A stretch of DNA of 64,000 nt from Streptomyces rimosus (GTDB lineage: Bacteria; Actinomycetota; Actinomycetes; Streptomycetales; Streptomycetaceae). Below are positions 1-64,000 of this stretch, piece by piece; the stretch's first letter is position 1, and every line of letters starts with the position of its first letter. The stretch covers positions 3,162,001-3,226,000 of the forward strand of contig NZ_CP023688.1 in assembly GCF_008704655.1 (NCBI RefSeq), in the 5' to 3' direction. The position numbers and the translations under genes were made by a program. The notes under the pieces were generated by a model. The model was not told the DNA's origin. It was given only the letters and a program-made list of their open reading frames with translations, and made no database searches.

Positions 1-1071
1 TACGGCGTCCGCCAGCAGGTCGGCTTCCTTGTTCGTCAGCCGGGGGGCGCGGCGCCGCGCGTAGGCGACGGACTCGGTGCGGGTGAAGGGCAGCACCTCG
101 ATCTCCTGGGCGCTGCCGGAGCCGGACCAGTCCCGGGTGAGGGTGGTGATCAGGACGTGGCCGCGGCCGTCCGGCACCAGGTCCTCGATCTGCTCCATGT
201 CGTCGGCGCTGTCGAAGATCAGCAGCCAGCGGCGGTACGGGCGGCCGATGCGCAGCGCCTCGTGGACGGCGCGGATGCGGTCGCCCAGCTCCTGGCCGAC
301 CGGCAGGTTCATGCGGGTGGCCAGCTCGGCGAGCTGTTCGCGGGCGGCGCCGCGGTTGGTGGCGCTGATCCACCACACCACGTCGTAGTCGTTGCCGAAG
401 CGGTGGGCGTATTCGGCGGCGATCTGGCTCTTGCCGACGCCGGAGATGCCGTAGAGGGCGATCCGGGTCTCCATCGGCTGGCCGGGCCCCGGGAGCGGGC
501 CCGCCAGCTTGCCGTGCAGCTCTTCCAGCGCGGTGTCGCGGCCGGTGAAGCGGTTGTTGCGGCGGGGGATGTTCCAGATCTCGGGCGGGTCGTTGGGGAA
601 GCGCGGGGCGTTGGCGGCGGGCTCGGTGGGGCGGCGTCCGGCGGCCGGGACGCCGAGGCGGTTCAGTACGCGCCGGTTGGCCTCGACGGCGTCCAGGTCG
701 CGCAGGTCGGCGGGGCGCAGCACGGAGGCGGTGGCGGGCAGCCGCTGGGTGGCGACGCTGACGGCGGCGAAGCGGTCGGCGTGCTCCGGTACGACTTCCT
801 GAAGGGCGGCCGTCCACTCCTCGTGGGTCTTGGGGCCGAGCTTGAAGTACCAGTCGTCCAGCACCATGAGCAGGCGGCCCTCGGCGGCGAGCAGGCCGGC
901 CAGTTCCTCGGTGAGGGGGCTGTCGGCGGCGGGGTCCCAGCGCAGCATGGTGGTGCCGTGTCCGAGCTGCTCCAGCTGGTGCGAAATCCACGCCGCCCAG
1001 GGCCGGTTGAAGCCCGCGTAACTGATGGTGATGTGCTCTGCGGAGCCGGTAATAGCGGACTGGTCGGCCAT
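1..1071 (-). CDS. TIR-like/NB-ARC STAND protein of an Fxs-type system (partial, 3' end outside window)
   Basis: 357 codons are visible and the C-terminus lies beyond base 1. Residues ~12-130 form a TIR-like alpha/beta domain (ITISYAGFNRPWAAWI near the start). After a linker comes an NB-ARC NTPase: P-loop GISGVGKS at ~206-213 and a Walker-B-like strand RWLLIFDSADD. The missing part would be the winged helix and TPR repeats if it matches the FxSxx-COOH-system TPR proteins, which share this architecture and sit beside fxsB. It starts at ATG 1071, 93 bp downstream of the fxsB-like stop on the same strand, so it is probably the last visible gene of the operon. Role inferred: nucleotide-dependent sensor or effector switch. 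TPR content cannot be confirmed here. Confidence 0.85.
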   Translation of the reverse strand, partial: MADQSAITGSAEHITISYAGFNRPWAAWISHQLEQLGHGTTMLRWDPAADSPLTEELAGLLAAEGRLLMVLDDWYFKLGPKTHEEWTAALQEVVPEHADRFAAVSVATQRLPATASVLRPADLRDLDAVEANRRVLNRLGVPAAGRRPTEPAANAPRFPNDPPEIWNIPRRNNRFTGRDTALEELHGKLAGPLPGPGQPMETRIALYGISGVGKSQIAAEYAHRFGNDYDVVWWISATNRGAAREQLAELATRMNLPVGQELGDRIRAVHEALRIGRPYRRWLLIFDSADDMEQIEDLVPDGRGHVLITTLTRDWSGSGSAQEIEVLPFTRTESVAYARRRAPRLTNKEADLLADAV

Positions 1072-1164
1072 GCGCCCGTCTCCTCGGTATGCGGCGGTTC
1101 GCGCGTGCGCGAGCTGGCTGTTCGGCACGATAGCCCAAGTATCGCCCTGTGCGGCGACGCCACG

Positions 1165-2382
1165 TCAGGTCTTGTACGCGGCGGGCCAGTTGACGGACGC
1201 GGCGGCCAGTCCGGCGGCGGGCCCGGGCGTCCGGTCCGCGTGCACCTCGGTGTCGAGGCGGGCGGCGATGTGGCGGATCACCCGTTCCAGGTCGGCGCAG
1301 TACACGGACGGGTTACGGAAGCCGCTGCCCGCCCGGTAGCGGTGGGCGTAGTTGCCGCCGCCGCACACCGTCAGCAGCGGGCAGGCGCGGCACCGCGCGC
1401 ACAGGCCGTCGGCGCCCAGGCGGCGGGCGGCCATCCCCGGGTGGGCCAGCGCCTCGTCGAAGCTGTTGCGGAAGACGTCCAGGCCGGTGGCGGCGGCGCC
1501 CTCGTACGCCGATTTGAGGGAGTCGACCTGTTCGATGGCGCCGTCGGTGTCGACCACGAGCGCGACCACGGGTGACAGGCCGACCGCCTCGCTGCTGCTG
1601 GGGCGGCCCAGGAGCAGGCCGATGATCTCGGTGAAGAGGCGTATCCGGGGCGCGGGCTCCGTTTCGTCCCACCAGAGGTCGAAGACGGTGCACAGCCAGT
1701 CGCCGTACGGGGTGCGGCTCACCGGGTCGGGCGGCAGCGGCGGGCGGCTGGTCCAGTTGGCGTGCGGGAGGAGGAAGTCGAGCATCGGGGGGCCGAGGGC
1801 GCGCAGCGAGCCGTAGACCAGGGCGGGGTCGGAGGTGATGTCGATGGTGCACAGGATGCCCGCGAAGGTGTCGGGGCGGCGGGCCAGCAGGCGGGCGGCG
1901 CGGGAGGCGGCCGCCCAGGAGGGCCGTCCCGCGTGGTCCAAGCGCCGTCGGTTCAGGCCGGGGGTGCCGCCGTCCAGGCTGAGCCCGATCCGGAAGCCCG
2001 CGGCGGCCAGGGCGTCGAGCGCCTGCGGGGTGAGGAGGGTGCCGTTGGTCTGTACGCCGAGGTGCGCGCGGCAGCCGTCCGGGAGTACGGCGCGCAGCGC
2101 GGCTGCCTGGTCGAGGAGCGGTCCCGGGCCGGTGAGCAGGGGTTCGCCGCCGTGCAGGTCGACGCGGATCTCGTCGAGGCCGTGGGTGCGTACGTGTTCG
2201 GCGATGCGCAGCGCGGTCCGGCGGACGGTGCCGGGCGGGGCGTGCGGCGGGCGGGCGCGCCAGCTGCGGTCCGGGCCCGCGTAGATGTAGCAGTAGGTGC
2301 ACGCGAGGTTGCAGCGGCTGTGGGTCTTCAGGACGAACTGGCGGAAGGGGACCGCGGGCGCCTCAAGGCTCTGGAACACCAC
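1165..2382 (-). CDS. fxsB: FxsB-like radical SAM/SPASM cyclophane-forming peptide maturase
   Basis: About 405 aa from GTG 2382 (GTG 2379 is an alternative; a G-rich ribosome site precedes both). The radical SAM cluster is C24-x3-C28-x2-C31 (SRCNLACTYCYIYAG), which binds the 4Fe-4S that cleaves SAM. HGGEPLL and QTNGTLL motifs follow in the barrel. The C-terminal part has a Cys-rich SPASM-like region (LCARCRACPLLTVCGGG, then a Cys near SVYC) for auxiliary clusters. FxsB enzymes join an aromatic ring carbon to a nearby side-chain beta carbon in a small precursor, giving a three-residue cyclophane. The adjacent upstream 75-aa ORF is the obvious substrate. The protein ends shortly after SPASM, so this is the form without the metallohydrolase-like extension. 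The reading frame is open far upstream, but that is antisense to nothing useful and lacks start signals. Confidence 0.88.
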   Translation of the reverse strand: MVFQSLEAPAVPFRQFVLKTHSRCNLACTYCYIYAGPDRSWRARPPHAPPGTVRRTALRIAEHVRTHGLDEIRVDLHGGEPLLTGPGPLLDQAAALRAVLPDGCRAHLGVQTNGTLLTPQALDALAAAGFRIGLSLDGGTPGLNRRRLDHAGRPSWAAASRAARLLARRPDTFAGILCTIDITSDPALVYGSLRALGPPMLDFLLPHANWTSRPPLPPDPVSRTPYGDWLCTVFDLWWDETEPAPRIRLFTEIIGLLLGRPSSSEAVGLSPVVALVVDTDGAIEQVDSLKSAYEGAAATGLDVFRNSFDEALAHPGMAARRLGADGLCARCRACPLLTVCGGGNYAHRYRAGSGFRNPSVYCADLERVIRHIAARLDTEVHADRTPGPAAGLAAASVNWPAAYKT

Positions 2383-2545
2383 GACGCCGCCCCCTGCCTG
2401 CGTCCGACGTCCGGGCAGCCCGATGGCGGCCCGCTGTCGCGATACCTGGCTCCGGCACGGGAGAACATGCACACGGCAAGGACAACTGGCCGGTTTCGTA
2501 GCCCGTTTGCCCAAAAACCGTCGCCCGGCGTTCAGATTCGGACGC

Positions 2546-2773
2546 TTACCGTACGGTCGGGCCCGGACCGTCGTCGTAGTACGCCACCGCCCGCTCGGCG
2601 GGGGGCCAGTTGCGCAGCAGGAGGGCGGCCACCTCCCCCAGCACCGGATGGCCCGTCCGCGCGGCCACCGCGGCCACATCGACACCGCCGAAGTCCGGCA
2701 GCGGCTCGGCCGACGGGCCGGACGGCTCGGCCGGTGCGGCCGGGGCCGTACCGGTGACGGGGACTGTCGCCAC
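2546..2773 (-). CDS. candidate cyclophane RiPP precursor lacking the canonical FxSxx C-terminus
   Basis: 75 aa from GTG 2773, preceded by an AGGAGAA ribosome site 5-6 nt upstream, the strongest in the operon. Residues 1-30 are a low-complexity Ala/Pro leader. Residues ~30-60 (VAAVAARTGHPVLGEVAALL) look helical, as a maturase-recognition segment might. The C-terminus is AVAYYDDGPGPTVR. Position (immediately upstream of the fxsB-like gene), size and architecture match FxSxx-COOH precursors, but no F-x-S-x-x end is present. Tyr-Tyr-Asp and Tyr-Asp-Asp fit the aromatic-x-Asp pattern accepted by related three-residue cyclophane enzymes, so this is my candidate core. It could instead be a diverged, inactive relative. 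The stop is TAA, with no frameshift that would restore FxSxx. Confidence 0.72.
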   Translation of the reverse strand: MATVPVTGTAPAAPAEPSGPSAEPLPDFGGVDVAAVAARTGHPVLGEVAALLLRNWPPAERAVAYYDDGPGPTVR

Positions 2774-2854
2774 GCTGTTCTCCTCTGGGCCGGGTGGACG
2801 GGGTGTTCCCGCGCGCCCGTGCGCGCAAACGCCCGGCCCGGCCGGGTCGGGCGG

Positions 2855-5800
2855 TCATTCGGACGGTTCCAGGGCGCGCATCCGCTCCCTCGTGCGCCGG
2901 GCCTCCGGGCCGTTCTCCTCGGACGCGCGCTGCCACTGCTCCCAGCTCTCCCGGTACGCGGGCAGCGCCGCCTGCGGCCCCGCCGTGTCCTCCAGGACGC
3001 CGGCCCGCCGGTGGTGGGCGCGCGCCGCCAGCAGCGGGCTGCCGGCCCGTTCGGCCGCGGCGGCGGCCCGGCGGTAGGCCGCGGCGGCGCGGTCGTGCCG
3101 CTCGCGGGAGTCGAAGCGGCGGTCCAGTACGAGCTGGACGTCACCGACCTCCAGCCATGCCTCCGCACTGACCACCGGATCGGCCGAACTGCGCGCGGCC
3201 AGCTCCAGCACCCAGTCCGCCTCGTGCAGATCGGCCAGCGAGGGCTGGCGGTCGTGGCGCAGGCGCAGGGCACGGCCGAACAGCAGGCGGTGGGAGCCCA
3301 GTTCGGGGTCGTGCGGGGCGACCCGGCCGAGCGCCTCGCGCAGCACGTGCACCGCCTCGTTCGCCAGTCGCTTGGCCTGGTCGCCGGGGGGCTCCAGGCG
3401 GGCGCGCAGCAGCAGCGCGGCGCCGCGCCGGGCGAGCAGGGAGCTGTGCTCGGGCGAGTCGGGGGTGGTCAGGCGCAGCGCGGCGGCCAGCGCATCGATG
3501 GCCGCGTCCAGCGCTTCCGGGTCGGCGGTGCGGGCGTGCAGAGCGCTGTACGCCTCGGCCGTACGGCTCAGGCTCTCCGCCTCCAGGGCCGGGTCGCGCA
3601 GTTCCCGGGCGAGCGCGCGGGCCCGCTCCAGGACCGGGAGCACGGCGTCCGGGCCGGTGCCGCCGCCGAGCAGCGAGCGGGCCTGGGCCAGCTCCAGCAG
3701 CGTCTCGCAGACCTCGCGGTCCGCGGAGCCGCCCCGGCGGCGCAGCAGGGTCGTGGCGGCGTCCAGATCGGCGGTGGCGCGCAGGGCGAGCGCCCCGGCG
3801 TACGTCTCGGTGGCCTCCTCGTGTCCGGCGGCGCGGCGCGCCTGGTCCAGCAGGACACCGCCGCGCGCGGCGTAGATCTCGCCGGGCACCTGCTCGCCGC
3901 TGGGCCACTGTTCCAGGAGGGTGGTCAGGGCCTGTTCGGCCTCGTCGAGCGGGTCGGCGGCGCGGCCGGTGAAGGCCGTGGCGGCCGAGGGCAGCGCGGC
4001 CAGCCGCCGCAGCACTTCGGTACGCAGCACCATGCTCTCCAATACGCGGGGATCCAGCAGGCTCATCAGCCCGCAGGCGGTGTCCAGGTGGCGCGCGGCC
4101 TCCTCCAACGCGCTCCGTTCACCGTCCGGGTACCCCGCGGCGCCGCGTTCCTGCGCGGCGGCGTAGCGCACCCGGGCGAGCACGATCAGCGCCCTGACGC
4201 GCGCCTCGCCGTCCCCGTCCGGCGTCTGCGCCGGATCGCCGCCGACGGCCTCGGCGGCCGCCCGTACCGCCCGTTCCGCCTCCTCCAGCGCGTCCGGCTG
4301 CCGCCACTTCGCCCAGCCGTGCAGCAGCGCGCGGGCGAGGTCGGTGCCCGCGGCGGGCAGGCTCTGCGCCGCCGCGCGCAGCAGCCGCACGGCTTCGATC
4401 AAGTCCCGTACCGTGCCCTCCTGTTCGTAGCGCGCCAGCAGCGCGGCGCCCTCGGCGGCGGGCCCGTCGGGCGCGTACGACAGCTGTGCGGGCGTCCGCA
4501 GGGCCGGTTCGAACCGGCGCAGCACCCGCTCGGAGATCCGCGCGAACGGCTCGGGCACGGCGCGCTGCCCGGTCGTCGGTTCCCGGCCGCTGCCGGAGAG
4601 CATGGCGACCGCGACCGCGGGGAAGTTCCGGGCGCTGCGGCCGAACGTGCGCTCGATGTAGAGGGAGCAGTGCTTGAGGACGAGGGCGGCCTCGCCGGCG
4701 CTCAGGCGGCTCAGCAGCTCGTCCCGTACGCCGGGCACGAATTCGTACCAGGGGCCGCCGGCCGGGCCCTCGCCACCCGGCGGGCCCGCGGGGTCGGGAA
4801 GCTGCTCTATCAGGCCGCTGAGCAGCACCTCCGCCAGCTCGGCGGGGCCGGTCTGGGGCAGCATCGCGCGCTGGACGAGCTGGATGACGGGCAGCGCGAG
4901 CGGTACGGCCGACAGGTGGACGGCCAGATGGCGGGCGTCCGGCGAAGCGGTCTGCTCGAACTCGCGCACCAGCCGGGACGGTTCGGGGCGCTCGGCGGCG
5001 CGGGCGACGTCCGTGCCCAGGCCGTGGTCGCAGCGGACGACGGCGGCGGCGCCGCGCAGCGACAGGCCGGAATCGGCCGCGGCCAGCCGGGCCCAGCCGC
5101 CGAGGGCCGCGGGCGCGGCCGACAGGACCGGTACGGCGCGCTCGCGGGTGCCGCCCTGCGTCTGCCCGGCCGTGGCGGGGGTACGGCGGCGGCGCCGGGC
5201 GGGGCGGAAGTCCAGGGCGCGGTACGGGCCCTGCTGCCGTACGAGCGTGCCCGCGACGGCGGGCAGCAGGGTGCGCGCCCACATCCGCTGCGGCAGCGGC
5301 TGTACGACGGCGAGCGGCGCGTCGGCCACCCAGCGGTACAGCAGGCGCTGGATGCGCCCGTCGCGCCACAGCGGGCCCGCGCAGTCGCTCACGATGAGGG
5401 TGACGTGGTGGCCCGTGGGGTCGTGCAGCTGGTCGGCGGGGCGCAGCGGCGCGTCCCGGCCGGGGCCCGCGGCGACGCCGACCTCGTCGCCGTACGGGTG
5501 GAGGTAGTGCACCGTCACGTCGCGGAAGGCGCCGACCCGCTCGCAGACCTGCCGCAGGTCGTGCAGCATCTGCTCCCACACGGCCATGGAGGAGGAGCCG
5601 TCCATGAGCAGGCGCAGGCTGGCCGCGCGGCGGCGGACGCCGCGCAGCACCGGGATGATCATCTCGGCGTGTGCGGAGAGTTCGGCGGTGGCGTCCTCGT
5701 CCAGCTCCTGGCGGACCGGGGCGACCGGCGGGTGGTAGCGCTGGATCGGCCGCAGGGCGCGCTGCAGCGGCAGCAGGCCCGGGAAGGCGGAGGCCACGGG

Positions 5801-6163
5801 GATGCCGACCTCGCCGAGGCGGCCGTGGTCGGGGGCCAGGGTGCGGTCGTCCTGGGCGGGCAGCAGGTCCACTTCCGTGCGCCGGGGGCGGTCCCGGGCG
5901 GCGGGCTCCGTGACGGACGGCGTGTCGCGGGCGGAATCCCGGCCACGGGAATCCACAGAGAAAGTGGCCGGTTTTGGACCCTGTGCGGTGGGCGGAACCG
6001 TCTCCTCGGCAGGCGTCACGTCGCCGTCGGCCGCCCCCGGGGTGATCCACCGGGCCAGCCACAGGGCGTCCGCCAGAGCGCGGGCGTCCGCGGGCAGGCC
6101 GGCCGCGCGCAGCCGTGCGACGATCTCACCGAGGGGGCCGTGGCCCGGTCCGCCGGCCGGCAC
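2855..6163 (-). CDS. vWA/TPR protein (SAV_2336-N-like) of a vWA-MoxR-VMAP system
   Basis: 1102 aa from GTG 6163, six bases after the AAA+ ATPase stop, so translation is probably coupled. Residues ~1-100 are an Arg/Pro-rich N-terminal segment resembling the SAV_2336 N-terminal family. A von Willebrand A-like fold follows: MIDAS D188-x-S190-x-S192 (LMDGSSSM), then IVSDCAG near residue 258. After a middle region, residues ~640-1095 are Ala/Leu-rich helical repeats of TPR type, ending in a basic/acidic tail. In vWA-MoxR-VMAP systems the vWA protein works with the MoxR ATPase as a chaperone-like module and the repeats recruit partners. Neighbours on both sides support that assignment. Family naming is from memory; the MIDAS is seen directly. 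Confidence 0.82.
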   Translation of the reverse strand: MPAGGPGHGPLGEIVARLRAAGLPADARALADALWLARWITPGAADGDVTPAEETVPPTAQGPKPATFSVDSRGRDSARDTPSVTEPAARDRPRRTEVDLLPAQDDRTLAPDHGRLGEVGIPVASAFPGLLPLQRALRPIQRYHPPVAPVRQELDEDATAELSAHAEMIIPVLRGVRRRAASLRLLMDGSSSMAVWEQMLHDLRQVCERVGAFRDVTVHYLHPYGDEVGVAAGPGRDAPLRPADQLHDPTGHHVTLIVSDCAGPLWRDGRIQRLLYRWVADAPLAVVQPLPQRMWARTLLPAVAGTLVRQQGPYRALDFRPARRRRRTPATAGQTQGGTRERAVPVLSAAPAALGGWARLAAADSGLSLRGAAAVVRCDHGLGTDVARAAERPEPSRLVREFEQTASPDARHLAVHLSAVPLALPVIQLVQRAMLPQTGPAELAEVLLSGLIEQLPDPAGPPGGEGPAGGPWYEFVPGVRDELLSRLSAGEAALVLKHCSLYIERTFGRSARNFPAVAVAMLSGSGREPTTGQRAVPEPFARISERVLRRFEPALRTPAQLSYAPDGPAAEGAALLARYEQEGTVRDLIEAVRLLRAAAQSLPAAGTDLARALLHGWAKWRQPDALEEAERAVRAAAEAVGGDPAQTPDGDGEARVRALIVLARVRYAAAQERGAAGYPDGERSALEEAARHLDTACGLMSLLDPRVLESMVLRTEVLRRLAALPSAATAFTGRAADPLDEAEQALTTLLEQWPSGEQVPGEIYAARGGVLLDQARRAAGHEEATETYAGALALRATADLDAATTLLRRRGGSADREVCETLLELAQARSLLGGGTGPDAVLPVLERARALARELRDPALEAESLSRTAEAYSALHARTADPEALDAAIDALAAALRLTTPDSPEHSSLLARRGAALLLRARLEPPGDQAKRLANEAVHVLREALGRVAPHDPELGSHRLLFGRALRLRHDRQPSLADLHEADWVLELAARSSADPVVSAEAWLEVGDVQLVLDRRFDSRERHDRAAAAYRRAAAAAERAGSPLLAARAHHRRAGVLEDTAGPQAALPAYRESWEQWQRASEENGPEARRTRERMRALEPSE

Positions 6164-6169
6164 CGCGGA

Positions 6170-7228
6170 TCACCTGGTCCGATCCAGGGGCCGCAGCAGC
6201 TCGGCCGTCAGGCGCCGCCGCGTCTCCTCCTCGTCCTCGTCCGCCCAGCCGGCCTGCCGCGTCAGGTGGATCGCGTTGAGCAGCTGGTCCACGGCCCGTA
6301 CGTCGCCGGGCTCGCGGTCCAGGAAGCGGTCGATGACGGACTCGTGCTCGGCCGCGGCGCTCTCGCCGAAGTGCGCCCGCACCATGTCCGCGAGCCGCTC
6401 CTTGTCGGGCGTGGGGATGTTCAGGTGGATACAGCGGCGCAGCAGCGGCGCGGGGAAGTCCCGCTCGCCGTTGCTGGTCAGCACGATGAACGGGAAGGCG
6501 CGGCAGCGCACCCGGCCGTCCCGCACGGTGACCCGTACGCCGTCGTCGCTCAGCACCGGCACCTCGGGGGCCGATCCGGCCAGCCGCTCCAGCTCCGGAA
6601 TCCGGAACTCCCCTTCCTCCAGCACGTTGAGCAGGTCGTTCGGCAGGTCGATGTCGCTCTTGTCCAGCTCGTCGACGAGCAGCACACGCGGCTTCGCGGC
6701 GGGCAGCAGGGCCGTGCCGAGCGGGCCGAGACGGATGTAGCGGCCGATGCCGCCGCCCGGCTCGTCCTGCGGGCCCGGCCGCCCCTCCGCCGGCCCCGGC
6801 GTCGTCTGCGGGCGGGCCGCGCGGGCGATCTGGAGGTCCTGGAGGCGACCGATGGCGTCGTACTCGTACAGCCCGTCACGCAGCGAACTGCGGCTGACGA
6901 TGGACCAGTTCAGCACCCGGCCGAGGCCCAGTTCGTAGGCGACCGAGTGCGCGAGGGTGGACTTCCCGCTGCCCGGGGCGCCCGTCACCAGCAGGGGACG
7001 GCGCAGGTAGAGCGCCGCGTTGACCAGCTCGCGCTCGGTCTCGCCCGGCCGGTGGTAGCTGGCCTCGCGGCGCTGCACGCCGAGCCGGCGCTCGGAGGCG
7101 TGGTCGAGAGCCGTGGGCGGCGCCACGAGCGGGCCGCCGTCGAAATCGCGCCATGGAGGGGGTGGCGGTAACTGCTCGATGCCGTCGTGCGGAGCCCCCG
7201 CGCCACGGTAGATGAGCCAGTCGCTCAC
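6170..7228 (-). CDS. MoxR-like AAA+ ATPase
   Basis: 352 aa from GTG 7228 with GAGGAG 8 nt upstream; the upstream extension to 7288 has no ribosome site and is low complexity. Walker A GAPGSGKS at residues 83-90, Walker B LLVDELDKSD with Asp-Glu, sensor 1 LTSNGERDFP, and an arginine-rich ring-interface segment (PLLRRCIHL). ELDKSD followed by ERDFP is the usual MoxR pattern. The C-terminal ~80 aa form the helical lid. Partner of the downstream vWA protein (6-bp gap). Expected to form a ring that remodels a target or controls the vWA/VMAP proteins. The first 60 aa carry a Pro-rich stretch. The 183 bp before the gene could hold a secondary promoter. Confidence 0.9.
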   Translation of the reverse strand: MSDWLIYRGAGAPHDGIEQLPPPPPWRDFDGGPLVAPPTALDHASERRLGVQRREASYHRPGETERELVNAALYLRRPLLVTGAPGSGKSTLAHSVAYELGLGRVLNWSIVSRSSLRDGLYEYDAIGRLQDLQIARAARPQTTPGPAEGRPGPQDEPGGGIGRYIRLGPLGTALLPAAKPRVLLVDELDKSDIDLPNDLLNVLEEGEFRIPELERLAGSAPEVPVLSDDGVRVTVRDGRVRCRAFPFIVLTSNGERDFPAPLLRRCIHLNIPTPDKERLADMVRAHFGESAAAEHESVIDRFLDREPGDVRAVDQLLNAIHLTRQAGWADEDEEETRRRLTAELLRPLDRTR

Positions 7229-7411
7229 GTCGGAACTCCTCGTCGCCGGCCGGCCATCGGGCAGGGGCGCGGGGCCGCGGCGGAGCATCCGGCAAGCGTC
7301 GGCGCCGCTTCCCGCCCTCCCCGGACCCGTCCCCCTGGCAATCTCTCACGACGCTAGGACAGTAACCAGCCGGACGGAAGGACACGGGGCGTTTTCCGGT
7401 CTCGGGTGCCG

Positions 7412-9583
7412 TCATTGGGGCGACAATTGCGTGCCCTGGGAGAAGAGTTGGGGGATCGGGTTGCCCGGGTCGTCATAGAGCAGCACGAGATCGCGGGCCC
7501 AGGAGGCACCGCCCTCCGCGGCCTTGGCGCGCAGCTCACGCACCAGTTCGGGAAGCTCGGCCACCGACTTCGGCGCCCCGAGCAGCTGCCGCACCTCCCG
7601 GTGGAACTCGTCACACACCCGGTCGCAGTCGCGCTCGTCGTGCCCCCCGGCCGGCCACAGCGCCACCGGGTGGCCGGCGTCCAGCGCCCACCCGACGGCC
7701 TCCAGCCCGGTGCCGTCCGCCACCGACCGGCACAGCGCCGGGACCGCGCCCTCGTCCGCCTCCTCCAGCAGCCGCGACAGCCCCGAAACCGACGCCCGTG
7801 GGCCGGGCGGCACCCGCAGCGCCGTCAACCGCCCCGCACCGACCAGCCCCTGCCAACGCCGCAGCCAGGCCGGATCGACCCCCTCCCGGTCCTCCTGGCG
7901 GCGCCCCTGGTCGCGCAGCACCACTGCGCGCGCCGGGCCCAGCGGGCGCAGCCGCGCCGTACGGCGGGTGGAGGCGGGCACCTGCCAGCGGTCCGCAGCG
8001 GTGTGCCAGTGCTCCTCCGGAACCGCCACCTCCAGACGCACCCGGACGCCGCCCGCCGCGTCGTCCGCACGCAGCAGACGCGGCCCCAGCCGCCGCAGAA
8101 CCTGGCCGCGTGCCTCCTCGAAGGTCATGCCGTTCCGCGACTCCTGGACCTCGACGCGCTGCCACTGCCCCTGGCCGTACCCCTCGCTCACCGACCAGTT
8201 GAACAGCTGCCGCCCGCCCGCATCGTCATAGAACAGCGGCTCGAACTCCACCAGGACCGAGTCCGGGCGGCGCCGCACCGGGCCGATCCGCTCCCGGTCC
8301 CGGGGCAGCAGGACGACCGCCTTGGCCGCCACGAACAGGGCCAGCCGCTCGGCCGCCGCACGCATCCCGGCCCCCTCGTCACCGGGTACGCCGCGCGCCT
8401 CGTCGGCGGTGCGCTGCGCGACGATGCGCAGGTAGTGCACGAAGGCGCACAGCTCCGTGTACGGGTCGCTGCCCTGGTAGAGCGCACCGTGCCCGTCCCG
8501 CCACGTACGCAGCGTCCACGGCCCGGCCCGCCCCGTACGGCCCGAAGGATCCGCACGGCCCAGCGCCTCGGCGACCGCGGCCGCCACCACCAGCGGATCG
8601 CGGGGCGCGGGCAGCGACGCCAGCAGATCGAGCGCCTGCAGCCGCTCCTGCACGCCCCACAGCCGGCCGCGCCCCGACATGATCGCGTGCTGCGCGTCGA
8701 ACCAGGTCGGCTCACCCGACCCGCCGAGATCCTGCCCCGCCCAGTGCCAGCGGTCGTGGAGGCTCATCAGCGCGTGGTACGGATCGTCGCCGAGCCCCTC
8801 GGCTCCCGGTACGAGGTGGTACGGGGCCAGCCGCCGCAACTCCGTCACCGGCACCGCGAGCCCGACCCGGTCCTCACGGTGACTTCCCTTGACGATGCCG
8901 ACGACCTCCCCGCGGTCACAGTCCAGCAGCGGCCCGCCGGACGCGCCCGGGGTGACCCGCACATCACTGCCGAACTGGAGCCCGCGGGCGTCGCGGGCGC
9001 CGAAGCGGACGGCGATGAAGGGATCGACGTCCATGGGGGCGGGGGCGATCATGTGGGCCGGGGCAGGGCAGGCACCGACGGCGTCGTCCTCGCCGGGCCC
9101 GTGACCGGCGTCCGTACCGGCCCCGGGCCGATCATGCCCCCGGAAGATGAACGCGTCCTCCAGAAGCGCCGCCGGCTGATCACTGAGCCAGGCGCACGGG
9201 TGCGCGACATCCGGATCGACCAGCCGCAGCAGGGCCAGGTCGGTACGGGGGCCGTGGCCGGCCGGGTACTCGGGCGCCGGGCGGCTCAGGTCGTACTCCA
9301 GACGCGCGGCGGCCACCCGGCCCCCGAACGCGACACCGACCTCCCCGCCCGGCCCGGTCGGGCGGCGCCGCCCGTCCCCGCTGACCAGCACATGTGCGCA
9401 GGTCAACACCCACCCGGGTGCCACGAACACACCGCTGCCCCACAGCGGGGCCGGGTCCACGCCGGGCGCCGCGCGTACGGCGACGGTGGCGCGGCCCGCG
9501 TGGCCGAGGAGATGCGCGTACTTCTCACGGTCGGCGCGCTCGGAGCGCGCCGACCCCTGACCGCCTTCCGAGGCCGCCATCAC
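7412..9583 (-). CDS. trypsin-like serine protease fused to VMAP-type effector-associated/C-terminal domains
   Basis: 723 aa from GTG 9583 (second codon ATG 9580). An N-terminal trypsin fold of ~235 aa has its complete triad: H64 (LTCAHVL), D115 (TDLALLRL) and S215 (PGASGGPLL). No signal peptide is present, so the protease is cytosolic. Residues ~285-370 (RGRLWGVQERLQALDLLASL) look like an effector-associated adaptor helix bundle. The C-terminal ~350 aa, with GHPVALWP, a Cys/Phe segment and LVLLYDDPGNPIPQ near the end, resemble the VMAP-C region of vWA-MoxR-associated proteins. Overlaps the upstream small gene by 4 bp (GTGA). Family knowledge: VMAP is the third component of ternary conflict systems, with the N-terminal peptidase as candidate effector. 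It might also process the RiPP precursor (inference). Confidence 0.85.
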   Translation of the reverse strand: MMAASEGGQGSARSERADREKYAHLLGHAGRATVAVRAAPGVDPAPLWGSGVFVAPGWVLTCAHVLVSGDGRRRPTGPGGEVGVAFGGRVAAARLEYDLSRPAPEYPAGHGPRTDLALLRLVDPDVAHPCAWLSDQPAALLEDAFIFRGHDRPGAGTDAGHGPGEDDAVGACPAPAHMIAPAPMDVDPFIAVRFGARDARGLQFGSDVRVTPGASGGPLLDCDRGEVVGIVKGSHREDRVGLAVPVTELRRLAPYHLVPGAEGLGDDPYHALMSLHDRWHWAGQDLGGSGEPTWFDAQHAIMSGRGRLWGVQERLQALDLLASLPAPRDPLVVAAAVAEALGRADPSGRTGRAGPWTLRTWRDGHGALYQGSDPYTELCAFVHYLRIVAQRTADEARGVPGDEGAGMRAAAERLALFVAAKAVVLLPRDRERIGPVRRRPDSVLVEFEPLFYDDAGGRQLFNWSVSEGYGQGQWQRVEVQESRNGMTFEEARGQVLRRLGPRLLRADDAAGGVRVRLEVAVPEEHWHTAADRWQVPASTRRTARLRPLGPARAVVLRDQGRRQEDREGVDPAWLRRWQGLVGAGRLTALRVPPGPRASVSGLSRLLEEADEGAVPALCRSVADGTGLEAVGWALDAGHPVALWPAGGHDERDCDRVCDEFHREVRQLLGAPKSVAELPELVRELRAKAAEGGASWARDLVLLYDDPGNPIPQLFSQGTQLSPQ

Positions 9584-9975
9584 GCGCCCGAATCGTCCGG
9601 CCCTCGGCCGTCGCTCCGGCCCTGATCCACCGCCGCCGCTTCCCGCTCCCCGCGCCGCCAGGTGAGCGTCACCGACAGGTTCGCCTTGGCCTCACCGTCC
9701 GCGAGCAGCGCCACGGCGCGGCCCGGCTTGGCCGCCACCTCCACCCCGAAACTGACGCTGGTCTCGTCCGGAGCCACCCGCTCGGTAGCCGCCCGCAGAC
9801 TGGCCGCGACCCCGCCGACCAGCTCGCGCAGCCCCTCCACGCGGGCGCCGAGGGCGTCCCAGACGCCCACGTCGTCGTACTCTTCATCCGGATCGCCCGT
9901 TATGTCCAACCGGGAGACGCGGGCCCAGACCTGGGTCCCGTCGGGCAGCTCGATGAGATGTGCGCGATCGCGCAT
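9580..9975 (-). CDS. trypco2 / CU044_2847-type small protein
   Basis: 131 aa from ATG 9975. An AGGAGG site sits 5 nt before this ATG but only 2 nt before the preceding GTG (9978), which decides the start. The N-terminal half has a beta-strand start (LIELPDGTQVWARVSR) and a helix (ARVEGLRELVGGVAASL). The second half has the SFGVEVAAKPGRAVALL and KANLSVTLTW strands seen in small proteins that accompany trypsin-like conflict proteins. The C-terminal ~20 aa are disordered and acidic. First gene of the minus-strand operon; its TGA overlaps the protease start. Likely an accessory or partner of the protease. Function unknown. Confidence 0.8.
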   Translation of the reverse strand: MRDRAHLIELPDGTQVWARVSRLDITGDPDEEYDDVGVWDALGARVEGLRELVGGVAASLRAATERVAPDETSVSFGVEVAAKPGRAVALLADGEAKANLSVTLTWRRGEREAAAVDQGRSDGRGPDDSGA

Positions 9976-10025
9976 CACGGCCTCCTGCTCCCCCTGAGCG
10001 GCAATGTCGCACTGCCCCAGGGCCG

Positions 10026-10054
10026 TTGACAGGTGATCAGGTTATCCCCAGGGT
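10026..10054 (+). promoter_or_regulatory. candidate promoter for the DUF6104 gene
   Basis: A perfect TTGACA -35 at 10026-10031, 17 bp, then CAGGGT at 10049-10054, about 75 bp before the start codon. The interval lies between the divergent minus-strand operon and the plus-strand gene, so both must start here. The -10 is a poor match. Confidence 0.4.
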
Positions 10055-10127
10055 GCGAGTGACGCGAGGGGTCGCGGCGCCTGCCTATCCTGGCCCGGAA
10101 CGTCACGGAAACCAGGTGGAGAACACG

Positions 10128-10304
10128 GTGTATTTCACGGATCGCGGTATCGAGGAACTGGAGAGCCGACGCGGCGAGGAAGAGGTCACCCTGGCCTGGC
10201 TGGCCGACCAGCTCCGCACGTTCGTGGACCTCAACCCCGACTTCGAGGTCCCGGTAGAGCGCCTGGCGACGTGGCTGGCGCGCTTGGACGACGAGGAGGA
10301 GTAG
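10128..10304 (+). CDS. DUF6104 family small acidic protein
   Basis: 58 aa from GTG 10128, preceded by GGTGGAG. It begins MYFTDRGIEELESRRGEEEV and ends in a run of Asp/Glu. No membrane segment or cysteines. This is a short conserved actinobacterial family of unknown function (DUF6104 from memory). It is transcribed divergently from the protease/RiPP operon with 152 bp between the start codons. It may be unrelated to the operon, or it may share its control region. Followed by two hairpins. Confidence 0.75.
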   Translation: MYFTDRGIEELESRRGEEEVTLAWLADQLRTFVDLNPDFEVPVERLATWLARLDDEEE

Positions 10305-10348
10305 TCACGCTTGCGTGACGGGGCACCGGGGTGAGGCTTGCCCCGGTG
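10304..10348 (+). terminator. tandem hairpins after DUF6104 gene
   Basis: GTCACGC-TT-GCGTGAC at 10304-10319 overlaps the stop codon, and CACCGGGG-9 nt-CCCCGGTG at 10324-10348 follows. Both stems are perfect. No U-tract, as usual in streptomycete terminators. Confidence 0.55.
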
Positions 10349-10432
10349 GGTGTGCGGTGCGGTTGCCCCGGTGGGGGTTCGCCTTGGCGCCCGGGGTTCG
10401 GTGGGTGGGGGCTCGGGGCCCCGCAGGGGTCA

Positions 10433-10497
10433 CTCCTCGGCGCCTGGAGCGGCCGTCATGTATGGACGCAACCGGGGCTTCGGTCGCCTGCGGGGAG
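10433..10497 (+). repeat. inverted repeat copy A (65 bp)
   Basis: Begins CTCCTCGGCGCC and ends CTGCGGGGAG. Read on the opposite strand, copy B at 10739-10802 matches at 56 positions: the first 29 bases, 11 central bases and the last 16 are identical. Weaker similarity extends left of the core. A short ORF opening Met-Tyr-Gly-Arg-Asn begins inside it. Confidence 0.85.
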
Positions 10498-10738
10498 ACC
10501 CCTACGTGTCCCCGAGCCCGGCCGGTAGGCGACTTTCCCGCCGCCGTGGCGGGGGTCTTTTACAGACCCCCGGCGGCCGGACCCATACGGCCCCCTCCGC
10601 ATAACGCGAAGGCGCCCCGGGCCCTGTGCCTACGCAAGGCGAGCGTCGCCGCATGGTGGGCGCGCACCAGGTTTCTTTTCCCCTCCCCCCACCGGCCCGC
10701 ACTCGCCAATCCGACGGGAGGGGGTGTGCAGGGGGACA
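10498..10738. other. non-coding spacer between inverted repeats
   Basis: 241 bp without a credible gene. Contains a perfect hairpin CGGGGGTC-TTTTACA-GACCCCCG at 10550-10572 and pyrimidine-rich tracts near 10675-10695. ORFs cross it in several frames but none has a ribosome site or a family-like sequence. Confidence 0.6.
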
Positions 10739-10802
10739 CTCCCCGCAGGCGACCGTTACATGGTTGCGTCCAGACATGACGGCCGCTCCAGGCGCCGAGG
10801 AG
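10739..10802 (-). repeat. inverted repeat copy B (64 bp)
   Basis: Reverse complement of copy A with one substitution and a divergent 7-8 base centre. On the minus strand it opens an ORF beginning Met-Ser-Gly-Arg-Asn, parallel to copy A, suggesting descent from one small element inserted or duplicated in opposite orientations. Confidence 0.85.
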
Positions 10803-10919
10803 ATGGCCCCCTGGGCACCCCCGCCCCACAACAAAGCCAATGCGTATCCGCGCGAAGCGCGGTCCAGTACACCCAACCCCGCACCAACGCGCACCCAATA
10901 CTTGGCCCACCACGCCATG

Positions 10920-10929
10920 CGATATATCG
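10920..10929. promoter_or_regulatory. palindrome CGATATATCG, candidate PadR operator
   Basis: Perfect 10-bp AT-rich palindrome followed by TGAG, 55 bp before the DUF4097 start. An isolated AT island in GC-rich sequence upstream of an operon that encodes a PadR regulator suggests autoregulation. PadR operators are often ATAT-rich palindromes. Confidence 0.4.
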
Positions 10930-10983
10930 TGAGGCGCGGATACGCGATAGCTCGCGTCACCGCAACCCAGGGGAGGCCAGGAC

Positions 10984-11910
10984 ATGTCAGCCCGGACCGA
11001 GTGGTCGGTCTCCGCACCGCGCACGCTGGAGATCGAGGAAGAGGTCACCGCACTGGAGGTGCGCGTCGTCGGCGGCACCGTCAACGTCGTCGGGACGACC
11101 GACGGCGGCCGCCCCCGCGTGGAGATCAGCGAGCTGTCCGGCCCGCCGCTGACCGTACGGCAGGAGGCGGGCACGCTCACCGTCACGTACGACGACCTGC
11201 CCTGGAAGGGCTTCCTGAAGTTCCTCGACCGCAAGGGCTGGCACCGCAGCGCAGTGGTCTCGGTCACCGTCCCCACCGCGACGAACGTCGCGATCGGCAC
11301 CGTGGGGGCGAGTGCGGTGATCTCGGGGATCGACGGGCGTACGGAGCTGCGCGGCGTGTCGGGGGACAGCACCCTCGTCCGCCTGACGGGCCCCGTACGG
11401 GCCGAGACCGTGTCCGGACGGGTGGAGGGCCAGGCCGTCACGGGCGACCTGAGGTTCAACTCGGTCTCGGGCGACCTGACCCTCATCGAGGGGTCGGGCG
11501 CCACCGTGAAGGCGGATTCGGTCAGCGGCGACATGGTCCTGGATCTCGATCCGGCGGCGACGGGTACGGACGTCCAGCTGACGACGGTTTCCGGCGAGGT
11601 CGCCATCCGGCTGCCCGCGCCGGGCGACGCCGAGGTGGACGCGAACACGACCAGCGGTACGGTCGCCAACGCCTTCGAGGATCTGCGGGTCAGCGGCCAG
11701 TGGGGGGCCAAGCGGATCACGGGCCGGCTCGGCTCGGGCAGCGGCCGGCTGAAGGTCACCACGCTCTCCGGCGGCCTGGCCCTGCTGCGCCGCCCGCCGT
11801 CCCCGGACGATCGGCACCGCCCGCCGTCCCCGGACGACCGGCACCGCCCGCCGTCCCCGGACGGCCCCGCCGACACCACGGACTCCCCCGCCGACAAGAA
11901 GGTGCTCTGA
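10984..11910 (+). CDS. DUF4097 family beta-strand-repeat protein
   Basis: 308 aa from ATG 10984 with GGGGAGG upstream. The body is a repetitive right-handed beta structure: recurring ETVSGRV, FNSVSGDL, ADSVSGDM, LTTVSGEV and TTSGTV units about 20-25 aa apart, the signature of DUF4097/DUF4098 proteins. No signal peptide or membrane segment, so it is probably cytoplasmic. The last ~50 aa are disordered and include three copies of a Pro-Ser-Pro-Asp-Asp unit. Stop is 4 bp before the padR start: an operon in which the adhesin-like protein and the regulator are co-expressed. Molecular function unknown. Confidence 0.85.
   Translation: MSARTEWSVSAPRTLEIEEEVTALEVRVVGGTVNVVGTTDGGRPRVEISELSGPPLTVRQEAGTLTVTYDDLPWKGFLKFLDRKGWHRSAVVSVTVPTATNVAIGTVGASAVISGIDGRTELRGVSGDSTLVRLTGPVRAETVSGRVEGQAVTGDLRFNSVSGDLTLIEGSGATVKADSVSGDMVLDLDPAATGTDVQLTTVSGEVAIRLPAPGDAEVDANTTSGTVANAFEDLRVSGQWGAKRITGRLGSGSGRLKVTTLSGGLALLRRPPSPDDRHRPPSPDDRHRPPSPDGPADTTDSPADKKVL
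11791..11862 (+). repeat. 27-bp in-frame tandem repeat in DUF4097 gene
   Basis: Two and two-thirds copies (11791-11817, 11818-11844, 11845-11862) encoding RPPSPDDRH. Copies differ at one base (gat/gac), so the expansion is recent; copy number may vary between strains. Confidence 0.9.
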
Positions 11911-11914
11911 ACCC

Positions 11915-13042
11915 ATGCCTCCCGTCTTCGCCCACGGCCGCCTCCGCCTCTACCTGCTCAAGCTGCTGGACGAGGCGCCGCGGCACGGTTACGAGATCAT
12001 CCGCCTGCTGGAGGAGCGTTTCCAGGGCCTGTACGCACCGTCCGCCGGCACGGTCTACCCGCGGCTGGCCAAGCTGGAGGCCGAGGGGCTGGTCACCCAT
12101 ACCACCGAGGGCGGCCGCAAGGTGTATTCGATCACCGCGGCGGGGCGCGCCGAACTGGCGGACCGGGGCGGTGAGCTGGCGGATCTGGAGATGGAGATCC
12201 GGGAGTCGGTCGCGGCGCTGGCGTCCGACATCCGGGAGGACGTGAGCGGCTCGGCGCGGGACGTGCGCCGCGAGATGCGGGAGGCCGCCAAACAGGCCCG
12301 GCAGGGCCGGCGCGGCGGCGAGGAGCACGATTTCCCGGACGCCTCCGATTTCTTCGACGGCCGGTACGGCGACCGGGAGTCCTGGCGGCAGGCGAAGGAG
12401 GAGTTCCGCCGCGCCAAGGAGGAGTGGAAGGAGCAGGCGCGGCGGGCGAAGGAGGAGAGCCGGCGGGCCAAGCAGGACGCGCAGCGGGCGCGCAAGCAGG
12501 CCCGCGAGGCGCGGTCGTTCGTGCGCGACGAGGTCCAGGAGGCCATCAAGCGCGTACAGGAACAGGCCCAGGAGCATGTACGTACCGGGGACTGGGCCGG
12601 GGCCCTGCGCGAGGCGCTGTCGGAGGTCTCGCGCGAGGTGGGCCGGTTCACGGCCGGGCCGGAGGGGGCGGCGGGCGCGGACCGGCCGGGCGGGGGCGCC
12701 GGGCAGGCGCCGGAGGACGGCGGCGGCGTGGGCCTCACCAAGGAGGACGCCGCGACGCGGCCCGGCGGTGACGGTCGTGGCGCGGCGCGCGCGGAGGCCG
12801 CCGGCCGGGTGCCCCCGGAGCCCGCGTGGGCGTCCGAGCCCGGTTCCGGCGACCCGGCGCGGGACTTCGACCGGCTGCTGGACCGCTTCCGCGACGACCT
12901 GCGGGACGCCGCGCGCGATCACGGTGTGACGGCGGAGCAGTTGAAGGACGTACGCAGCCGTCTGTCCGCGACCGCTGCGCACGTCGGAGCGTTGCTGCGT
13001 GACCCGGAGGCATATGCGGCCGGACAGGAGCCGCCGCGCTGA
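11915..13042 (+). CDS. PadR family regulator with long charged C-terminal extension
   Basis: 375 aa from ATG 11915. Residues 1-85 are a PadR winged helix (LRLYLLKLLDEAPRHGYEII, then YPRLAKLEAEGLV and GGRKVYSITAAGRAEL). PadR proteins are normally 110-200 aa. Here the rest is a long Arg/Glu/Ala/Lys-rich helix with coiled-coil character (~95-230, e.g. AKEEFRRAKEEWKEQARRAK), a Gly/Ala linker, and a final conserved ~60-aa helical segment (DFDRLLDRFRDDLRDAARDHG). No membrane anchor is visible. Likely represses its own operon through the upstream ATAT palindrome. The extension probably handles dimerisation or a partner, possibly the DUF4097 protein. Confidence 0.88.
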   Translation: MPPVFAHGRLRLYLLKLLDEAPRHGYEIIRLLEERFQGLYAPSAGTVYPRLAKLEAEGLVTHTTEGGRKVYSITAAGRAELADRGGELADLEMEIRESVAALASDIREDVSGSARDVRREMREAAKQARQGRRGGEEHDFPDASDFFDGRYGDRESWRQAKEEFRRAKEEWKEQARRAKEESRRAKQDAQRARKQAREARSFVRDEVQEAIKRVQEQAQEHVRTGDWAGALREALSEVSREVGRFTAGPEGAAGADRPGGGAGQAPEDGGGVGLTKEDAATRPGGDGRGAARAEAAGRVPPEPAWASEPGSGDPARDFDRLLDRFRDDLRDAARDHGVTAEQLKDVRSRLSATAAHVGALLRDPEAYAAGQEPPR

Positions 13043-13246
13043 CTTCCTCGCCGTACTGCCCGGCGATTACGCACAGTTGCTCGCGAGGGTCTGGATTCAC
13101 CCGCCGTAATCGGGGAACTCAGATCCTCGCACGGCTTTTTGCCCGACGACGGGTTCTGCCGCGAGAATTCGGGGACCTACGGCCGTGTCCGCCTTTACAG
13201 TCAACTCTCCTTGTCGACACGGATCTTGAAGGCCAAGAGGTACGCG

Positions 13247-14131
13247 ATGTCGGAATACCCCGCGGTGGCCCGCCGGATGTGGCGCCAGCTGGAGCCCGTC
13301 CACGCCCTTCTCTACTTCGCACCCGAGGCGTTCGAGGAGGCGGCGGCCCTCGGCTTCGACACCGGTTCCCGCTGGCCCAGCTACTTCGCCTGGCGCACTG
13401 CGCCGCTCGGCGCCGCCGGTCCCGAGCTGGTGGCCGCGACGTTCTACAGCTTCAGCCCGCGGATGATCGCCCGCTATGTGCCGGCGATCTGGTCGACGGC
13501 GGCGCCCGGCAAGATACTGGACGCGCGACTGCGGGCGGTGGACCGCATACTGACCGGCCTGCTGAGATCCGGGCGGGTCTCCGACGGCCAGGTCGCCGAG
13601 GCCGCCCGGCTGGCCCGCCAGGCGGCCGAGAACGCCTCCATGGCCGCCCGCCCGCTGGCCGCCGCCAATCGCGACCTGCCCTGGCCGGACGCGCCGCACC
13701 TGGCGCTCTGGCACGCCATCACGGTGCTGCGCGAGCACCGCGGCGACGGCCACCTGGCGGCCCTGCTGACCCACGATCTGGAACCGTGCGAGGCGCTGGT
13801 GTCGTTCGCCGCGATCGGCGCCGCGCCGAAGTCCGATTTCAAGGGGCGCGGCTGGTCTTCGCAGGAGTGGAGCGCCGCGCACGACCGGCTGGCCGCGCGC
13901 GGCTGGATCGCCCCGGACGGCAGCCCCACGGACCGGGCCCGTGAGGGCCGTGACGAGGTCGAGCGGATGACGGACCGGCTGGCCGCCGGCCCCTGGCGGG
14001 CCCTGGGCCGCTCCCGCGCGGAGCGCCTCGCCCAGCTGCTGAATCCGCTACTGGGCACGATCTCGGAGGCCGGACTGCTGCCGCGGCACGGGACGTTGGG
14101 GATCGGGGCGGTGAAGGTCGCGTATCCGTAG
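13247..14131 (+). CDS. SCO6745-like conserved protein
   Basis: 294 aa from ATG 13247 (AGAGG 6 nt upstream). Mostly helical: opens YPAVARRMWRQLEPVHALLYFAPEAFEEAAALGF, which matches an actinobacterial family I recall as SCO6745. The second half (SSQEWSAAHDRLAARGWI) resembles a winged-helix segment. No catalytic motif recognised. Sits alone between the padR operon and a convergent Clp-N gene. Function unknown. Confidence 0.75.
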   Translation: MSEYPAVARRMWRQLEPVHALLYFAPEAFEEAAALGFDTGSRWPSYFAWRTAPLGAAGPELVAATFYSFSPRMIARYVPAIWSTAAPGKILDARLRAVDRILTGLLRSGRVSDGQVAEAARLARQAAENASMAARPLAAANRDLPWPDAPHLALWHAITVLREHRGDGHLAALLTHDLEPCEALVSFAAIGAAPKSDFKGRGWSSQEWSAAHDRLAARGWIAPDGSPTDRAREGRDEVERMTDRLAAGPWRALGRSRAERLAQLLNPLLGTISEAGLLPRHGTLGIGAVKVAYP

Positions 14132-14147
14132 TGGACCGGCGTGCGGC

Positions 14148-14168
14148 GCGCGGGACGGGCTCCCGCGC
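14148..14168. terminator. bidirectional terminator-like hairpin
   Basis: GCGCGGGA-CGGGC-TCCCGCGC, perfect 8-bp stem in the 51-bp gap between convergent genes. Confidence 0.5.
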
Positions 14169-14182
14169 CGCCGCCGCGCGCT

Positions 14183-14746
14183 TCATCCCGCCACGGCCGG
14201 CTTCGCCAGCACCCGTATGACATCCGCGTGGGTGACCCCGTGCTCGGCCAGTACGGACGCGGCGAGGCCCGGCTTGGCCACCATCGCGAGCAGCAGGTGT
14301 TCGTCGCCGATGTGCTTGTCGCCGCGGCCGAGTGCGACGCGCAGCGACCGTTCCAGTACGGACTTGGCCTCCTCGCCGAAAGGGCTGCGCAGTGAGCGTC
14401 CGCGTCGCGCGGGACGGCCGGAGGCGGTGGCGAGCGCGCCCGCGCCGTGCGCCTGCTCCACCCGCGTGACGACCTCCGCCACATCGATGCCGAGCCCGGC
14501 CAGCGCTTCCGCGTCGGCGGCCGTCAGGCCGCCCCGGCGCCGGGCCTCGTCCAGCGACCGCATCACCGACGCCCGGCGCTCGCGCACGCCGAGGGCGGCG
14601 AGCGCCTCGGCGCCCGGGGAGCCCCGGCCGTCCAGCAGGGCGAGCAGCAACTCGCCCTCGCCGACCGTGCCGGGGCCCGGACGTACCGCGTAGGCGGGGG
14701 CGCCGCGCACCACGTCCCGGGCGCTCGCCGTGAACCGTTCGAACAT
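14183..14746 (-). CDS. Clp N-terminal (double Clp-N) domain protein
   Basis: 187 aa from ATG 14746. Two Clp-N type repeats: MFERFTASARDVVRGAPAYA with GEGELLLALL in the first half, and SPFGEEAKSVLERSLRVAL with IGDEHLLLAMV in the second. There is no AAA+ module, so it cannot unfold proteins itself. Stand-alone Clp-N proteins are thought to bind substrates or act as Clp adaptors. The start overlaps the stop of the upstream HTH gene by one base (TGATG), indicating coupled translation and a joint role, probably stress or proteolysis control. Confidence 0.88.
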   Translation of the reverse strand: MFERFTASARDVVRGAPAYAVRPGPGTVGEGELLLALLDGRGSPGAEALAALGVRERRASVMRSLDEARRRGGLTAADAEALAGLGIDVAEVVTRVEQAHGAGALATASGRPARRGRSLRSPFGEEAKSVLERSLRVALGRGDKHIGDEHLLLAMVAKPGLAASVLAEHGVTHADVIRVLAKPAVAG

Positions 14747-14955
14747 CAACGCCTCCCGTGCTTCTTGTGGACCGCCTGCCTGCTGACTCCCAGCTCGGCG
14801 GCGATGTCCTGCCACGACCAGCCCTTCATGCGGGCGCTGCGCACCTGTACGGCTTCCAGCTGCTCCAGCAGCCGGCGGAGCGCGGCGACGGCCCGCAGGC
14901 CGATCCGGGGGTCCTGGTCGCCCGCCCGCTCGGCGAGCTTCGTTGCTTCGCTCAT
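14746..14955 (-). CDS. small HTH DNA-binding protein
   Basis: 69 aa from ATG 14955. An N-terminal helix, then a helix-turn-helix at ~44-65 (WSWQDIAAELGVSRQAVHKKH) of the resolvase/sigma-region-4 type. Translation appears leaderless: TAAATT lies six bases before the ATG. The two upstream palindromes overlap this promoter, so it probably represses its own Clp-N operon. Found paired with Clp-N genes in actinobacteria. Confidence 0.85.
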   Translation of the reverse strand: MSEATKLAERAGDQDPRIGLRAVAALRRLLEQLEAVQVRSARMKGWSWQDIAAELGVSRQAVHKKHGRR

Positions 14956-14958
14956 GGT

Positions 14959-14990
14959 GTCAATTTAGGTTGACGCGCGGGCCGTGTCAA
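14959..14990 (-). promoter_or_regulatory. strong promoter of HTH/Clp-N operon
   Basis: On the minus strand TTGACA (-35, 14990-14985), exactly 17 bp, TAAATT (-10, 14967-14962), then six bases to the ATG. Near-consensus and unusually strong for this GC content. Each element falls in one of the two palindromes described next. Confidence 0.72.
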
Positions 14991-15001
14991 TGATGGTTGA
15001 C
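14959..15001. promoter_or_regulatory. tandem GTCAA-N6-TTGAC operators
   Basis: Two copies, GTCAATTTAGGTTGAC at 14959-14974 and GTCAATGATGGTTGAC at 14986-15001, with a 27-bp period. One covers the -10 and the other the -35 of the operon promoter. The symmetry and placement argue for repression by a dimeric HTH protein. Confidence 0.75.
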
Positions 15002-15025
15002 GCGGCGGATCGCGCCGTCCCGTTC

Positions 15026-15056
15026 TTGACCTCAAGCGCACTTCACGTTGGAGGCT
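15026..15056 (+). promoter_or_regulatory. SoxR-like box in a 19-bp-spacer promoter
   Basis: TTGACC (15026-15031), 19 bp, GAGGCT (15051-15056). The long spacer contains CCTCAAGCGCACTTCACG (15030-15047), an imperfect copy of the SoxR site CCTCAAG-N4-CTTGAGG. Overlong spacers with this box are the mark of MerR-family activation. Located 40 bp before the monooxygenase start. Confidence 0.65.
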
Positions 15057-15095
15057 CTCCGGACAACAGCCCGGCCCGAGGAGCGAGAAACCCCG

Positions 15096-15806
15096 ATGAC
15101 CAGCCCGTCCGCATACCCCGACGTCCGGCGCCCGGACGCCGGTACGGTTCTCGTCAGCCCCTGGATCGTGCCGTCGCCCGACCTCCAGCGCCGCGCCGCC
15201 GACGCCGTACTCGACGCATGGGAGGGGCAGCCGCGCCCCGACGCGATGCTGTCGCTCAGCACCTTCCTGAGCGACGACGGCAGCCACGTCCTGAACTACG
15301 CGCAATGGACGGACGACGACGCGCACCGGGAATGGGTACGCCACCGGCGGCCCGCCACCGTCAGCCGTATCGACGAGTCGATTCCCGGAATCCGGCGGCC
15401 GGGCGTGACCCGGTACACGCGCTACCGCAGCTACGCACCCGAGGGGACCGCCGGTCGGCCGCCCGGCCTACTGGTCACCCCGACGTTCGCCACCACCGGC
15501 CCGGCGGTCCAGCACGCGCTGGCCGACCTCGTGATCGACGCGCTGGAGCGGGAACGCGTACCGGGACTCCTCGGGGCGCATCTCCACCTCTCCAAGGACG
15601 GCGGCCGCGTCCTGAACTTCGCCGAGTGGGCGAACACCGCCGCCTGGCGGGAGTTCGCGGGCGGTGGCGCGGCGGCCCGGCTGCGCGCGGCCCTTTCGGC
15701 TGTCGAGGGCGTGACGGCCGATACGGCGGCGCCCACGATGCCGGGGCACGCCGGGGTGACGCACTACCGGCTGCACAGGAGCCTGGTGAACGTCCCGGCC
15801 CCCTGA
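15096..15806 (+). CDS. two-domain antibiotic-biosynthesis-monooxygenase-type protein
   Basis: 236 aa from ATG 15096, with GAGGAG about 9 nt upstream. Two ABM-type ferredoxin-like repeats: residues ~15-110 with SLSTFLSDDGSHVLNYAQW, and ~130-225 with LHLSKDGGRVLNFAEW; each carries the Leu-Asn-Tyr/Phe-x-x-Trp signature. ABM proteins are cofactor-free oxygenases for quinols, or related detoxification enzymes. The SoxR-like promoter suggests induction by redox-active compounds, as known for a monooxygenase in the streptomycete SoxR regulon. No soxR gene is in the window. Convergent with the TetR gene 25 bp away. Confidence 0.85.
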   Translation: MTSPSAYPDVRRPDAGTVLVSPWIVPSPDLQRRAADAVLDAWEGQPRPDAMLSLSTFLSDDGSHVLNYAQWTDDDAHREWVRHRRPATVSRIDESIPGIRRPGVTRYTRYRSYAPEGTAGRPPGLLVTPTFATTGPAVQHALADLVIDALERERVPGLLGAHLHLSKDGGRVLNFAEWANTAAWREFAGGGAAARLRAALSAVEGVTADTAAPTMPGHAGVTHYRLHRSLVNVPAP

Positions 15807-15831
15807 GCGCCCACGCCGGACCCGGGTCCGC

Positions 15832-16608
15832 TCAGGAGAAGATCCGGTCGAGGTGGTAGTCGATCGTGGCCTGTACGTCGGCCATCGTGCGGCGCCCGTG
15901 CAGCACGTCCATCCCCAGCCCGGTGACGCCCGACACGAGCAGGTCCGCCTCGCGCGCCGGATCGGCACCGGGCCGTACCGCGCCGATCCCCCGGATCAGA
16001 TCGGCGACCAGGGATTCCACGGCCTGTTCGCCGTGCAGGAACACCTCGGCCATCGCGGGGTCGGTCAGGCTGCGCACGAAGTACGCGGTGAACACGCGGA
16101 GCGCCATGGCGCGTTGCCCGTCCAGCGGAAGGAATTCGATCAGCACGGCGCGCAGGACGGCCCGCAGGTCGCCGGCCTCGTGCAGGCCGCTCATGCGTGC
16201 GCGGGCGCGCCGGTCGTTCTCCTCGTGCAGCATCCGCAGCGCCTCGACCAGCAGGCGGTGCTTGCTGCCGAAGTAGTACTGGACCACCCGCAGCGACACC
16301 CCCGCCTCCGCCGCGACCTCGCGCATGCTCACGGCCTCCAGGCCGCGCCCGGCCGCTATCCGCCAGACGGCCTCGGCGACCTGGCGACGGCGCCGCTCCC
16401 GCGCACCGTCCGATGGGGAGTCGAGTGGCGGCTGCCGTCCGGGGACGGCGGCCCCCGCTTCGGGACGGTCCTCCGCACGGGCCTTCCTGCGCCGCCGGTA
16501 CGCCTTCGCCTGGCAGCTCCGCGAGCAGTACGCGGGCGGGCGCCCCCGGACCGCCGCGGGCAGCCCCGTACCGCAGACCCGGCACCCGGCCGTCTTTTCG
16601 TCACGCAC
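15832..16608 (-). CDS. TetR family regulator with N-terminal Cys4 zinc-finger-like segment
   Basis: 258 aa from GTG 16608, chosen because TACGCT lies exactly six bases upstream (leaderless); GTG 16629 has neither signal. The N-terminus has CRVCGTGLP and CSRSCQAKAYRRR, a C-x2-C...C-x3-C putative zinc site followed by basic residues, not usual for TetR. A linker leads to a TetR HTH (AAEAGVSLRVVQYYFGSKHRLL, ~95-115) and a helical ligand domain. Divergent from a small membrane-protein gene; a GATACG palindrome lies between. Likely represses that gene and itself. Confidence 0.85.
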   Translation of the reverse strand: MRDEKTAGCRVCGTGLPAAVRGRPPAYCSRSCQAKAYRRRRKARAEDRPEAGAAVPGRQPPLDSPSDGARERRRRQVAEAVWRIAAGRGLEAVSMREVAAEAGVSLRVVQYYFGSKHRLLVEALRMLHEENDRRARARMSGLHEAGDLRAVLRAVLIEFLPLDGQRAMALRVFTAYFVRSLTDPAMAEVFLHGEQAVESLVADLIRGIGAVRPGADPAREADLLVSGVTGLGMDVLHGRRTMADVQATIDYHLDRIFS

Positions 16609-16689
16609 AAGGACAGCGTATCGCGCCACGCGGGGCGTGACGAATATCAGATGTGCGCAGCAGAGTCAAGACAAGGGGCGCGAGTTATT

Positions 16690-16703
16690 GATACGGTCGT
16701 ATC
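16690..16703. promoter_or_regulatory. GATACG-GT-CGTATC palindrome, candidate TetR operator
   Basis: Perfect 6+6 bp arms with a 2-bp centre, between divergent tetR and membrane-protein genes. The half-site CGTATC recurs at 16617-16622, just upstream of the tetR start, which fits autoregulation. Confidence 0.55.
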
Positions 16704-16744
16704 CATCGGACGGAAATCACCGGCACGAGAACGGGGAGACGACC

Positions 16745-17026
16745 ATGAACGAAGCCTGGTACCGGCTGCTGTCCATCCTGGTGTTCACCGTGGGCTTCTG
16801 GGAGGGGCCCGCGGCCATCCTCTACCGGGTCATCGGCGACGACCACGGCACCACGATGCGGCCCGTCAACTACCTCGACGCCCCCTGGAACTACGTCGCC
16901 TCGGCCGCCGTCATCGTGGTGGCCTTCGCCCTGCTCGCCGTCCTGGACAAGGGGCGCGAGAAGACACTCGCCCGCGGGCGGGACGCCGGGGCCGCCCGCA
17001 CGCGCACCGGCACGCACGCGGGCTGA
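16745..17026 (+). CDS. small two-TM membrane protein
   Basis: 93 aa from ATG 16745 with GGGGAG upstream. A hydrophobic segment at residues ~6-27 (WYRLLSILVFTVGFWEGPAAIL) and a second at ~50-66 (VASAAVIVVAFALLAVL), then a basic tail, so an integral membrane protein with N- and C-termini probably on the same side. No known family recognised. Divergent from the zinc-finger TetR, whose likely target it is. Confidence 0.75.
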   Translation: MNEAWYRLLSILVFTVGFWEGPAAILYRVIGDDHGTTMRPVNYLDAPWNYVASAAVIVVAFALLAVLDKGREKTLARGRDAGAARTRTGTHAG

Positions 17027-17047
17027 GCGCCCCGGCGCCCGAGGGCG

Positions 17048-17659
17048 TCACGCCAGCTCGTAGACCTGCCCGGTCTGCCCGCCCTCGACCGAGCGGACAT
17101 ACGCCGCCGCCACCTGGTCCAGGCCCACCGACGCGATGCCGGGGAAGAAGGCGCCGTAGTCCGGGAGGGATTCGGTGACCACGGTCGGGCTCACCGCGTT
17201 GACGCGCTGCGGCGCGATGTCGATCGCGGCGGCCCGTACGAACGACTCCACCGCGCCGTTGGCCATCGCCGCCGCGCTGCCGGTGGGGATCGGGTCGCGG
17301 GCGAGGACGCCGGTGATCAGGGTGAAGGAGCCGCGTGCGGAGATCCGGGCGGTGCCCTGGCGCACCAGCTCGATCTGGCTGAGCACCTTGCCGCGGAAGC
17401 CCGCCGCGTAGTCCTCCGCGGTCATCTCGGCGACCGGCTTGAACGGCGTGTCACCCGCCGCGCTGACCACCGCGTCCAGCGTCCCGATCCGCTCGGCGGC
17501 CCGGTCGTAGACCTCGGTGACCTGCGCCGGGTCGCCGATGTCCAGGCGGAGGTCGCCGCCGCTGCGGCCGACGGTGACGATCTCGTGGCCGCGTCCGGCC
17601 AGCGTCTTGTGTACGGCGGTGCCCAGTTTCCCGGTCGCGCCGATCAGGAGGATCTTCAT
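17048..17659 (-). CDS. short-chain dehydrogenase/reductase
   Basis: 203 aa from ATG 17659. A TAGCGT -10 stands seven bases upstream, so the mRNA is probably leaderless. NAD(P)-binding GATGKLG at residues 8-14, VSAAGD (the NNAG equivalent) near 65-70. The classical YxxxK is degenerate: the stretch GSAAAMANGAVESFVRA has no Tyr/Lys pair, as in several atypical SDRs of this size. Substrate unknown. Divergent from a LysR gene, probably its regulator. Confidence 0.85.
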   Translation of the reverse strand: MKILLIGATGKLGTAVHKTLAGRGHEIVTVGRSGGDLRLDIGDPAQVTEVYDRAAERIGTLDAVVSAAGDTPFKPVAEMTAEDYAAGFRGKVLSQIELVRQGTARISARGSFTLITGVLARDPIPTGSAAAMANGAVESFVRAAAIDIAPQRVNAVSPTVVTESLPDYGAFFPGIASVGLDQVAAAYVRSVEGGQTGQVYELA

Positions 17660-17773
17660 ACGGACGACGCTAGGACGGGCCGCTCACGGGAGGGAAATAC
17701 CTTCTGCGGGGCATTTATGCTCGGGAGTTATGAGTGACGAACGGCGCGGCCCGGCCCCGTACGGGGGTGCGCG

Positions 17774-18742
17774 GTGAACGTGGAGCTGCGGCACCTGCGG
17801 GCGCTGGCCGCCATCGGTGACGAGGGCACGATCACCGGCGCGGCGGCGGCCCTGCACGTCAGCCAGCCCGCCCTGTCCCGCACGCTGGAGCAACTGGAGA
17901 GCCGGCTGGGCACCTCGCTGGTCGAGCGGACCACCCGCCGCCTGCGGCTCACCCCGGCGGGACGGCGGCTGTACGAACACGCCCACCGCATCCTCACCCA
18001 ACTCGACGACGCGCTCACCGAGGCGACGGCCGGGCCGCGGGCGCTGCGGGTCGGCTTCGTCTGGGCCGCGCTCGGCCGGCACACGGTGCCGGTGCTGCGC
18101 GAGTGGCGGCAGGCGCGCCCCGATGTGCCCGTGGAGGTGCACCGGCTCGCCGACCCCGAGGCCGAGCTGCGCCGCGGCACCGTCGATCTCGCCTTCCTGC
18201 GCACCCTCCCGGCGGACGACGGCGCGCTGCACACCGTCGCGCTGTACCAGGAACGGCGGATGGCCGCGCTGTGCGAGAGCGACCCGCTGGCCGGTGCCGA
18301 TGCGGTCGGGCTGGCCGATCTGGCGCACCATCCGATCGCGCTGTGCGCCACGGCGTGCACCACCAGCACCGAACTGTGGCCCGCCGGGCGGCGCCCGCGC
18401 CACACCTTCGAGGTCGCCAACGTGGACGAGTGGCTGACGGCGATCGCGACCGGCGAGGCGGCCGGGGTGACGGCCGAGGCCACCGGGCACAGCCATCCGC
18501 ATCCGGGCGTCCGGTATCTGCCGATCACCGACGCCGGACCGCTCACGGTCCTGCTGGCCCGGCCCCATACGGTCACCCACCCCGCCACCGCCGCCTTCGC
18601 CGACCACGCGCGGCGCATCCTGCGCGGCGCGGCGGGTGCCCCGGTCACGGACGCGGCGACGGCTCCTCCGGCCGACGGGCCCCGTACCGGCGCAACGCCG
18701 CCTTCAGACGCGCTGGTTCCGCCGGTAAGCCCGATCGCGTAA
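17774..18742 (+). CDS. LysR family regulator
   Basis: 322 aa from GTG 17774. N-terminal winged HTH (ELRHLRALAAIGDEGTITGA, ALHVSQPALSRTLEQLE), linker helix, and a periplasmic-binding-like effector domain from ~90. The C-terminal ~35 aa are Pro/Ala-rich and disordered. Divergent from the SDR gene with 114 bp between, where AT-rich sequence (17690-17730) probably holds both promoters and the LysR site. The 3' end overlaps the broken convergent gene by 39 bp. Confidence 0.9.
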   Translation: MNVELRHLRALAAIGDEGTITGAAAALHVSQPALSRTLEQLESRLGTSLVERTTRRLRLTPAGRRLYEHAHRILTQLDDALTEATAGPRALRVGFVWAALGRHTVPVLREWRQARPDVPVEVHRLADPEAELRRGTVDLAFLRTLPADDGALHTVALYQERRMAALCESDPLAGADAVGLADLAHHPIALCATACTTSTELWPAGRRPRHTFEVANVDEWLTAIATGEAAGVTAEATGHSHPHPGVRYLPITDAGPLTVLLARPHTVTHPATAAFADHARRILRGAAGAPVTDAATAPPADGPRTGATPPSDALVPPVSPIA

Positions 18743-19285
18743 CGCCGGCCCCGCAGGACGGGCGCGGCCGGGTCGGGCGCGGCCGGGTCGGCGGTGACCA
18801 CCCGGCGGTCCAGCGGGCCGTCGCCGCCCGCGGCCCGGCCCGTCGGGTAGAGGTCCGGGTACGGTACGGCGGTCCCGGGCGCTGCCGGGTCCGTCACCAC
18901 GCCCGCCCGCCGCCGCGATCTCGTCCCAGCTCAGGCCCTGTTGGACGTACCGGCCGCGGGTCAGCCACACGCCGCGGTCGTCGACGGCGACGTACGGGGG
19001 GCCAGCCCGCGCAGCATCACCTTGCGGACGAACACGCCGATCCCGGCGAGGAACAGCAGGCACGGCACCCCCGCGCCGATCCGAGCGGCGGCCGGGGCGG
19101 GGCCCTTGGCCGGGCCGCGGGCGTTGACGAGGAACGGCGCGTCGGTGCCGGCCAGGGCGCAGGCCCCGGTGGCCGGCACGATCGCGATCACGACGGCGAC
19201 CGCGAAGAGGACCAGCGGCAGCCCGGCGTACCGTTCCAGGCCGGTCAGCGGGCGGCGGCGTGCCGGGGGCCAACCCCGCCGTCAC
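18704..19285 (-). pseudogene. frameshifted PH-like membrane protein gene
   Basis: Coding quality switches frame along one minus-strand stretch. Starting at GTG 19285, a membrane part lies in the frame with LERYAGLPLVLFAVAVVIAI and CLLFLAGIGVFVRKVML (two TM segments). A following strand-rich part, YVAVDDRGVWLTRGRYVQQG then LSWDEIAA, lies in another frame, and a later segment (VVTDPAAPGTAVPYPDLYPTG) returns to the first. One switch falls on a six-G run at 19015-19020. The order, two TM helices then a PH-like domain, resembles actinobacterial DUF-type membrane proteins. Either a decayed gene or indel errors at homopolymers. True 3' end uncertain. Confidence 0.6.
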
Positions 19286-19317
19286 GGCGCCGGGCCCGAC
19301 GGGGCGCGGCCGCCCTC

Positions 19318-19941
19318 TCAGTCCGTACGGGCGACGGGCGCCGCCGTCCGTACCATCAGGGTGACGACGGCCGCGACGCCGTCCGTACGCAGCGAGACGC
19401 CCTCGTCGGCGAGCAGGAGGGCCGCGTCGTGGTGCTCCAGCGGCACCGGGGGCGCGGCGGGCCCGTGCCCGTCCAGGGTGGTACGGCCGGACAGCGCGAC
19501 GATCAGCCGCGTGCGCTCCTCGCCCGGCTCCCGTGGGGCGGTGGCCGGGCGCGGTGCGGCGGCGTACCGGTCGCGGGTCAGCTCCACGGTCGCCGTCGCG
19601 CGCCCGCGCCGCAGCATCACGTTGAAGTTGACCACCGGCCCGTCCAGGAGGCGGCAGCCGGTCGGCGCGTCGCCGGGGAAGGCGAACGGGCGGTGGGCCG
19701 GCAGGACGTGGCGGGTGCCGTCGACGGTCAGTTCCAGCCCGGCGCCCTCGGCCACCGTCAGGACGCGGTCCACGCCGGGCAGTTGCGAGTACGGGCCGTC
19801 CCGGCCCACCTCGGCCAGGCTCACCCGCCAGTCGAAGGCGTCCCAGCCCGCGCCGGGCGGCGCGGCGGCGATCTCCCGTGTCACGCCGCCGCCGTTGCTC
19901 CAGGCCGACGCCGTACGGCCGGCCGCGCGCAGCACCCGCAC
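19318..19941 (-). CDS. HutD/Ves family cupin protein
   Basis: 207 aa from GTG 19941 (GTG 19935 possible), with GGGAGGGGGC upstream. HutD signature near the N-terminus: WSNGGGVTREIA, then WRVSLAEVGRDGPYSQLPG and FAFPGDAP. A double-stranded beta-helix fold is expected. HutD/Ves proteins are linked to histidine utilisation and cold stress in other bacteria, but here no hut gene is near. 35 bp after the stop of the upstream oxidoreductase, so co-transcribed. Confidence 0.85.
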   Translation of the reverse strand: MRVLRAAGRTASAWSNGGGVTREIAAAPPGAGWDAFDWRVSLAEVGRDGPYSQLPGVDRVLTVAEGAGLELTVDGTRHVLPAHRPFAFPGDAPTGCRLLDGPVVNFNVMLRRGRATATVELTRDRYAAAPRPATAPREPGEERTRLIVALSGRTTLDGHGPAAPPVPLEHHDAALLLADEGVSLRTDGVAAVVTLMVRTAAPVARTD

Positions 19942-19976
19942 CCGCGCCCCCTCCCGCGCTCCCGTCTCCCCGCGCC

Positions 19977-20939
19977 TCAGACCGTCAGGACGACCTTGCC
20001 GAACATCTCGCCCTCGGCCAGCTTCGCGAACCCCTCGCGCGCCCGGTCCAGCGGCAGCGTCGTGTCGATGACGGGCCGTACGCCCTTGGCCGCGCAGAAG
20101 TTGAGCAGCGAGGCCAGTTCGTCCTTGCTGCCCATGGTGGAGCCGACGACCTTCAGCTCCAGGAAGAAGATCCGGTTCAGCTCCGTGCGCTCGGGGTTGA
20201 AGCCGCTGGTGGCGCCCGAGATGACCAGCGTGCCGCCGGGCTTGAGGGACTTCACCGAGTGCGACCAGGTGGCGGCGCCGACCGTCTCGATCACGGCGTC
20301 CACCCGCTGCGGCAGCCGCTCGCCGGTGGGCAGGGCGGCCTCGGCGCCCAGTTCGACGGCGCGCTTGCGCTTGTCCTCGCTGCGGCTGGTGGCGAAGACC
20401 CGCAGGCCGGCCGCCGCGCCCAGCACGATCGCCGCGGTGGCCACCCCGCCGCCCGCGCCCTGGACGAGGACGCTGTCCCCGGGCCGTACCCCGGCGTTGG
20501 TGAACAGCATGCGGTACGCGGTCAGCCAGGCGGTCGGCAGGCACGCGGCCTCGGCGAAGGACAGTTCCTTCGGCTTGGGCAGTACGTTCCAGGCGGGGAC
20601 GGTGACCTGTTCGGCGAAGGTGCCCTGGTAGCGCTCGGTGAGGATGGAGCGCGGCTCGTCCGGCCCGACGCCGTGGCCGCTCTGGCCGATCACCGAGTGC
20701 AGGACGACCTCGTTGCCGTCCTGGTCGATGCCGGCCGCGTCACAGCCGAGGATCATGGGCAGCGCCTCCTCCCCGAGCCCCACGCCGCGCAGCGACCACA
20801 GGTCGTGGTGGTTGAGGGAGGCGGCCTTGACGTTGACGGTCGTCCAGCCGGGGCGTGCCACGGGGGCCGGACGCTCCCCCAGTTCGAGGCCGTTGAGCGG
20901 CTGGTCCCGGTCGATGCGGGCGGCGTAGGCAGCAAACAT
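19977..20939 (-). CDS. zinc-binding-type medium-chain dehydrogenase / quinone oxidoreductase
   Basis: 320 aa from ATG 20939; TACGTT six bases upstream suggests a leaderless mRNA. GroES-like N-terminal domain (VNVKAASLNHHDLWSLRGVG, ILGCDAAG), NAD(P) Rossmann motif GAGGGVATAA near 170-180, and SRSEDKRKRAVELGA. The catalytic-zinc Cys of alcohol dehydrogenases is replaced (SLNHHD), as in quinone-oxidoreductase-type members. Probably reduces quinones or enals with NADPH. A perfect GTGCGGTACCGCAC palindrome overlaps the -35 region. Confidence 0.9.
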   Translation of the reverse strand: MFAAYAARIDRDQPLNGLELGERPAPVARPGWTTVNVKAASLNHHDLWSLRGVGLGEEALPMILGCDAAGIDQDGNEVVLHSVIGQSGHGVGPDEPRSILTERYQGTFAEQVTVPAWNVLPKPKELSFAEAACLPTAWLTAYRMLFTNAGVRPGDSVLVQGAGGGVATAAIVLGAAAGLRVFATSRSEDKRKRAVELGAEAALPTGERLPQRVDAVIETVGAATWSHSVKSLKPGGTLVISGATSGFNPERTELNRIFFLELKVVGSTMGSKDELASLLNFCAAKGVRPVIDTTLPLDRAREGFAKLAEGEMFGKVVLTV

Positions 20940-20966
20940 GATCCCAACGTAGGGCGCGCGGGGTCC

Positions 20967-20980
20967 GTGCGGTACCGCAC
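20967..20980. promoter_or_regulatory. GTGCGGTACCGCAC palindrome at oxidoreductase promoter
   Basis: Perfect 14-bp palindrome about 28 bp before the start codon. With the -10 at 20946-20951 it sits over the -35, where a repressor would block polymerase. No regulator gene is adjacent. Confidence 0.45.
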
Positions 20981-21066
20981 CACGGTGTGACACGCGCCGC
21001 GCCACCGGCCGCCGTCAGGCTCCCCGCGGGGGCTCCCGCCGCTCCGCCGCCCGGTCCCGGCGGCGG

Positions 21067-21369
21067 TCACGTACGGCGGTGAGCGTACGAGGCGTCGCAC
21101 TTGTTGCTGAACAGCGGGAGGAAGCCCTGCTGCCCGTGGGGGCCGAGGTGGACGTCGATGTCGTACGGATGCCCGCGTAGTCCGCAGGTCTCCCCCACGT
21201 CCCGGGCGGACGACTTCCACAGCCCCCGGGCGGAGGCCAGGGCGGTGGACACCGCGGCGAAGGCCGCTCCCCCGGCCCACGGCCGCGTCGCGCGGCGGAA
21301 GGTTTCCGCGCAGAACCGGCGGAGGTACACCGCAGTCACCCCCGCCGCCGTGAGGGCGCCGACCAGCAT
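21067..21369 (-). CDS. small hypothetical protein
   Basis: 100 aa from ATG 21369. One weak N-terminal hydrophobic segment (MLVGALTAAGVTAVYL) could anchor it or act as a signal. The C-terminal half, GHPYDIDVHLGPHGQQGFLP with a single Cys, looks like constrained protein rather than frame noise. No clear ribosome site and no recognised family. The 3' side is 62 bp from the oxidoreductase upstream region. Confidence 0.5.
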   Translation of the reverse strand: MLVGALTAAGVTAVYLRRFCAETFRRATRPWAGGAAFAAVSTALASARGLWKSSARDVGETCGLRGHPYDIDVHLGPHGQQGFLPLFSNKCDASYAHRRT

Positions 21370-21439
21370 GAAGGCTCACGACATCAGCTCCGACGGCCCC
21401 ACGGGCACGCCTCCTTCCGTGCTGTCGCGGCGCAGCGGA

Positions 21440-21469
21440 AAGGCCCCGTCCGGGAGCGGACGGGGCCTT
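21440..21469 (-). terminator. malic enzyme terminator
   Basis: AAGGCCCCGTCCG-GGAG-CGGACGGGGCCTT: perfect 13-bp arms with a 4-base loop, 15 bp after the stop. Confidence 0.85.
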
Positions 21470-21484
21470 CCCACGTGCACGGCG

Positions 21485-22747
21485 TCAGCGGCGCGCGACG
21501 CCCTCCGCGCGGGCGGCGGCCGCGACCGCCGAGGTCACCGCCGGGGCGACCCGCTCGTCGAACGGCGACGGGATGACGCACTCTGCGCTCAGGTCGTCGG
21601 CGACCACGGAGGCCAGCGCCTCGGCGGCGGCCAGCTTCATGCCCTCCGTGATGCGGGTGGCCCGCACCTGGAGCGCGCCGGCGAAGATGCCAGGGAACGC
21701 CAGGACGTTGTTGATCTGGTTCGGGTAGTCGCTGCGGCCGGTGGCGACCACCGCCGCGTACTTGTGCGCGACGTCCGGGTGGATCTCCGGGTTCGGGTTG
21801 GCCATCGCGAAGATCAGCGCGTCCTTGGCCATCTTGGAGACGGCCTCCTCCGGCACCGTGCCGCCGGAGACACCGATGAAGACGTCCGCGCCGTCCAGCG
21901 CGGTCTCCAGCGAGCCGGACAGGCCCGCCTTGTTGGTGAAGGACGCCAGCTCGCGCTTGACGTCGGTCATGTGCTCGTCGCGGTCGGCGGTGACGACGCC
22001 CTTGCGGTCGCAGACCGCGACGTCACCGATGCCCGCCTCGACGAGGATCTTGGCGATGGCGAACCCGGCCGCGCCCGCGCCGGAGATCACCGCGCGCAGC
22101 TGGCCGAGGGAACGATTGGTCAGCTGGGCGGCGTTGCGCAGCGCGGCCAGGGTGACCACGGCGGTGCCGTGCTGGTCGTCGTGGAAGACCGGGATGTCCA
22201 GGCGCTCCTGGAGCCGGCGCTCGATCTCGAAGCAGCGGGGCGCCGAGATGTCCTCCAGGTTGACGCCGCCGAAGGACGGCGCCATCCGCACCACGGTGTC
22301 GATGATCTCGTCGGTGTCGGTGGTCGCGAGCGCGATCGGCACCGCGTCCACGCCGCCGAACTGCTTGAAGAGGATCGCCTTGCCCTCCATCACCGGGAGG
22401 GACGCCTCGGGGCCGATGTCGCCGAGGCCCAGCACCGCGGTGCCGTCCGTGACCACGGCCACGACCTGGGACTTCCAGGTGTAGTCGTGCACCAGCTCGG
22501 GTTCCTCGGCGATCGCGCTGCACACCTTGGCGACACCGGGCGTGTACGCGAGGGAGAGGTCCTCGCGGTCGCGCACCGGCACCGTCGCCTGGATCGCCAT
22601 CTTGCCGCCGCGGTGGAGGAGGAAGGCGGGGTCCTGGCACTGCCGCTCGCCGCCGTCCGGTCCGGACCCGGGCTTGGCGTCCTGGTCGGTGCCGGCGTTC
22701 TGCTGCGTGTTGCCGCCGCTGTGGGACTGGGCGGTCTTGGCTGTCAC
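21485..22747 (-). CDS. NAD(P)-dependent malic enzyme
   Basis: 420 aa from GTG 22747, the usual length of short bacterial malic enzymes. Oxidatively decarboxylates malate to pyruvate. Catalytic-domain motifs LAYTPGVAKVC, VTDGTAVLGLGDIGPEASLP and KQFGGVDAVP; the metal-binding FHDDQHGTAVV; a Rossmann GAGAAGFAIAKIL; and IFAMANPNPEI. The first ~35 aa are a disordered Gly/Gln/Asn-rich leader. Monocistronic, with a strong terminator. In streptomycetes such enzymes feed NADPH and pyruvate to lipid or antibiotic synthesis. Cofactor choice cannot be settled from motifs alone. Confidence 0.95.
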   Translation of the reverse strand: MTAKTAQSHSGGNTQQNAGTDQDAKPGSGPDGGERQCQDPAFLLHRGGKMAIQATVPVRDREDLSLAYTPGVAKVCSAIAEEPELVHDYTWKSQVVAVVTDGTAVLGLGDIGPEASLPVMEGKAILFKQFGGVDAVPIALATTDTDEIIDTVVRMAPSFGGVNLEDISAPRCFEIERRLQERLDIPVFHDDQHGTAVVTLAALRNAAQLTNRSLGQLRAVISGAGAAGFAIAKILVEAGIGDVAVCDRKGVVTADRDEHMTDVKRELASFTNKAGLSGSLETALDGADVFIGVSGGTVPEEAVSKMAKDALIFAMANPNPEIHPDVAHKYAAVVATGRSDYPNQINNVLAFPGIFAGALQVRATRITEGMKLAAAEALASVVADDLSAECVIPSPFDERVAPAVTSAVAAAARAEGVARR

Positions 22748-23270
22748 TGGTTCAACCCCTTTATTCGTCTGTCAGTTGAGGGTGACCACTCCCTGGTCGG
22801 GGTGGGCGGGCACCGCGTCCGTGCCCTGCGCGACGGATGGCCGTCCCGCGGGGGGAGGTACGGACGCCGGGCGCGCCGCACACGCGCCCTGAGCCCCGGA
22901 TGAGGGGTGTAACGCACCTTTCTACCGGACGGGCGCGGGCCCCGACGAGTCGGATTCGTTACCCGCGGCTTACAACTCCGGCAATAGCCGTGAACAGCGT
23001 AAAGCGCTGGAAGTGCCCCACCGCCTGTCCGCACTGCGAGACGGAGGCCCGTACCGGCCGGTGCCGTGCGCCCCTTCGCGCGCGGGGCCCCCTTGGGACA
23101 CCTGGGATGCACCCCTCCGCTTACGTCCGTTATCCGATTTTGACCTGTACGACAGTCCGGATAGCGGTGTCCGGATGGCAAGATTCCGTCACCAAACGAG
23201 GTCGCGACGCCCGAAGGTGTGTGCCCGGCCCCTGCCAGTCGGCTTCTCCCTCATCCGCAGGAGGATCAGC
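22748..23270. other. 523-bp intergenic region between malic enzyme and ABC importer
   Basis: No gene supported. It must hold promoters for both divergent units. A candidate plus-strand promoter is TTGACC at 23140-23145, 16 bp, TAGCGG at 23162-23167. A short direct repeat GTCCGGAT occurs at 23155 and 23169. Lower GC around 22960-23030. Confidence 0.5.
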
Positions 23271-24245
23271 ATGACCGCAAGCCCCACCCGTCGCCCGGCC
23301 GCCGGCAGGTCTCGTTCAGCCGTGGCCGCGGCGGCCGCGGTCGCGGCCTCGCTGCTGCTGCTCAGCGCCTGCGGCGACCAGACCGACGCGGCCATCGCCA
23401 AGCGCGAGGCGGCCAAGAACCGCGACCCGAACGCGCCGCTGTTCAAGTTGCTGCCCAAGGACGTGCAGGACAAGGCGATGATCCAGGTCGGCTCGGACAT
23501 CTCATACAAGCCGGTGGAATTCCGTACCAACGGCAAGGTCACCGGCATCGACCCGGACCTCGCGGACGCCCTCGGCAAGGTGCTGGGCGTCAAGCTGAAC
23601 TTCAACAACGCCACCTTCGACACCCTCATGGGCGGCATGAAGTCCAAGCGCTACGACATCGCCATGTCGGCGATGACGGACACCAAGGACCGCCAGCAGG
23701 GGGTGGACAGCACCACCGGCAAGAAGGTCAGCGACGGCGTCGACTTCATCGACTACCTGGACGTCGGCGTCTCGATCTACACCCAGAAGGGCAAGACCCA
23801 GGGCATCGACGGCTGGGAAGCCCTGTGCGGCAAGAAGATCGCGGTGCAGCGCGGCACCGTCTCGCACGACCTGGCCAAGGAACAGACGAAGAAGTGCGAG
23901 GAGTCCGGCGCCGAGGCGATCTCCATCGAGGCGTTCGACAACGACACCGAGGCCCAGACCCGGCTGCGCACCGCGGGCGTGGACGCCGTCTCCAGCGACT
24001 ACCCGGTCGCCGCGTGGGCGGTGAAGTCCTCCGGCGGCGGCAACGACTTCCAGATGGTCGGCGGCGCTCCGGTCAAGGCCGCCCCGTACGGCATCGCGGT
24101 GCCCAAGGACAAGCGGCAGCTGCGCGACGCGCTCAAGGCGGCCATGGAGGCCATCGTGAAGAACGGCAGCTACGGCCAGGTGCTCAAGAAGTGGAACGTC
24201 ACCGACGCCGCGGTCAAGGAAGTCAAGCTCAACGGCGGCAGCTGA
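23271..24245 (+). CDS. polar amino-acid ABC transporter, substrate-binding lipoprotein
   Basis: 324 aa from ATG 23271 (AGGAGGATC ahead). Signal with basic start, hydrophobic core and lipobox LLLSAC, Cys at ~36, so a lipoprotein on the outer face of the membrane. The mature part is a type II periplasmic-binding fold of cluster 3: QVGSDISYKPVEF, GIDPDLADALGKVLGV, YDIAMSAMTDTKDRQQGVD, AVQRGTVSHDLA and KNGSYGQVLKKW, as in amino-acid/glutamate binders. First of three co-oriented genes. Substrate inferred from family only. Confidence 0.93.
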   Translation: MTASPTRRPAAGRSRSAVAAAAAVAASLLLLSACGDQTDAAIAKREAAKNRDPNAPLFKLLPKDVQDKAMIQVGSDISYKPVEFRTNGKVTGIDPDLADALGKVLGVKLNFNNATFDTLMGGMKSKRYDIAMSAMTDTKDRQQGVDSTTGKKVSDGVDFIDYLDVGVSIYTQKGKTQGIDGWEALCGKKIAVQRGTVSHDLAKEQTKKCEESGAEAISIEAFDNDTEAQTRLRTAGVDAVSSDYPVAAWAVKSSGGGNDFQMVGGAPVKAAPYGIAVPKDKRQLRDALKAAMEAIVKNGSYGQVLKKWNVTDAAVKEVKLNGGS

Positions 24246-24328
24246 GCGCGCCGAGCCCCGCCCGGCCGCGCGCCCGCTCCGCCCGCGCACGGCCCGTCCC
24301 TCCCGCCGAACGCTGAAAGGCAACACCC

Positions 24329-25273
24329 GTGTCCGTTGACGTCGACAAGCCGGCCCAGCCGCCGGCGGACGCCCCGCCGCCCGCGCCCGAGCCGATCAAG
24401 GCCATCCCCGTCCGCCATTACGGGCGCTGGGTCGCGGCGCTGGTCGTCCTCGCGCTGCTCGCCCTGCTCATCCGCGCCTTCGCGGCCGGCAAGGTCAACT
24501 GGGGCGCGATACCCGAGTACATGTTCAACGCGGACATCCTCAGGGGTCTGCGCAACACCCTGCTGATCACGGTGCTGTCGATGGTGATCGGCATCGTGCT
24601 GGGCGTGATCCTGGCCGTGATGCGGCAGTCGAAGAACCCGGTGACCTCGACGGTCGCGTGGTTCTACATCTGGTTCTTCCGCGGTACGCCGGTCTACGTC
24701 CAGCTGTTCCTGTGGTTCAACCTGGGCCTGGTCTTCCAGTACATCGACATCATGCCGATCTACAAGGACGAGTGGTCGGACTTCATGACCCCGTTCCTGT
24801 GCGCGCTGCTGGGCCTGGGGCTCAACGAGGCCGCGTACATGGCGGAGATCTGCCGCGGCGGTCTGCTGGCCGTGGACGAGGGCCAGACGGAGGCCGCGCA
24901 CGCGCTGGGCATGAGCCACGGCAAGACGCTGCGCCGGATCATCGTGCCGCAGGCGATGCGGGTGATCGTGCCGCCGACCGGCAACGAGGTCATCAACATG
25001 CTCAAGACCTCCTCGCTGGTCATCGCCGTGCAGTACTACGACCTGCTGCAGGCGGCGCAGAACGTGGGCCGCGACGCCGGGCCCGTGGTGGAGATGCTCG
25101 TCCTGGCCGCGGTCTGGTACCTGATCGCCACCTCGGTGCTCAGCGTCGGCCAGTACTACCTGGAGCGGTACTACGCACGCGGCGCCAGCCGCCAGCTGCC
25201 GCCCACGCCGATCCAGCGGCTGCGGGCCCGGTTCGGCGGCGTCAACCGTTCGTCGGCCGGAGGTGCCGCATGA
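24329..25273 (+). CDS. polar amino-acid ABC transporter permease
   Basis: 314 aa from GTG 24329 with GAAAGG upstream. An N-terminal Pro-rich cytoplasmic tail (~30 aa), then TM segments ([37 protein letters not shown] and later ones). The EAA loop is [29 protein letters not shown], shortened here by citing its start [11 protein letters not shown] and end VPQAM. His/Glu/Gln-type family. Forms the membrane channel with the ATPase encoded by the overlapping next gene. Confidence 0.94.
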
Positions 25274-26043
25274 CCAGCAAGTCCACCCCCATGGTCAAGG
25301 CCGAGGGCGTCCACAAGTCCTTCGGTGCCGCCCACATCCTCAAGGGCATCGATCTGGAGGTCGCGCCCCGTGAGGTGTTCTGCCTGATCGGCCCGTCCGG
25401 CTCCGGCAAGTCGACGTTCCTGCGCTGCATCAACCACCTGGAGAAGATCAACGCGGGCCGGCTGTCGGTCGACGGCGAGCTGGTCGGCTACCGGGAGGCC
25501 AACGGCAAGCTCTACGAGCTGCGCGACCGCGAGGTCTCCGCGCGCCGCCGCGACATCGGCATGGTCTTCCAGCGCTTCAACCTCTTCCCGCACATGACGG
25601 CGGTGGAGAACATCATGGAGGCGCCGGTCCAGGTCAAGGGCGAGGCCAAGGCGTCGGCCCGGGAGCGCGCGCTGAAGCTGCTGGACCGGGTCGGCCTGAA
25701 GGACAAGGCGGGCAACTACCCCTCGCAGCTGTCCGGCGGCCAGCAGCAGCGCGTGGCGATCGCCCGCGCGCTGGCCATGGAGCCGAAGCTGATGCTCTTC
25801 GACGAGCCGACCTCGGCGCTGGACCCGGAGCTGGTCGGTGATGTGCTGGACGTAATGAAGGACCTGGCCTCGGACGGTATGACGATGATCGTCGTCACCC
25901 ACGAGATGGGCTTCGCGCGCGAGGTCGGCGATTCGCTGGTCTTCATGGACGACGGCGTGGTCGTCGAATCCGGCCACCCGCGTGACGTGCTGGGCAAGCC
26001 GCAGCACGAGCGCACCAAGTCCTTCCTGTCCAAGGTGCTCTGA
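25270..26043 (+). CDS. polar amino-acid ABC transporter ATP-binding protein
   Basis: 257 aa from ATG 25270, overlapping the permease stop by four bases (ATGA). Walker [10 protein letters not shown] (~43-51), Q-loop [11 protein letters not shown], signature [16 protein letters not shown], Walker [15 protein letters not shown] and the switch His in VVTHEMGFA. The GlnQ/HisP subfamily. Energises amino-acid uptake. Terminated by a long hairpin shared with the convergent methyltransferase gene. Confidence 0.96.
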
Positions 26044-26072
26044 CACCGCCGGGGAGGGCACGGGGACCTACG

Positions 26073-26125
26073 TGACGGGCGGTACGTACGGGCGCGGCCG
26101 GCGCCTTCGTACGTACCGCCCGTCA
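26073..26125. terminator. bidirectional terminator, 18-bp perfect arms
   Basis: TGACGGGCGGTACGTACG (26073-26090) and its exact complement at 26108-26125 with a 17-base loop, between the convergent ABC and methyltransferase genes. Confidence 0.85.
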
Positions 26126-26158
26126 TGGGCGCGGCCCGCCGGGCGGACCGGGCGGGGC

Positions 26159-26920
26159 TTACTTCAGGCCGAGGACCAGCGCGTCCATGGGCGAGCGCCA
26201 CACCGCACGCGCCTCGCCGAAGCCGGACTCGCGCAGCACCTCGCAGTGCCAGGCGACCGAGGGGGTGTCGCCGTCGGCGTGCTCGCCGTAGATCTCGAAG
26301 CGCTCGGCGGTCGGCGCGGCGAGCACCGGGTCGGCGGCGGCCCTGTCCCACCAGGCGCGCCAGTCGAGCGCGCCCGCCTCCTTGGCCCGCTCCTGGCGCG
26401 CGTGCCGGAAGGCGCGCTCGGCCGCGTCGATGCGCGGGGTGTCGCCGTCGGGCATGTGGTCGGCGTTCATGAAGACGCCGCCCTCCCGGACGAGGCCGCC
26501 GAGCTGGCCGTACAGTCCGCGCAGCGGTCCGGTGTGCATCCAGTGCAGGGCGGTGGCGGTGAGCACGGCGTCGTAAGAGTCGTGGGGCAGCGCTTCGGTC
26601 CAGCGGGGGTCCTTGAGGTCGGCGCGGACGAACGTCACCCGGTCATCGCCGGCGAAGTACCCCTCGGCGATGGCCAGCAGCGCCGGGTCGAGGTCCACCC
26701 CGACGCTCACGGCCTTGGGGAACCGCTTGAGCAGCCGGTCGGAGATACTGCCCGTACCGCACGCGAGGTCCAGTACCCGGGGCTCGGTGCCGACCAGTGC
26801 CTCGACCATGTCCAGCATCACGCGGAACCGCTCCTCGCGGTCCGGCATGTACCACTCCTGCTGGCGGTCCCAACTGTCCTGCCAACCCTGCCAGTCAGTA
26901 CCGACAACGGTCTCGGTCAT
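26159..26920 (-). CDS. class I SAM-dependent methyltransferase
   Basis: 253 aa from ATG 26920; GGAGGTAACGCT ahead decides this start over the longer frame. SAM motif I VLDLACGTGSISDRL (~45-60), motif II acidic VGVDLDP, and post-I VTFVRADLKDP with SYDAVLTATALHWM. Substrate unknown; the family includes ubiquinone/trans-aconitate-type methyltransferases. Divergent from the CGNR gene, with a symmetrical element between them. Confidence 0.92.
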   Translation of the reverse strand: MTETVVGTDWQGWQDSWDRQQEWYMPDREERFRVMLDMVEALVGTEPRVLDLACGTGSISDRLLKRFPKAVSVGVDLDPALLAIAEGYFAGDDRVTFVRADLKDPRWTEALPHDSYDAVLTATALHWMHTGPLRGLYGQLGGLVREGGVFMNADHMPDGDTPRIDAAERAFRHARQERAKEAGALDWRAWWDRAAADPVLAAPTAERFEIYGEHADGDTPSVAWHCEVLRESGFGEARAVWRSPMDALVLGLK

Positions 26921-26936
26921 AGCGTTACCTCCAGGC

Positions 26937-26969
26937 CGTAATACCCTCGTAGCAACAACACCTATTACG
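26937..26969. promoter_or_regulatory. CGTAATA-N19-TATTACG symmetric element
   Basis: Perfect 7-bp arms in the only AT-rich stretch here, between the divergent methyltransferase and CGNR genes. Arm spacing of 26 bp centre to centre could hold two dimers or one large one; alternatively the arms are the two promoters' -10 boxes. Confidence 0.45.
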
Positions 26970-26999
26970 AACACTAGAGCGCGCGCGTAAGGACTACAA

Positions 27000-27629
27000 G
27001 TGGAACTGGCCTATTACTCGGACTACGCCGTTCGCCTGGTCAACACCGAGGAGCCCGAGCGCGGCGGCGACAGCCTGACCTCGGTCGAGGCCGTGCGCGA
27101 GCTGTTCGGACCGGCCCAGCAGATGGCCCGCAGGGCGACCGAGAGCGACGTCACCCGCCTGCGCGCGGTACGGGCGCGGCTGCGCGCCGTCTTCGAGGCC
27201 GCCGACGAGGGCGACGAGGTGCGCGCCGTGGACCTGCTCAACGCGCTCATGATGGAGTTCCCGGTCAGCCCGCAGATCTCCGGCCACGAGTTCCGCGACG
27301 AGGACGGCCGCCCCAAGTGGCACATGCACATCGCCGACCACGCGGCCAACGCCACCGCCGGCTACACCGCCACCGCGTCCATGGGCCTGGCCATCCAGCT
27401 CACCGACCTGGGCGTGGACCGGCTCGGCATCTGCCAGGCACGCCCGTGCCGCAACGCCTACCTCGACACCTCGACCAACCGCTCCCGGCGCTACTGCTCC
27501 GACCGCTGCGCGACCCGCGCCAACGTCGCCGCCTACCGGGCCCGCAAGCGCCTGGACGGCGAGCGCTCGGCCCGTACCGGCCGGACCGCGGAGACCGCCC
27601 AGGACAGCGCGCCCGACAGCGAACGCTGA
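27000..27629 (+). CDS. CGNR zinc-finger (ABATE-type) protein
   Basis: 209 aa from GTG 27000 with AAGGA 6 nt ahead. The N-terminal ~130 aa form the ABATE-like stress-response domain (YSDYAVRLVNTEEPER, SVEAVRELFGPAQQMARRAT). A CGNR-type zinc finger follows: C-x4-C...YCSDRCATRANVAAYRARK, residues ~145-182. Disordered tail. These proteins are regarded as DNA-binding stress regulators. Its 3' end overlaps the convergent sodX gene by 97 bp. It may act on the divergent methyltransferase. Confidence 0.88.
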   Translation: MELAYYSDYAVRLVNTEEPERGGDSLTSVEAVRELFGPAQQMARRATESDVTRLRAVRARLRAVFEAADEGDEVRAVDLLNALMMEFPVSPQISGHEFRDEDGRPKWHMHIADHAANATAGYTATASMGLAIQLTDLGVDRLGICQARPCRNAYLDTSTNRSRRYCSDRCATRANVAAYRARKRLDGERSARTGRTAETAQDSAPDSER

Positions 27630-27997
27630 AAGCCGCGCGGCGGCCGCACCCGCACCCACGCGCGGGCGACCACCAGCTCGTCGGGCACCACACCGAACTC
27701 CCGGCTGTCGTTCTCCACGAACGGGTTGTCCCCCTGGACCCACCAGCCGTCCCCGCGCCGCTCCACGGCCCGTTTGACGATCAGCAGGTCCTGCCGGAAC
27801 GGGTGGCGCAGCACGACCACGTCACCCGGCCGTACCACCGCCCCGTACTGGACCACCAGCTGGTCGCCGGGCCGCAGCGTCGGCACCATCGACGGGTTGT
27901 AGACCTCGGCCAGGCCGAAGGCCCTCAGCCATCCCCTGCGCTCCCGCCCCTGCTCCTCCCCCTGCTCCGGCCCGCGTTCTTCCAGCCGCTCCGGCAT
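27533..27997 (-). CDS. sodX: nickel-type superoxide dismutase maturation protease
   Basis: 154 aa from ATG 27997; GGGAGG lies 10 nt before this ATG and only 1 nt before GTG 28006. S26 signal-peptidase-like fold: catalytic Ser in YNPSMVPTL, Lys in LLIVKRAV, and GDNPFVENDSREFG. No TM anchor is visible. It removes the SodN leader so that His1 and Cys2 can bind nickel. Divergent from sodN with 185 bp between. The last ~30 residues are encoded in the overlap with the CGNR gene and are Arg/Ser-rich. Confidence 0.93.
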   Translation of the reverse strand: MPERLEERGPEQGEEQGRERRGWLRAFGLAEVYNPSMVPTLRPGDQLVVQYGAVVRPGDVVVLRHPFRQDLLIVKRAVERRGDGWWVQGDNPFVENDSREFGVVPDELVVARAWVRVRPPRGFQRSLSGALSWAVSAVRPVRAERSPSRRLRAR

Positions 27998-28182
27998 CCG
28001 CCACACCTCCCGGTCCGGGCCCGGTGACCGCCACGGCCCGGTCGTCCGCTCCCGGTCCCATCCTCCATCAGTCCCAGCCTCGCACCGGCCTTTTGCCCTA
28101 AGACCCCCGGGGCACCCGAGAAAAGGCTTCCCGCAGCGAGTAATCTCGCACCTGAGAAGACGATCACGAGGAAGGACTGAAC

Positions 28183-28578
28183 ATGCTTTCCCGCCTGTTC
28201 GCCCCCAAGGTGAAGGTCAGCGCCCACTGCGACCTGCCCTGCGGTGTCTACGACCCGGCCCAGGCCCGTATCGAGGCCGAGTCGGTCAAGGCCATCCAGG
28301 AGAAGTACCAGGCCAACGAGGACGCGGACTACCGCACCCGCGCCGTCGTCATCAAGGAACAGCGCGCGGAGCTGGCCAAGCACCACGTCTCGGTGCTGTG
28401 GAGCGACTACTTCAAGCCCCCGCACTTCGAGAAGTACCCGGAGCTGCACCAGCTGGTCAACGACACCCTCAAGGCGCTGAGCGCCGCCAAGGGCTCGAAC
28501 GACCCCGCCACCGGCCAGAAGGCCCTGGACTACATCGCCCAGATCGACAAGATCTTCTGGGAGACGAAGCAGGGCTGA
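28183..28578 (+). CDS. sodN: nickel superoxide dismutase
   Basis: 131 aa from ATG 28183 (GAGGAAGG ahead). 14-aa leader ending KVSA, then the nickel hook HCDLPCGVY; cleavage leaves His15 as the new N-terminus, with Cys16 and Cys20 as ligands. The rest is the four-helix bundle. Hexameric cytoplasmic enzyme converting superoxide to peroxide and oxygen. Paired with sodX. Regulation in streptomycetes is nickel-dependent; I see a GCGAG-TAAT-CTCGC palindrome at 28136-28149 in the leader but no clear Nur box. Confidence 0.98.
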   Translation: MLSRLFAPKVKVSAHCDLPCGVYDPAQARIEAESVKAIQEKYQANEDADYRTRAVVIKEQRAELAKHHVSVLWSDYFKPPHFEKYPELHQLVNDTLKALSAAKGSNDPATGQKALDYIAQIDKIFWETKQG

Positions 28579-28763
28579 CCCGCCCGCCGGCCGGACCGCC
28601 GCGCATCCGTCACCAGGACCGCGCCCGCTCCGGCCCCCTTCGCGTCACCGCACCCGGTCCGCGCGGCGCTCTCCCGGCGCCCAGCGGGCCGGGTGCGGCG
28701 GTTTCCACGCACTGGCGCATCCGCGTACCCGCCGGTCGGCCCGTGTTTCGATAGGCTCGGAAC

Positions 28764-29363
28764 GTGACGACTGACCGCTGTCCCGCGGACCACTACGAGG
28801 TCCTGGCCGTCGCTTCCTCCGCGGGCGGCATCAAGGCCCTGACCGCGGTCCTCGGCACGCTCGGGGCGGACTTCCCCGTCCCGGTCCTGGTGGTCCAGCA
28901 CCTCGACCCACGGCACCGCACGGTCATCGCCGAGGTCCTCGCCCGGCGCACCGAGCTGCGGGTCAAGCTGGCCGGGGCGGACGAGCGCGCCCGCCCCGGG
29001 ACCGTCTACATCGCACCCCCCGACCGGCACCTCCTGGTCGGGCCCGGAGGTACGCTGACGCTCTCCGGCAGCGAACTGGTCCACTTCCTGCGCCCCTCCG
29101 CCGACCTGCTCTTCGAGTCGGTCGCCGGGGCGTACGGGGCACAGGCGATCGGCTGTGTGCTGACCGGGACCGGCAGCGACGGCGCCATGGGCGTGGACGC
29201 CATCAAGTCACGCGGCGGCACGGTGATCTCCGAGGATCCCCGTACGGCCGAATTCAAGGGAATGCCAGAGGCAGCGGTGGGTACGGGATCGGTGGACTTC
29301 GTGCTGCCCCTGGAAGAGATCGCCGCGGTCATCCGCGGTCTTGTCGAGACCAAGAGGCAGTAA
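28764..29363 (+). CDS. CheB-type protein-glutamate methylesterase domain protein
   Basis: 199 aa from GTG 28764; TAGGCT (28752-28757) six bases upstream makes a leaderless mRNA likely. CheB catalytic domain without receiver: Ser in ASSAGGIKAL, His in VVQHLDPRH, Asp in GTGSDGAMGV. With no phosphoreceiver it is not regulated as classical CheB. The stop overlaps the cheR-type start by one base (TAATG). Partner of the CheR-PAS protein in a non-chemotactic sensory pathway. Confidence 0.93.
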   Translation: MTTDRCPADHYEVLAVASSAGGIKALTAVLGTLGADFPVPVLVVQHLDPRHRTVIAEVLARRTELRVKLAGADERARPGTVYIAPPDRHLLVGPGGTLTLSGSELVHFLRPSADLLFESVAGAYGAQAIGCVLTGTGSDGAMGVDAIKSRGGTVISEDPRTAEFKGMPEAAVGTGSVDFVLPLEEIAAVIRGLVETKRQ

Positions 29364-31231
29364 TGGGTGAAGCTCGGGATGTCGAGGCGGACGAGGAACT
29401 GGAGGAGTTGCTCGGTTTTCTGAGGGACGCCCGCGGCTTCGACTTCACCGGTTACAAGCGCTCGTCGCTCGGCCGGCGCATCCGCAAGCGAATGGCCGAT
29501 GTCGAGGCCGATACCTACGCGGATTACCGGGATCGCCTGGAGACGAACGCCGATGAATTCAACGCCCTCTTCAACACCATTCTGATCAACGTGACCTCCT
29601 TCTTCCGGGATCCCGACGCCTGGACGTTCCTGCAGCGCGAGGTGGTACCCGAGCTGCTCGCGGACACCGGCTCCGACGAGGAGATCCGGGTGTGGAGCGC
29701 GGGCTGCTCCAGCGGCGAGGAGGCGTACTCCCTCGCCATCATGTTCGCCGAGGCGATGGGCGTCGAGGAGGCCCTGAACCGGGTCAAGATCTACGCCACC
29801 GACGTGGACGAAGAGGCGCTGCGCGACGCCCGCTCCGGCCTGTACACGGCCAAGTCGCTGGAGCCGCTCAGCCCGGAGCTGCGCGAGACCTACTTCGAGC
29901 AGAACGGCACCCGCTTCAACTTCCGTACCGATCTGCGCCGCCGGGTGATCTTCGGGCGGCACGACATCACCCGGGACGCCCCGATCTCCCGGCTGGACCT
30001 GCTGGTCTGCCGCAACGCGCTGATGTACTTCAACGTCGAGGCGCAGCGGCAGATCATCGACCGGTTCCACTTCGCGCTGCGCGAGCGCGGCTTCCTCTTC
30101 CTCGGGAAGGCGGAGATGCTGCTCAACGACGCGGAGCGGTTCGAGGTGCTGAGCATGCGCCAGCGCGCGTTCCGCCGGCGCCCCGGGGAGGCCGGACCGC
30201 CGTACCACTCCGCGCCCGCGAAGATCCGGGTGGGGCTGGGCAGCGAGAAGCTGACCACCGCCGCCCGCAGCCGGCAGCTGCGCGACCTGATCCTGGACGC
30301 CAACCCGGCCCCGGCCATCGCGGTGGACGGCGAGGGCACCGCGGTGCTCATCAACAGCCAGGCGCGCGCCCAGTTCGGACTGACCTCCAACGACATCGGC
30401 CGGCCCTTCCAGGACCTGGAGATCTCCTACCGGCCCGTCGAGCTGCGCTCGCTGATCGAGCAGGCCACGCACGAGCGCCGCACGCTGCGCGTCAACGGCG
30501 CCGAGCGGCGGGTCGGCGAGGAGATCCAGTACTTCGACATCCTCATCCAGCCGCTCATGGGCACCAACGGGCTGCTGGCCGCGACCAACATCACCTTCAC
30601 CGACGTCACCGTGTCCACCCAGCTCAAGGCCGAGAACAAGCGCGTGCGCGAAGACCTGGAGACGGCGTACGAAGAGCTCCAGTCCACGAACGAGGAGCTG
30701 GAGACCACCAACGAGGAACTCCAGTCGAGCATCGAGGAACTGGAAACGACCAACGAAGAACTCCAGTCGACCAACGAGGAACTGGAGACCACCAACGAAG
30801 AACTCCAGTCGGGCAACGAGGAACTGGAGACGATGAATGAGGAGATGCGCACCCGCACCGAGGAGCTGGACGAGGCCCGCGCCTTCCTCGAAGGCGTCGT
30901 CACCTCCATCGCCGCCGGCGTGGTCGTCCTCGACAAGGACCTGAAGGTCAAGAGCTGGAACCGGGGCGCGATGGACATGTGGGGGCTGCGCCCGGACGAG
31001 GTCATCGACGAGCCGTTCTTCTCGCTGGACTTCGGGCTGCCCACCGAGATGCTGCGCCCGGCCGTCGAGAAGTGCATGGAGTCGGGCAAGCGCACGGCCC
31101 CCTCCCGGATCTCGGCCGTCAACCGGATCGGGCGGCCCATCACCTGCAACGTGCTCTGCTCACCGTTCGACCGCCACAACGGCGGCGTCGTCCTGCTGCT
31201 GGAGGCGGACCGCAACGACGGCAACGACTGA
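29363..31231 (+). CDS. CheR methyltransferase fused to PAS domains through a repetitive coiled coil
   Basis: 622 aa. Residues ~10-275 are a CheR methyltransferase: an N-terminal helical domain with SSLGRRIRKRM, then SAM motif VWSAGCSSGEEAYSLAI and CRNALMYFN. A PAS-like domain at ~300-420 (LILDANPAPAIAVDGEGTAV). Residues ~422-502 are a long coiled coil of alternating EELQSTN and EELETTN heptads. A second PAS at ~510-615 (ILDKDLKVKSW-like VVLDKDLKVKSWNRGAMDMW). Such CheB/CheR-PAS proteins normally also fuse a histidine kinase, absent here. Likely a sensor whose output is methylation or protein contact. Confidence 0.93.
   Translation: MGEARDVEADEELEELLGFLRDARGFDFTGYKRSSLGRRIRKRMADVEADTYADYRDRLETNADEFNALFNTILINVTSFFRDPDAWTFLQREVVPELLADTGSDEEIRVWSAGCSSGEEAYSLAIMFAEAMGVEEALNRVKIYATDVDEEALRDARSGLYTAKSLEPLSPELRETYFEQNGTRFNFRTDLRRRVIFGRHDITRDAPISRLDLLVCRNALMYFNVEAQRQIIDRFHFALRERGFLFLGKAEMLLNDAERFEVLSMRQRAFRRRPGEAGPPYHSAPAKIRVGLGSEKLTTAARSRQLRDLILDANPAPAIAVDGEGTAVLINSQARAQFGLTSNDIGRPFQDLEISYRPVELRSLIEQATHERRTLRVNGAERRVGEEIQYFDILIQPLMGTNGLLAATNITFTDVTVSTQLKAENKRVREDLETAYEELQSTNEELETTNEELQSSIEELETTNEELQSTNEELETTNEELQSGNEELETMNEEMRTRTEELDEARAFLEGVVTSIAAGVVVLDKDLKVKSWNRGAMDMWGLRPDEVIDEPFFSLDFGLPTEMLRPAVEKCMESGKRTAPSRISAVNRIGRPITCNVLCSPFDRHNGGVVLLLEADRNDGND
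30660..30840 (+). repeat. in-frame heptad repeat (EELQ/EELE) of the coiled coil
   Basis: Near-identical 21- and 42-base units encode alternating Glu-Glu-Leu-Gln and Glu-Glu-Leu-Glu heptads. Length could change by slippage or recombination. Confidence 0.85.
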
Positions 31232-31258
31232 GAGCCACCAGGGGCGTACGCTGTGGAC

Positions 31259-32116
31259 ATGGTTTGGGGCTCACGCAGGGACGTCCAGGCGGAGCTGGCT
31301 CGCTGCCGTGCGGCCAGGGCCCGGCAGCGTGCGGAGCACGCCGCCGCCTGTGCCGAGCAACAGGAGATCCTGGCGGCCTCGGTCGGTGGAGAGCTGCACC
31401 GCCATCTGGCGGACGCCTACCGCCGCTCCGCCGAGTGCCACCTGTCCTCCGCCCGTCTGCAGGAGGCGTACGCCGAGCGGATGAGCGCCTGGGGCGGCGA
31501 CGAGACCAGCCGGCCGCGCTTCATGACGTGTGTGGCGGAGGCGTGCGGGACGCCCAGCGCGGCCCTCACCCTGATGAACGCCGACCACGGCCAGCTCTCC
31601 GTCGCCGCCTCCGACGACCCCTCCCGGGCCGCGCAGGACCTGGAGTTCGTACTCGGCGAGGGACCGGCCCACGACGCGTCGGTGAGCGGCCGCCTGGTCG
31701 CCGCGAGCGGGCGGACCATCGAGCGCCGCTGGCCCGCCTTCGGCCCCGCACTGACCTCACTGGGCATCCACGAGGTGCTCACCGCCCCGCTGCGCACGGA
31801 AGGCAGCTGTATCGGCGCGCTCGCGGTCTTCGACCCGGGCGCCGGGCCGGGCACCGCCGACACGCTCACGGTCGTCGCCGACGCCCTCACCCGTACGGTG
31901 CTCCTCGGCCCCGACGCCGACCCCGAACTGTACGACGGCGCCGACCACCGCGACTGTGTCCAGCAGGCCGCCGGCATGCTCTCCGTCCAGGCCGGCTGCC
32001 GGGTGCAGGACGCGCTCGCACTGATCAAAGCACGGGCATTCGCCGACGGGCAGGCGCCGGACGCCGTCGCGCGGCGGATCATCGACGGCACGCTGAAACT
32101 CGCCCAGGGCAGCTGA
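31259..32116 (+). CDS. GAF-ANTAR regulator
   Basis: 285 aa from ATG 31259, six bases after a TACGCT -10 (31247-31252), so leaderless; GTG 31253 would touch the -10. An N-terminal helical segment rich in Arg/Ala/Glu (~1-75), a GAF domain (~80-225) and a C-terminal ANTAR domain (QQAAGMLSVQAGCRVQDALAL, then AFADGQAPDAVARRIIDG). ANTAR proteins bind paired hairpins in nascent RNA and block termination. Next gene also ends in ANTAR; together with CheB/CheR they form a signalling run. Confidence 0.88.
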   Translation: MVWGSRRDVQAELARCRAARARQRAEHAAACAEQQEILAASVGGELHRHLADAYRRSAECHLSSARLQEAYAERMSAWGGDETSRPRFMTCVAEACGTPSAALTLMNADHGQLSVAASDDPSRAAQDLEFVLGEGPAHDASVSGRLVAASGRTIERRWPAFGPALTSLGIHEVLTAPLRTEGSCIGALAVFDPGAGPGTADTLTVVADALTRTVLLGPDADPELYDGADHRDCVQQAAGMLSVQAGCRVQDALALIKARAFADGQAPDAVARRIIDGTLKLAQGS

Positions 32117-32137
32117 ACCCACGAGGGGATCCAACCC

Positions 32138-32869
32138 ATGACCACAGCTCCTCATCACCTCGCGTCCGTGTTCGTGGAGCTGGCGGGTGGCGGGGCGCCG
32201 GGGCCGCCCGGCGTCCCCACCCTGCTGGCCCGGCTCACCGAACGCAGCCGGGAACTGCTCGCGGTCCGGGCGACCGCGGTCACCTTCTCCCCCGGCGCCC
32301 GGGACGCCCCTCACGTGGCGGCTTCCGCGGCCGACGTACGCCGCCTCGAACAGGACGCGGTCGCCTGGCGGGAGGGCCCGGGCCCCGCCTGCCGCCACTC
32401 CGGCCGGTTGCTGGGGGACACACCGCTGACCGGGACGATGGCCCGGCAGCGCTGGCCGCGCTACGCGCCGCGCGCGCTGCAGCTGGGCTGCACCCACGTC
32501 GCTGCGCTGCCGATAAGGGGCCACACCGGACCGGTCGGCTCCCTGGTCCTGCTGGCCTCCCGGGAGACCCCGCTGACCGGTGACCTGCTCTCGCTGGGCC
32601 AGTCGCTGGCGGACTTCGCCGCGGTGACCCTGCTGCGCGAGCACGAGGTCGAGGCGGGCCGGGTGCTCGCCGCCCAGCTGGAGCACGCCCTGGCCAACCG
32701 GGTCGTCATCGAGCAGGCCAAGGGCGCGCTGACCGCCCGGCACGCCCTCTCCCCCGACACCGCGTTCACCATGCTGCGCGGCTACGCCCGCTCCCACCAG
32801 CGGCTGCTGACCGATGTCGCCCGCGAGGTGGTCGAGGGCCGGCTCGACCCGGGGCGGCCGCACAAGTAA
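32138..32869 (+). CDS. GAF-ANTAR regulator
   Basis: 243 aa from ATG 32138 with GAGGGG ahead. GAF domain ~20-170 (AVTFSPGARDAPHVAASAAD, GCTHVAALPIRG) and a classic ANTAR at ~185-235 (ALANRVVIEQAKGALTAR, AFTMLRGYARSHQRLLTDVA). The family acts as an RNA-binding antiterminator, often responding to a kinase or ligand bound in GAF. 21 bp after the previous gene: an operon with two ANTAR proteins of different GAF type. Confidence 0.92.
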   Translation: MTTAPHHLASVFVELAGGGAPGPPGVPTLLARLTERSRELLAVRATAVTFSPGARDAPHVAASAADVRRLEQDAVAWREGPGPACRHSGRLLGDTPLTGTMARQRWPRYAPRALQLGCTHVAALPIRGHTGPVGSLVLLASRETPLTGDLLSLGQSLADFAAVTLLREHEVEAGRVLAAQLEHALANRVVIEQAKGALTARHALSPDTAFTMLRGYARSHQRLLTDVAREVVEGRLDPGRPHK

Positions 32870-32999
32870 CCCGCCGCGACGCCGACCTGCCCTGCAAGGG
32901 TTCGTCAAGGCCCGCGCAAGGAGGGCGCCGCGGCGGCCGGGCAGCTCCCCCTCGTACGGGATCCGACCGAGGACCCGACGCGAGCATGGGGGAGTTGGT

Positions 33000-34328
33000 A
33001 TGTCCGTCACGGACTTCACGGCCACGGCCGGCCGGGTGGCGCCCGAGCAGGAGCGCCCCGCGGACCGGCCCGTCGCGGTACGCAGCGGCCCGGCGCCCCG
33101 GGCCGCCGTACGGCGCGACCCGGACCAGTGGCCGACGGTCTCCGGCACCAAGCGGGTGCTGGTGATCGTGCACACCGAGGTGTACGGCAGGCGGCTGCTC
33201 GATCTGCTGCCGCTGCTGGAGAGCGACCTGCGGGTCGAGGTCGCCTTCACCGTCCCGCCGCACGCCTTCAACGCGGGCGCGCGGCGGCTGCTGCGCGCCC
33301 TGGGGGCCACCGTCGTCCCCTGGGAGACGGCCGTGCGCACCGACTTCGACCTGGCGCTGGCCGCCGGGTCGCAGGGCATGGAGCAGGTGCGGGCGCCGCT
33401 GATCCGGATCTCGCACGGCGCCGGGCACCTTTCCCTGGCCCGGGTGGCCGACGGGGTACGGTCCGGCCGGCGCGGGCCCGGCGGCATCACGGGCCGGCGG
33501 TATCTGATGTGGGGCGGCCGGGTGGTGCCCCGCGCTGTGACGCTGGCCCACCGCGACGACCTCGCGGAGCTGGCACGCTGGTGCCCGGAGGCGCTGCCGG
33601 CCGCCGAGGTGGTGGGCGACCCCTGCCACGACCGCATCCGCGCGAGCCTGCCGCTGCGCCGCCGCTACCGTTCGGCGCTGGGCCTGCGGCGCGGCCGGAA
33701 GCTGGTGCTGGTGACCTCCACCTGGGGACGGCGCTCGGCCTTCAACCGGCTGGACGCGCTGCTCCCCCGGCTGCTGTCCGAACTGCCGCGCGACACCTAC
33801 CGTACGGCGCTGCTGGTCCACCCCAACGTGTGGTCGCGGTACGGGCACTGGCAGCTGCGCGCCTGGCTCGCCGGGTGCCGGCGGGCGGGGCTGCACGTAC
33901 TGCCGCCGGACGCGGACTGGCGCCCGCCGCTGATCGCCGCGGACTGGATCATCGGGGACTACGGGTCGGTGACGCTGTACGGGGCGATGTCCGGCGCGCC
34001 CATCCTGCTCAACCGCTTCCCGCACGAGGACGCCAACCCGGCCTCGCCCGGCGTCGAGCTGGCGCTGACCGCTCCGGCGCTGTCCCCGGCCCACCCGCTG
34101 GAGGCGCAGCTGCGCTACGCGGCACAGGAGTACCGGCCGGAGGACTACGCGCGGATCGCCGCGCGCATCACCTCCGAACCCGGCCACTGCCACCGCAACT
34201 TCCGCCGCCTGATGTACCGCGTGCTCGGCCTGGGCCAGCCGGCCTGCCCGCCGGTGACGCCGCCGCTGCCGATGCCCGCACCGCTGGACCCGGCGGGCGC
34301 GGGCGGGGACGCGGAGGTGTCCGCATGA
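33000..34328 (+). CDS. CDP-glycerol glycerophosphotransferase-like protein
   Basis: 442 aa from ATG 33000, GGGGGAG ahead. After ~50 disordered residues comes a two-Rossmann GT-B-like fold: KRVLVIVHTEVYGRRLLDLL, ISHGAGHLSL (a catalytic-type His region), VLVTSTWGRRSAFNRL, LLVHPNVWSRYG and IIGDYGSVTLYGAMSGAPIL. These resemble teichoic-acid polymerase/glycerophosphotransferase segments, in particular HPN and DYGS. In databases such actinobacterial proteins are often mislabelled translation initiation factor 2. Function inferred: surface polymer or small-molecule transfer. Four-base overlap with the next gene. Confidence 0.75.
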   Translation: MSVTDFTATAGRVAPEQERPADRPVAVRSGPAPRAAVRRDPDQWPTVSGTKRVLVIVHTEVYGRRLLDLLPLLESDLRVEVAFTVPPHAFNAGARRLLRALGATVVPWETAVRTDFDLALAAGSQGMEQVRAPLIRISHGAGHLSLARVADGVRSGRRGPGGITGRRYLMWGGRVVPRAVTLAHRDDLAELARWCPEALPAAEVVGDPCHDRIRASLPLRRRYRSALGLRRGRKLVLVTSTWGRRSAFNRLDALLPRLLSELPRDTYRTALLVHPNVWSRYGHWQLRAWLAGCRRAGLHVLPPDADWRPPLIAADWIIGDYGSVTLYGAMSGAPILLNRFPHEDANPASPGVELALTAPALSPAHPLEAQLRYAAQEYRPEDYARIAARITSEPGHCHRNFRRLMYRVLGLGQPACPPVTPPLPMPAPLDPAGAGGDAEVSA

Positions 34329-34897
34329 CCGGGGGCCGCCTTGCGGGGGTCGCGCCGACCGCCGTCGCGGTGCTGCCGGCCGTGGTGGCGCGGCCGGTGG
34401 CGGTGGCGCTGGTGGACACACCGGCGGGCACGTACGTGGTGGTGATCGGTGACCCGGCGGAGGCGTACGGCGGGGCCGGCGCCGATGAGCACCTGGCCGT
34501 CGACCTGGACCGCTGCCCGGACGAGCGGCGGCGGTCGTGTGCCGACGCGCTGCACGGCGGCGGCCCCGAACCGGCCGTGCTCACGCTGCGGCGGCACCCC
34601 GGCTGTCTGGTCGTGGTCCGGCGGTGCACGGCCCGTACGGCGGAGGCGGTGGTGCGCGACGGCACCCGGCTGGCGGTGACCGCGACCGGCCCCGCACCGC
34701 CCGGACCCCGGGAGCTGCGGCTGCTCGCGTCGCTGCTGCACGGCTGGCTGGCGGAGGGGCTGCCCGTGAAGGCGCTGCGCTCGGTGCGGTTCCTCGGGGC
34801 GCGGTACGGGCCGGGTCAGGGCGTCGCGGGCGGTGGCGCCAGGTTCCGGATACGTTCCTTCAGGCGCCGGGCGTCGCTCGGGCTGAGGGTGGCGTAG
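34325..34897 (+). CDS. hypothetical protein coupled to the glycerophosphotransferase-like gene
   Basis: 190 aa from ATG 34325, overlapping the upstream stop (ATGA). Beta-rich start with AVLPAVVARPVAVALVDTPA, then two Cys (Asp-Arg-Cys and Arg-Arg-Ser-Cys) and a helical end (ELRLLASLLHGWLAEGLP). No family recognised. The last 82 bp overlap the convergent NB-ARC gene, and the residues they encode are basic and of low complexity, so an ancestral stop may have been lost. Confidence 0.7.
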   Translation: MTGGRLAGVAPTAVAVLPAVVARPVAVALVDTPAGTYVVVIGDPAEAYGGAGADEHLAVDLDRCPDERRRSCADALHGGGPEPAVLTLRRHPGCLVVVRRCTARTAEAVVRDGTRLAVTATGPAPPGPRELRLLASLLHGWLAEGLPVKALRSVRFLGARYGPGQGVAGGGARFRIRSFRRRASLGLRVA

Positions 34898-37239
34898 CGG
34901 TCCAGGGAGGCGCCGTAGCGGTCGCGGGCCGTCGCGGCGTCGCCCCGGTCCTCGGCGGTCTGGCCCAGCATCTCCAGGACCCGCGCCTGCCAGTGGAGCG
35001 ATCCGGTGGCGCGGAACTCCTCCAGTGCCTGGGCCAGCAGCCGTTCGGCGGTGGGGTGGTCCCCTATGGCCTCGTGGGCGTGGGTCCGGCCGAGGAAGGC
35101 CAGGGCCCGCGCCGCGTCGTACGGGTCGGGGACGGCCAGCAGGTCGGTGCGCGCCCGGGTGAGCAGGCTGCGGGCCTGCCGCGGGCGGTCGGTGGCGAGG
35201 GCGATGTCGCCCAGGCACAGCCGGGAGAGGGCCGCCCCGCGGTCGTGGCCGATGGCTTCCCGTAGGGCCAGGGCCTGGGCGAACAGCGACTCCGCCAGCG
35301 GCAGCCGCCCGGCCAGCCGGTGGCTCTGCGCCAGGCCGTGCAGCGCCTGCGCCTCGGCCCGCCGGTCCTCCCGGGCCTTCGCGTCCTGAAGGGCGTCGGT
35401 GAACCAGACGACGGCCTCGTCCAGCTGCCCGGCGTTGTACAGGCCGTTGCCGCCGGTGGTCAGCATCCGGCTGACGCCCTGCGGGTGCCCGGCGCGCCGG
35501 GCGGCTTCCAGGCCGAGCCGGTGGGCCTCGATCCACAGGTCGTACGGGCGCAGCCGCAGGAAGAGCGGCTGGAGGGAGTCGACCAGCTGCCAGGTGACGG
35601 AGTGCCACCCGCGGTCGGCGGCGGTGCGTACGGCGGCCATCAGCTCGCCGCGCCCGGTGTCGAACCAGCGCAGCGCGGCGCCGGCGTCGGCGAAGGCCGG
35701 CGGCCGGGCGGGGAACACGTAGTCGCGGCGGAGCCGCCGGTGGGTGGGCGACAGGAGCGCGCGGGCGGCCGTGGCGGTGGCCAGATACCACTCCAGGGCC
35801 CGCCGCACGGTCCGGTCCCGTACGGCGGCGGTCTCCTCACGTTGCGCGCACTGGGCCGCGTGCAGCCGTACGAGGTCGTGGAAGCGGAAGCGGGCGGCGC
35901 GCGTGACGTCGTCCGGGCCCAGGTCCTCCAGCAGGTGGGCCTCGGCCAGGTCGTCCAGGAGGCGGTCGGCCTCGGACGGCGGGACCGCGCAGGCTGCCGC
36001 CACGAGCGGGCCGGTCAGGACGGTCAGCGGGGGCAGGGAGAGGAGGCGGTAGGCGCGGGCGGTGGCGGGCGGCAGACAGCGGTACGACTCGTCCAGCGCC
36101 GAGCGCACCGCGCGTTCACCGCCCAGTTGCAGCACCTCCAGGCGCCCGGTCTCCTGCGTCATCGCACCGGCCAGGGCGGCGACGGTCTGCCGGGGGCGGG
36201 CGGCCATCCGGGCCGCCGCCACGCAGACGGCGAGCGGCAGTCCGGCGCACAGGGCGACCAGTTCGCGGGCGGCGGCCGGCTCCCGGGCGACGCGCTCGCC
36301 GCCGACCCGGCGGCCGAGCAGTTCGACCGCGGCGCCCGGGTCGAGGGTGCCGAGCTCGTGGAAGACCGCGCCGTCCACGCCCAGCCCGGTCAGCCGGCTG
36401 CGCCCGGCCGCGACCACCAGGCTCCCGGCCGCGCCGGGCAGCAGCGTACGGACCTGGGCGGCGCTGACCGCGTTGTCGAGCATGACCGCGATGCGCAGCC
36501 CGGCCGTCAACGTCCGCCACAGCGCCGCCTGTTCGGCGGTCTCCGCCGGGACCTGCGCGGCCCCGAGGGCGCGGAGGAACGCCCCGAGGACCTCGCCCGG
36601 CCGCACCGGGCCGCCGGGCGCGTGGGCGCCGAGGTCCGCGTACAGCTGGCCGTCGGGGTAGTGCGCGGTCAGGCCCCGCAGCCAGTGCGAGACGAGGGTG
36701 GTCTTGCCCACCCCGGCGGGGCCGGTGACGGCGATGAGCAGCGGGCCGGTCGCGAGGTGGCCGGCCCGCAGCGTATCGAGCGCTTCGAGGTCGGCGGTCC
36801 GGTCGGTGAAGTGCGGTGGGGTACCGAGGAGTTGACGGGGCACGGGGCGGGGACCGGCCGCCGGTGGGAGATGTACGTCGCCGTGGATGGCGCCCGCCTG
36901 GATCACATGGCCGGTGACGGCGGTGGAGTCCTTGATGACGTTGGCCGTGTGCCTGGCATCGGGTGCCGCGAGGGTCATTCGGTGCCGTAATGCCGCGAGG
37001 AATTCGGCGAGCCCCGCGTTTTCCCGGGCGAGACCGGCGGCCAGCGCGGCCAGTTCGCGTACCGGCAGCTGATCTTCCGGGGCCGTGGTGGCGCGGTCGA
37101 GCAGATCCGCGGCGGAATTTCCCGGCGTGGGAAGTGCCGCGCCGAGTTCGGCGATCACCGCCCGCCATTCCGCGGGACGGCGCGCCGCACCGGCCAGCAC
37201 CGCCGTCAGTTCCGCCACCGACATCGGCACCACGGCCAT
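34816..37239 (-). CDS. NB-ARC/TPR STAND protein
   Basis: 807 aa from ATG 37239 (GGGGGAGG ahead, which rules out the longer frame). The N-terminal ~95 aa form a small helical adaptor-like domain. A conserved VIQAGAIHGDVHLPP linker follows, then NB-ARC with P-loop VTGPAGVGKTT (~171-181) and Walker-B-like IAVMLDNA. A winged helix (YRLLSLPP) and ~300 aa of TPR repeats (ALHGLAQSHRLAGRLPLAES) complete it. Cytosolic signal-transduction ATPase; the trigger is unknown. Divergent from the SARP-type relative across 222 bp. Lacks a DNA-binding domain, so it may be an effector or a regulator of its neighbour. Confidence 0.9.
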   Translation of the reverse strand: MAVVPMSVAELTAVLAGAARRPAEWRAVIAELGAALPTPGNSAADLLDRATTAPEDQLPVRELAALAAGLARENAGLAEFLAALRHRMTLAAPDARHTANVIKDSTAVTGHVIQAGAIHGDVHLPPAAGPRPVPRQLLGTPPHFTDRTADLEALDTLRAGHLATGPLLIAVTGPAGVGKTTLVSHWLRGLTAHYPDGQLYADLGAHAPGGPVRPGEVLGAFLRALGAAQVPAETAEQAALWRTLTAGLRIAVMLDNAVSAAQVRTLLPGAAGSLVVAAGRSRLTGLGVDGAVFHELGTLDPGAAVELLGRRVGGERVAREPAAARELVALCAGLPLAVCVAAARMAARPRQTVAALAGAMTQETGRLEVLQLGGERAVRSALDESYRCLPPATARAYRLLSLPPLTVLTGPLVAAACAVPPSEADRLLDDLAEAHLLEDLGPDDVTRAARFRFHDLVRLHAAQCAQREETAAVRDRTVRRALEWYLATATAARALLSPTHRRLRRDYVFPARPPAFADAGAALRWFDTGRGELMAAVRTAADRGWHSVTWQLVDSLQPLFLRLRPYDLWIEAHRLGLEAARRAGHPQGVSRMLTTGGNGLYNAGQLDEAVVWFTDALQDAKAREDRRAEAQALHGLAQSHRLAGRLPLAESLFAQALALREAIGHDRGAALSRLCLGDIALATDRPRQARSLLTRARTDLLAVPDPYDAARALAFLGRTHAHEAIGDHPTAERLLAQALEEFRATGSLHWQARVLEMLGQTAEDRGDAATARDRYGASLDRYATLSPSDARRLKERIRNLAPPPATP

Positions 37240-37461
37240 CGCCTCCCCCGCCCGCGCGATCCCGGACCCCCACCCCCGGGAACCGGTGACCGACCGCCGG
37301 TGAAGGTCTACCCGCGTCATGGGAAAACAGGCCCGGGGCGACTTCGAGCGGCATATTCCGGCCACTGCGCAGGATCAAGAAACGGTCTCTGGTGAGTGCG
37401 GGTGACGGCGTGTCATTCTGTGCCGTAAGTGAGCGGGGCGTACCGGAGAGAAGGTTCGCTC

Positions 37462-40400
37462 GTGCACGTCGACATCCGCGTCCTGGGCCCCGTGGACATC
37501 CGTCTGAACGGCCGCCCCGACCCCCTCGGATCGCTCAAGGAACGGGCCCTGCTGGCCGCGCTGTCGGTGGACGCGGGCCGCCCCGTGCCGCTCGATACGC
37601 TCATCGCGCGCCTGTGGGACGACCACCCGCCCGCGAAGGCCCGCGCCGGACTGCACTCCTACGCCGCCCGCCTGCGCCGCCGGCTGCGCGCGGGCGACGG
37701 GAGCGCCGCGCTCACCCAGCAGGCGCACGCCTACACCCTCGACGTGCCGCCCGGCCAGGTGGACTGCCACCGCTTCCGGGACCTGGCCGCCCGGGCCCGC
37801 GCGCTGGCGGACGCCGGGGACGACTCCGGCGCGCTGGCCGTGTTCGAGGAAGCGGAGGCGCTGTGGCGGGGCGAACCGCTCTGCGGTCTGTACGGGCTGT
37901 GGGCCGAGGGCGTACGGGCCCGGCTGGCCGAACACCGCCTGGCCGCGACGCTCCGGCGGCTCGCCATCGGGCTGCGCCGGGGCCGGTTCGCCGAACTCAC
38001 CGGCGAACTGGCCGCGCTGTGGGAGCAGCACCCCACGGACGAGGACCTGGTGGCCCAGCTGATGATCGCGAACTACGGCTGCGGGCGGCAGGCGGACGCC
38101 CTGCGCGCCTACGAGACGACGCGGCGGCGGCTCGCCACCGAGCTGGGGACCGCGCCGGGCGAGGCCCTGGCCCGCGTTCATCGGCACATCCTGGACGGCG
38201 CGCCGGTCGACCGGCTGCTGCCGCGCGGCGCACCGCCGCCCACCGCCGCGGCGCCTCCCGCCACTGCGGCGCCTGGTCCGGGTGCGCCGCCGGTGCCCGA
38301 CAATCTGCCCAGCCACGGCGAACTGGTCGGCCGCGAGGACGAACTGCGCGTGCTGACCGGCCCCGTACGGGACGGCGCCGTCATCGCCCTCCAGGCCATC
38401 TCCGGCATGGCGGGCGTCGGCAAGTCGCTGCTCGCCATACACCTGGCCCACCGGCTGGCGCGGCGCTACCCCGACGGCCGGATCTACCTCGACCTGTGCG
38501 CCCACGCGCCCGGCCGCCCGCCGCTGACCCCGCAGGCCGCCCTGGCCGCGCTGCTGCGCGTGCTCGGCGTCCCGGCCGACGGCATCCCGCGCGACCCGGA
38601 CGCGCTGACCTCCCTGTGGCGCGCCCTGCTCAGCACCCGGCGCGCCGTGGTCGTACTGGACGACGCCGCCGGGCCCGACCAGGTCAGGCCGCTCCTCCCG
38701 GTCGGCTCCCGGTCGCTGACGATCATCACCAGCCGGCGGCGGATGGCGGGCGTGCCCGGCATCCGGCCGGTCTTCCTGGACGTACTGCCGCCGCAGGACG
38801 CGGCCACGCTCTTCGTCCGGCTGGTCGGCGACGACCGCGCGGGCGACCCCGCCGAGGTGGCCACCGTGGTACGACTGTGCGGGCGCCTGCCGCTGGCGGT
38901 CGAACTGGCGGCGGGGCGGCTGGTCTCCCGGCCCTCCTGGACCACCGCCCACCTCGTCCAGCGGCTCTCCCGGGGGCACGGGCGCCTCGGCGAGATCCGC
39001 GACCCGTACCGCGACATCGCCCGCGTCTTCGAGATGTCGTACTACACGCTCGACGACGAACAGCGCACCGTCTTCCGGCTGCTGGCCCTCCACCCGGGCC
39101 CGCAGTTCGGCCCGCACGCGGCCGCCGCGCTGACCGGACTGCCCCTGGCGGCGGCCGAGCGGACCGTCGAGGCGCTGCTCGACGCGCACCTCGTCCAGGA
39201 GCCGGAAGCGGACCGCTACCAGTACCACGACCTGATCGCCGAATACGCGCTCACCCTGGCCGCCGGGGACCCGCCGGAGGTACGCGAAGCAGCCCTGCAC
39301 CGGCTGTCCGCGTTCTACCTCTGCGCGGCGGACCGGGCGGACCGGCTGGTCAACCCGCGCCGCTCGCGCCTGGACGTGCCGTACACGCCCGACCCCGAAC
39401 TGCTGCCCCGGTGGAACGGGGCGCAGGAGGCCAAGGAATGGCTGGCGGCGGAGCACCAGGCGCTGTTCGCCGCCGAGCAGCACGCCCGTACGCACGGGGC
39501 CCCGGACCGCGCGGCCTGGTTCGGCCACGTCCTCGCCGCCTTCCTCGACACCGAGGGCCACTGGGCCGAGGCCGAGCGCATCCACCGGCACGCGGCGCTG
39601 TACTGGCAGCAGTGCCGCGACCGGCGCGCGGAGGCCAGGGCACAGACCGACCTCAGCACCACGCACGCGCACGCCGGCCGCTACCCGCAGGCGGAGGCCG
39701 CCGGGCGGCGGGCGCTGGAACTGGCCCGCGCGGTGGGCGACACCGAAGCGGAGGCGGAGGCCCTGCAAAAACTGGGCGTGCTGCACTGGCACCGGGGCGA
39801 ATACCGGTCGATGCTCGCGGTGCAGAGCGCGGCGGTGGAACTGCGGATGCGGTCCGGAGACCGCTGGAACCAGGCGCGCAGCACCAATAACCTCGGGATC
39901 GCACATTTGCACCTGGGCGATCCCGCCGCGGCGATGCTCCATTTCCGGCGAGCACTGTCCATGTTCCGGGAAATCGGCGACAAGCGTGGTGAGACGCAGT
40001 CGCTGAACAATCTCGCGGACGCGCAATTGCACACGGGGGAACAGGAAGCCGCGCGGACCTCTTTCGCCCAGGCGCTCGCGATCGCCGCGGAATCCGGCAG
40101 CCGCTCGGAACAGGCGATGGCGCGGATCAATCTCGCGTCCACGTTCCGCATGCCGCAGGAACTCGGCGCGGCCCTCGGACTGTACGCGGAAGCGCTGCGG
40201 TCCTTCCAGCAGTTGGGCGACCGCCGGAACGAGACCATCACCCTGGTGAACACGGGGAACGCCCTGCGGGATTCCGGGGAATTCGCGGCGGCGGGCCGGC
40301 ACTACGAAAAAGCGCTGGAACTGGCCCGGACCATCGGAGCGGGCCTGGAGGAGGCGCAGGCACTACGCGGCCTGGGCGTCACCGGCCACCGGCTCGGACT

Positions 40401-40644
40401 GCTGGAAGTGTCCGCAGGCCACCTGGAACTGGCACTGAGTGTCGCCCGCCGGATCGGCTCCCCGGAGGAAGAGGCCCGCTCCTGCGACGCGCTCGCGGAA
40501 CTCCACCTGGCGAACGGGGACCGGGGAAAGGCCGGGGCGTTGTGGCGGATCGCGCTGGAGTTGTTCGAACGGCTCGATGCGTTCGAATTTCAGCGGGTGG
40601 AGGAACGGGCGATGCAGGTAGGGTGCATCGATCTACGCGAATAG
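37462..40644 (+). CDS. SARP-NB-ARC-TPR transcriptional regulator (AfsR-like)
   Basis: 1060 aa from GTG 37462 (AGAAGG ahead). Residues ~1-95 are an OmpR-like winged HTH (IRVLGPVDIRLNGRPDPLGS), and ~100-245 the bacterial transcriptional activator domain. A Pro/Ala linker, NB-ARC at ~290-560 (P-loop GMAGVGKSL at ~315, VVLDDAA, RLCGRLPLAVEL), and ~12 TPR units to the end. The AfsR pattern: ATP-dependent activation of secondary-metabolite or differentiation genes. GC content falls in the last ~800 bp (more A/T third bases), unlike the first half. Confidence 0.94.
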   Translation: MHVDIRVLGPVDIRLNGRPDPLGSLKERALLAALSVDAGRPVPLDTLIARLWDDHPPAKARAGLHSYAARLRRRLRAGDGSAALTQQAHAYTLDVPPGQVDCHRFRDLAARARALADAGDDSGALAVFEEAEALWRGEPLCGLYGLWAEGVRARLAEHRLAATLRRLAIGLRRGRFAELTGELAALWEQHPTDEDLVAQLMIANYGCGRQADALRAYETTRRRLATELGTAPGEALARVHRHILDGAPVDRLLPRGAPPPTAAAPPATAAPGPGAPPVPDNLPSHGELVGREDELRVLTGPVRDGAVIALQAISGMAGVGKSLLAIHLAHRLARRYPDGRIYLDLCAHAPGRPPLTPQAALAALLRVLGVPADGIPRDPDALTSLWRALLSTRRAVVVLDDAAGPDQVRPLLPVGSRSLTIITSRRRMAGVPGIRPVFLDVLPPQDAATLFVRLVGDDRAGDPAEVATVVRLCGRLPLAVELAAGRLVSRPSWTTAHLVQRLSRGHGRLGEIRDPYRDIARVFEMSYYTLDDEQRTVFRLLALHPGPQFGPHAAAALTGLPLAAAERTVEALLDAHLVQEPEADRYQYHDLIAEYALTLAAGDPPEVREAALHRLSAFYLCAADRADRLVNPRRSRLDVPYTPDPELLPRWNGAQEAKEWLAAEHQALFAAEQHARTHGAPDRAAWFGHVLAAFLDTEGHWAEAERIHRHAALYWQQCRDRRAEARAQTDLSTTHAHAGRYPQAEAAGRRALELARAVGDTEAEAEALQKLGVLHWHRGEYRSMLAVQSAAVELRMRSGDRWNQARSTNNLGIAHLHLGDPAAAMLHFRRALSMFREIGDKRGETQSLNNLADAQLHTGEQEAARTSFAQALAIAAESGSRSEQAMARINLASTFRMPQELGAALGLYAEALRSFQQLGDRRNETITLVNTGNALRDSGEFAAAGRHYEKALELARTIGAGLEEAQALRGLGVTGHRLGLLEVSAGHLELALSVARRIGSPEEEARSCDALAELHLANGDRGKAGALWRIALELFERLDAFEFQRVEERAMQVGCIDLRE

Positions 40645-40931
40645 ATGATTTGACTCTGATCGCTTCTTCGGCTTTCCTGGCCGCTACGTAACGATCACGT
40701 ACGCCGCTTGCCAGGAGATTGAAGCAAGTTGATAGCTGCTGACCACTCTCAGGTCGCCATAGTGGCCGACCAGGCACCGCCACGGTCCGAACTTCGCAAG
40801 GTACCCGTCGTCGACCCCTCAAGGTTCACGGTCGGAACACGGTCGATAGTTGTCATGACCCGTGAGGAATCCACCCGACGGTTCTCGAAAGAAGTCAAAC
40901 CCGTGTGCATGCCCTCCTGACGAGGGCGACG
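40645..40931. other. 287-bp AT-richer intergenic region
   Basis: Between the SARP gene and the lysR terminator. Noticeably lower GC than its surroundings. No ORF with start signals and no convincing promoter or RNA structure. I see nothing assignable. Confidence 0.5.
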
Positions 40932-40957
40932 GGGGCGGACGCCAAGGCGCCCGCCCC
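40932..40957 (-). terminator. lysR terminator hairpin
   Basis: GGGGCGGACGCC and GGCGCCCGCCCC, one mismatch, tight loop, directly after the lysR stop. Confidence 0.65.
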
Positions 40958-40959
40958 GC

Positions 40960-41919
40960 TCACATCCTGATCGGCAACGGCCCATCGTTCCGCACCAGCC
41001 ACTCCCGGTACGCCGTGCTCTCCCAGGCCACCTCCATGTACGAGGCGGTGAGGTCGGCGAAGAGGGCGTCGGCGGGGGCGGCCGGGGCGGCGCCGGGGCG
41101 GTGGGCCATGAAGAGGCGGACGGCCAGGGGGTCGCCGCGCAGGGGGCGGACGGCCATGCCGTACCGGGGGCGGGAGGTCGGCTGGCAGGGGGTGACCACC
41201 TCGCCCGCCGCGACCAGGTCGGCCGCGGTGAGGTAGTCCCCGTGCACCACTCGGGGGTCCAGGCCCGCCGCCGCGAAGACCCGGCGCAGCCCGGTCCACT
41301 CGCCGTCCACCGACGGGTCCACCATCCACTGGTCATCGGCCAGGTCGGCGAGTTCGACCACCGGCCGGCGGGCCGCCGGGTGATTCACCGGCAGGGCGAC
41401 GAACTGCGGTTCTCGGGCGAGCAGTTCGCGCTCGACCAGCCCGTCGGGGCGGCGCAGCGGCGCCCCCTCCACCTCGTGCACGAAGGCCACGTCGAGCTGG
41501 CCCATCGCGACCATCTGGAGCAGCGCGTTGGCGGACACGTCGATGCGGATGGTGGTCTCGGTGTCGGGCAGCCGGGCCCGCAGCCGCCGCAGCCAGCCCG
41601 CGACGGCCCGGCTGCTGGTGCTGCCGATGCGCAGCCGGGAGCCGCCGGCCCGCAGTGAGGCGGAGGCGATCTCGTCGACCAGTGCCCGCATGTCGGCCAC
41701 GATCGGCCGGGCCCGGCTCAGCACGGAGTGCCCCAGCGGCGTCGGCCTGCTGCCGGTCCGCTCGCGGAAGAACAACTGGCCACCCAGGGCGTTCTCGATG
41801 CGGCGGAGCTGTGCCGTCAGGGAGGGCTGGGTCATGCCCAGCTGCCGGGCCGCCTTGCGTACGCTGCCGGCGTCGGCGATCGCGCACAGCGCACGAAGGT
41901 GCCTCACTTCGAGCTCCAC
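40960..41919 (-). CDS. snpR: LysR family regulator of snapalysin (SnpR type)
   Basis: 319 aa from GTG 41919. N-terminal LysR HTH ([39 protein letters not shown]) and an effector-binding domain ([29 protein letters not shown]). Divergent from the metalloprotease gene across 225 bp; in streptomycetes a LysR activator directly precedes snpA in the same layout. A T-N11-A site lies between them. Assignment rests on this arrangement. Confidence 0.88.
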
Positions 41920-41996
41920 GACCGGAGCATAACGACGTTTGCGCACGTCACACCAGACTCTCCGGTCAGGCTCGGGGTCTGTTTCCGCCGGGGGTA

Positions 41997-42009
41997 TCAC
42001 CTGGTGCTA
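41997..42009. promoter_or_regulatory. LysR-type T-N11-A site
   Basis: TCACCTGGTGCTA with dyad core CACC-T-GGTG, in the lysR-snpA interval about 135 bp before snpA. Confidence 0.4.
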
Positions 42010-42144
42010 TCGCCACCTGTGATCTCCGCACCCCTCGTGGATCTCGAACAGACTCTCCGGCACCACGAGTTCATCCGCGGGGCCCCGGCCGCCGCCCCAC
42101 ACGGCGACCGTACGGCCCGACGGACGATAAGGAGTCCCCCCACC

Positions 42145-42792
42145 ATGAGATCTCCCAAGATGGCTCTGTCGGCAGCGCTCGGCCTCGGTCTCGCCGCCAC
42201 GCTGGCCGCCGCGGCCCCCGCGACGGCGGCCTCCGTCTCAGCCGCCCCGCAGACCCACCGGGTCACGGCCGCCGCCTACGTCGGCTCGGCCGCCGAGAAG
42301 GCCGACACCAAGGCGTTCTTCCAGGCGGTCATGAAGTCGGTCAAGGCCAAGCAGGCCGCGCACCCGGGCCTGAAGACCGTCACGGTCACCTACGACGCGA
42401 GCGCGGCGCCGACGTTCCAAAGCCAGATAGCCAAGAGCGCCCAGATCTGGAACGGCGCGGTGCAGAACGTCAAGCTGCAGGAAGGCAGCGGCGGCGACTT
42501 CCAGTACCGCGAGGGGAACGACGCCCGCGGCTCGTACGCCAGCACCGACGGCCACGGCAAGGGCTTCGTCTTCCTGGACTACCAGCAGAACAAGGACTAC
42601 GACTCGGTCCGTGTGACCACCCACGAGACCGGCCACGTGCTGGGCCTGCCGGACCACTACGAGGGCCCGTGCAGCGAGCTGATGTCCGGCGGCGGCCCCG
42701 GCCCGTCCTGCACGAACTCCCAGCCGGACGAGTCCGAGCGGGCCCAGGTGGACCAGCTCTGGGCCAACGGCCTCAAGGGCGTACGCTTCTGA
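42145..42792 (+). CDS. snpA: snapalysin (small neutral metalloprotease)
   Basis: 215 aa from ATG 42145 with AAGGAG ahead. Sec signal peptide (hydrophobic [19 protein letters not shown]) and a ~50-aa propeptide region. The catalytic zinc site is [11 protein letters not shown] with His160, Glu161, His164 and Asp170, the HExxHxxGxxD pattern specific to snapalysins, where Asp is the third ligand. Two Cys near the C-terminus can form a disulfide. Secreted milk-protein-hydrolysing protease; activated by the divergent LysR protein. Confidence 0.97.
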
Positions 42793-42960
42793 CCGGCGCC
42801 CTCCCCCGGCAGGTCCGGTAAGGCGTGACAACGCCGAGGACCCGGGAAATTACGGTGCGCGAGCACCACGGTCCGACAGCGCCTACGCGCGCGGCGGGTT
42901 CACCGGAGCCCTGCCGCGCGCGTACGCGTTCCGCACACTTCGCGCCGTTGCGCCCGTGCG

Positions 42961-43506
42961 TCAGTGCGCCAGTCCCCGGCTCCACGCCTCCCGTTCGGGT
43001 TCCCCGTCGTCGGAGCGGAGCAGCCGCCCTGTCGGCTGCCACCCCCAGGCCCGTACCGCGGAGCGCGCCGCCCCGTTGGCGGTGTCGACCAGGGTGACGA
43101 CCATGGCGGCGCTGCTCCGGAGCAGCAGCGTCTCCTGGAGCCGGGTGGCGACATGGCCGCGCCGGTGGGTGGGCAGCACCATCAGCTCGGCGACGACGAA
43201 CACCTGCCCGGAGGCGGTCAGTTCTTCCAGCTCGCGCGGGATCTGCCCGTTGAAGCCCTGCCACAGCCGGCCGTCCCGCTCGGCGGGGAAGCCGTAGGCG
43301 CAGCCGACCAGCGCCGGGTCGCTGGCGATCACCATTTCGAAGCCGGGGCGCTGGATGTGCTCGGCAAACCGCTGCAGGAAGGCCCCCCGTTCGCGGAACT
43401 CCTCGCCCGAGGGCCCGCGGTACGCCTCGACGTACAGGTCGGCGACGGCCTCGCGCTGTGCCTCGGCCTGCCACCTGGTCAGGCGCCGCAAGAAGACTTC
43501 TGCCAT
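42961..43506 (-). CDS. GNAT family N-acetyltransferase
   Basis: 181 aa from ATG 43506 (GGGAGGACC ahead). GNAT core: VFVVAELMVLPTHRRGHVATRL carries strand beta4 and the acetyl-CoA Q/RxxGxG/A-like loop RRGHVA; a later VVTLVDTANGAARS and WGWQPTG. The N-terminal half contains ADLYVEAYRG. Substrate unknown. 26 bp after the ANTAR gene on the same strand. Confidence 0.9.
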   Translation of the reverse strand: MAEVFLRRLTRWQAEAQREAVADLYVEAYRGPSGEEFRERGAFLQRFAEHIQRPGFEMVIASDPALVGCAYGFPAERDGRLWQGFNGQIPRELEELTASGQVFVVAELMVLPTHRRGHVATRLQETLLLRSSAAMVVTLVDTANGAARSAVRAWGWQPTGRLLRSDDGEPEREAWSRGLAH

Positions 43507-43532
43507 CCGGTCCTCCCACAAGGTCCCAGAAA

Positions 43533-44276
43533 TCACCTTCGGTTGAGGAAGTACTCCTCCACGAGGCCGCTGTCGAGCGTGCCGTCGACGACCTGGCGGG
43601 CCAGGTCGGGCAGCCGGCGGCGGTGGGCGCGCGCGTAGGACCGGAGGCTTTCGAACGCCTCGTCCACGCTCGTCCCCCAGCGTTCGGCGAGGACGCCCTT
43701 GGCCTGTTCGATGACGATGCGGGAGCTGAGCGCGCTCTGCAACTGGGTGCGCTCGACGTGGCTGCGCTCCAGACTGCGCTGCTGTGCGACGGTGACGGCC
43801 AGCAGGTCGGCCAGCGACCGGGCGAACGCCTCGCCCTGCTCGCCGAGGGGTGCGGTGCCGGAGCAGAAGAGGACGACGACGCCGACGGGGCGGGAGGGCA
43901 GCCGCATCGGTACGACGTGCGCCGTCAGGTAGCCGCGCTCCCGCGCACGGGCGGTGAACCGCGGCCACCGTGCGGCGGTGCGCGGGTCGGTCAGCGCGAT
44001 GTCGGTCCGGGCCACGCCGCTGCGATGGCACTCGGCGTACGGGGACCGGATGCCGTCCGGTCCCGCGGGGTCCAGCAGGCGGGCGGTGTCGGCGGACGCC
44101 GCCGCCACGTACAGCCGGTCCTGGGCGTCGGCGAGGAGCATGGCGGCCGCGTCGGCGCCGGCCAGGCCGGCGCAGTGGGCGGAGAGCCGGCGCAGCAGTT
44201 CGGTGGTGTCGAAGTCGCCGAAGGCTTCTCCTGGCAGGTCCGCCCGAGCCGTTGCCAGGTGCTCTTCCCGGGCCAT
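43533..44276 (-). CDS. GAF-ANTAR regulator
   Basis: 247 aa from ATG 44276 with GGGAGGG ahead. GAF domain ~15-170 (AAAMLLADAQDRLYVAAASA) and ANTAR at ~180-230 (ALSSRIVIEQAKGVLAERWG, EAFESLRSYARAHRRRLPDL). Third ANTAR protein in 13 kb. Same strand as GNAT below and STAS above, so possibly one transcription unit. Role: RNA-binding antiterminator (family knowledge). Confidence 0.92.
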   Translation of the reverse strand: MAREEHLATARADLPGEAFGDFDTTELLRRLSAHCAGLAGADAAAMLLADAQDRLYVAAASADTARLLDPAGPDGIRSPYAECHRSGVARTDIALTDPRTAARWPRFTARARERGYLTAHVVPMRLPSRPVGVVVLFCSGTAPLGEQGEAFARSLADLLAVTVAQQRSLERSHVERTQLQSALSSRIVIEQAKGVLAERWGTSVDEAFESLRSYARAHRRRLPDLARQVVDGTLDSGLVEEYFLNRR

Positions 44277-44396
44277 GGAAACCCTCCCTCTCCGTCGTCG
44301 GCCGGTGGTGGCCCGTTCATCGTCTTCGGGTCGCGGTCGCACGGCTACTATGCCCCGGGCAAACCACTCGGGGGGAGACCCACGGCAACCCGCGCT

Positions 44397-44771
44397 TCAC
44401 GGAGAGCAGTTCGCCATCTGGTCGCAGCGCGCGTCGCGCACGGTGGCGTAGCGGGGGAAGCGGCCGGTCAGCCGGGTGGCCCTGAGCAGGGTGGCGATGC
44501 CGCGCCGGTCGTGTACGACGCGGAGCCAGCCGCCCTGTTCCACGGCCCATGCCTGCGCGTCGCACAGCTCCCGCAGCGCGGAGCAGTCCATGAAGGTCAC
44601 CGCGCCGAGGTCGACGATCAGCCGGGGCGGGCCGGCAGAGCGGCGGTGGCCCCGGCGCAGCAGGTCGCGGAAGCGGGGTGCCGTCATGAGGTCCAGCTCC
44701 CCTTCGGGCCGCACTACTTTGATCTTGCTGACGCCGATCCGGCGGTGGAGGTCCATACGGTGGATGTCCAT
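44397..44771 (-). CDS. STAS-domain anti-sigma-factor antagonist
   Basis: 124 aa from ATG 44771. STAS fold with VVRPEGELDLMTAPRFRDLL and the phosphorylation-site segment VTFMDCSALRELCDA, where Ser follows Asp-Cys as in SpoIIAA-type proteins. Binds an anti-sigma kinase to release a sigma factor. No kinase is adjacent. Two Cys near the C-terminus (Asp-Ala-Arg-Cys and Asn-Cys) are uncommon. Confidence 0.88.
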   Translation of the reverse strand: MDIHRMDLHRRIGVSKIKVVRPEGELDLMTAPRFRDLLRRGHRRSAGPPRLIVDLGAVTFMDCSALRELCDAQAWAVEQGGWLRVVHDRRGIATLLRATRLTGRFPRYATVRDARCDQMANCSP

Positions 44772-44983
44772 GGCGATCCCGCCCCTGAAATCAAACGTGC
44801 ACGTACTGACTCGTATTCGTGCGAACCGGGGTCCGGGGCACCGCGCCATCAGCGTATTCCCGCCCGGCGTCGAGCGACGGTGAAGAAAGGTTCCGTTCGA
44901 AACTCGGCCCCGTTCGTTCACCCGTGCGGGTGCGGCGTCGCACGGGCGAGCCCACCCGGCGCGCCCTGCCCCGCGCGTACCGC

Positions 44984-45358
44984 TCAGGCCCAGAGGACGT
45001 GGGCGAGTCCCACACCGGCGAACACCGCGCCGAGGGCGGCGGCCACGCTCGCCGCCGCGTTGGCCGCGGCGGGCCACCGCGCCCCGTCGGCGGCCAGCCG
45101 GAGCGTCTCGTACGAGAAGGTCGAGTACGTCGTCAGCGCGCCGCACAGGCCGGTGCCGACCAGGAGGTGCAGCCGCGAGGAGCCGGCGCCCGCCGCGACC
45201 GCGCCGGTGACCAGGCCCAGCACCAGCGAGCCGACGACGTTGACCGCGAACGTGCCCCAGGGGAACACCGAGTCGTGCCGGGCCTGCACGAAGCGGTCGG
45301 TCAGGAAGCGCAGCGGCGCGCCGGCCATCGCGCCGGCCGCCACGAACAGCCAGTTCAC
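44984..45358 (-). CDS. crcB: CrcB/Fluc-family fluoride channel subunit
   Basis: 124 aa from GTG 45358. Four TM helices; Fluc motifs [27 protein letters not shown] with the conserved Asn, and [17 protein letters not shown] with the Thr/Phe track. Exports fluoride as a dual-topology or hetero dimer. Overlaps the DUF190 gene by four bases (GTGA). Last gene of a three-gene operon. Confidence 0.95.
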
Positions 45359-45759
45359 CGCGCGCTTCCCCCGTCCGTCCGGCCGTCTTCGTCCGCGTCC
45401 GCCCGGCCGTCGCCGCTCCCGCCCGCCCGACCCCCGTACTGGATCACCTCGCAGGGTTCGAGGGTCACCAGCCCCCCGGTGACCAGCTCCTCCAGTTGCG
45501 GCAGGAAGCCGCGTACCCGCTCCTCGGTGTCCACGATGACCACCGCCACGGGCAGATCCTCGCTGAGCGAGAGCAGGCGCTGGGTGTGCACGACGGAGGA
45601 GGCGCCGAAGCCTTCGATGCCGCGGAAGACGCTGGCGCCCGCGAGGCCCGCGGCGCGGGCGCGGTGCACGATCTCCGCGTACAGCGGCTTGTGGTGCCAG
45701 GTGTCGCACTCGCCGAGATGGACGGTCAGGCGCAGTGCCGCGCCGGTGGACCCGCTCAT
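45355..45759 (-). CDS. DUF190 family protein
   Basis: 134 aa from ATG 45759. PII-like alpha/beta fold of DUF190: [41 protein letters not shown] and [14 protein letters not shown]. The family accompanies crcB and is thought to regulate it, perhaps by nucleotide binding. The C-terminal ~25 aa are Gly/Asp-rich and disordered. Four-base overlaps on both sides give a tightly coupled crcB-DUF190-crcB order. Confidence 0.93.
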
Positions 45760-46277
45760 GCCGGTCGCCCCTCTCGTCCGTGCCGGGTCAGTACGCGGCG
45801 GGTACCCGCGAGCGCGGCCCAGGCCGCCGCCAGCGCGCCCAGCAGGGTGGCCGCGAGGTAGGCCAGGGCGAGGCCCGCCCGGCCGGTGGTCAGCAGGTGC
45901 TCGATGTCCACGGCATACGTGGAGAAGGTCGTGAAACCGCCGAGGACGCCGGTGCCGAGGAACGGGCGCAGCAGGTGGTGCGGCGTGCCCCGCTCGGTGA
46001 TCAGGGCCATCAGGATGCCCATCAGGGCGCAACCGACGACGTTGATCAGCAGCGTGGTCGCGGGGAAGGTGCCGGGGGCGGTGGGCCACAGGAGGCCGGC
46101 GCCGTAGCGTGCGGCCGCGCCGATGCCGCCGCCGAGCGCGACGGCGCCGATGACCGGCCACTGGCCCTGCCAGGGCGGCGCGGGGCGCGGACGTTCCGCG
46201 GGTGGTGCGGTGGTGTGCGGTGCGGCCGGGACGGACGTGGCGTCGGCCGTCAGGGGGCGGGGGGCTCCGGTGCTCAT
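45756..46277 (-). CDS. crcB: CrcB/Fluc-family fluoride channel subunit
   Basis: 173 aa from ATG 46277 (GTAGGAGACGT ahead). A 45-aa Pro/Ala-rich cytoplasmic N-tail not present in the other copy, then four TM helices: [28 protein letters not shown] and [17 protein letters not shown]. Asn and Phe track residues conserved. Two crcB genes usually form a heterodimer of fixed orientation. First gene of the operon, divergent from the FadR gene. No fluoride riboswitch could be recognised upstream. Confidence 0.95.
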
Positions 46278-46386
46278 ACGTCTCCTACTCGCGCGGTGCG
46301 TGCGCTGCTGCGTTCCGCTCTGCAAGCAGGGACCGTTGGCGGCCTTCGGCGGCCGCGGTTCGGGTCCGGCGGGCCCCACCGCCGGG

Positions 46387-46406
46387 CGGTGATCGGCGGA
46401 TCACCG
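46387..46406. other. 8-bp perfect hairpin between crcB and gntR
   Basis: CGGTGATC-GGCG-GATCACCG. It lies in the 5' leader of the minus-strand crcB operon and could be a regulatory RNA stem or a protein site. Confidence 0.4.
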
Positions 46407-46431
46407 GCGGCTTCAGGCTAACCCCGGGCGT

Positions 46432-46461
46432 TTGACACCGCCAAACATGGGATGTTCCCAT
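46432..46461 (+). promoter_or_regulatory. -35 TTGACA with overlapping ATGGGA-TGT-TCCCAT operator
   Basis: A perfect -35 at 46432-46437. The 15-bp palindrome at 46447-46461 covers the spacer and -10 region. Placed 33 bp before the FadR-type start: autoregulation by the GntR protein. Confidence 0.6.
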
Positions 46462-46493
46462 CACCGGTGGAATCGAGAGGGAGGACGGCGTCC

Positions 46494-47231
46494 ATGCCGC
46501 TGCGCAGCACCGCCCGCACCAGCCTGGTGGACCTGGTCATCGAGCAGATGGAACGGCTGATCGCCGAGGGCGAGTGGGAGGTCGGCGAGAAGATCCCCGC
46601 CGAACCGGTCCTGGTCGAGACGCTGGACGTGGGCCGCAACACCGTCCGCGAGGCGGTGCGCGCCCTGGTGCACACCGGGATGCTGGAGCCGCGCCAGGGC
46701 GACGGCACGTACGTACGGGCCAGCAGCGACTTCGGCGCCGCGGTACAGCGCAGGCTGCGCCGGGCCGCCGCCCTGGAGGCGTACGAGGTCCGTGCTTCGC
46801 TGGAGCGCGACGCGGCCCGCTACGCGGCGCTGCGCCGCACCGGCGAGGACCTGGCCGCCCTGCGGGCCGCGCTCGCCGAGCGGGACCGGACCTGGTCGAA
46901 CAGCGACGTCGGCGCCTTCATCGACGCGGACGTGCACTTCCACCGGACCGTCGCGGCGGCCGCGCACAACAGCGTGCTCGCCGAGCTGTACGAGCACTTC
47001 AGCGACGCGCTGCGCGGCACCCTCCAGGCCGTCATCGGCCGGCCGCTGCCCGATTCCGTACGCCACCAGTTCGACGCGCACACCGCCATCGTCGACGCCA
47101 TCGAGGCCCGCGACCCGGACGCCGCCGAGCGCGCCGCGCTGGAGCACCTGACGGAGGCCATGGACGCGCTGCGCGTGGCCCGGCCCGAGGACGACGGCGG
47201 CGACCCGGCGGCGGACGCCCCCAGCACATGA
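46494..47231 (+). CDS. GntR/FadR family regulator
   Basis: 245 aa from ATG 46494 (GGGAGG ahead; ATG 46452 would place the operator inside the gene). N-terminal winged HTH (LVDLVIEQMERLIAEGEWEV, VGRNTVREAVRALVHTGML, EPRQGDGTYV) and a FCD all-helical ligand domain, likely metal-binding (DADVHFHRTV, HFSDAL, HTAIVDAI). 25 bp before the MFS gene it probably controls. Ligand unknown. Confidence 0.92.
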   Translation: MPLRSTARTSLVDLVIEQMERLIAEGEWEVGEKIPAEPVLVETLDVGRNTVREAVRALVHTGMLEPRQGDGTYVRASSDFGAAVQRRLRRAAALEAYEVRASLERDAARYAALRRTGEDLAALRAALAERDRTWSNSDVGAFIDADVHFHRTVAAAAHNSVLAELYEHFSDALRGTLQAVIGRPLPDSVRHQFDAHTAIVDAIEARDPDAAERAALEHLTEAMDALRVARPEDDGGDPAADAPST

Positions 47232-47256
47232 CGTGAGCCCAGGAAAGAAGAAGACC

Positions 47257-48543
47257 ATGCATGACGACGGACCGGCCGCCACACTGAGCGCGCCCGGCAC
47301 CGGCGCCGCGCGGCCGGACGCGCCCGCCGGGGACACCGCCCCGCCCACCCCGCCACCGGGCGCCGCCGGACGCCGCGCCCTCTACCTGGCCGCCGGCGTC
47401 ATCCTCCTCGCGCTGAACCTGCGCCCCGCCCTGGTCGCCGTGTCCCCGCTGGCCAACACCATCCGCGACGAGAGCGGGATGTCGGCCGCGGCCACCAGCC
47501 TGCTGACCGCGCTGCCGCTGCTCTGCTTCGGCCTGCTGGCCCCGATCGCGCCGCGGCTCGGCCGCCGCTTCGGCATGGAGCGCTCGCTGCTCGGCACCAT
47601 GGCGCTGATCTGCGCTGGCACCGCGCTGCGGCTGCTGGACTCGGTGGTCGCGCTGTTCGCCGGGACGATCGTCATCGGCGCGGGCATCGCCGTCGCCAAC
47701 GTGCTGCTCCCCGGCCTGATCAAGCGTGACTTCGCGGCCCGGTCCGGGCTGATGACCGGGCTGTACTCGATGTCGCTGTTCGGCGGAGCGGCGCTGGCGG
47801 CGGGGGTCACCGTGCCGGTGCAGCGCGCGGCCGGGCTGAGCTGGCAGGCCACGCTGGCGTGCTGGGGTTCGCTTGCGGTCATCGCGCTGGTGGTGTGGCT
47901 GCCGCAGACCCGCAGCCGTACGCGTACCGGCGCCGCTACCGCGCGCGAGGCCGCCCACCCGGTGCGCGGCCTGTGGCGCTCCCCGCTGGCCTGGCAGGTC
48001 ACCGCGTACATGGGCCTCCAGTCCCTCAGTTACTACGCGGCGGCCGCCTGGCTGCCGACCATGCTCACCGACGCCGGGCTGAGCGCGGGCGACGCGGGCT
48101 GGATGCTGTCGTTCTCCTCACTTCTGGGCATCGCGGGCTCCTTCCTGGCGCCGGTGATCGTCGGGCGGCGGCTGCCGGCGGGCGCACTGGCCACGCTCGG
48201 CGCGGTGCTCTGCGCGGCCGGGTTCGCCGGGATGCTGGCCGCGCCGGCCGGCGGCGCGTACGTGTGGATGACGCTGCTGGGCCTGGGCCAGGGCGCGGCC
48301 ATCAGCCTGGCCCTGCTGTTCATCGTCCAGCGCGCTCCGGACATCCGGCACACGGCGCAGTTGTCCAGCATGGCCCAGTGCTTCGGCTACATCCTCGCGG
48401 CCACCGGGCCCGCGGTGCTGGGCGCCGTGCACGACGCCTCGGGCGGCTGGACGGTGCCGGTGGTCGTGCTGCTGGCCCTGCTGGTCCCGCAGGTGGCGAT
48501 GGGGCTCGGCGCGGCCAGGCCCCGGCACGTCGCGGGCCGCTGA
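47257..48543 (+). CDS. CynX/NimT-type MFS transporter
   Basis: 428 aa from ATG 47257; GTG 47233 is possible but has no ribosome site. Twelve predicted TM helices after a ~45-aa Pro/Ala tail. First TM carries NLRPALVAVSPL, typical of the cyanate/nitroimidazole-transporter branch; motif A-like RLGRRFGMERS. Substrate unknown; FadR control hints at a small carboxylate or similar ligand. Confidence 0.9.
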   Translation: MHDDGPAATLSAPGTGAARPDAPAGDTAPPTPPPGAAGRRALYLAAGVILLALNLRPALVAVSPLANTIRDESGMSAAATSLLTALPLLCFGLLAPIAPRLGRRFGMERSLLGTMALICAGTALRLLDSVVALFAGTIVIGAGIAVANVLLPGLIKRDFAARSGLMTGLYSMSLFGGAALAAGVTVPVQRAAGLSWQATLACWGSLAVIALVVWLPQTRSRTRTGAATAREAAHPVRGLWRSPLAWQVTAYMGLQSLSYYAAAAWLPTMLTDAGLSAGDAGWMLSFSSLLGIAGSFLAPVIVGRRLPAGALATLGAVLCAAGFAGMLAAPAGGAYVWMTLLGLGQGAAISLALLFIVQRAPDIRHTAQLSSMAQCFGYILAATGPAVLGAVHDASGGWTVPVVVLLALLVPQVAMGLGAARPRHVAGR

Positions 48544-48639
48544 GGTCCCGTACGGGCGAGTTCGTGTACGTACGGGACGGGGCGCGCGGGTTCGGCCGCA
48601 CGCCCCGTTCCGCCGTACGGGCGGGCCATACTGGGTGCC

Positions 48640-49776
48640 GTGTCGGTGATCAGCAACCTTCGTAAAGCGGTCCGGCTGCCGCAGCAGCGGCGCCGCGGCG
48701 TCGACCTCAGCCATCCGGCGCGGTCGCCGCTGGGCACCGCCGTGGTGAACTGCGCGGTCTACGAGAAGGGCGTGCGCCAGCCCGGCGACCACCCGGCCGA
48801 GGACGCGGTCCGCCGGGTCCGCGAGTCGGGGAACGGCTTTGTGTGGATCGGTCTGCACGAGCCGTCGGAGCAGGAGTTCGCGGGCATCGCCGAGCTGTTC
48901 GGGCTGCACCCGCTCGCCGTCGAGGACGCGGTGCACGCCCACCAGCGGCCGAAGCTGGAGCGCTACGACAGCGCGCTGTTCACGGTGTTCAAGACGGTCT
49001 GCTACGTGGAGCACGACCGGCTCACCGAGACCAGCGAGGTGGTCGACACCGGCGAGATCATGGTGTTCACCGGCGCCGACTTCGTCATCACGGTCCGGCA
49101 CGGCGGCCACGGCTCGCTCGGCCCCCTGCGCGAGCAGCTGGAGTCCGATCCGGAGCAGCTGGCCGTCGGCCCGTCGGCGGTGCTGCACGCCATCGCCGAC
49201 CTGGTCGTGGACGACTATCTGGATGTCACCGCCGCCGTGCAGGACGACATCGACGATGTCGAGAGCGAGGTCTTCGCCGAGAGCCCGCGCCGTGCGAAGA
49301 GCGAGGAACGGCGCGCCGGCGCCCTGGGCTCGGGCACCGGTGCGGGCCGGATCTACCAGCTCAAGCGCGAACTGCTGGAGCTGAAGCGGGCGGTGGCGCC
49401 GCTCGGCGGCCCGCTGAACGCGCTGGCCACCCGGCCGATGGCGCTGGTGGACCCGCACATCACCACGTACTTCCGGGACGTGTCGGACCACCTGGAGCGG
49501 GTGACCGAGCAGATCACGGCCTTCGACGAACTGCTGAACTCCATACTCCAGGCGCATCTCGCCCAGGTGACCGTGGCGCAGAACGAGGACATGCGGCGGA
49601 TCAGCGCCTGGGTGGCGATCCTCGCCGTGCCGACCATGGTGTGCGGGATCTACGGCATGAACTTCGAGCACATGCCGGAGAAGCACTGGACGTTCGGCTA
49701 TCCGCTGATCATGGCCGTCACGCTCACCCTCTGCTTCCTCATCCACCGGGGCTTCAAGCGCAACGGGTGGCTGTAG
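48640..49776 (+). CDS. corA: CorA family magnesium/cobalt transporter
   Basis: 378 aa from GTG 48640. CATACT at 48627-48632 lies seven bases before it, so leaderless. Large cytoplasmic N-domain (WIGLHEPSEQEFAGIAELFG, HPLAVEDAV), a long helix, then two C-terminal TM helices with the signature YGMNF between them. Forms pentameric divalent-cation channels. Monocistronic; convergent with the FAD monooxygenase. Confidence 0.95.
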   Translation: MSVISNLRKAVRLPQQRRRGVDLSHPARSPLGTAVVNCAVYEKGVRQPGDHPAEDAVRRVRESGNGFVWIGLHEPSEQEFAGIAELFGLHPLAVEDAVHAHQRPKLERYDSALFTVFKTVCYVEHDRLTETSEVVDTGEIMVFTGADFVITVRHGGHGSLGPLREQLESDPEQLAVGPSAVLHAIADLVVDDYLDVTAAVQDDIDDVESEVFAESPRRAKSEERRAGALGSGTGAGRIYQLKRELLELKRAVAPLGGPLNALATRPMALVDPHITTYFRDVSDHLERVTEQITAFDELLNSILQAHLAQVTVAQNEDMRRISAWVAILAVPTMVCGIYGMNFEHMPEKHWTFGYPLIMAVTLTLCFLIHRGFKRNGWL

Positions 49777-49834
49777 GGCGTGCCTTTCGGATCACCCTGG
49801 GCCCCGCCGCCCTCGGCCCCGGGGACGCGGCCGT

Positions 49835-51208
49835 TCAGCCCAGGTAGCCGTCCGGCCGGATCAGGAAGGTGTCGCCCGGCGCCGCCGCGTACGCAGCGAA
49901 GGCGTGGCCTTCGGCGTCGGTGACGTACCGCCCGTGGCCCGGCGCGTCGCCGGGGCGCAGCACGGCGTACGCGTGCTCCTCGTCCGGGGCGGGCGCCCCG
50001 AAGGTCAGCCGGGTGAAGTGCGGGCCGCGGAAGAGGTCGAAGAGGCGGACGTTCTTGCCGTCCGCGTCGAGCAGCGGGGCGTCGGGGGCGCGGTCGCCGG
50101 TGACGAGGGGGCCGGTGGCGTCCGGGGCGCGGTAGGTGATGTCGAGGCCGAAGCCCTCCTCGCCGCGCTTGTGCGCGTCCGGGTGACCCGCCACGTACTT
50201 GTCCAGCAGGTCGGTGCTCACCCCGAGCACGCGTGCCGCGACCGCCCGCCGCTCGGTCTCGTAACGGTCGAGGTCGGTCTCCGCCGCCAGCTTCCAGCCG
50301 AGGTTGTACGCGTCCTGTATGCCCGTGTTCAGGCCCTGGCCGCCGGTCGGCGGGTGGACGTGCGCGGCGTCCCCGGCCAGGAAGACCCGCCCCACCCGGT
50401 ACTTCTCGGCGAGCCGTACGTTCGGCCGCCACACCGTCGACCAGCCGTGCCCGGTCAGGCGCACCCCGGACGCGAACCGGTCCAGGGCGGCTTGCATCAC
50501 CTCCAGTGAGGCGTCGTCGCCGTCCCCGAGCGGCGTGATCAGCTGGAAGCGCCCGGTGCCCGGCAGCGGCGTCAGCGCGACGCCCTTCACGGGTTCGTCC
50601 GCCGCGGCGAACCAGTGGCCGACGGCGAGGTCGAGGCCCGGCGCGGTCACATCGCCGACCAGCACCCGGAAGGACTCGTCGGTGACGCCGGGGAAGGCCA
50701 CGCCGATCGCCTTGCGTACGAAGCTGGCGCCGCCGTCGGCCCCCACCAGGTAGTCGAACCGCGCCTCCTCCCCGGTGGCGAAGCGCGCGGTCACCCCGTC
50801 CGCGTCCTGCGCCAGGCCGGTCAGCTCGGTGCCCAGCTCGACGTTTACGCCGAACTCCCCCAGCCGGTCCCGCAGGATGGCCTCGGTCTGCGACTGGCCC
50901 AGCACCCAGCCGTTCGGATACGGGACGTCCGGGCGGGGGTCGCGCGGCTCGGTCATCCAGCGCTCGCCGGCGAACCGGCCGTCGAGGTGCACTCGGAGCG
51001 GTGCCGGCGGCGCCCCGGCCGCGCGTACGGCGTCCAGCACGCCGAGGTCGTCGAAGACCTCCAGCGTGCGCGGCTGGATGCCGTCGCCGCGCGAGCCGTC
51101 GAAGTACGCGGTCGCCTTGTCGACCACGCGCACCCCGACGCCGCGCCGGGCCAGCTCGATCCCCAGCGTCAGTCCGGTCGGTCCCCCGCCCACGACGAGT
51201 ACCCGCAT
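49835..51208 (-). CDS. FAD-dependent aromatic monooxygenase (UbiH/TetX/PgaE type)
   Basis: 457 aa from ATG 51208 (AGAGGGG ahead). FAD-binding GGGPTGLTLGIELARRG at the N-terminus, DG motif YLVGADGGASFVRKAIG, and GD motif VFLAGDAAHVHPPTGGQGLN. The C-terminal ~110 aa form a thioredoxin-like domain as in phenol or polyketide hydroxylases. Hydroxylates aromatic or polyketide substrates with NAD(P)H. Divergent from a TetR gene; tandem palindromes lie between. Confidence 0.94.
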   Translation of the reverse strand: MRVLVVGGGPTGLTLGIELARRGVGVRVVDKATAYFDGSRGDGIQPRTLEVFDDLGVLDAVRAAGAPPAPLRVHLDGRFAGERWMTEPRDPRPDVPYPNGWVLGQSQTEAILRDRLGEFGVNVELGTELTGLAQDADGVTARFATGEEARFDYLVGADGGASFVRKAIGVAFPGVTDESFRVLVGDVTAPGLDLAVGHWFAAADEPVKGVALTPLPGTGRFQLITPLGDGDDASLEVMQAALDRFASGVRLTGHGWSTVWRPNVRLAEKYRVGRVFLAGDAAHVHPPTGGQGLNTGIQDAYNLGWKLAAETDLDRYETERRAVAARVLGVSTDLLDKYVAGHPDAHKRGEEGFGLDITYRAPDATGPLVTGDRAPDAPLLDADGKNVRLFDLFRGPHFTRLTFGAPAPDEEHAYAVLRPGDAPGHGRYVTDAEGHAFAAYAAAPGDTFLIRPDGYLG

Positions 51209-51224
51209 GACGAACCCCTCTCAC

Positions 51225-51253
51225 TGAAACTAGATTCACTGAACTGAGATTCA
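51225..51253. promoter_or_regulatory. tandem TGAA-N6-TTCA operators
   Basis: TGAAACTAGATTCA (51225-51238) and TGAACTGAGATTCA (51240-51253), one base apart, in the 90-bp gap between the monooxygenase and tetR starts. They share eleven of fourteen positions. Likely bound by two TetR dimers and controlling both genes. Confidence 0.72.
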
Positions 51254-51298
51254 TCGTGATGGCTGCTAGCGTGCGCTGTCAAGGAAGCGGGAGGACAC

Positions 51299-51883
51299 GT
51301 GAAGCGCGCGGAGCAGGCGAGCGAGACCAGGGCGGCGCTGATCGAGGCGGCCAAGCGCCTGTTCGCGACCCGTGGCTACCTGAACACCAAGGTCACCGAC
51401 ATCACGGCGGCGGCCGGGCGGGCGGCGGGCTCCTTCTACAACCACTTCGCGGGCAAGGAAGAGCTGCTCAAGGCGCTGCTGGACGAGCTGGCCGCGGTGA
51501 GCGACCGCTTCGCGGACGCCGAGGGGCACATGTCCGACTTCACCGACCCGGACGCGATCCGCTACCACGTGGCCGTCTACTGGCGCATGCAACGGGAGCA
51601 CGCGCCGACCATGCTCGCGCTGCGCCAGGCGGCGCTGGTCAGCGAGGACTTCGCGCGCACCCTCGAACAGTTCCGCCGCGCGCAGGCCGCGGACCTGGCC
51701 GACCATCTGGCGCGCGTACAGAACCTGCCGGCGTCCGTCGAAACCACGCTGACGCTGATGAGCGCGATGATGGAAGCCCCCGCGCAGCTGCTGCACGAGC
51801 TGCCGGAGGAGGAGGCCGTCGAGGCGGCCACCCGGTTCATCTACCGCGCGCTGAACGGCAGGGACCACCCGCAGCGGGGGTGA
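51299..51883 (+). CDS. TetR family regulator
   Basis: 194 aa from GTG 51299 with GGGAGG ahead. HTH at ~28-50 (KVTDITAAAGRAAGSFYNHF), then the helical ligand domain. Divergent from the FAD monooxygenase, so probably senses its substrate. Convergent with the DHA2 exporter, which could belong to the same resistance module. Confidence 0.93.
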   Translation: MKRAEQASETRAALIEAAKRLFATRGYLNTKVTDITAAAGRAAGSFYNHFAGKEELLKALLDELAAVSDRFADAEGHMSDFTDPDAIRYHVAVYWRMQREHAPTMLALRQAALVSEDFARTLEQFRRAQAADLADHLARVQNLPASVETTLTLMSAMMEAPAQLLHELPEEEAVEAATRFIYRALNGRDHPQRG

Positions 51884-51910
51884 GGCGCCGCGGGCAGTCC
51901 CGTCGTTCCG

Positions 51911-53428
51911 TCAGTGGACCAGGACCGGGTCCGCCTCCGAAGGGCTGCGCTCCTCAGCGGGCGCGGCGGACCGGCCCGCTCCCCCGCCCGTACGGGCCTT
52001 GCCCGGCAGCAGGAACAGCAGCAGGAAGATGACCGCCAGCCCCGCCGCCACCCACCACAGCGAGGCGACCGTGGCATCGACGACCGCAGCCCGCGGGTCC
52101 CCGCCGGCCGCGTCGTCGAGGACGCCGAAGAAGGCCACCGAGGACAGCCCGAGGCCGAGCGCCATGCCCAGCTGGCTGGTGGTGTTGAAGATGCCGGACG
52201 CCGATCCGGAGTGCTCGGCCGGCACCTCGGAGATGGCCGCGTCGGTGATCGGGGCGACGATCAGACCCATGCCGCCGCCCATCAGGAGCATCGCGGGCAC
52301 CATCTGCCAGGAGGTCAGCCCGGTGCCGTACCGCCCGGCCTCCGCGATGTAGAGCAGCACACCGGCCAGCATGATCAGCGCCCCGGCCTGCAGTACCTTG
52401 CGCCCGAAGCGCGGCACCAGCTTCTGTACGGAGACACCGGCCGCCGCCGAGCAGGCGAGCGAGAACGGGATTCCGGTCAGCCCGGCGTGCAGCGGCCCCC
52501 AGCCCAGGCCCAGCTGCATGCACAGCGTCCAGACCAGGAAGAAGAGGCCGGACAGCGCGCCGAAGGTGAGCTGGACGCCGGTGCCCGCGGCGAACGTACG
52601 GAGCTTGAAGAGGGAGAGTTCGACGAGCGGCGAGCCGTCCTTGCGGGCCTTGGCGCGCTCGTACCGTACGAAGACGGCGAAGACCAGCGGGCTCGCGGCC
52701 ATCGACACGAACCCCCAGGCGGGCCAGCCCAGTTCGCGGCCCTGGGTGAGCGGATAGAGCACCATCAGGAGGGCGAGCGCGGCCAGGAGCATGCCGACGA
52801 TGTCCAGGCGCAGCGCCTTGGGGGCGCGGGACTCGGCGATGAAGCGGCGGCCGAGGACGATGCCCGCGACGCCGACCGGCAGGTTGATCAGGAAGATCGG
52901 CCGCCACTGGAGGCCGAGGAGGTCCCACTGCGTCAGCAGCGCGCCGATCAGCGGGCCGCACACCGCGCCCAGGCCGACGACGGCGCCGAACATGCCGAAG
53001 ACCTTGCCGCGCTCGTGCGGGGGAAAGGTGACGTGGATGATCGCCAGCACCTGCGGCACCATCAGCGCGGCCATCGCCCCCTGGAGGACCCGGGCCGCGA
53101 TCAGCATGTCCGGTCCTGCGGCGAGCCCACACAGCGCGGAGGCGGCGGTGAAGCCGCCCATGCCGAGCAGGAAGAGCCGGCGGCGGCCGTGGATGTCGCC
53201 GAGCCGGCCGCCGGTGATCAGGCCGACGGCGAAGGCGAGCGCATAGCCCGCGGTGATCCACTGGATCGCGCCGAACGACGCGCCGGTGTCCCGCTGGATG
53301 CTGGGTATGGCGATGTTGACGATGGTCGCGTCCACCAGATCCATGAAGGCTGCGGTGAGCACGACGGCGAGCGCGATCCAGCGTCTGCGGCCGGCCGTGC
53401 CGGGGGCGGTCGTGGGCGGGGTGGGCAT
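51911..53428 (-). CDS. DHA2 (EmrB/QacA) MFS drug exporter
   Basis: 505 aa from ATG 53428, GGAG ahead. Fourteen TM helices. Motif D1-type MDLVDATIVNIAIPSIQ in TM1, motif A GGRLGDIHGRRR and motif C VGLGAVCGPLIGALL. Proton-driven efflux of drugs or secondary metabolites. The start lies 155 bp from the divergent WYL regulator; a TAGGAC palindrome between them is the likely control site. Confidence 0.94.
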   Translation of the reverse strand: MPTPPTTAPGTAGRRRWIALAVVLTAAFMDLVDATIVNIAIPSIQRDTGASFGAIQWITAGYALAFAVGLITGGRLGDIHGRRRLFLLGMGGFTAASALCGLAAGPDMLIAARVLQGAMAALMVPQVLAIIHVTFPPHERGKVFGMFGAVVGLGAVCGPLIGALLTQWDLLGLQWRPIFLINLPVGVAGIVLGRRFIAESRAPKALRLDIVGMLLAALALLMVLYPLTQGRELGWPAWGFVSMAASPLVFAVFVRYERAKARKDGSPLVELSLFKLRTFAAGTGVQLTFGALSGLFFLVWTLCMQLGLGWGPLHAGLTGIPFSLACSAAAGVSVQKLVPRFGRKVLQAGALIMLAGVLLYIAEAGRYGTGLTSWQMVPAMLLMGGGMGLIVAPITDAAISEVPAEHSGSASGIFNTTSQLGMALGLGLSSVAFFGVLDDAAGGDPRAAVVDATVASLWWVAAGLAVIFLLLFLLPGKARTGGGAGRSAAPAEERSPSEADPVLVH

Positions 53429-53541
53429 GGCGCTGTCTCCTGAGGGCCTGGGTTTGCGAAGCGTCCGCGACTCTGGCGGCGGACGGCAGGTGCGGCGCGG
53501 CGGGCGCCGTGCTGCTGCGTACCAGAACGTTAGGGCGCCTG

Positions 53542-53560
53542 TAGGACAGACCCGGTCCTA
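53542..53560. promoter_or_regulatory. TAGGAC-N7-GTCCTA operator candidate
   Basis: Perfect 6-bp arms, directly before the CATGAT -10 of the WYL gene and 113 bp before the exporter start. Confidence 0.6.
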
Positions 53561-53583
53561 CTTCGTCCGCCATGATTGCGGGC

Positions 53584-54582
53584 ATGAGCGAAACCTCGGC
53601 CCGCCTGCTGAATCTCCTGTCCCTCCTCCAGACACCCCGGGAATGGCCCGGCAGTGAACTCGCCGGACGCCTCAACGTCACCACGCGCACCATCCGCCGC
53701 GACATCGAGCGGCTGCGCGAACTCGGCTACCCGGTGCACGCCACGATGGGCGCGGAGGGCGGCTACCGGCTCGCCGCGGGCACCGCGCTGCCCCCGCTGC
53801 TGCTGGACGACGAGGAGGCGGTGGCCATCGCCGTCGGCCTGCGCTCGGCGGCCGGGCACACCGTCGACGGCATCGAGGAGGCGTCCGTACGCGCCCTCGC
53901 CAAGCTGGAGCAGGTGCTGCCGTCCCGGCTGCGGCGGCGGGTGGGCACGCTCGGCACCGCCACCGTACCGATGCCCTCCGGGGACGGCCCGACCGTCGAT
54001 CCGGCCCATCTGACCACCCTGGCCGCGGCGGTCGCCAACCAGGAGCGGGTCCGCTTCTCCTACCGGGCGGGCGACGGCACCCCCTCGAAGCGCCTGGTCG
54101 AGCCGCACCGGCTGGTCTCGGCCGGGCGCCGCTGGTATCTGGTGGCGTACGACAACGAGCGCGAGGACTGGCGGATCTTCCGGGTCGACCGGCTGTCCGA
54201 TCCGTACCCCACCGGGGTACGGACGCCGCCGCGCGACCTGCCCGCCGAGGATGCCGCCGCGTATGTGCGGGGGCAGCTGCGAAGCCTGGCGGCGGGCGGT
54301 GTCGCCGCGGTGGCCACGGTGTACGCGCCCGCCGACGAGGTGGCCGCCCGGCTGGGGAACGCGGCGGTCGAGGTGGAGCCGATCGACGAGCGCTCCTGCC
54401 GCCTGCGCACCGGGCCCGACCCCCTGGACTGGACGGCGTACCGGCTGGCGATGCTGGGCCATGAGTTCACGGTGCACGAACCGGCGGAGCTGGCGGCGTA
54501 CCTGCGGCAGCTGGGCGGGAGGGTGCTGCGGGCGGCCGAGGAGGAGGGCGGGGCGGCGTCTCCCGATACCGGGGAGGGGTAG
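53584..54582 (+). CDS. WYL-domain transcriptional regulator
   Basis: 332 aa from ATG 53584; CATGAT seven bases upstream suggests leaderless initiation, making ATG 53572 part of the promoter. N-terminal HTH-11 (LLNLLSLLQTPREWPGSELAGR, TTRTIRRDIERLRELGYPV), a WYL domain at ~150-215 with RLVEPHRLVSAGRRWYLVAY, and a WCX C-terminal part. Divergent from the exporter, likely its regulator. Not co-transcribed with copA, which has its own CsoR site. Confidence 0.92.
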   Translation: MSETSARLLNLLSLLQTPREWPGSELAGRLNVTTRTIRRDIERLRELGYPVHATMGAEGGYRLAAGTALPPLLLDDEEAVAIAVGLRSAAGHTVDGIEEASVRALAKLEQVLPSRLRRRVGTLGTATVPMPSGDGPTVDPAHLTTLAAAVANQERVRFSYRAGDGTPSKRLVEPHRLVSAGRRWYLVAYDNEREDWRIFRVDRLSDPYPTGVRTPPRDLPAEDAAAYVRGQLRSLAAGGVAAVATVYAPADEVAARLGNAAVEVEPIDERSCRLRTGPDPLDWTAYRLAMLGHEFTVHEPAELAAYLRQLGGRVLRAAEEEGGAASPDTGEG

Positions 54583-54587
54583 CACGC

Positions 54588-54604
54588 ATACCCCCTGGGG
54601 GTAT
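54588..54604. promoter_or_regulatory. CsoR-type copper operator
   Basis: ATACCCCCTGGGGGTAT: perfect 8-bp arms around a central T, matching CsoR boxes (TACCC-GGGTA core). 63 bp before copA. Copper binding to CsoR would release it. Confidence 0.85.
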
Positions 54605-54666
54605 ACAGTCGGGGCAGTGGACGACAGCGGCACCCCGCCGTCACCCCCGCCCCCGAAGGAGCAGCC

Positions 54667-56943
54667 ATGACCACCACCGTCGACGGACACCGCATCGAGC
54701 TGGAGATCGGCGGCATGACCTGCGCCTCCTGCGCCGCCCGCATCGAGAAGAAGCTCAACCGGATGGACGGCGTGACCGCCACCGTCAACTACGCGACGGA
54801 GAAGGCCAAGGTCACCTACGAGGAAGGCGCGGGCATCGGCGTCGCGGACCTGATCGCCACCGTCGAGAAGACCGGCTACACGGCCGCCGTACCGGAACCC
54901 CCGGCCCCCGCCCCGCCGCCACCCGAACCCGGCGCGGCCCCGGCACCGGAACCGGACGCCGGCTCCCTCGCCCCGCTGCGGCAGCGGCTGACCGTCTCCG
55001 TGGTCCTGGCCGTGCCGGTGATCCTGATGGCGATGGTCCCGGCGCTGCAGTTCACCAACTGGCAGTGGCTGTCGCTGACGCTGGCGGCGCCGGTCGTGGC
55101 GTACGGCGCCTGGCCGTTCCACAAGGCCGCCTGGACCAACCTGCGGCACGGCGCCGCCACCATGGACACCCTGGTCTCCCTGGGCACGCTCGCCGCGCTC
55201 GGCTGGTCGCTGTGGGCCCTGTTCTTCGGCCACGCCGGGATGCCCGGCATGACCCACCCGTTCGAGCTGACCATCGAGCGCGGCGACGGCGGCAGCAACA
55301 TCTACCTGGAGGCCGCGGCCGGCGTCACCGCCTTCATCCTGGCCGGGCGCTACTTCGAGGCCCGCTCCAAGCGCCGGGCCGGGGCCGCGCTGAAGGCGCT
55401 GCTGGAGCTGGGCGCCAAGGACGTCGCGGTGCTGCGGGACGGGCGCGAGATCCGCGTACCGGTGGGTGAGCTGGCCGTCGGCGACCGCTTCGTGGTCCGC
55501 CCGGGAGAGAAGATCGCCACGGACGGCACGGTCGTGGACGGCTCCTCCGCGGTGGACGCCTCGATGCTCACCGGCGAGTCGGTGCCCGTCGAGGTCGCCC
55601 CTGGCGACCGGGTCACCGGCGCCACCGTCAACGCGGGCGGCCGGATCGTCGTCGAGGCGACCCGGGTCGGCGCGGACACCCAGCTGGCCCGGATGGCGCG
55701 GCTGGTGGAGGACGCGCAGAACGGCAAGGCCGCCGCACAGCGCCTGGCCGACCGGATCTCCGCGGTCTTCGTCCCGGTCGTCATCGCGCTGGCCATCGGG
55801 ACCCTGGGCTACTGGCTGATCACGGGCGAGGGAGCGGTCGCCGCCTTCACCGCCGCGGTCGCCGTACTGATCATCGCCTGCCCCTGCGCGCTGGGCCTGG
55901 CCACCCCGACCGCCCTCATGGTCGGCACCGGCCGCGGCGCCCAGCTCGGCATCCTGATCAAGGGCCCGGAGGTCCTGGAGACCACCCGCCGCGTGGACAC
56001 CGTCGTCCTGGACAAGACCGGCACCGTCACCACCGGCGCGATGACGCTCACCGCCGTCCACCTCGCCGACGGGGTGTCCGAGGCGGACGCGCTGCGCCTG
56101 GCCGGCGCCCTGGAGCACTCCTCCGAGCACCCCATCGCCCGCGCCATCGCCGGTGCGGCGGCCGAGCGTACGGGTGAGCTGCCGGTCCCCGAGGACTTCG
56201 CGAACGTACCCGGCCGCGGTGTCCAGGGCGTCGTCGAGGGCCACGCCGTCCTCGTCGGCCGCACCTCGCTCCTCTCCGACTGGGCCATCGAACTGCCCGC
56301 CACACTGGCCGGCGCCAAGACGGCCGCCGAGGACGCCGGGCACACCGCCGTCGCCGTGGCCTGGGACGGGGCGGCACGGGCCGTGCTCGTCGTCGCCGAC
56401 GCGGTCAAGCCCACCAGCGCCGAGGCGATCCGCCGGCTGCGCGCCCTCGGCCTCACCCCGGTCCTGCTGACCGGCGACAACGCGGCCGTCGCCCGCTCGG
56501 TGGCCGCCGAGGTCGGCATCGACGCGGAACACGTGATCGCCGAGGTGCTGCCCGAGGACAAGGTCTCGGTGGTCAAGGCCCTCCAGGCGGAGGGGAAGTC
56601 GGTGGCCATGGTCGGCGACGGCGTCAACGACGCGGCGGCGCTCGCCCAGGCCGACCTGGGGCTGGCGATGGGCACCGGCACGGACGCCGCCATCGAGGCG
56701 GGCGATCTGACGCTGGTACGGGGCGACCTGCGCGCCGCCGCGGACGCCATCCGCCTCGCCCGCCGCACCCTCGGCACCATCAAGGCCAACCTCTTCTGGG
56801 CCTTCGGCTACAACGTCGCCGCGCTGCCGCTGGCCGCGGCCGGCCTGCTCAACCCGATGATCGCCGGGGCCGCGATGGCCTTCTCCTCGGTCTTCGTGGT
56901 GGCCAACAGCCTCCGGCTGCGCCGCTTCAAGCCGCTCGCCTGA
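54667..56943 (+). CDS. copA: copper-exporting P1B-type ATPase
   Basis: 758 aa from ATG 54667 (GAAGGAGC ahead). N-terminal heavy-metal domain with GMTCASC (~16-22), a Pro-rich linker, eight TM helices, CPC metal gate in IIACPCALG (~403), phosphorylation DKTGT (~447), HP motif [14 protein letters not shown] and GDGVND. Exports Cu(I) from the cytosol. Controlled by the CsoR box upstream. No copper chaperone gene is adjacent. Confidence 0.97.
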
Positions 56944-56960
56944 GCGGGACACCGACGGCC

Positions 56961-57001
56961 GGCCCGGCCTCCGACAGCGCACCGCCGTCGGGGGCCGGGC
57001 C
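56961..57001 (+). terminator. copA terminator
   Basis: GGCCCGGCCTCCGAC and GTCGGGGGCCGGGCC, 15-bp arms with one mismatch, 11-base loop, 18 bp after the stop. Confidence 0.75.
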
Positions 57002-57176
57002 GCTCGCGTGCGCGGAATCACGTCACCGTACGGAGTCGCCGGAGACACCCGCCCCGGGCGGTACGTGGCATTCCCTCCAGAAGACGCCCCCGAAGATTGG
57101 CGCATCACGCAACGCCTCCCAGGAGCCACACCCCCAACACTGAACGGATACCGTCCGCACACGCACAGGGGATCCC

Positions 57177-58115
57177 ATGACGGGCGCACGCGTCCTGGCC
57201 CTCGGCCACTACCAGCCCTCCCGGGTACTCACCAACGACGATCTCGCGAAGATGGTCGACACCGACGACGCGTGGATCAGCAGCCGCGTCGGCATCCGCA
57301 CCCGGCACATAGCGGCCCCCGACGAGACCGTGGACGCGATGGCAGCCGCCGCCGCGGCCAAGGCGCTGGCCGCGAGCGGTCTGACGGCCCAGGACATCGA
57401 CCTCGTCCTGGTGGCCACCTGCACGGCCGTCGACCGCAGCCCCAACACCGCGGCTCGGGTCGCCGCCCGGCTCGGCCTGCCGTCGCCCGCCGCCATGGAC
57501 ATCAACGTCGTCTGCGCCGGCTTCACCCACGCGCTGGCCACCGCCGACCACGCCATCCGGGCCGGGTCGGCGGTCAACGCGCTGGTCGTCGGTGCCGAGA
57601 AGTTCACCGACGTGGTGGACTGGACGGACCGCTCCACCTGCGTACTCGTCGGGGACGGGGCCGGCGCCGCGGTCGTCACGGCCGCCCCCGAACCGGAGAT
57701 CGGCCCGGTGCTGTGGGGCTCGGTCCCGGACATGGGCGACGCCGTACGCATCGAAGGCAGCCCGCCCCGCTTCGCCCAGCAGGGCCAGGCCGTCTACCGC
57801 TGGGCCACCACCCGCCTGCCGGCCATCGCCCGCCAGGTGTGCGAACGCTCCGGCATCGCACCGGCCGACCTGGCCGGGGTCGTGCTGCACCAGGCCAACC
57901 TGCGGCTGATCGAACCGCTGGCGGAGCGCATCGGCGCCGTCAACGCGGTGATCGCGCGCGATGTCGTCGAGTCCGGCAACACCTCGGCCGCCTCCGTACC
58001 GCTCGCCCTGTCCAAGCTGGTGGAACGGCGGGAGATCCCGTCCGGCGCCCCGGTCCTGCTCTTCGGGTTCGGCGGCAACCTGTCGTATGCGGGTCAGGTG
58101 ATCCGGTGCCCTTGA
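57177..58115 (+). CDS. 3-oxoacyl-ACP synthase III (KAS III) homologue
   Basis: 312 aa from ATG 57177. Catalytic Cys113 in DINVVCAGF, His in VVLHQANLRL, Asn in ESGNTSAAS; GDGAGAAVV and the C-terminal GFGGNLSYA glycine loop. Complete triad, so it should condense an acyl-CoA with malonyl-ACP. It stands alone, away from a fabD-acpP-fabF operon, suggesting a specialised role such as a starter unit or signalling metabolite rather than primary fatty-acid synthesis. Confidence 0.93.
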   Translation: MTGARVLALGHYQPSRVLTNDDLAKMVDTDDAWISSRVGIRTRHIAAPDETVDAMAAAAAAKALAASGLTAQDIDLVLVATCTAVDRSPNTAARVAARLGLPSPAAMDINVVCAGFTHALATADHAIRAGSAVNALVVGAEKFTDVVDWTDRSTCVLVGDGAGAAVVTAAPEPEIGPVLWGSVPDMGDAVRIEGSPPRFAQQGQAVYRWATTRLPAIARQVCERSGIAPADLAGVVLHQANLRLIEPLAERIGAVNAVIARDVVESGNTSAASVPLALSKLVERREIPSGAPVLLFGFGGNLSYAGQVIRCP

Positions 58116-58205
58116 GGGGCTGACACGGGTGGTCGGGCGCCCGGCGGTCCCGCCGCGTCCGATTTCTTCAAGACCCGGTCAGGGCGCGCTGCCTACGCTC
58201 CCCGT

Positions 58206-58637
58206 ATGAGCAACGAAACGCACTCCACCTCGACCACCACCCCGCGCTTCGCGGCGATCGGCATGGTCGTCGCCGACATGGCGGCCTCGCTCGCCTTCTA
58301 CCGCCGCCTCGGCCTCACCGTCCCGGCGGAGGCCGACACCGCCCCGCACGCCGAAGCCGCGCTGCCCGGCGGGCTGCGCCTGATGTGGGACACGTACGAG
58401 ACCGCGCGCTCCATCGACCCCGGGTGGACACCGCCGGCCGACGGCGCCGCGACGGGCCTGGCGTTCGAGTGCGCCGGCCCGGCGGAGGTCGACAAGGTCT
58501 ACGCGGAACTGGTCGACGCGGGTTACACCGGGGAGAAGCAGCCGTGGGACGCGGACTGGGGGCAGCGGTACGCGGTGATCCAGGACCCGGACGGGCACGG
58601 GGTGGATCTGTTCGCGGCGCTGCCCCGGGCCGTGTGA
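58206..58637 (+). CDS. VOC superfamily (glyoxalase/bleomycin-resistance-type) protein
   Basis: 143 aa from ATG 58206; TACGCT (58194-58199) six bases before it indicates a leaderless mRNA. Paired beta-alpha-beta-beta-beta modules: AIGMVVADMAASLAFYRRLG and AFECAGPAEVDKVYAEL, ending RYAVIQDPDGHGVDLFA. Metal ligands incomplete by eye. Substrate or drug unknown. Confidence 0.9.
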   Translation: MSNETHSTSTTTPRFAAIGMVVADMAASLAFYRRLGLTVPAEADTAPHAEAALPGGLRLMWDTYETARSIDPGWTPPADGAATGLAFECAGPAEVDKVYAELVDAGYTGEKQPWDADWGQRYAVIQDPDGHGVDLFAALPRAV

Positions 58638-58641
58638 CGGC

Positions 58642-58866
58642 CTACGGCACTTCCCGCAGGTACAGCGCCCCGCACGAGTGGCAGAAGGGTTCGGCCGCCG
58701 ATGTGCCCCAGGCGTCCGCGGACTGCACCGCCGCGTCCGGTTGCAGTTCGCGTCCGCACATGGACAGGGTGCCGTCCAGCCGCACCATGTGCCAGATCTT
58801 GACCCGCGCGTCCGGCTCCCGCGGCGAGCCGCCGTCCGCGTACTCCGCACGCATCTCGTGCTCCAT
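58642..58866 (-). CDS. small Cys-containing conserved protein
   Basis: 74 aa from ATG 58866, GGAGGTG ahead. Contains Met-Cys-Gly-Arg-Glu-Leu and FCHSCGALYL; the Cys-x2-Cys pair with the upstream Cys and a His could bind zinc. WHMVRLDGT precedes. Small streptomycete family of unknown function. Convergent with the VOC gene, four bases between stops. Confidence 0.72.
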   Translation of the reverse strand: MEHEMRAEYADGGSPREPDARVKIWHMVRLDGTLSMCGRELQPDAAVQSADAWGTSAAEPFCHSCGALYLREVP

Positions 58867-58949
58867 GGCGACACACCTCCTCGCCCCCACGATGCGCCCG
58901 CGAGGGGGCCGCCCGCTACCCGGCGGCCCCGCCCGCACCACCGCCCGGC

Positions 58950-59861
58950 TCAGAACACCGACCAGCCGGTCAGCGTCGTGAAGTGGTCCAGCGCCGCCGC
59001 GCCCGCCACCGAGTTGCCCCGCCTGTCCAGCCCGGGGCTCCATACGCACAGCGTGCAGCGCCCCGGCACGACCGCCACGATGCCGCCGCCGACGCCGCTC
59101 TTGGCGGGCAGCCCGACCCGGTAGGCGAACTCCCCGGCCGCGTCGTACGTGCCGCAGGTCAGCATCACCGCGTTGATCCGCTTGGCCTCGCGCGCCTCCA
59201 GCAGGCGGCTGCCGTCGGCGCGCAGCCCGTGCCGGGCCAGGAAGCCGCCGGCCGCCGCCAGGTCGCGGCAGCTCATCTCGATGGAGCACTGCCAGAAGTA
59301 GTGCTCGATGACGCTGGGGACCGGGTTCTCCAGGTTGCCGAAGCTGGCCATGAAGTGCGCGAGCGCCGCGTTGCGGTCGCCGTGGTCGGCCTCGGAGTCG
59401 GCCACGGCCTGGTCGAAGGCGAGGTCCGGGTTGCCGCTCTCCTCGCGCAGGAAGTGCAGCATCGTGGTGCTGGCGTCGCCGGTCAGCGTCTGGAGGCGGT
59501 CGGTGACGACCAGCGCGCCCGCGTTGATGAAGGGGTTGCGCGGTACGCCGTTCTCCCACTCCAGTTGCACGAGCGAATTGAACGGGGTGCCCGACGGCTC
59601 GCGACCGACCCGCTTCCAGATGTCGTCGTTGTCGTTGGCCATGACCAGGGCCAGCGAGAACGTCTTCGAGATGGACTGTACGGAGAACGGGACCTCCCAG
59701 TCCCCCACCCCGTAGACCTCGCCGTTGATGTCGGCGACCGCTATGCCGAAGCGGTCCATCGGCACCTTCTCCAGCGCCGGTATGTAATCGGCAACCTGCC
59801 CATGTCCGACATACGGCCTCGCAAAGGCCGCTACCTCCTCAAGAACGGCCTGGTAGTCCAT
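58950..59861 (-). CDS. glsA: glutaminase A
   Basis: 303 aa from ATG 59861; TAGCGT (59874-59869) seven bases ahead suggests leaderless initiation, preferred over GTG 59870. Serine-dependent beta-lactamase-like fold: SVQSISKTFSL holds the S-x-x-K pair, then NPFINAGALVV, DHGDRNAALAHFM, CGTYDAAGEFAYRVGLPAKSG. Converts glutamine to glutamate and ammonia. The promoter lies over the end of the upstream AraC gene. Confidence 0.95.
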   Translation of the reverse strand: MDYQAVLEEVAAFARPYVGHGQVADYIPALEKVPMDRFGIAVADINGEVYGVGDWEVPFSVQSISKTFSLALVMANDNDDIWKRVGREPSGTPFNSLVQLEWENGVPRNPFINAGALVVTDRLQTLTGDASTTMLHFLREESGNPDLAFDQAVADSEADHGDRNAALAHFMASFGNLENPVPSVIEHYFWQCSIEMSCRDLAAAGGFLARHGLRADGSRLLEAREAKRINAVMLTCGTYDAAGEFAYRVGLPAKSGVGGGIVAVVPGRCTLCVWSPGLDRRGNSVAGAAALDHFTTLTGWSVF

Positions 59862-59871
59862 GACGGACACG

Positions 59872-60627
59872 CTAACCCGAGGCCACCAGCACCCCCAGCG
59901 GGACCCCTGCCAGCGCCTTCACCTCGCGTGCCAGGTGCGCCTGGTCCGCGTACCCGGCACGGGCCGCCACGTCCGCGTACGGCATGCCGCCGCGGGCCAG
60001 CTCCAGCGCGCGCACCAGGCGCAGCACCCTGGCCAGCGTCTTGGGGCCGTAGCCGAACGCCGTCAGGCACCGGCGGTACAGCTGCCGCTCGCCGACGCCG
60101 ACGGTCCGGGCCACCTCCGCCACCGGGCGGCCGTCGGCGAGCGCGGCGGCGATCATCCCGCGCGCCGGGTCGGGCGGGTCGGCCGCCGCCCGCAGCCGGT
60201 CCACCGCGATCTCCTCCAGCACTCTTCCGGGTGATCCGGTCCCGGCCAGCGTCCCGGCCAGCCGCGCCACCCGGTCCCGTGGCCACAGTTCGTCCAGCGG
60301 CACCCGCTGATCGCGCAGTACGTGTGCCGGTACACCGAGGACGGCGGGCCCCTGACCAGGGGCGAAGCGCAGCCCGACGACGAGGGAGCCGGGCCGGACG
60401 GCCGGGGCGTGGGCGGTGGTGTCCGGGCCGGCCACGGTCAGCCGGCCGTCCATCCACAGCAGGTCCGTACAGCCGTCGGGCAGCACCCGCTGCGGCGCCC
60501 CCGGGACGCCGCCGGGCGCCCGTTTCGCCCATACGACCGCGCCGGGCAGCCGCGAGGCCCGCTCGCGGTACCCGCCGCACTCCCCGTCGGCACCCCGGCG
60601 CACGCTGCCGTCCCCGTCCGCACTCAC
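59872..60627 (-). CDS. AraC family regulator
   Basis: 251 aa from GTG 60627; CACGCT six bases ahead fits leaderless initiation. N-terminal ligand-like domain (VLPDGCTDLLWMDGRLTVAG, GLRFAPGQGPAVLGVP) and a C-terminal AraC double HTH (AEVARTVGVGERQLYRRCLT, YADVAARAGYADQAHLAREV). The glutaminase gene begins directly after. Target unknown; could control glsA or the divergent small gene. Confidence 0.9.
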   Translation of the reverse strand: MSADGDGSVRRGADGECGGYRERASRLPGAVVWAKRAPGGVPGAPQRVLPDGCTDLLWMDGRLTVAGPDTTAHAPAVRPGSLVVGLRFAPGQGPAVLGVPAHVLRDQRVPLDELWPRDRVARLAGTLAGTGSPGRVLEEIAVDRLRAAADPPDPARGMIAAALADGRPVAEVARTVGVGERQLYRRCLTAFGYGPKTLARVLRLVRALELARGGMPYADVAARAGYADQAHLAREVKALAGVPLGVLVASG

Positions 60628-60732
60628 ATCCCCAGCGTGGCACGGGAACGCGGGTAACGTCCGGTCCGTTGATCGGGTACAGCCCGTGACCGGCGGGCCC
60701 AACGCCCCTCCCCCGACCTCATGGAGGCAGCA

Positions 60733-60966
60733 ATGGCAGGCTTTCTCGACCGCGCCAAGGAGCAGGCACAGAGCGCTCTGAACCAGGGCAAGCAGAAGGT
60801 CGACGAGGTCCAGCAGCAGCGCGCGGGCAACGACCTGCTGAAGAAGCTGGGCGCGGCCTACTACGCCGAGCGCCGTGGCAGCGGCTCCGCCCAGGCCACC
60901 CAGGAAGCGCTGAGCGCGCTCGAAGCCCATATCGCCACCCACGGCGACGGCTTTCTGCGCGGCTGA
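60733..60966 (+). CDS. small helical conserved protein
   Basis: 77 aa from ATG 60733 with GGAGG ahead. Amphipathic and Gln/Lys/Ala-rich: FLDRAKEQAQSALNQGKQKV, then LLKKLGAAYYAERRGSGSAQ. No TM, Cys or known motif; resembles actinobacterial phage-shock/DUF-type small proteins. Expressed from the region divergent to the AraC gene. Confidence 0.75.
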   Translation: MAGFLDRAKEQAQSALNQGKQKVDEVQQQRAGNDLLKKLGAAYYAERRGSGSAQATQEALSALEAHIATHGDGFLRG

Positions 60967-61122
60967 AAAAGCAGGGGAAAAAGCGGTGGAAAGCGGCTGA
61001 AAGCGCTCGCTCACCCGCTCGCACACGCGACGAACGGCTGGCCTGGGACCTGGCGTTCCAGTACAAGCGTTTTACGAGGCGGTGCGCGGTCGGCGGCCGC
61101 CGCGCACCGAACGGAGTCGGCC

Positions 61123-61716
61123 ATGGCCCCACCCATGTCCGCGAACACCTTCCTCAAGGCCCTCAGAGACGAGGGTCTGGAGGTCGTCGAGGTCGGCGAG
61201 TGGCGCACCCACAACCGCGACGGCCACGGCGCCTGGGGGCCGGTGCACGGCGTGGTGATCCACCACACCGTCACGTCCGGGACCGAGGAGACGGTCCGCC
61301 TGTGTTACGACGGCACCTCGGCGCTGCCCGGCCCGCTGTGCCACGGCGTGATCACCAAGGACGGCCGGGTCCACCTGGTCGGCTGCGGCCGGGCCAACCA
61401 CGCGGGCAGCGGCGACCGGGACGTCCTGAACGCCGTGATCGCCGAGAAGAAGCAGCTTCCCCCCACCAACCAGTACAACGCCGACGGCAACGTCCACTTC
61501 TACGGCTTCGAGTGCGAGAACATGGGCGACGGCCAGGACCCCTGGCCCGAGGCCCAGCTGGAGGCCATCGAGAAGGCCGCGGCCGCGCTGTGCCGCGTCC
61601 ACGGCTGGAACGAGTACTCGGTCATCGGCCACCTGGAATGGCGGGCCGACAAGATAGATCCCAAGGGCTTCACGATGAAGGACATGCGTGCCCGCATCGG
61701 CGCCCGGCTGAAGTAG
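61123..61716 (+). CDS. PGRP-type N-acetylmuramoyl-L-alanine amidase
   Basis: 197 aa from ATG 61123. Amidase_2/PGRP core: GVVIHHTVTSG (first zinc His), NHAGSGDRDVLN, YGFECENMGDG and VIGHLEWRADKIDPKGF (second His; Asp/Lys site). No signal peptide, so export by holin, lysis or a non-Sec route, or a cytosolic recycling role. No phage genes surround it. Confidence 0.88.
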   Translation: MAPPMSANTFLKALRDEGLEVVEVGEWRTHNRDGHGAWGPVHGVVIHHTVTSGTEETVRLCYDGTSALPGPLCHGVITKDGRVHLVGCGRANHAGSGDRDVLNAVIAEKKQLPPTNQYNADGNVHFYGFECENMGDGQDPWPEAQLEAIEKAAAALCRVHGWNEYSVIGHLEWRADKIDPKGFTMKDMRARIGARLK

Positions 61717-61744
61717 GCCCCGCCGCCGCGCGACAATGGGTGGC

Positions 61745-62656
61745 GTGACCACCCCCGCCCCCGGCCTCGCCGCACTGCGGCCGCGGCTGCCGTCCCCGCT
61801 CCAGCGGATCGAGGACGAGCGGTTCGCGCGCCGCGGTGTGCGGCTGCTCCTCAAACGGGACGATCTGATACATCCCGAGCTGCCCGGCAACAAGTGGCGC
61901 AAGCTGGAGCCGAACCTGCGGGCGGCGGCCGAGGCCGGGGAGCGCACGCTGCTCACGTTCGGCGGCGCCTATTCGAACCATCTGCGGGCCACCGCGGCGG
62001 CCGGGCGCCTGCTGGGCTTCGCGACGATCGGAGTCATACGGGGCGCCGAGCTGGCCGGCAAGCCGCTGAACCCGTCCCTGGCGCGCTGCGCCGCCGACGG
62101 CATGCGGCTGCACTTCGTCGACCGCGCCACGTACCGCCGCAAGGCCGAACCGGAGGTCGAGGCGGCACTGCTCGAACGTTTCGGCCCGTTCTACGCGGTC
62201 CCGGAGGGCGGCAGCAACGCGCTCGCCGCCCAGGGCTGTACGGCCCTGGGCCGGGAGCTGCGCGGCGAGACCGACATGGCCGCCGTCGCCTGCGGAACCG
62301 GCGGCACCCTGGCGGGCCTGGCCGCGGGTCTGGCGCCGGACCAGCGCGCCCTCGGCATCCCCGTCCTCAAGGGCGGCACCCCGCACTTCCTCGCCGCCGA
62401 CACCGAACGCCTCCAGCACGCGGCCTTCGGCGGCCGGCGCGGCACATGGGACCTGGACCCCCGCTTCCACTGCGGCGGCTACGCCCGCCGCACCCCCGAA
62501 CTGGACGCCTTCGCCGCCGACTTCGAGACCCGCCACGGCGTCCCGGTGGAGCGCCTCTACGTGGCGAAGCTCCTTCTGGGCCTGACCACCCTGGCCGAGG
62601 AGGGGGCGTTCGCTCCTGGTACGACGGTCACCGCCGTCATCACAGGCGCCCCCTGA
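61745..62656 (+). CDS. PLP-dependent D-cysteine desulfhydrase/ACC-deaminase-like enzyme
   Basis: 303 aa from GTG 61745; GACAAT seven bases before it supports leaderless initiation and rules out ATG 61736, which is inside the -10. Fold type II PLP enzyme: Lys in LPGNKWRKLEPNL, SNH motif GGAYSNHLRATAA, PEGGSNALAAQG and CGTGGTLAGLAAGL (phosphate loop). Releases ammonia, and sulfide or pyruvate, from small D-amino acids or ACC. Deaminase versus desulfhydrase cannot be separated here. Confidence 0.9.
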   Translation: MTTPAPGLAALRPRLPSPLQRIEDERFARRGVRLLLKRDDLIHPELPGNKWRKLEPNLRAAAEAGERTLLTFGGAYSNHLRATAAAGRLLGFATIGVIRGAELAGKPLNPSLARCAADGMRLHFVDRATYRRKAEPEVEAALLERFGPFYAVPEGGSNALAAQGCTALGRELRGETDMAAVACGTGGTLAGLAAGLAPDQRALGIPVLKGGTPHFLAADTERLQHAAFGGRRGTWDLDPRFHCGGYARRTPELDAFAADFETRHGVPVERLYVAKLLLGLTTLAEEGAFAPGTTVTAVITGAP

Positions 62657-62678
62657 GCCGCCGCTCCGGCCCTCCGCC

Positions 62679-64000
62679 CTAGTCGGCACCCTCCCGGTAC
62701 GCCGCCGCCTCCTCCAGGTCCAGCCGCTTCAGCAGCACCCGCATCATCTCGTCGTCGATCCGCCGCTCGTCCCGCATCTGCACGAACACCTTGCGCTCGG
62801 CGTCGATCATCTCCCGCGCCAGCCGCCGGTACGTGGCGTCCGCCGACTCCCCCGTCACCTCGTTGGCCGTCCCCAGCCGCTCCCACACGGCGTTGCGCCG
62901 CCGCTCCAGTACGGTGCGCAGCCGGTCGGCCAGCGGGCCCGGGAGCGCGTTGCGCGGGTCCTCCAGCATCTCGTCGAGCCGCTGTTCCGCGGCCCGCGAC
63001 GCCTCGTTCTGCGCCTGCGCCTCGGCGAGCGTCTCGGCCCGTACGTCCCGCTGCGGCAGCCGCAGCGCGCGGATCAGCGGCGGCAGCGTCAGCCCCTGGA
63101 CGACGAGCGTGCCGATGACCGTCGTGAAGGTCAGGAAGAGCACCAGATTGCGGGCCGGAAAACCCTCGTCGGAACCGTGGACGGTCACCGGGATGGAGAA
63201 CGCGATCGCCAGCGACACCACGCCCCGCATCCCGGCCCAGCCGACGATCACGGGCGCCTTCCAGTTCGTGCCGGGTTCGCGGTTGCGGATGCGTTCCGAC
63301 AGCACCCGGGGCACGAACGTCGCCGGGAAGACCCACACGAACCGCGCGAGCACCACCACCACGAACACTATGACCGCGTACCAGACCGCCTCCCCGCCGC
63401 CGAACTCGCCCAGCCCGCGCAGCACCACCGGCAGTTGCAGGCCGATCAGCGCGAACACCGACGACTCCAGTACGAAGGAGACCATCTTCCACACGGCCTC
63501 CTCCTGGAGCCGCGTCTCGAAGTCGACCTGCCACGACCGGTGCCCCAGGTAGAGCGCGACCACGACGACCGCCAGCACTCCGGACGCCCCGAACTCCTCG
63601 GCCACCTGATAGGCCACGAACGGAATCAGCAGCGACAGGGTGTTCTCCAGCAGCGGCGCGTCCCGCAGCCGGCAGCGCAGCCAGTGCAGCGGAATCATCA
63701 GCACCGCGCCGACCCCGATGCCGCCCAGCGCGGCGACCGCGAACTCCCGGATGCCGTCGGTCCAGGTCGCGCCCACTCCGGCGGCCGCGGCCACCGCCAC
63801 CTTGTACGCGGTGATCGCGGTGGCGTCGTTGACCAGCGACTCGCCCTGGAGGATCGTCGTGATCCGGCTCGGCAGACCCAGCCTGCGGGCGATGGCGGTG
63901 GCGGCCACCGCGTCGGGCGGCGCGACCACCGCGCCCAGCACGAGCGCCGCCGCCAGCGGCAGGTCCGGGATCATCAGATACGCGACGTACCCGACGGCGA
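62679..64000 (-). CDS. CPA1-type Na+/H+ antiporter (partial, 5' end outside window)
   Basis: The frame stays open to base 64000, so Met 63974 is internal. Visible are ~440 aa: TM helices with ALVLGAVVAPPDAVAATAIARR (the D-A/PPD ion site), LQGESLVNDATAI, and WAGMRGVVSLAIAFSIP. The C-terminal ~130 aa form a cytosolic helical tail rich in Arg/Glu (NEASRAAEQRLDEMLEDPRN). Exchanges Na+ or K+ for protons. Convergent with the PLP enzyme, 22 bp between stops. Confidence 0.93.
   Translation of the reverse strand, partial: AVGYVAYLMIPDLPLAAALVLGAVVAPPDAVAATAIARRLGLPSRITTILQGESLVNDATAITAYKVAVAAAAGVGATWTDGIREFAVAALGGIGVGAVLMIPLHWLRCRLRDAPLLENTLSLLIPFVAYQVAEEFGASGVLAVVVVALYLGHRSWQVDFETRLQEEAVWKMVSFVLESSVFALIGLQLPVVLRGLGEFGGGEAVWYAVIVFVVVVLARFVWVFPATFVPRVLSERIRNREPGTNWKAPVIVGWAGMRGVVSLAIAFSIPVTVHGSDEGFPARNLVLFLTFTTVIGTLVVQGLTLPPLIRALRLPQRDVRAETLAEAQAQNEASRAAEQRLDEMLEDPRNALPGPLADRLRTVLERRRNAVWERLGTANEVTGESADATYRRLAREMIDAERKVFVQMRDERRIDDEMMRVLLKRLDLEEAAAYREGAD

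Follow-up and report, generated by a model that had tools for sequence, protein, structure and literature searches.

VMAP-ternary conflict systems are among the closest described relatives of the locus studied here. In Kaur et al. 2020 (PMC7159879), the core of their peptide module consists of a zincin-like metallopeptidase gene and a small protein, the peptide types listed are FxSxx, RxD, acidic and FtsH-associated, and these peptides are proposed to act as toxins or signals. We take this zincin-like gene to correspond to TIGR04267, the NCBIfam aKG-HExxH-type peptide beta-hydroxylase, which together with TIGR04268, TIGR04269 and NF040586 describes the FxSxx-COOH system. Another NCBIfam model, the equivalog NF041709, is named 'YxD-tail cyclophane-containing RiPP peptide', and a review that cites Sugiyama et al. 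2022 states that YxdB makes a C3(Tyr)-Cbeta(Asp) link (PMC11002830). Their names suggest that NF041709 and YxdB belong together. ChlB is a multiple-cyclophane synthase, according to the title of a paper cited in PMC12636437, and the same source describes ChlH as an HExxH hydroxylase that acts on His and Asp in its cyclophane peptide.

A YxD-tail precursor and its operon

In the window, by which we mean the whole 64-kb stretch of DNA analysed, a 75-amino-acid ORF with a GTG start lies on the minus strand (2546..2773), and a ribosome-binding-site-like AGAGGAG, read from the sequence (2780..2786, minus strand), stands six bases 5' of that GTG. LPDF and HPVL motifs occupy the leader (residues 25-45), the core AVAYYDDGP covers residues 62-70, and the C-terminal tail is AVAYYDDGPGPTVR (R61-A-V-A-Y65-Y66-D67-D68-G69-P70-G-P-T-V-R75). 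Against NF041709 the ORF scored 86.7 bits (cut-off 55; E = 7.1e-25) over residues 24-70, with Y66-D67-D68 near the C-terminus in the conserved YxD register. Of 18 proteins found in a protein search, with what is probably the window's own in first place, 15 carried the NF041709 family name at their source (NCBI). The pattern YY[DE]D[GSA]P occurred once in the six frames of the window. Judged by homology, a chance origin of the ORF is excluded. An F-x-S-x-x C-terminus is not present, the peptide ending in GPGPTVR, and TIGR04268, the FxSxx-COOH precursor model, gave no match at E values up to 0.1.

The initial annotation had described this ORF as a precursor in size, leader and ribosome site, with a Tyr-x-Asp core in place of FxSxx and an FxsB-like maturase beside it, and this description stands. 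The adjoining gene, just downstream (1165..2382, minus strand; GTG at 2382 or 2379), encodes a radical SAM/SPASM maturase of the FxsB/YxdB type that scored 425.1 bits against TIGR04269 (FxsB; cut-off 370), and a Tyr-x-Asp cyclophane core is well supported. The YYDD-type block is conserved in orthologues next to FxsB-like maturases, the comparison by which the annotation had proposed to check itself. Its suggestion of an undescribed product class finds no support: the NF041709 equivalog already exists, and the Tyr-Asp crosslink of YxdB is in print (PMC11002830). By its match the precursor belongs to this already named class, which is not new. It shares with NF041709 and the YxdA-YxdB triceptide a score above the cut-off, the Y-x-D core and an adjacent FxsB-family maturase, and nothing was found that would place it outside; the window copy reads YYDD, with Asp as x.

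The operon lies entirely on the minus strand and is transcribed in the order Trypco1, trypsin-VMAP-C, MoxR, SAV_2336/vWA-type, precursor, maturase, TIR-NB-ARC-TPR. The Trypco1 (trypsin-co-occurring) protein (9580..9978) matched PF19493 (1.5e-17) and NF041216, and the next gene (7412..9583) fuses a trypsin-like domain to a VMAP-C domain (PF20028, 1.3e-40; PF13365, 1.6e-13). It is followed by a MoxR-type AAA ATPase (6170..7288; PF07728 AAA_5, 31.6 bits, cut-off 22) and by a SAV_2336 N-terminal-domain protein of 1102 amino acids (2855..6163; NF041121, 420.5 bits), the translation of which contains DGSSS, presumably the MIDAS-like motif of vWA domains. MoxR-type AAA and VMAP-C were thus above Pfam cut-offs at the locus; the SAV_2336 protein had no match to Pfam vWA, and we treat it as the probable vWA component from NF041121 and the DGSSS motif. 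The TIR-NB-ARC-TPR gene, represented in the window by the part encoding the N-terminal portion (1..1071; NF040586 FxSxx_TPR, 853.8 bits, cut-off 300), runs out of the window (L072:8066-11071). Beyond it is a convergent 2-oxoglutarate dehydrogenase gene (sucA; Pfam E1_dh, OxoGdeHyase_C), and the other flank holds a DUF4097 gene (10984-11910, plus strand) and a PadR gene (11915-13042). Rfam found nothing in window positions 1-12000, and an export or leader-protease gene was not identified. A trypsin site after R61 was considered as the point of cleavage by the trypsin-VMAP protein and rejected, Arg standing there in 2 of the 51 Asp-type relatives listed. Because PADLOC models gave no match for five of the seven operon proteins, and weak, partial matches for the radical SAM (viperin-like) and MoxR proteins, we do not claim a named defence system.

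In layout, both the YxD-type and the FxS-type operons match the VMAP-ternary conflict type. With the VMAP-ternary systems that carry a peptide-processing module, as given in PMC7159879, the window locus shares MoxR, trypsin-VMAP-C and Trypco1 genes, a putative vWA-type gene, a separate TIR AP-ATPase-TPR gene, a radical SAM gene and a small peptide, but it departs from the module described there in having no HExxH gene and a peptide of the YxD type. With the FxSxx-COOH system it has in common the operon layout, leader motifs, maturase family, TIR-NB-ARC-TPR protein and, often, the same address beside sucA, whereas its core is Y-x-D rather than F-x-S/N and both the FxSxx C-terminus and the HExxH gene are missing.

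Register of the putative ring among relatives

Relatives were collected in two samples, one of 40 stretches of 19-20 kb from Streptomycetaceae genomes, covering 40 of 76 listed places, and one of 79 loci from named genomes, for which the 80 best of 560 matches had been kept. Of the 119 loci, 112 yielded a precursor, and 107 of these were kept after five with duplicate maturases were dropped; the seven loci without one, all from the 79 (L136, L145 and L147-L151), were left out of the counts. The 107 precursors listed comprise 51 of an Asp type and 56 of an FxS type, and L082 and L083, with F-x-N in columns 66-68 (numbered as in the window precursor), were placed in the Asp set by hand, in agreement with the maturase tree. 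Across the class, 2 of 394 genomes had an NF041709 match above the cut-off (G000, the window's own, and G104). Within the family, 10 of 297 genomes had one, and 146 of the 297 had a TIGR04268 match above its own cut-off. The narrow NF041709 cut-off was reached by 11 of the 23 Asp-type loci found in the family survey. Y-x-D was absent from columns 65-68 in 10 of the 51 Asp-type members listed, seven reading YHED and the others DFGD, YFEN and YFSD. The YHED tails, which put His-x-Asp in the ring columns, belong to L037, L039-L041, L043, L044 and L046. Since four of these seven pass the NF041709 cut-off without a Y-x-D in columns 65-68, the family name is unfit for some of its members.

The initial annotation had also set the cyclophane eight or more residues before the C-terminus. 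Seven residues follow D68 in the window precursor, 2 to 17 follow the same column in 50 of the 51 Asp-type relatives listed (2 in 25 of the 51), and 29 follow it in the remaining one, L102, which has two core copies; because this count varies, the class cannot be defined by how far the core stands from the C-terminus.

By alignment, the Asp-type and FxS-type peptides fall in the same register. Among the 51 Asp-type precursors listed, column 66 held Y in 40, H in 7 and F in 4, and column 68 held D in 49 and N in 2. Column 65 was more mixed (Y in 37, H in 7, F in 2 and D, E, S, R and Q once each), and column 67 held E in 36, D in 11, G in 3 and S in 1. An aromatic-x-Asp triplet occupied columns 66-68 in 49 of the 51 and columns 65-67 in 10. 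The 56 FxS-type precursors listed were aromatic without exception in column 66 (F in 53, Y in 2, W in 1), held S in 31, N in 21, E in 3 and A in 1 in column 68, and were never aromatic in column 65, where 53 had G or A (35 and 18) and the others T, N or D. Because these columns are conserved in the Asp type and coincide with the aromatic and acceptor columns of the FxS type, Y66-D67-D68 is the likely ring, with Y66 and D68 as the probable crosslinked pair. The two crosslinks first considered, Y-Y-D and Y-D-D, can thus be told apart, and it is Y-D-D that the alignment favours. The F-x-N of L082 and L083 in columns 66-68 counts against this choice.

That the crosslink lies instead in Y65-Y66-D67, or that both rings form, appears rather improbable. 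YYDD does contain both Y-x-D triplets, an aromatic-x-[D/E/N] stands in columns 65-67 of 44 of the 51 Asp-type relatives listed, and L083, which reads Y-F-D-N, has Y-x-D in columns 65-67 only; yet the five single D, E, S, R and Q residues in column 65, the G or S in column 67 of 4 of the 51 and the total lack of aromatics in column 65 of the FxS type all speak against this register. We give next to no weight to the idea that the precursor is of the FxSxx type, with a frameshift or an error in sequencing having removed its tail and left YYDD by accident. Leader motifs and operon are indeed common to this precursor and FxSxx precursors, but many genomes conserve the YYDD-type tail, NCBIfam has a separate model for it, the TIGR04268 search was negative, and the orthologues that share the tail refute the loss. 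The comparison makes it testable whether Y65 or Y66 is the tyrosine that takes part in the link. The natural series YED/YDD/YGD, HED, FGD/FSD and FEN/FDN likewise makes it testable whether one maturase clade takes Tyr, His and Phe donors.

Two variations on the core were seen in passing. The Asp-type precursor of L102 (Streptomyces sp. CBMA152) has tandem core copies, GAYFSDAP and GAYFADAP, and in the FxS-clade precursors of L099, L107 and L114 the ring column holds Tyr or Trp (GYGSAF, GWNNSF).

Maturase clades and the HExxH gene

The CxxxCxxC motif of the maturase and its C-terminal cysteines C329, C332, C338 and C360 (counted from the F at 2376) were invariant in a 32-sequence alignment. Its AlphaFold2 model (mean pLDDT 81.5) lay nearest, among solved structures, to the ChlB complexes 9gm3 and 9gmc (TM 0.85, 36% identity), so that ChlB is its closest solved relative; the ChlA/ChlB system differs in its ChlH hydroxylase, with none at the window locus. 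In a numbering that starts from the GTG at 2379, positions separating the Asp and FxS clades include R72, D/E74, L89, T178, V266, S269 and N343. Among those that do so almost fully, position 72 is R in 49 and H in 1 of the Asp clade as against S in 21, A in 20 and D in 14 of the FxS clade; position 74 is D or E in 48 of 50 of the former and V in all 55 of the latter; and position 178 is T in 48 and A in 2 as against V in 55. In the model, R72 and D/E74 lie on the strand that leads to the HGGEP motif, and a different strand ends at T178. These three residues may shape the substrate site, and the clade-separating positions are candidates for core selectivity. A maturase-matched stretch in Micromonospora parva (L150:8001-9170) is interrupted by two stop codons in its assigned frame, which may reflect a damaged gene or match segments that were joined together.

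The two peptide types also differ in the hydroxylase. By protein comparison, an HExxH gene was present at none of 50 assessable Asp-type loci and at all 53 assessable FxS-type loci, with L042, L110, L122 and L123, cut near contig ends, uncounted; the Fisher p of 1.3e-30 overstates the case, because a single change on the maturase tree suffices. Of the seven loci in which no precursor was recognised, five had an HExxH match. TIGR04267 had no match in the whole window genome, the window locus included. Elsewhere in the genome, it matched in 8 of 22 Asp-type genomes, so HExxH action in trans is possible in those eight, and at least once in each of 17 FxS-type genomes. The literature searched, a body that does not include the original triceptide paper, held no mention of a split of HExxH by peptide type. 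It becomes testable why a beta-hydroxylase gene goes with FxS-type operons and not with YxD-type ones.

Operon types beside sucA and the proposed role of the peptide

The address beside sucA is common but not universal. sucA fell within the fetched stretch at 41 of the 51 Asp-type and 41 of the 56 FxS-type loci listed; some misses are contig ends (for example L042, L110, L111, L122 and L123), and sucA was also not found in the long stretches of L047, L084, L102, L105 and L109, among others. Gene trees were built by quick searches with SH-aLRT support and left unrooted, with long branches at L036, L045, L047 and L052; the radical SAM tree covers 38 of 40 loci, L042 and L053 being omitted. The maturase, MoxR, TIR-NB-ARC-TPR and vWA-type trees, of 38 loci each, all showed one change by peptide type, with support of 98-100. 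The sucA tree (33 loci) needed four changes of peptide type, at least three of them forced by well-supported branches, and the DUF4097 tree (30 loci) needed seven, two of them forced, with 72 to 79 of 500 shuffles clustering the label as well. Because the operon gene trees split once while the flanking sucA needs four changes, these sequences suggest, as the simplest reading, that the operon has been swapped whole while its address stayed fixed.

A wider interpretation is offered tentatively, as a possibility to which we lean less than even. The YxD and FxS operons would be whole-operon allotypes that exclude each other at a single immune-like locus next to sucA in Streptomycetaceae, swapped as a unit via recombination in the conserved flanks, and each peptide chemistry (hydroxylase-free Tyr-x-Asp or hydroxylase-linked Phe-x-Ser/Asn) would serve its own vWA/MoxR/TIR-NB-ARC partners as a private signal. 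As part of this tentative view, the His-x-Asp and Phe-x-Asp/Asn cores of the Asp clade would give further cyclophane types. The useful additions made here are the split by operon type and the YxD/HxD/FxD series found in nature; the family being known, the peptide as such is ordinary.

Building on the observed gene, family membership, operon and register conservation, we consider it probable that the ORF is a YxdA-type precursor of a three-residue cyclophane RiPP, with a predicted Tyr66-Asp68 link installed by the adjacent maturase and a putative signal role linked to VMAP and TIR. The maturase would bind the leader (LPDF...HPVL) and join the Tyr66 ring, probably at C3, to the Asp68 beta-carbon by a C-C bond; this chemistry is taken by analogy from the account of a relative, YxdB, in PMC11002830. 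The leader would then be removed, and the modified peptide would act as a signal sensed within, or amplifying, the VMAP-ternary system, with the TIR-NB-ARC-TPR protein as the presumed effector. The YxD version of the operon would work without the HExxH beta-hydroxylase, unlike the FxSxx version. From the gene neighbourhood we infer that signalling is the most likely role.

A product that merely sits in a VMAP operon, for example an antibiotic-like accessory compound, is an unlikely competitor to a signal. It would explain why a YxdA-radical SAM pair occurs away from VMAP genes in the window's own genome (L036) and why 3 of the 51 Asp-clade loci listed lack a vWA-type match, but it fits poorly with the vWA-type gene in the other 48, the TIR-NB-ARC-TPR gene in 49 of the 51 and the joint splitting of the operon genes by peptide type. 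It is very improbable that the annotated precursor stays unmodified while the maturase acts on another peptide: the two genes stand side by side in 51 Asp-clade loci, although these were found via either one.

The second pair in the window's genome (L036:9857-11262; G000:C1, about 132 kb) consists of a YxD precursor with the tail AVAFYDDAPPVA (71.5 bits) and an FxsB-family maturase (413.6 bits). The 20-kb stretch of L036 held no VMAP or TIR-NB-ARC-TPR genes, and a 180-aa ORF following the pair had no Pfam or NCBIfam match. L045 (whose maturase is the same as that of L097, Streptomyces sp. LaPpAH-108) and L106 each have a YxD-type precursor, a maturase and a TIR-NB-ARC-TPR gene, with no vWA-type or VMAP match in their fetched stretches.

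The DUF4097 protein carries PPSPDDRHR in tandem near its C-terminus, as two complete units and a partial one (window about 11800-11890). An intergenic element of about 420 bp (window 10408-10827; also at G000:C1:3151630-3152062 and elsewhere) had no Rfam match and had any match in 3 of 41 genomes, its own included, the other two in short pieces only. This MITE-like element is bounded by terminal inverted repeats of 66 nt that are imperfect (82% complementary), and the window's genome has ten near-full-length copies, itself included, at 86-100% identity besides partial ones.
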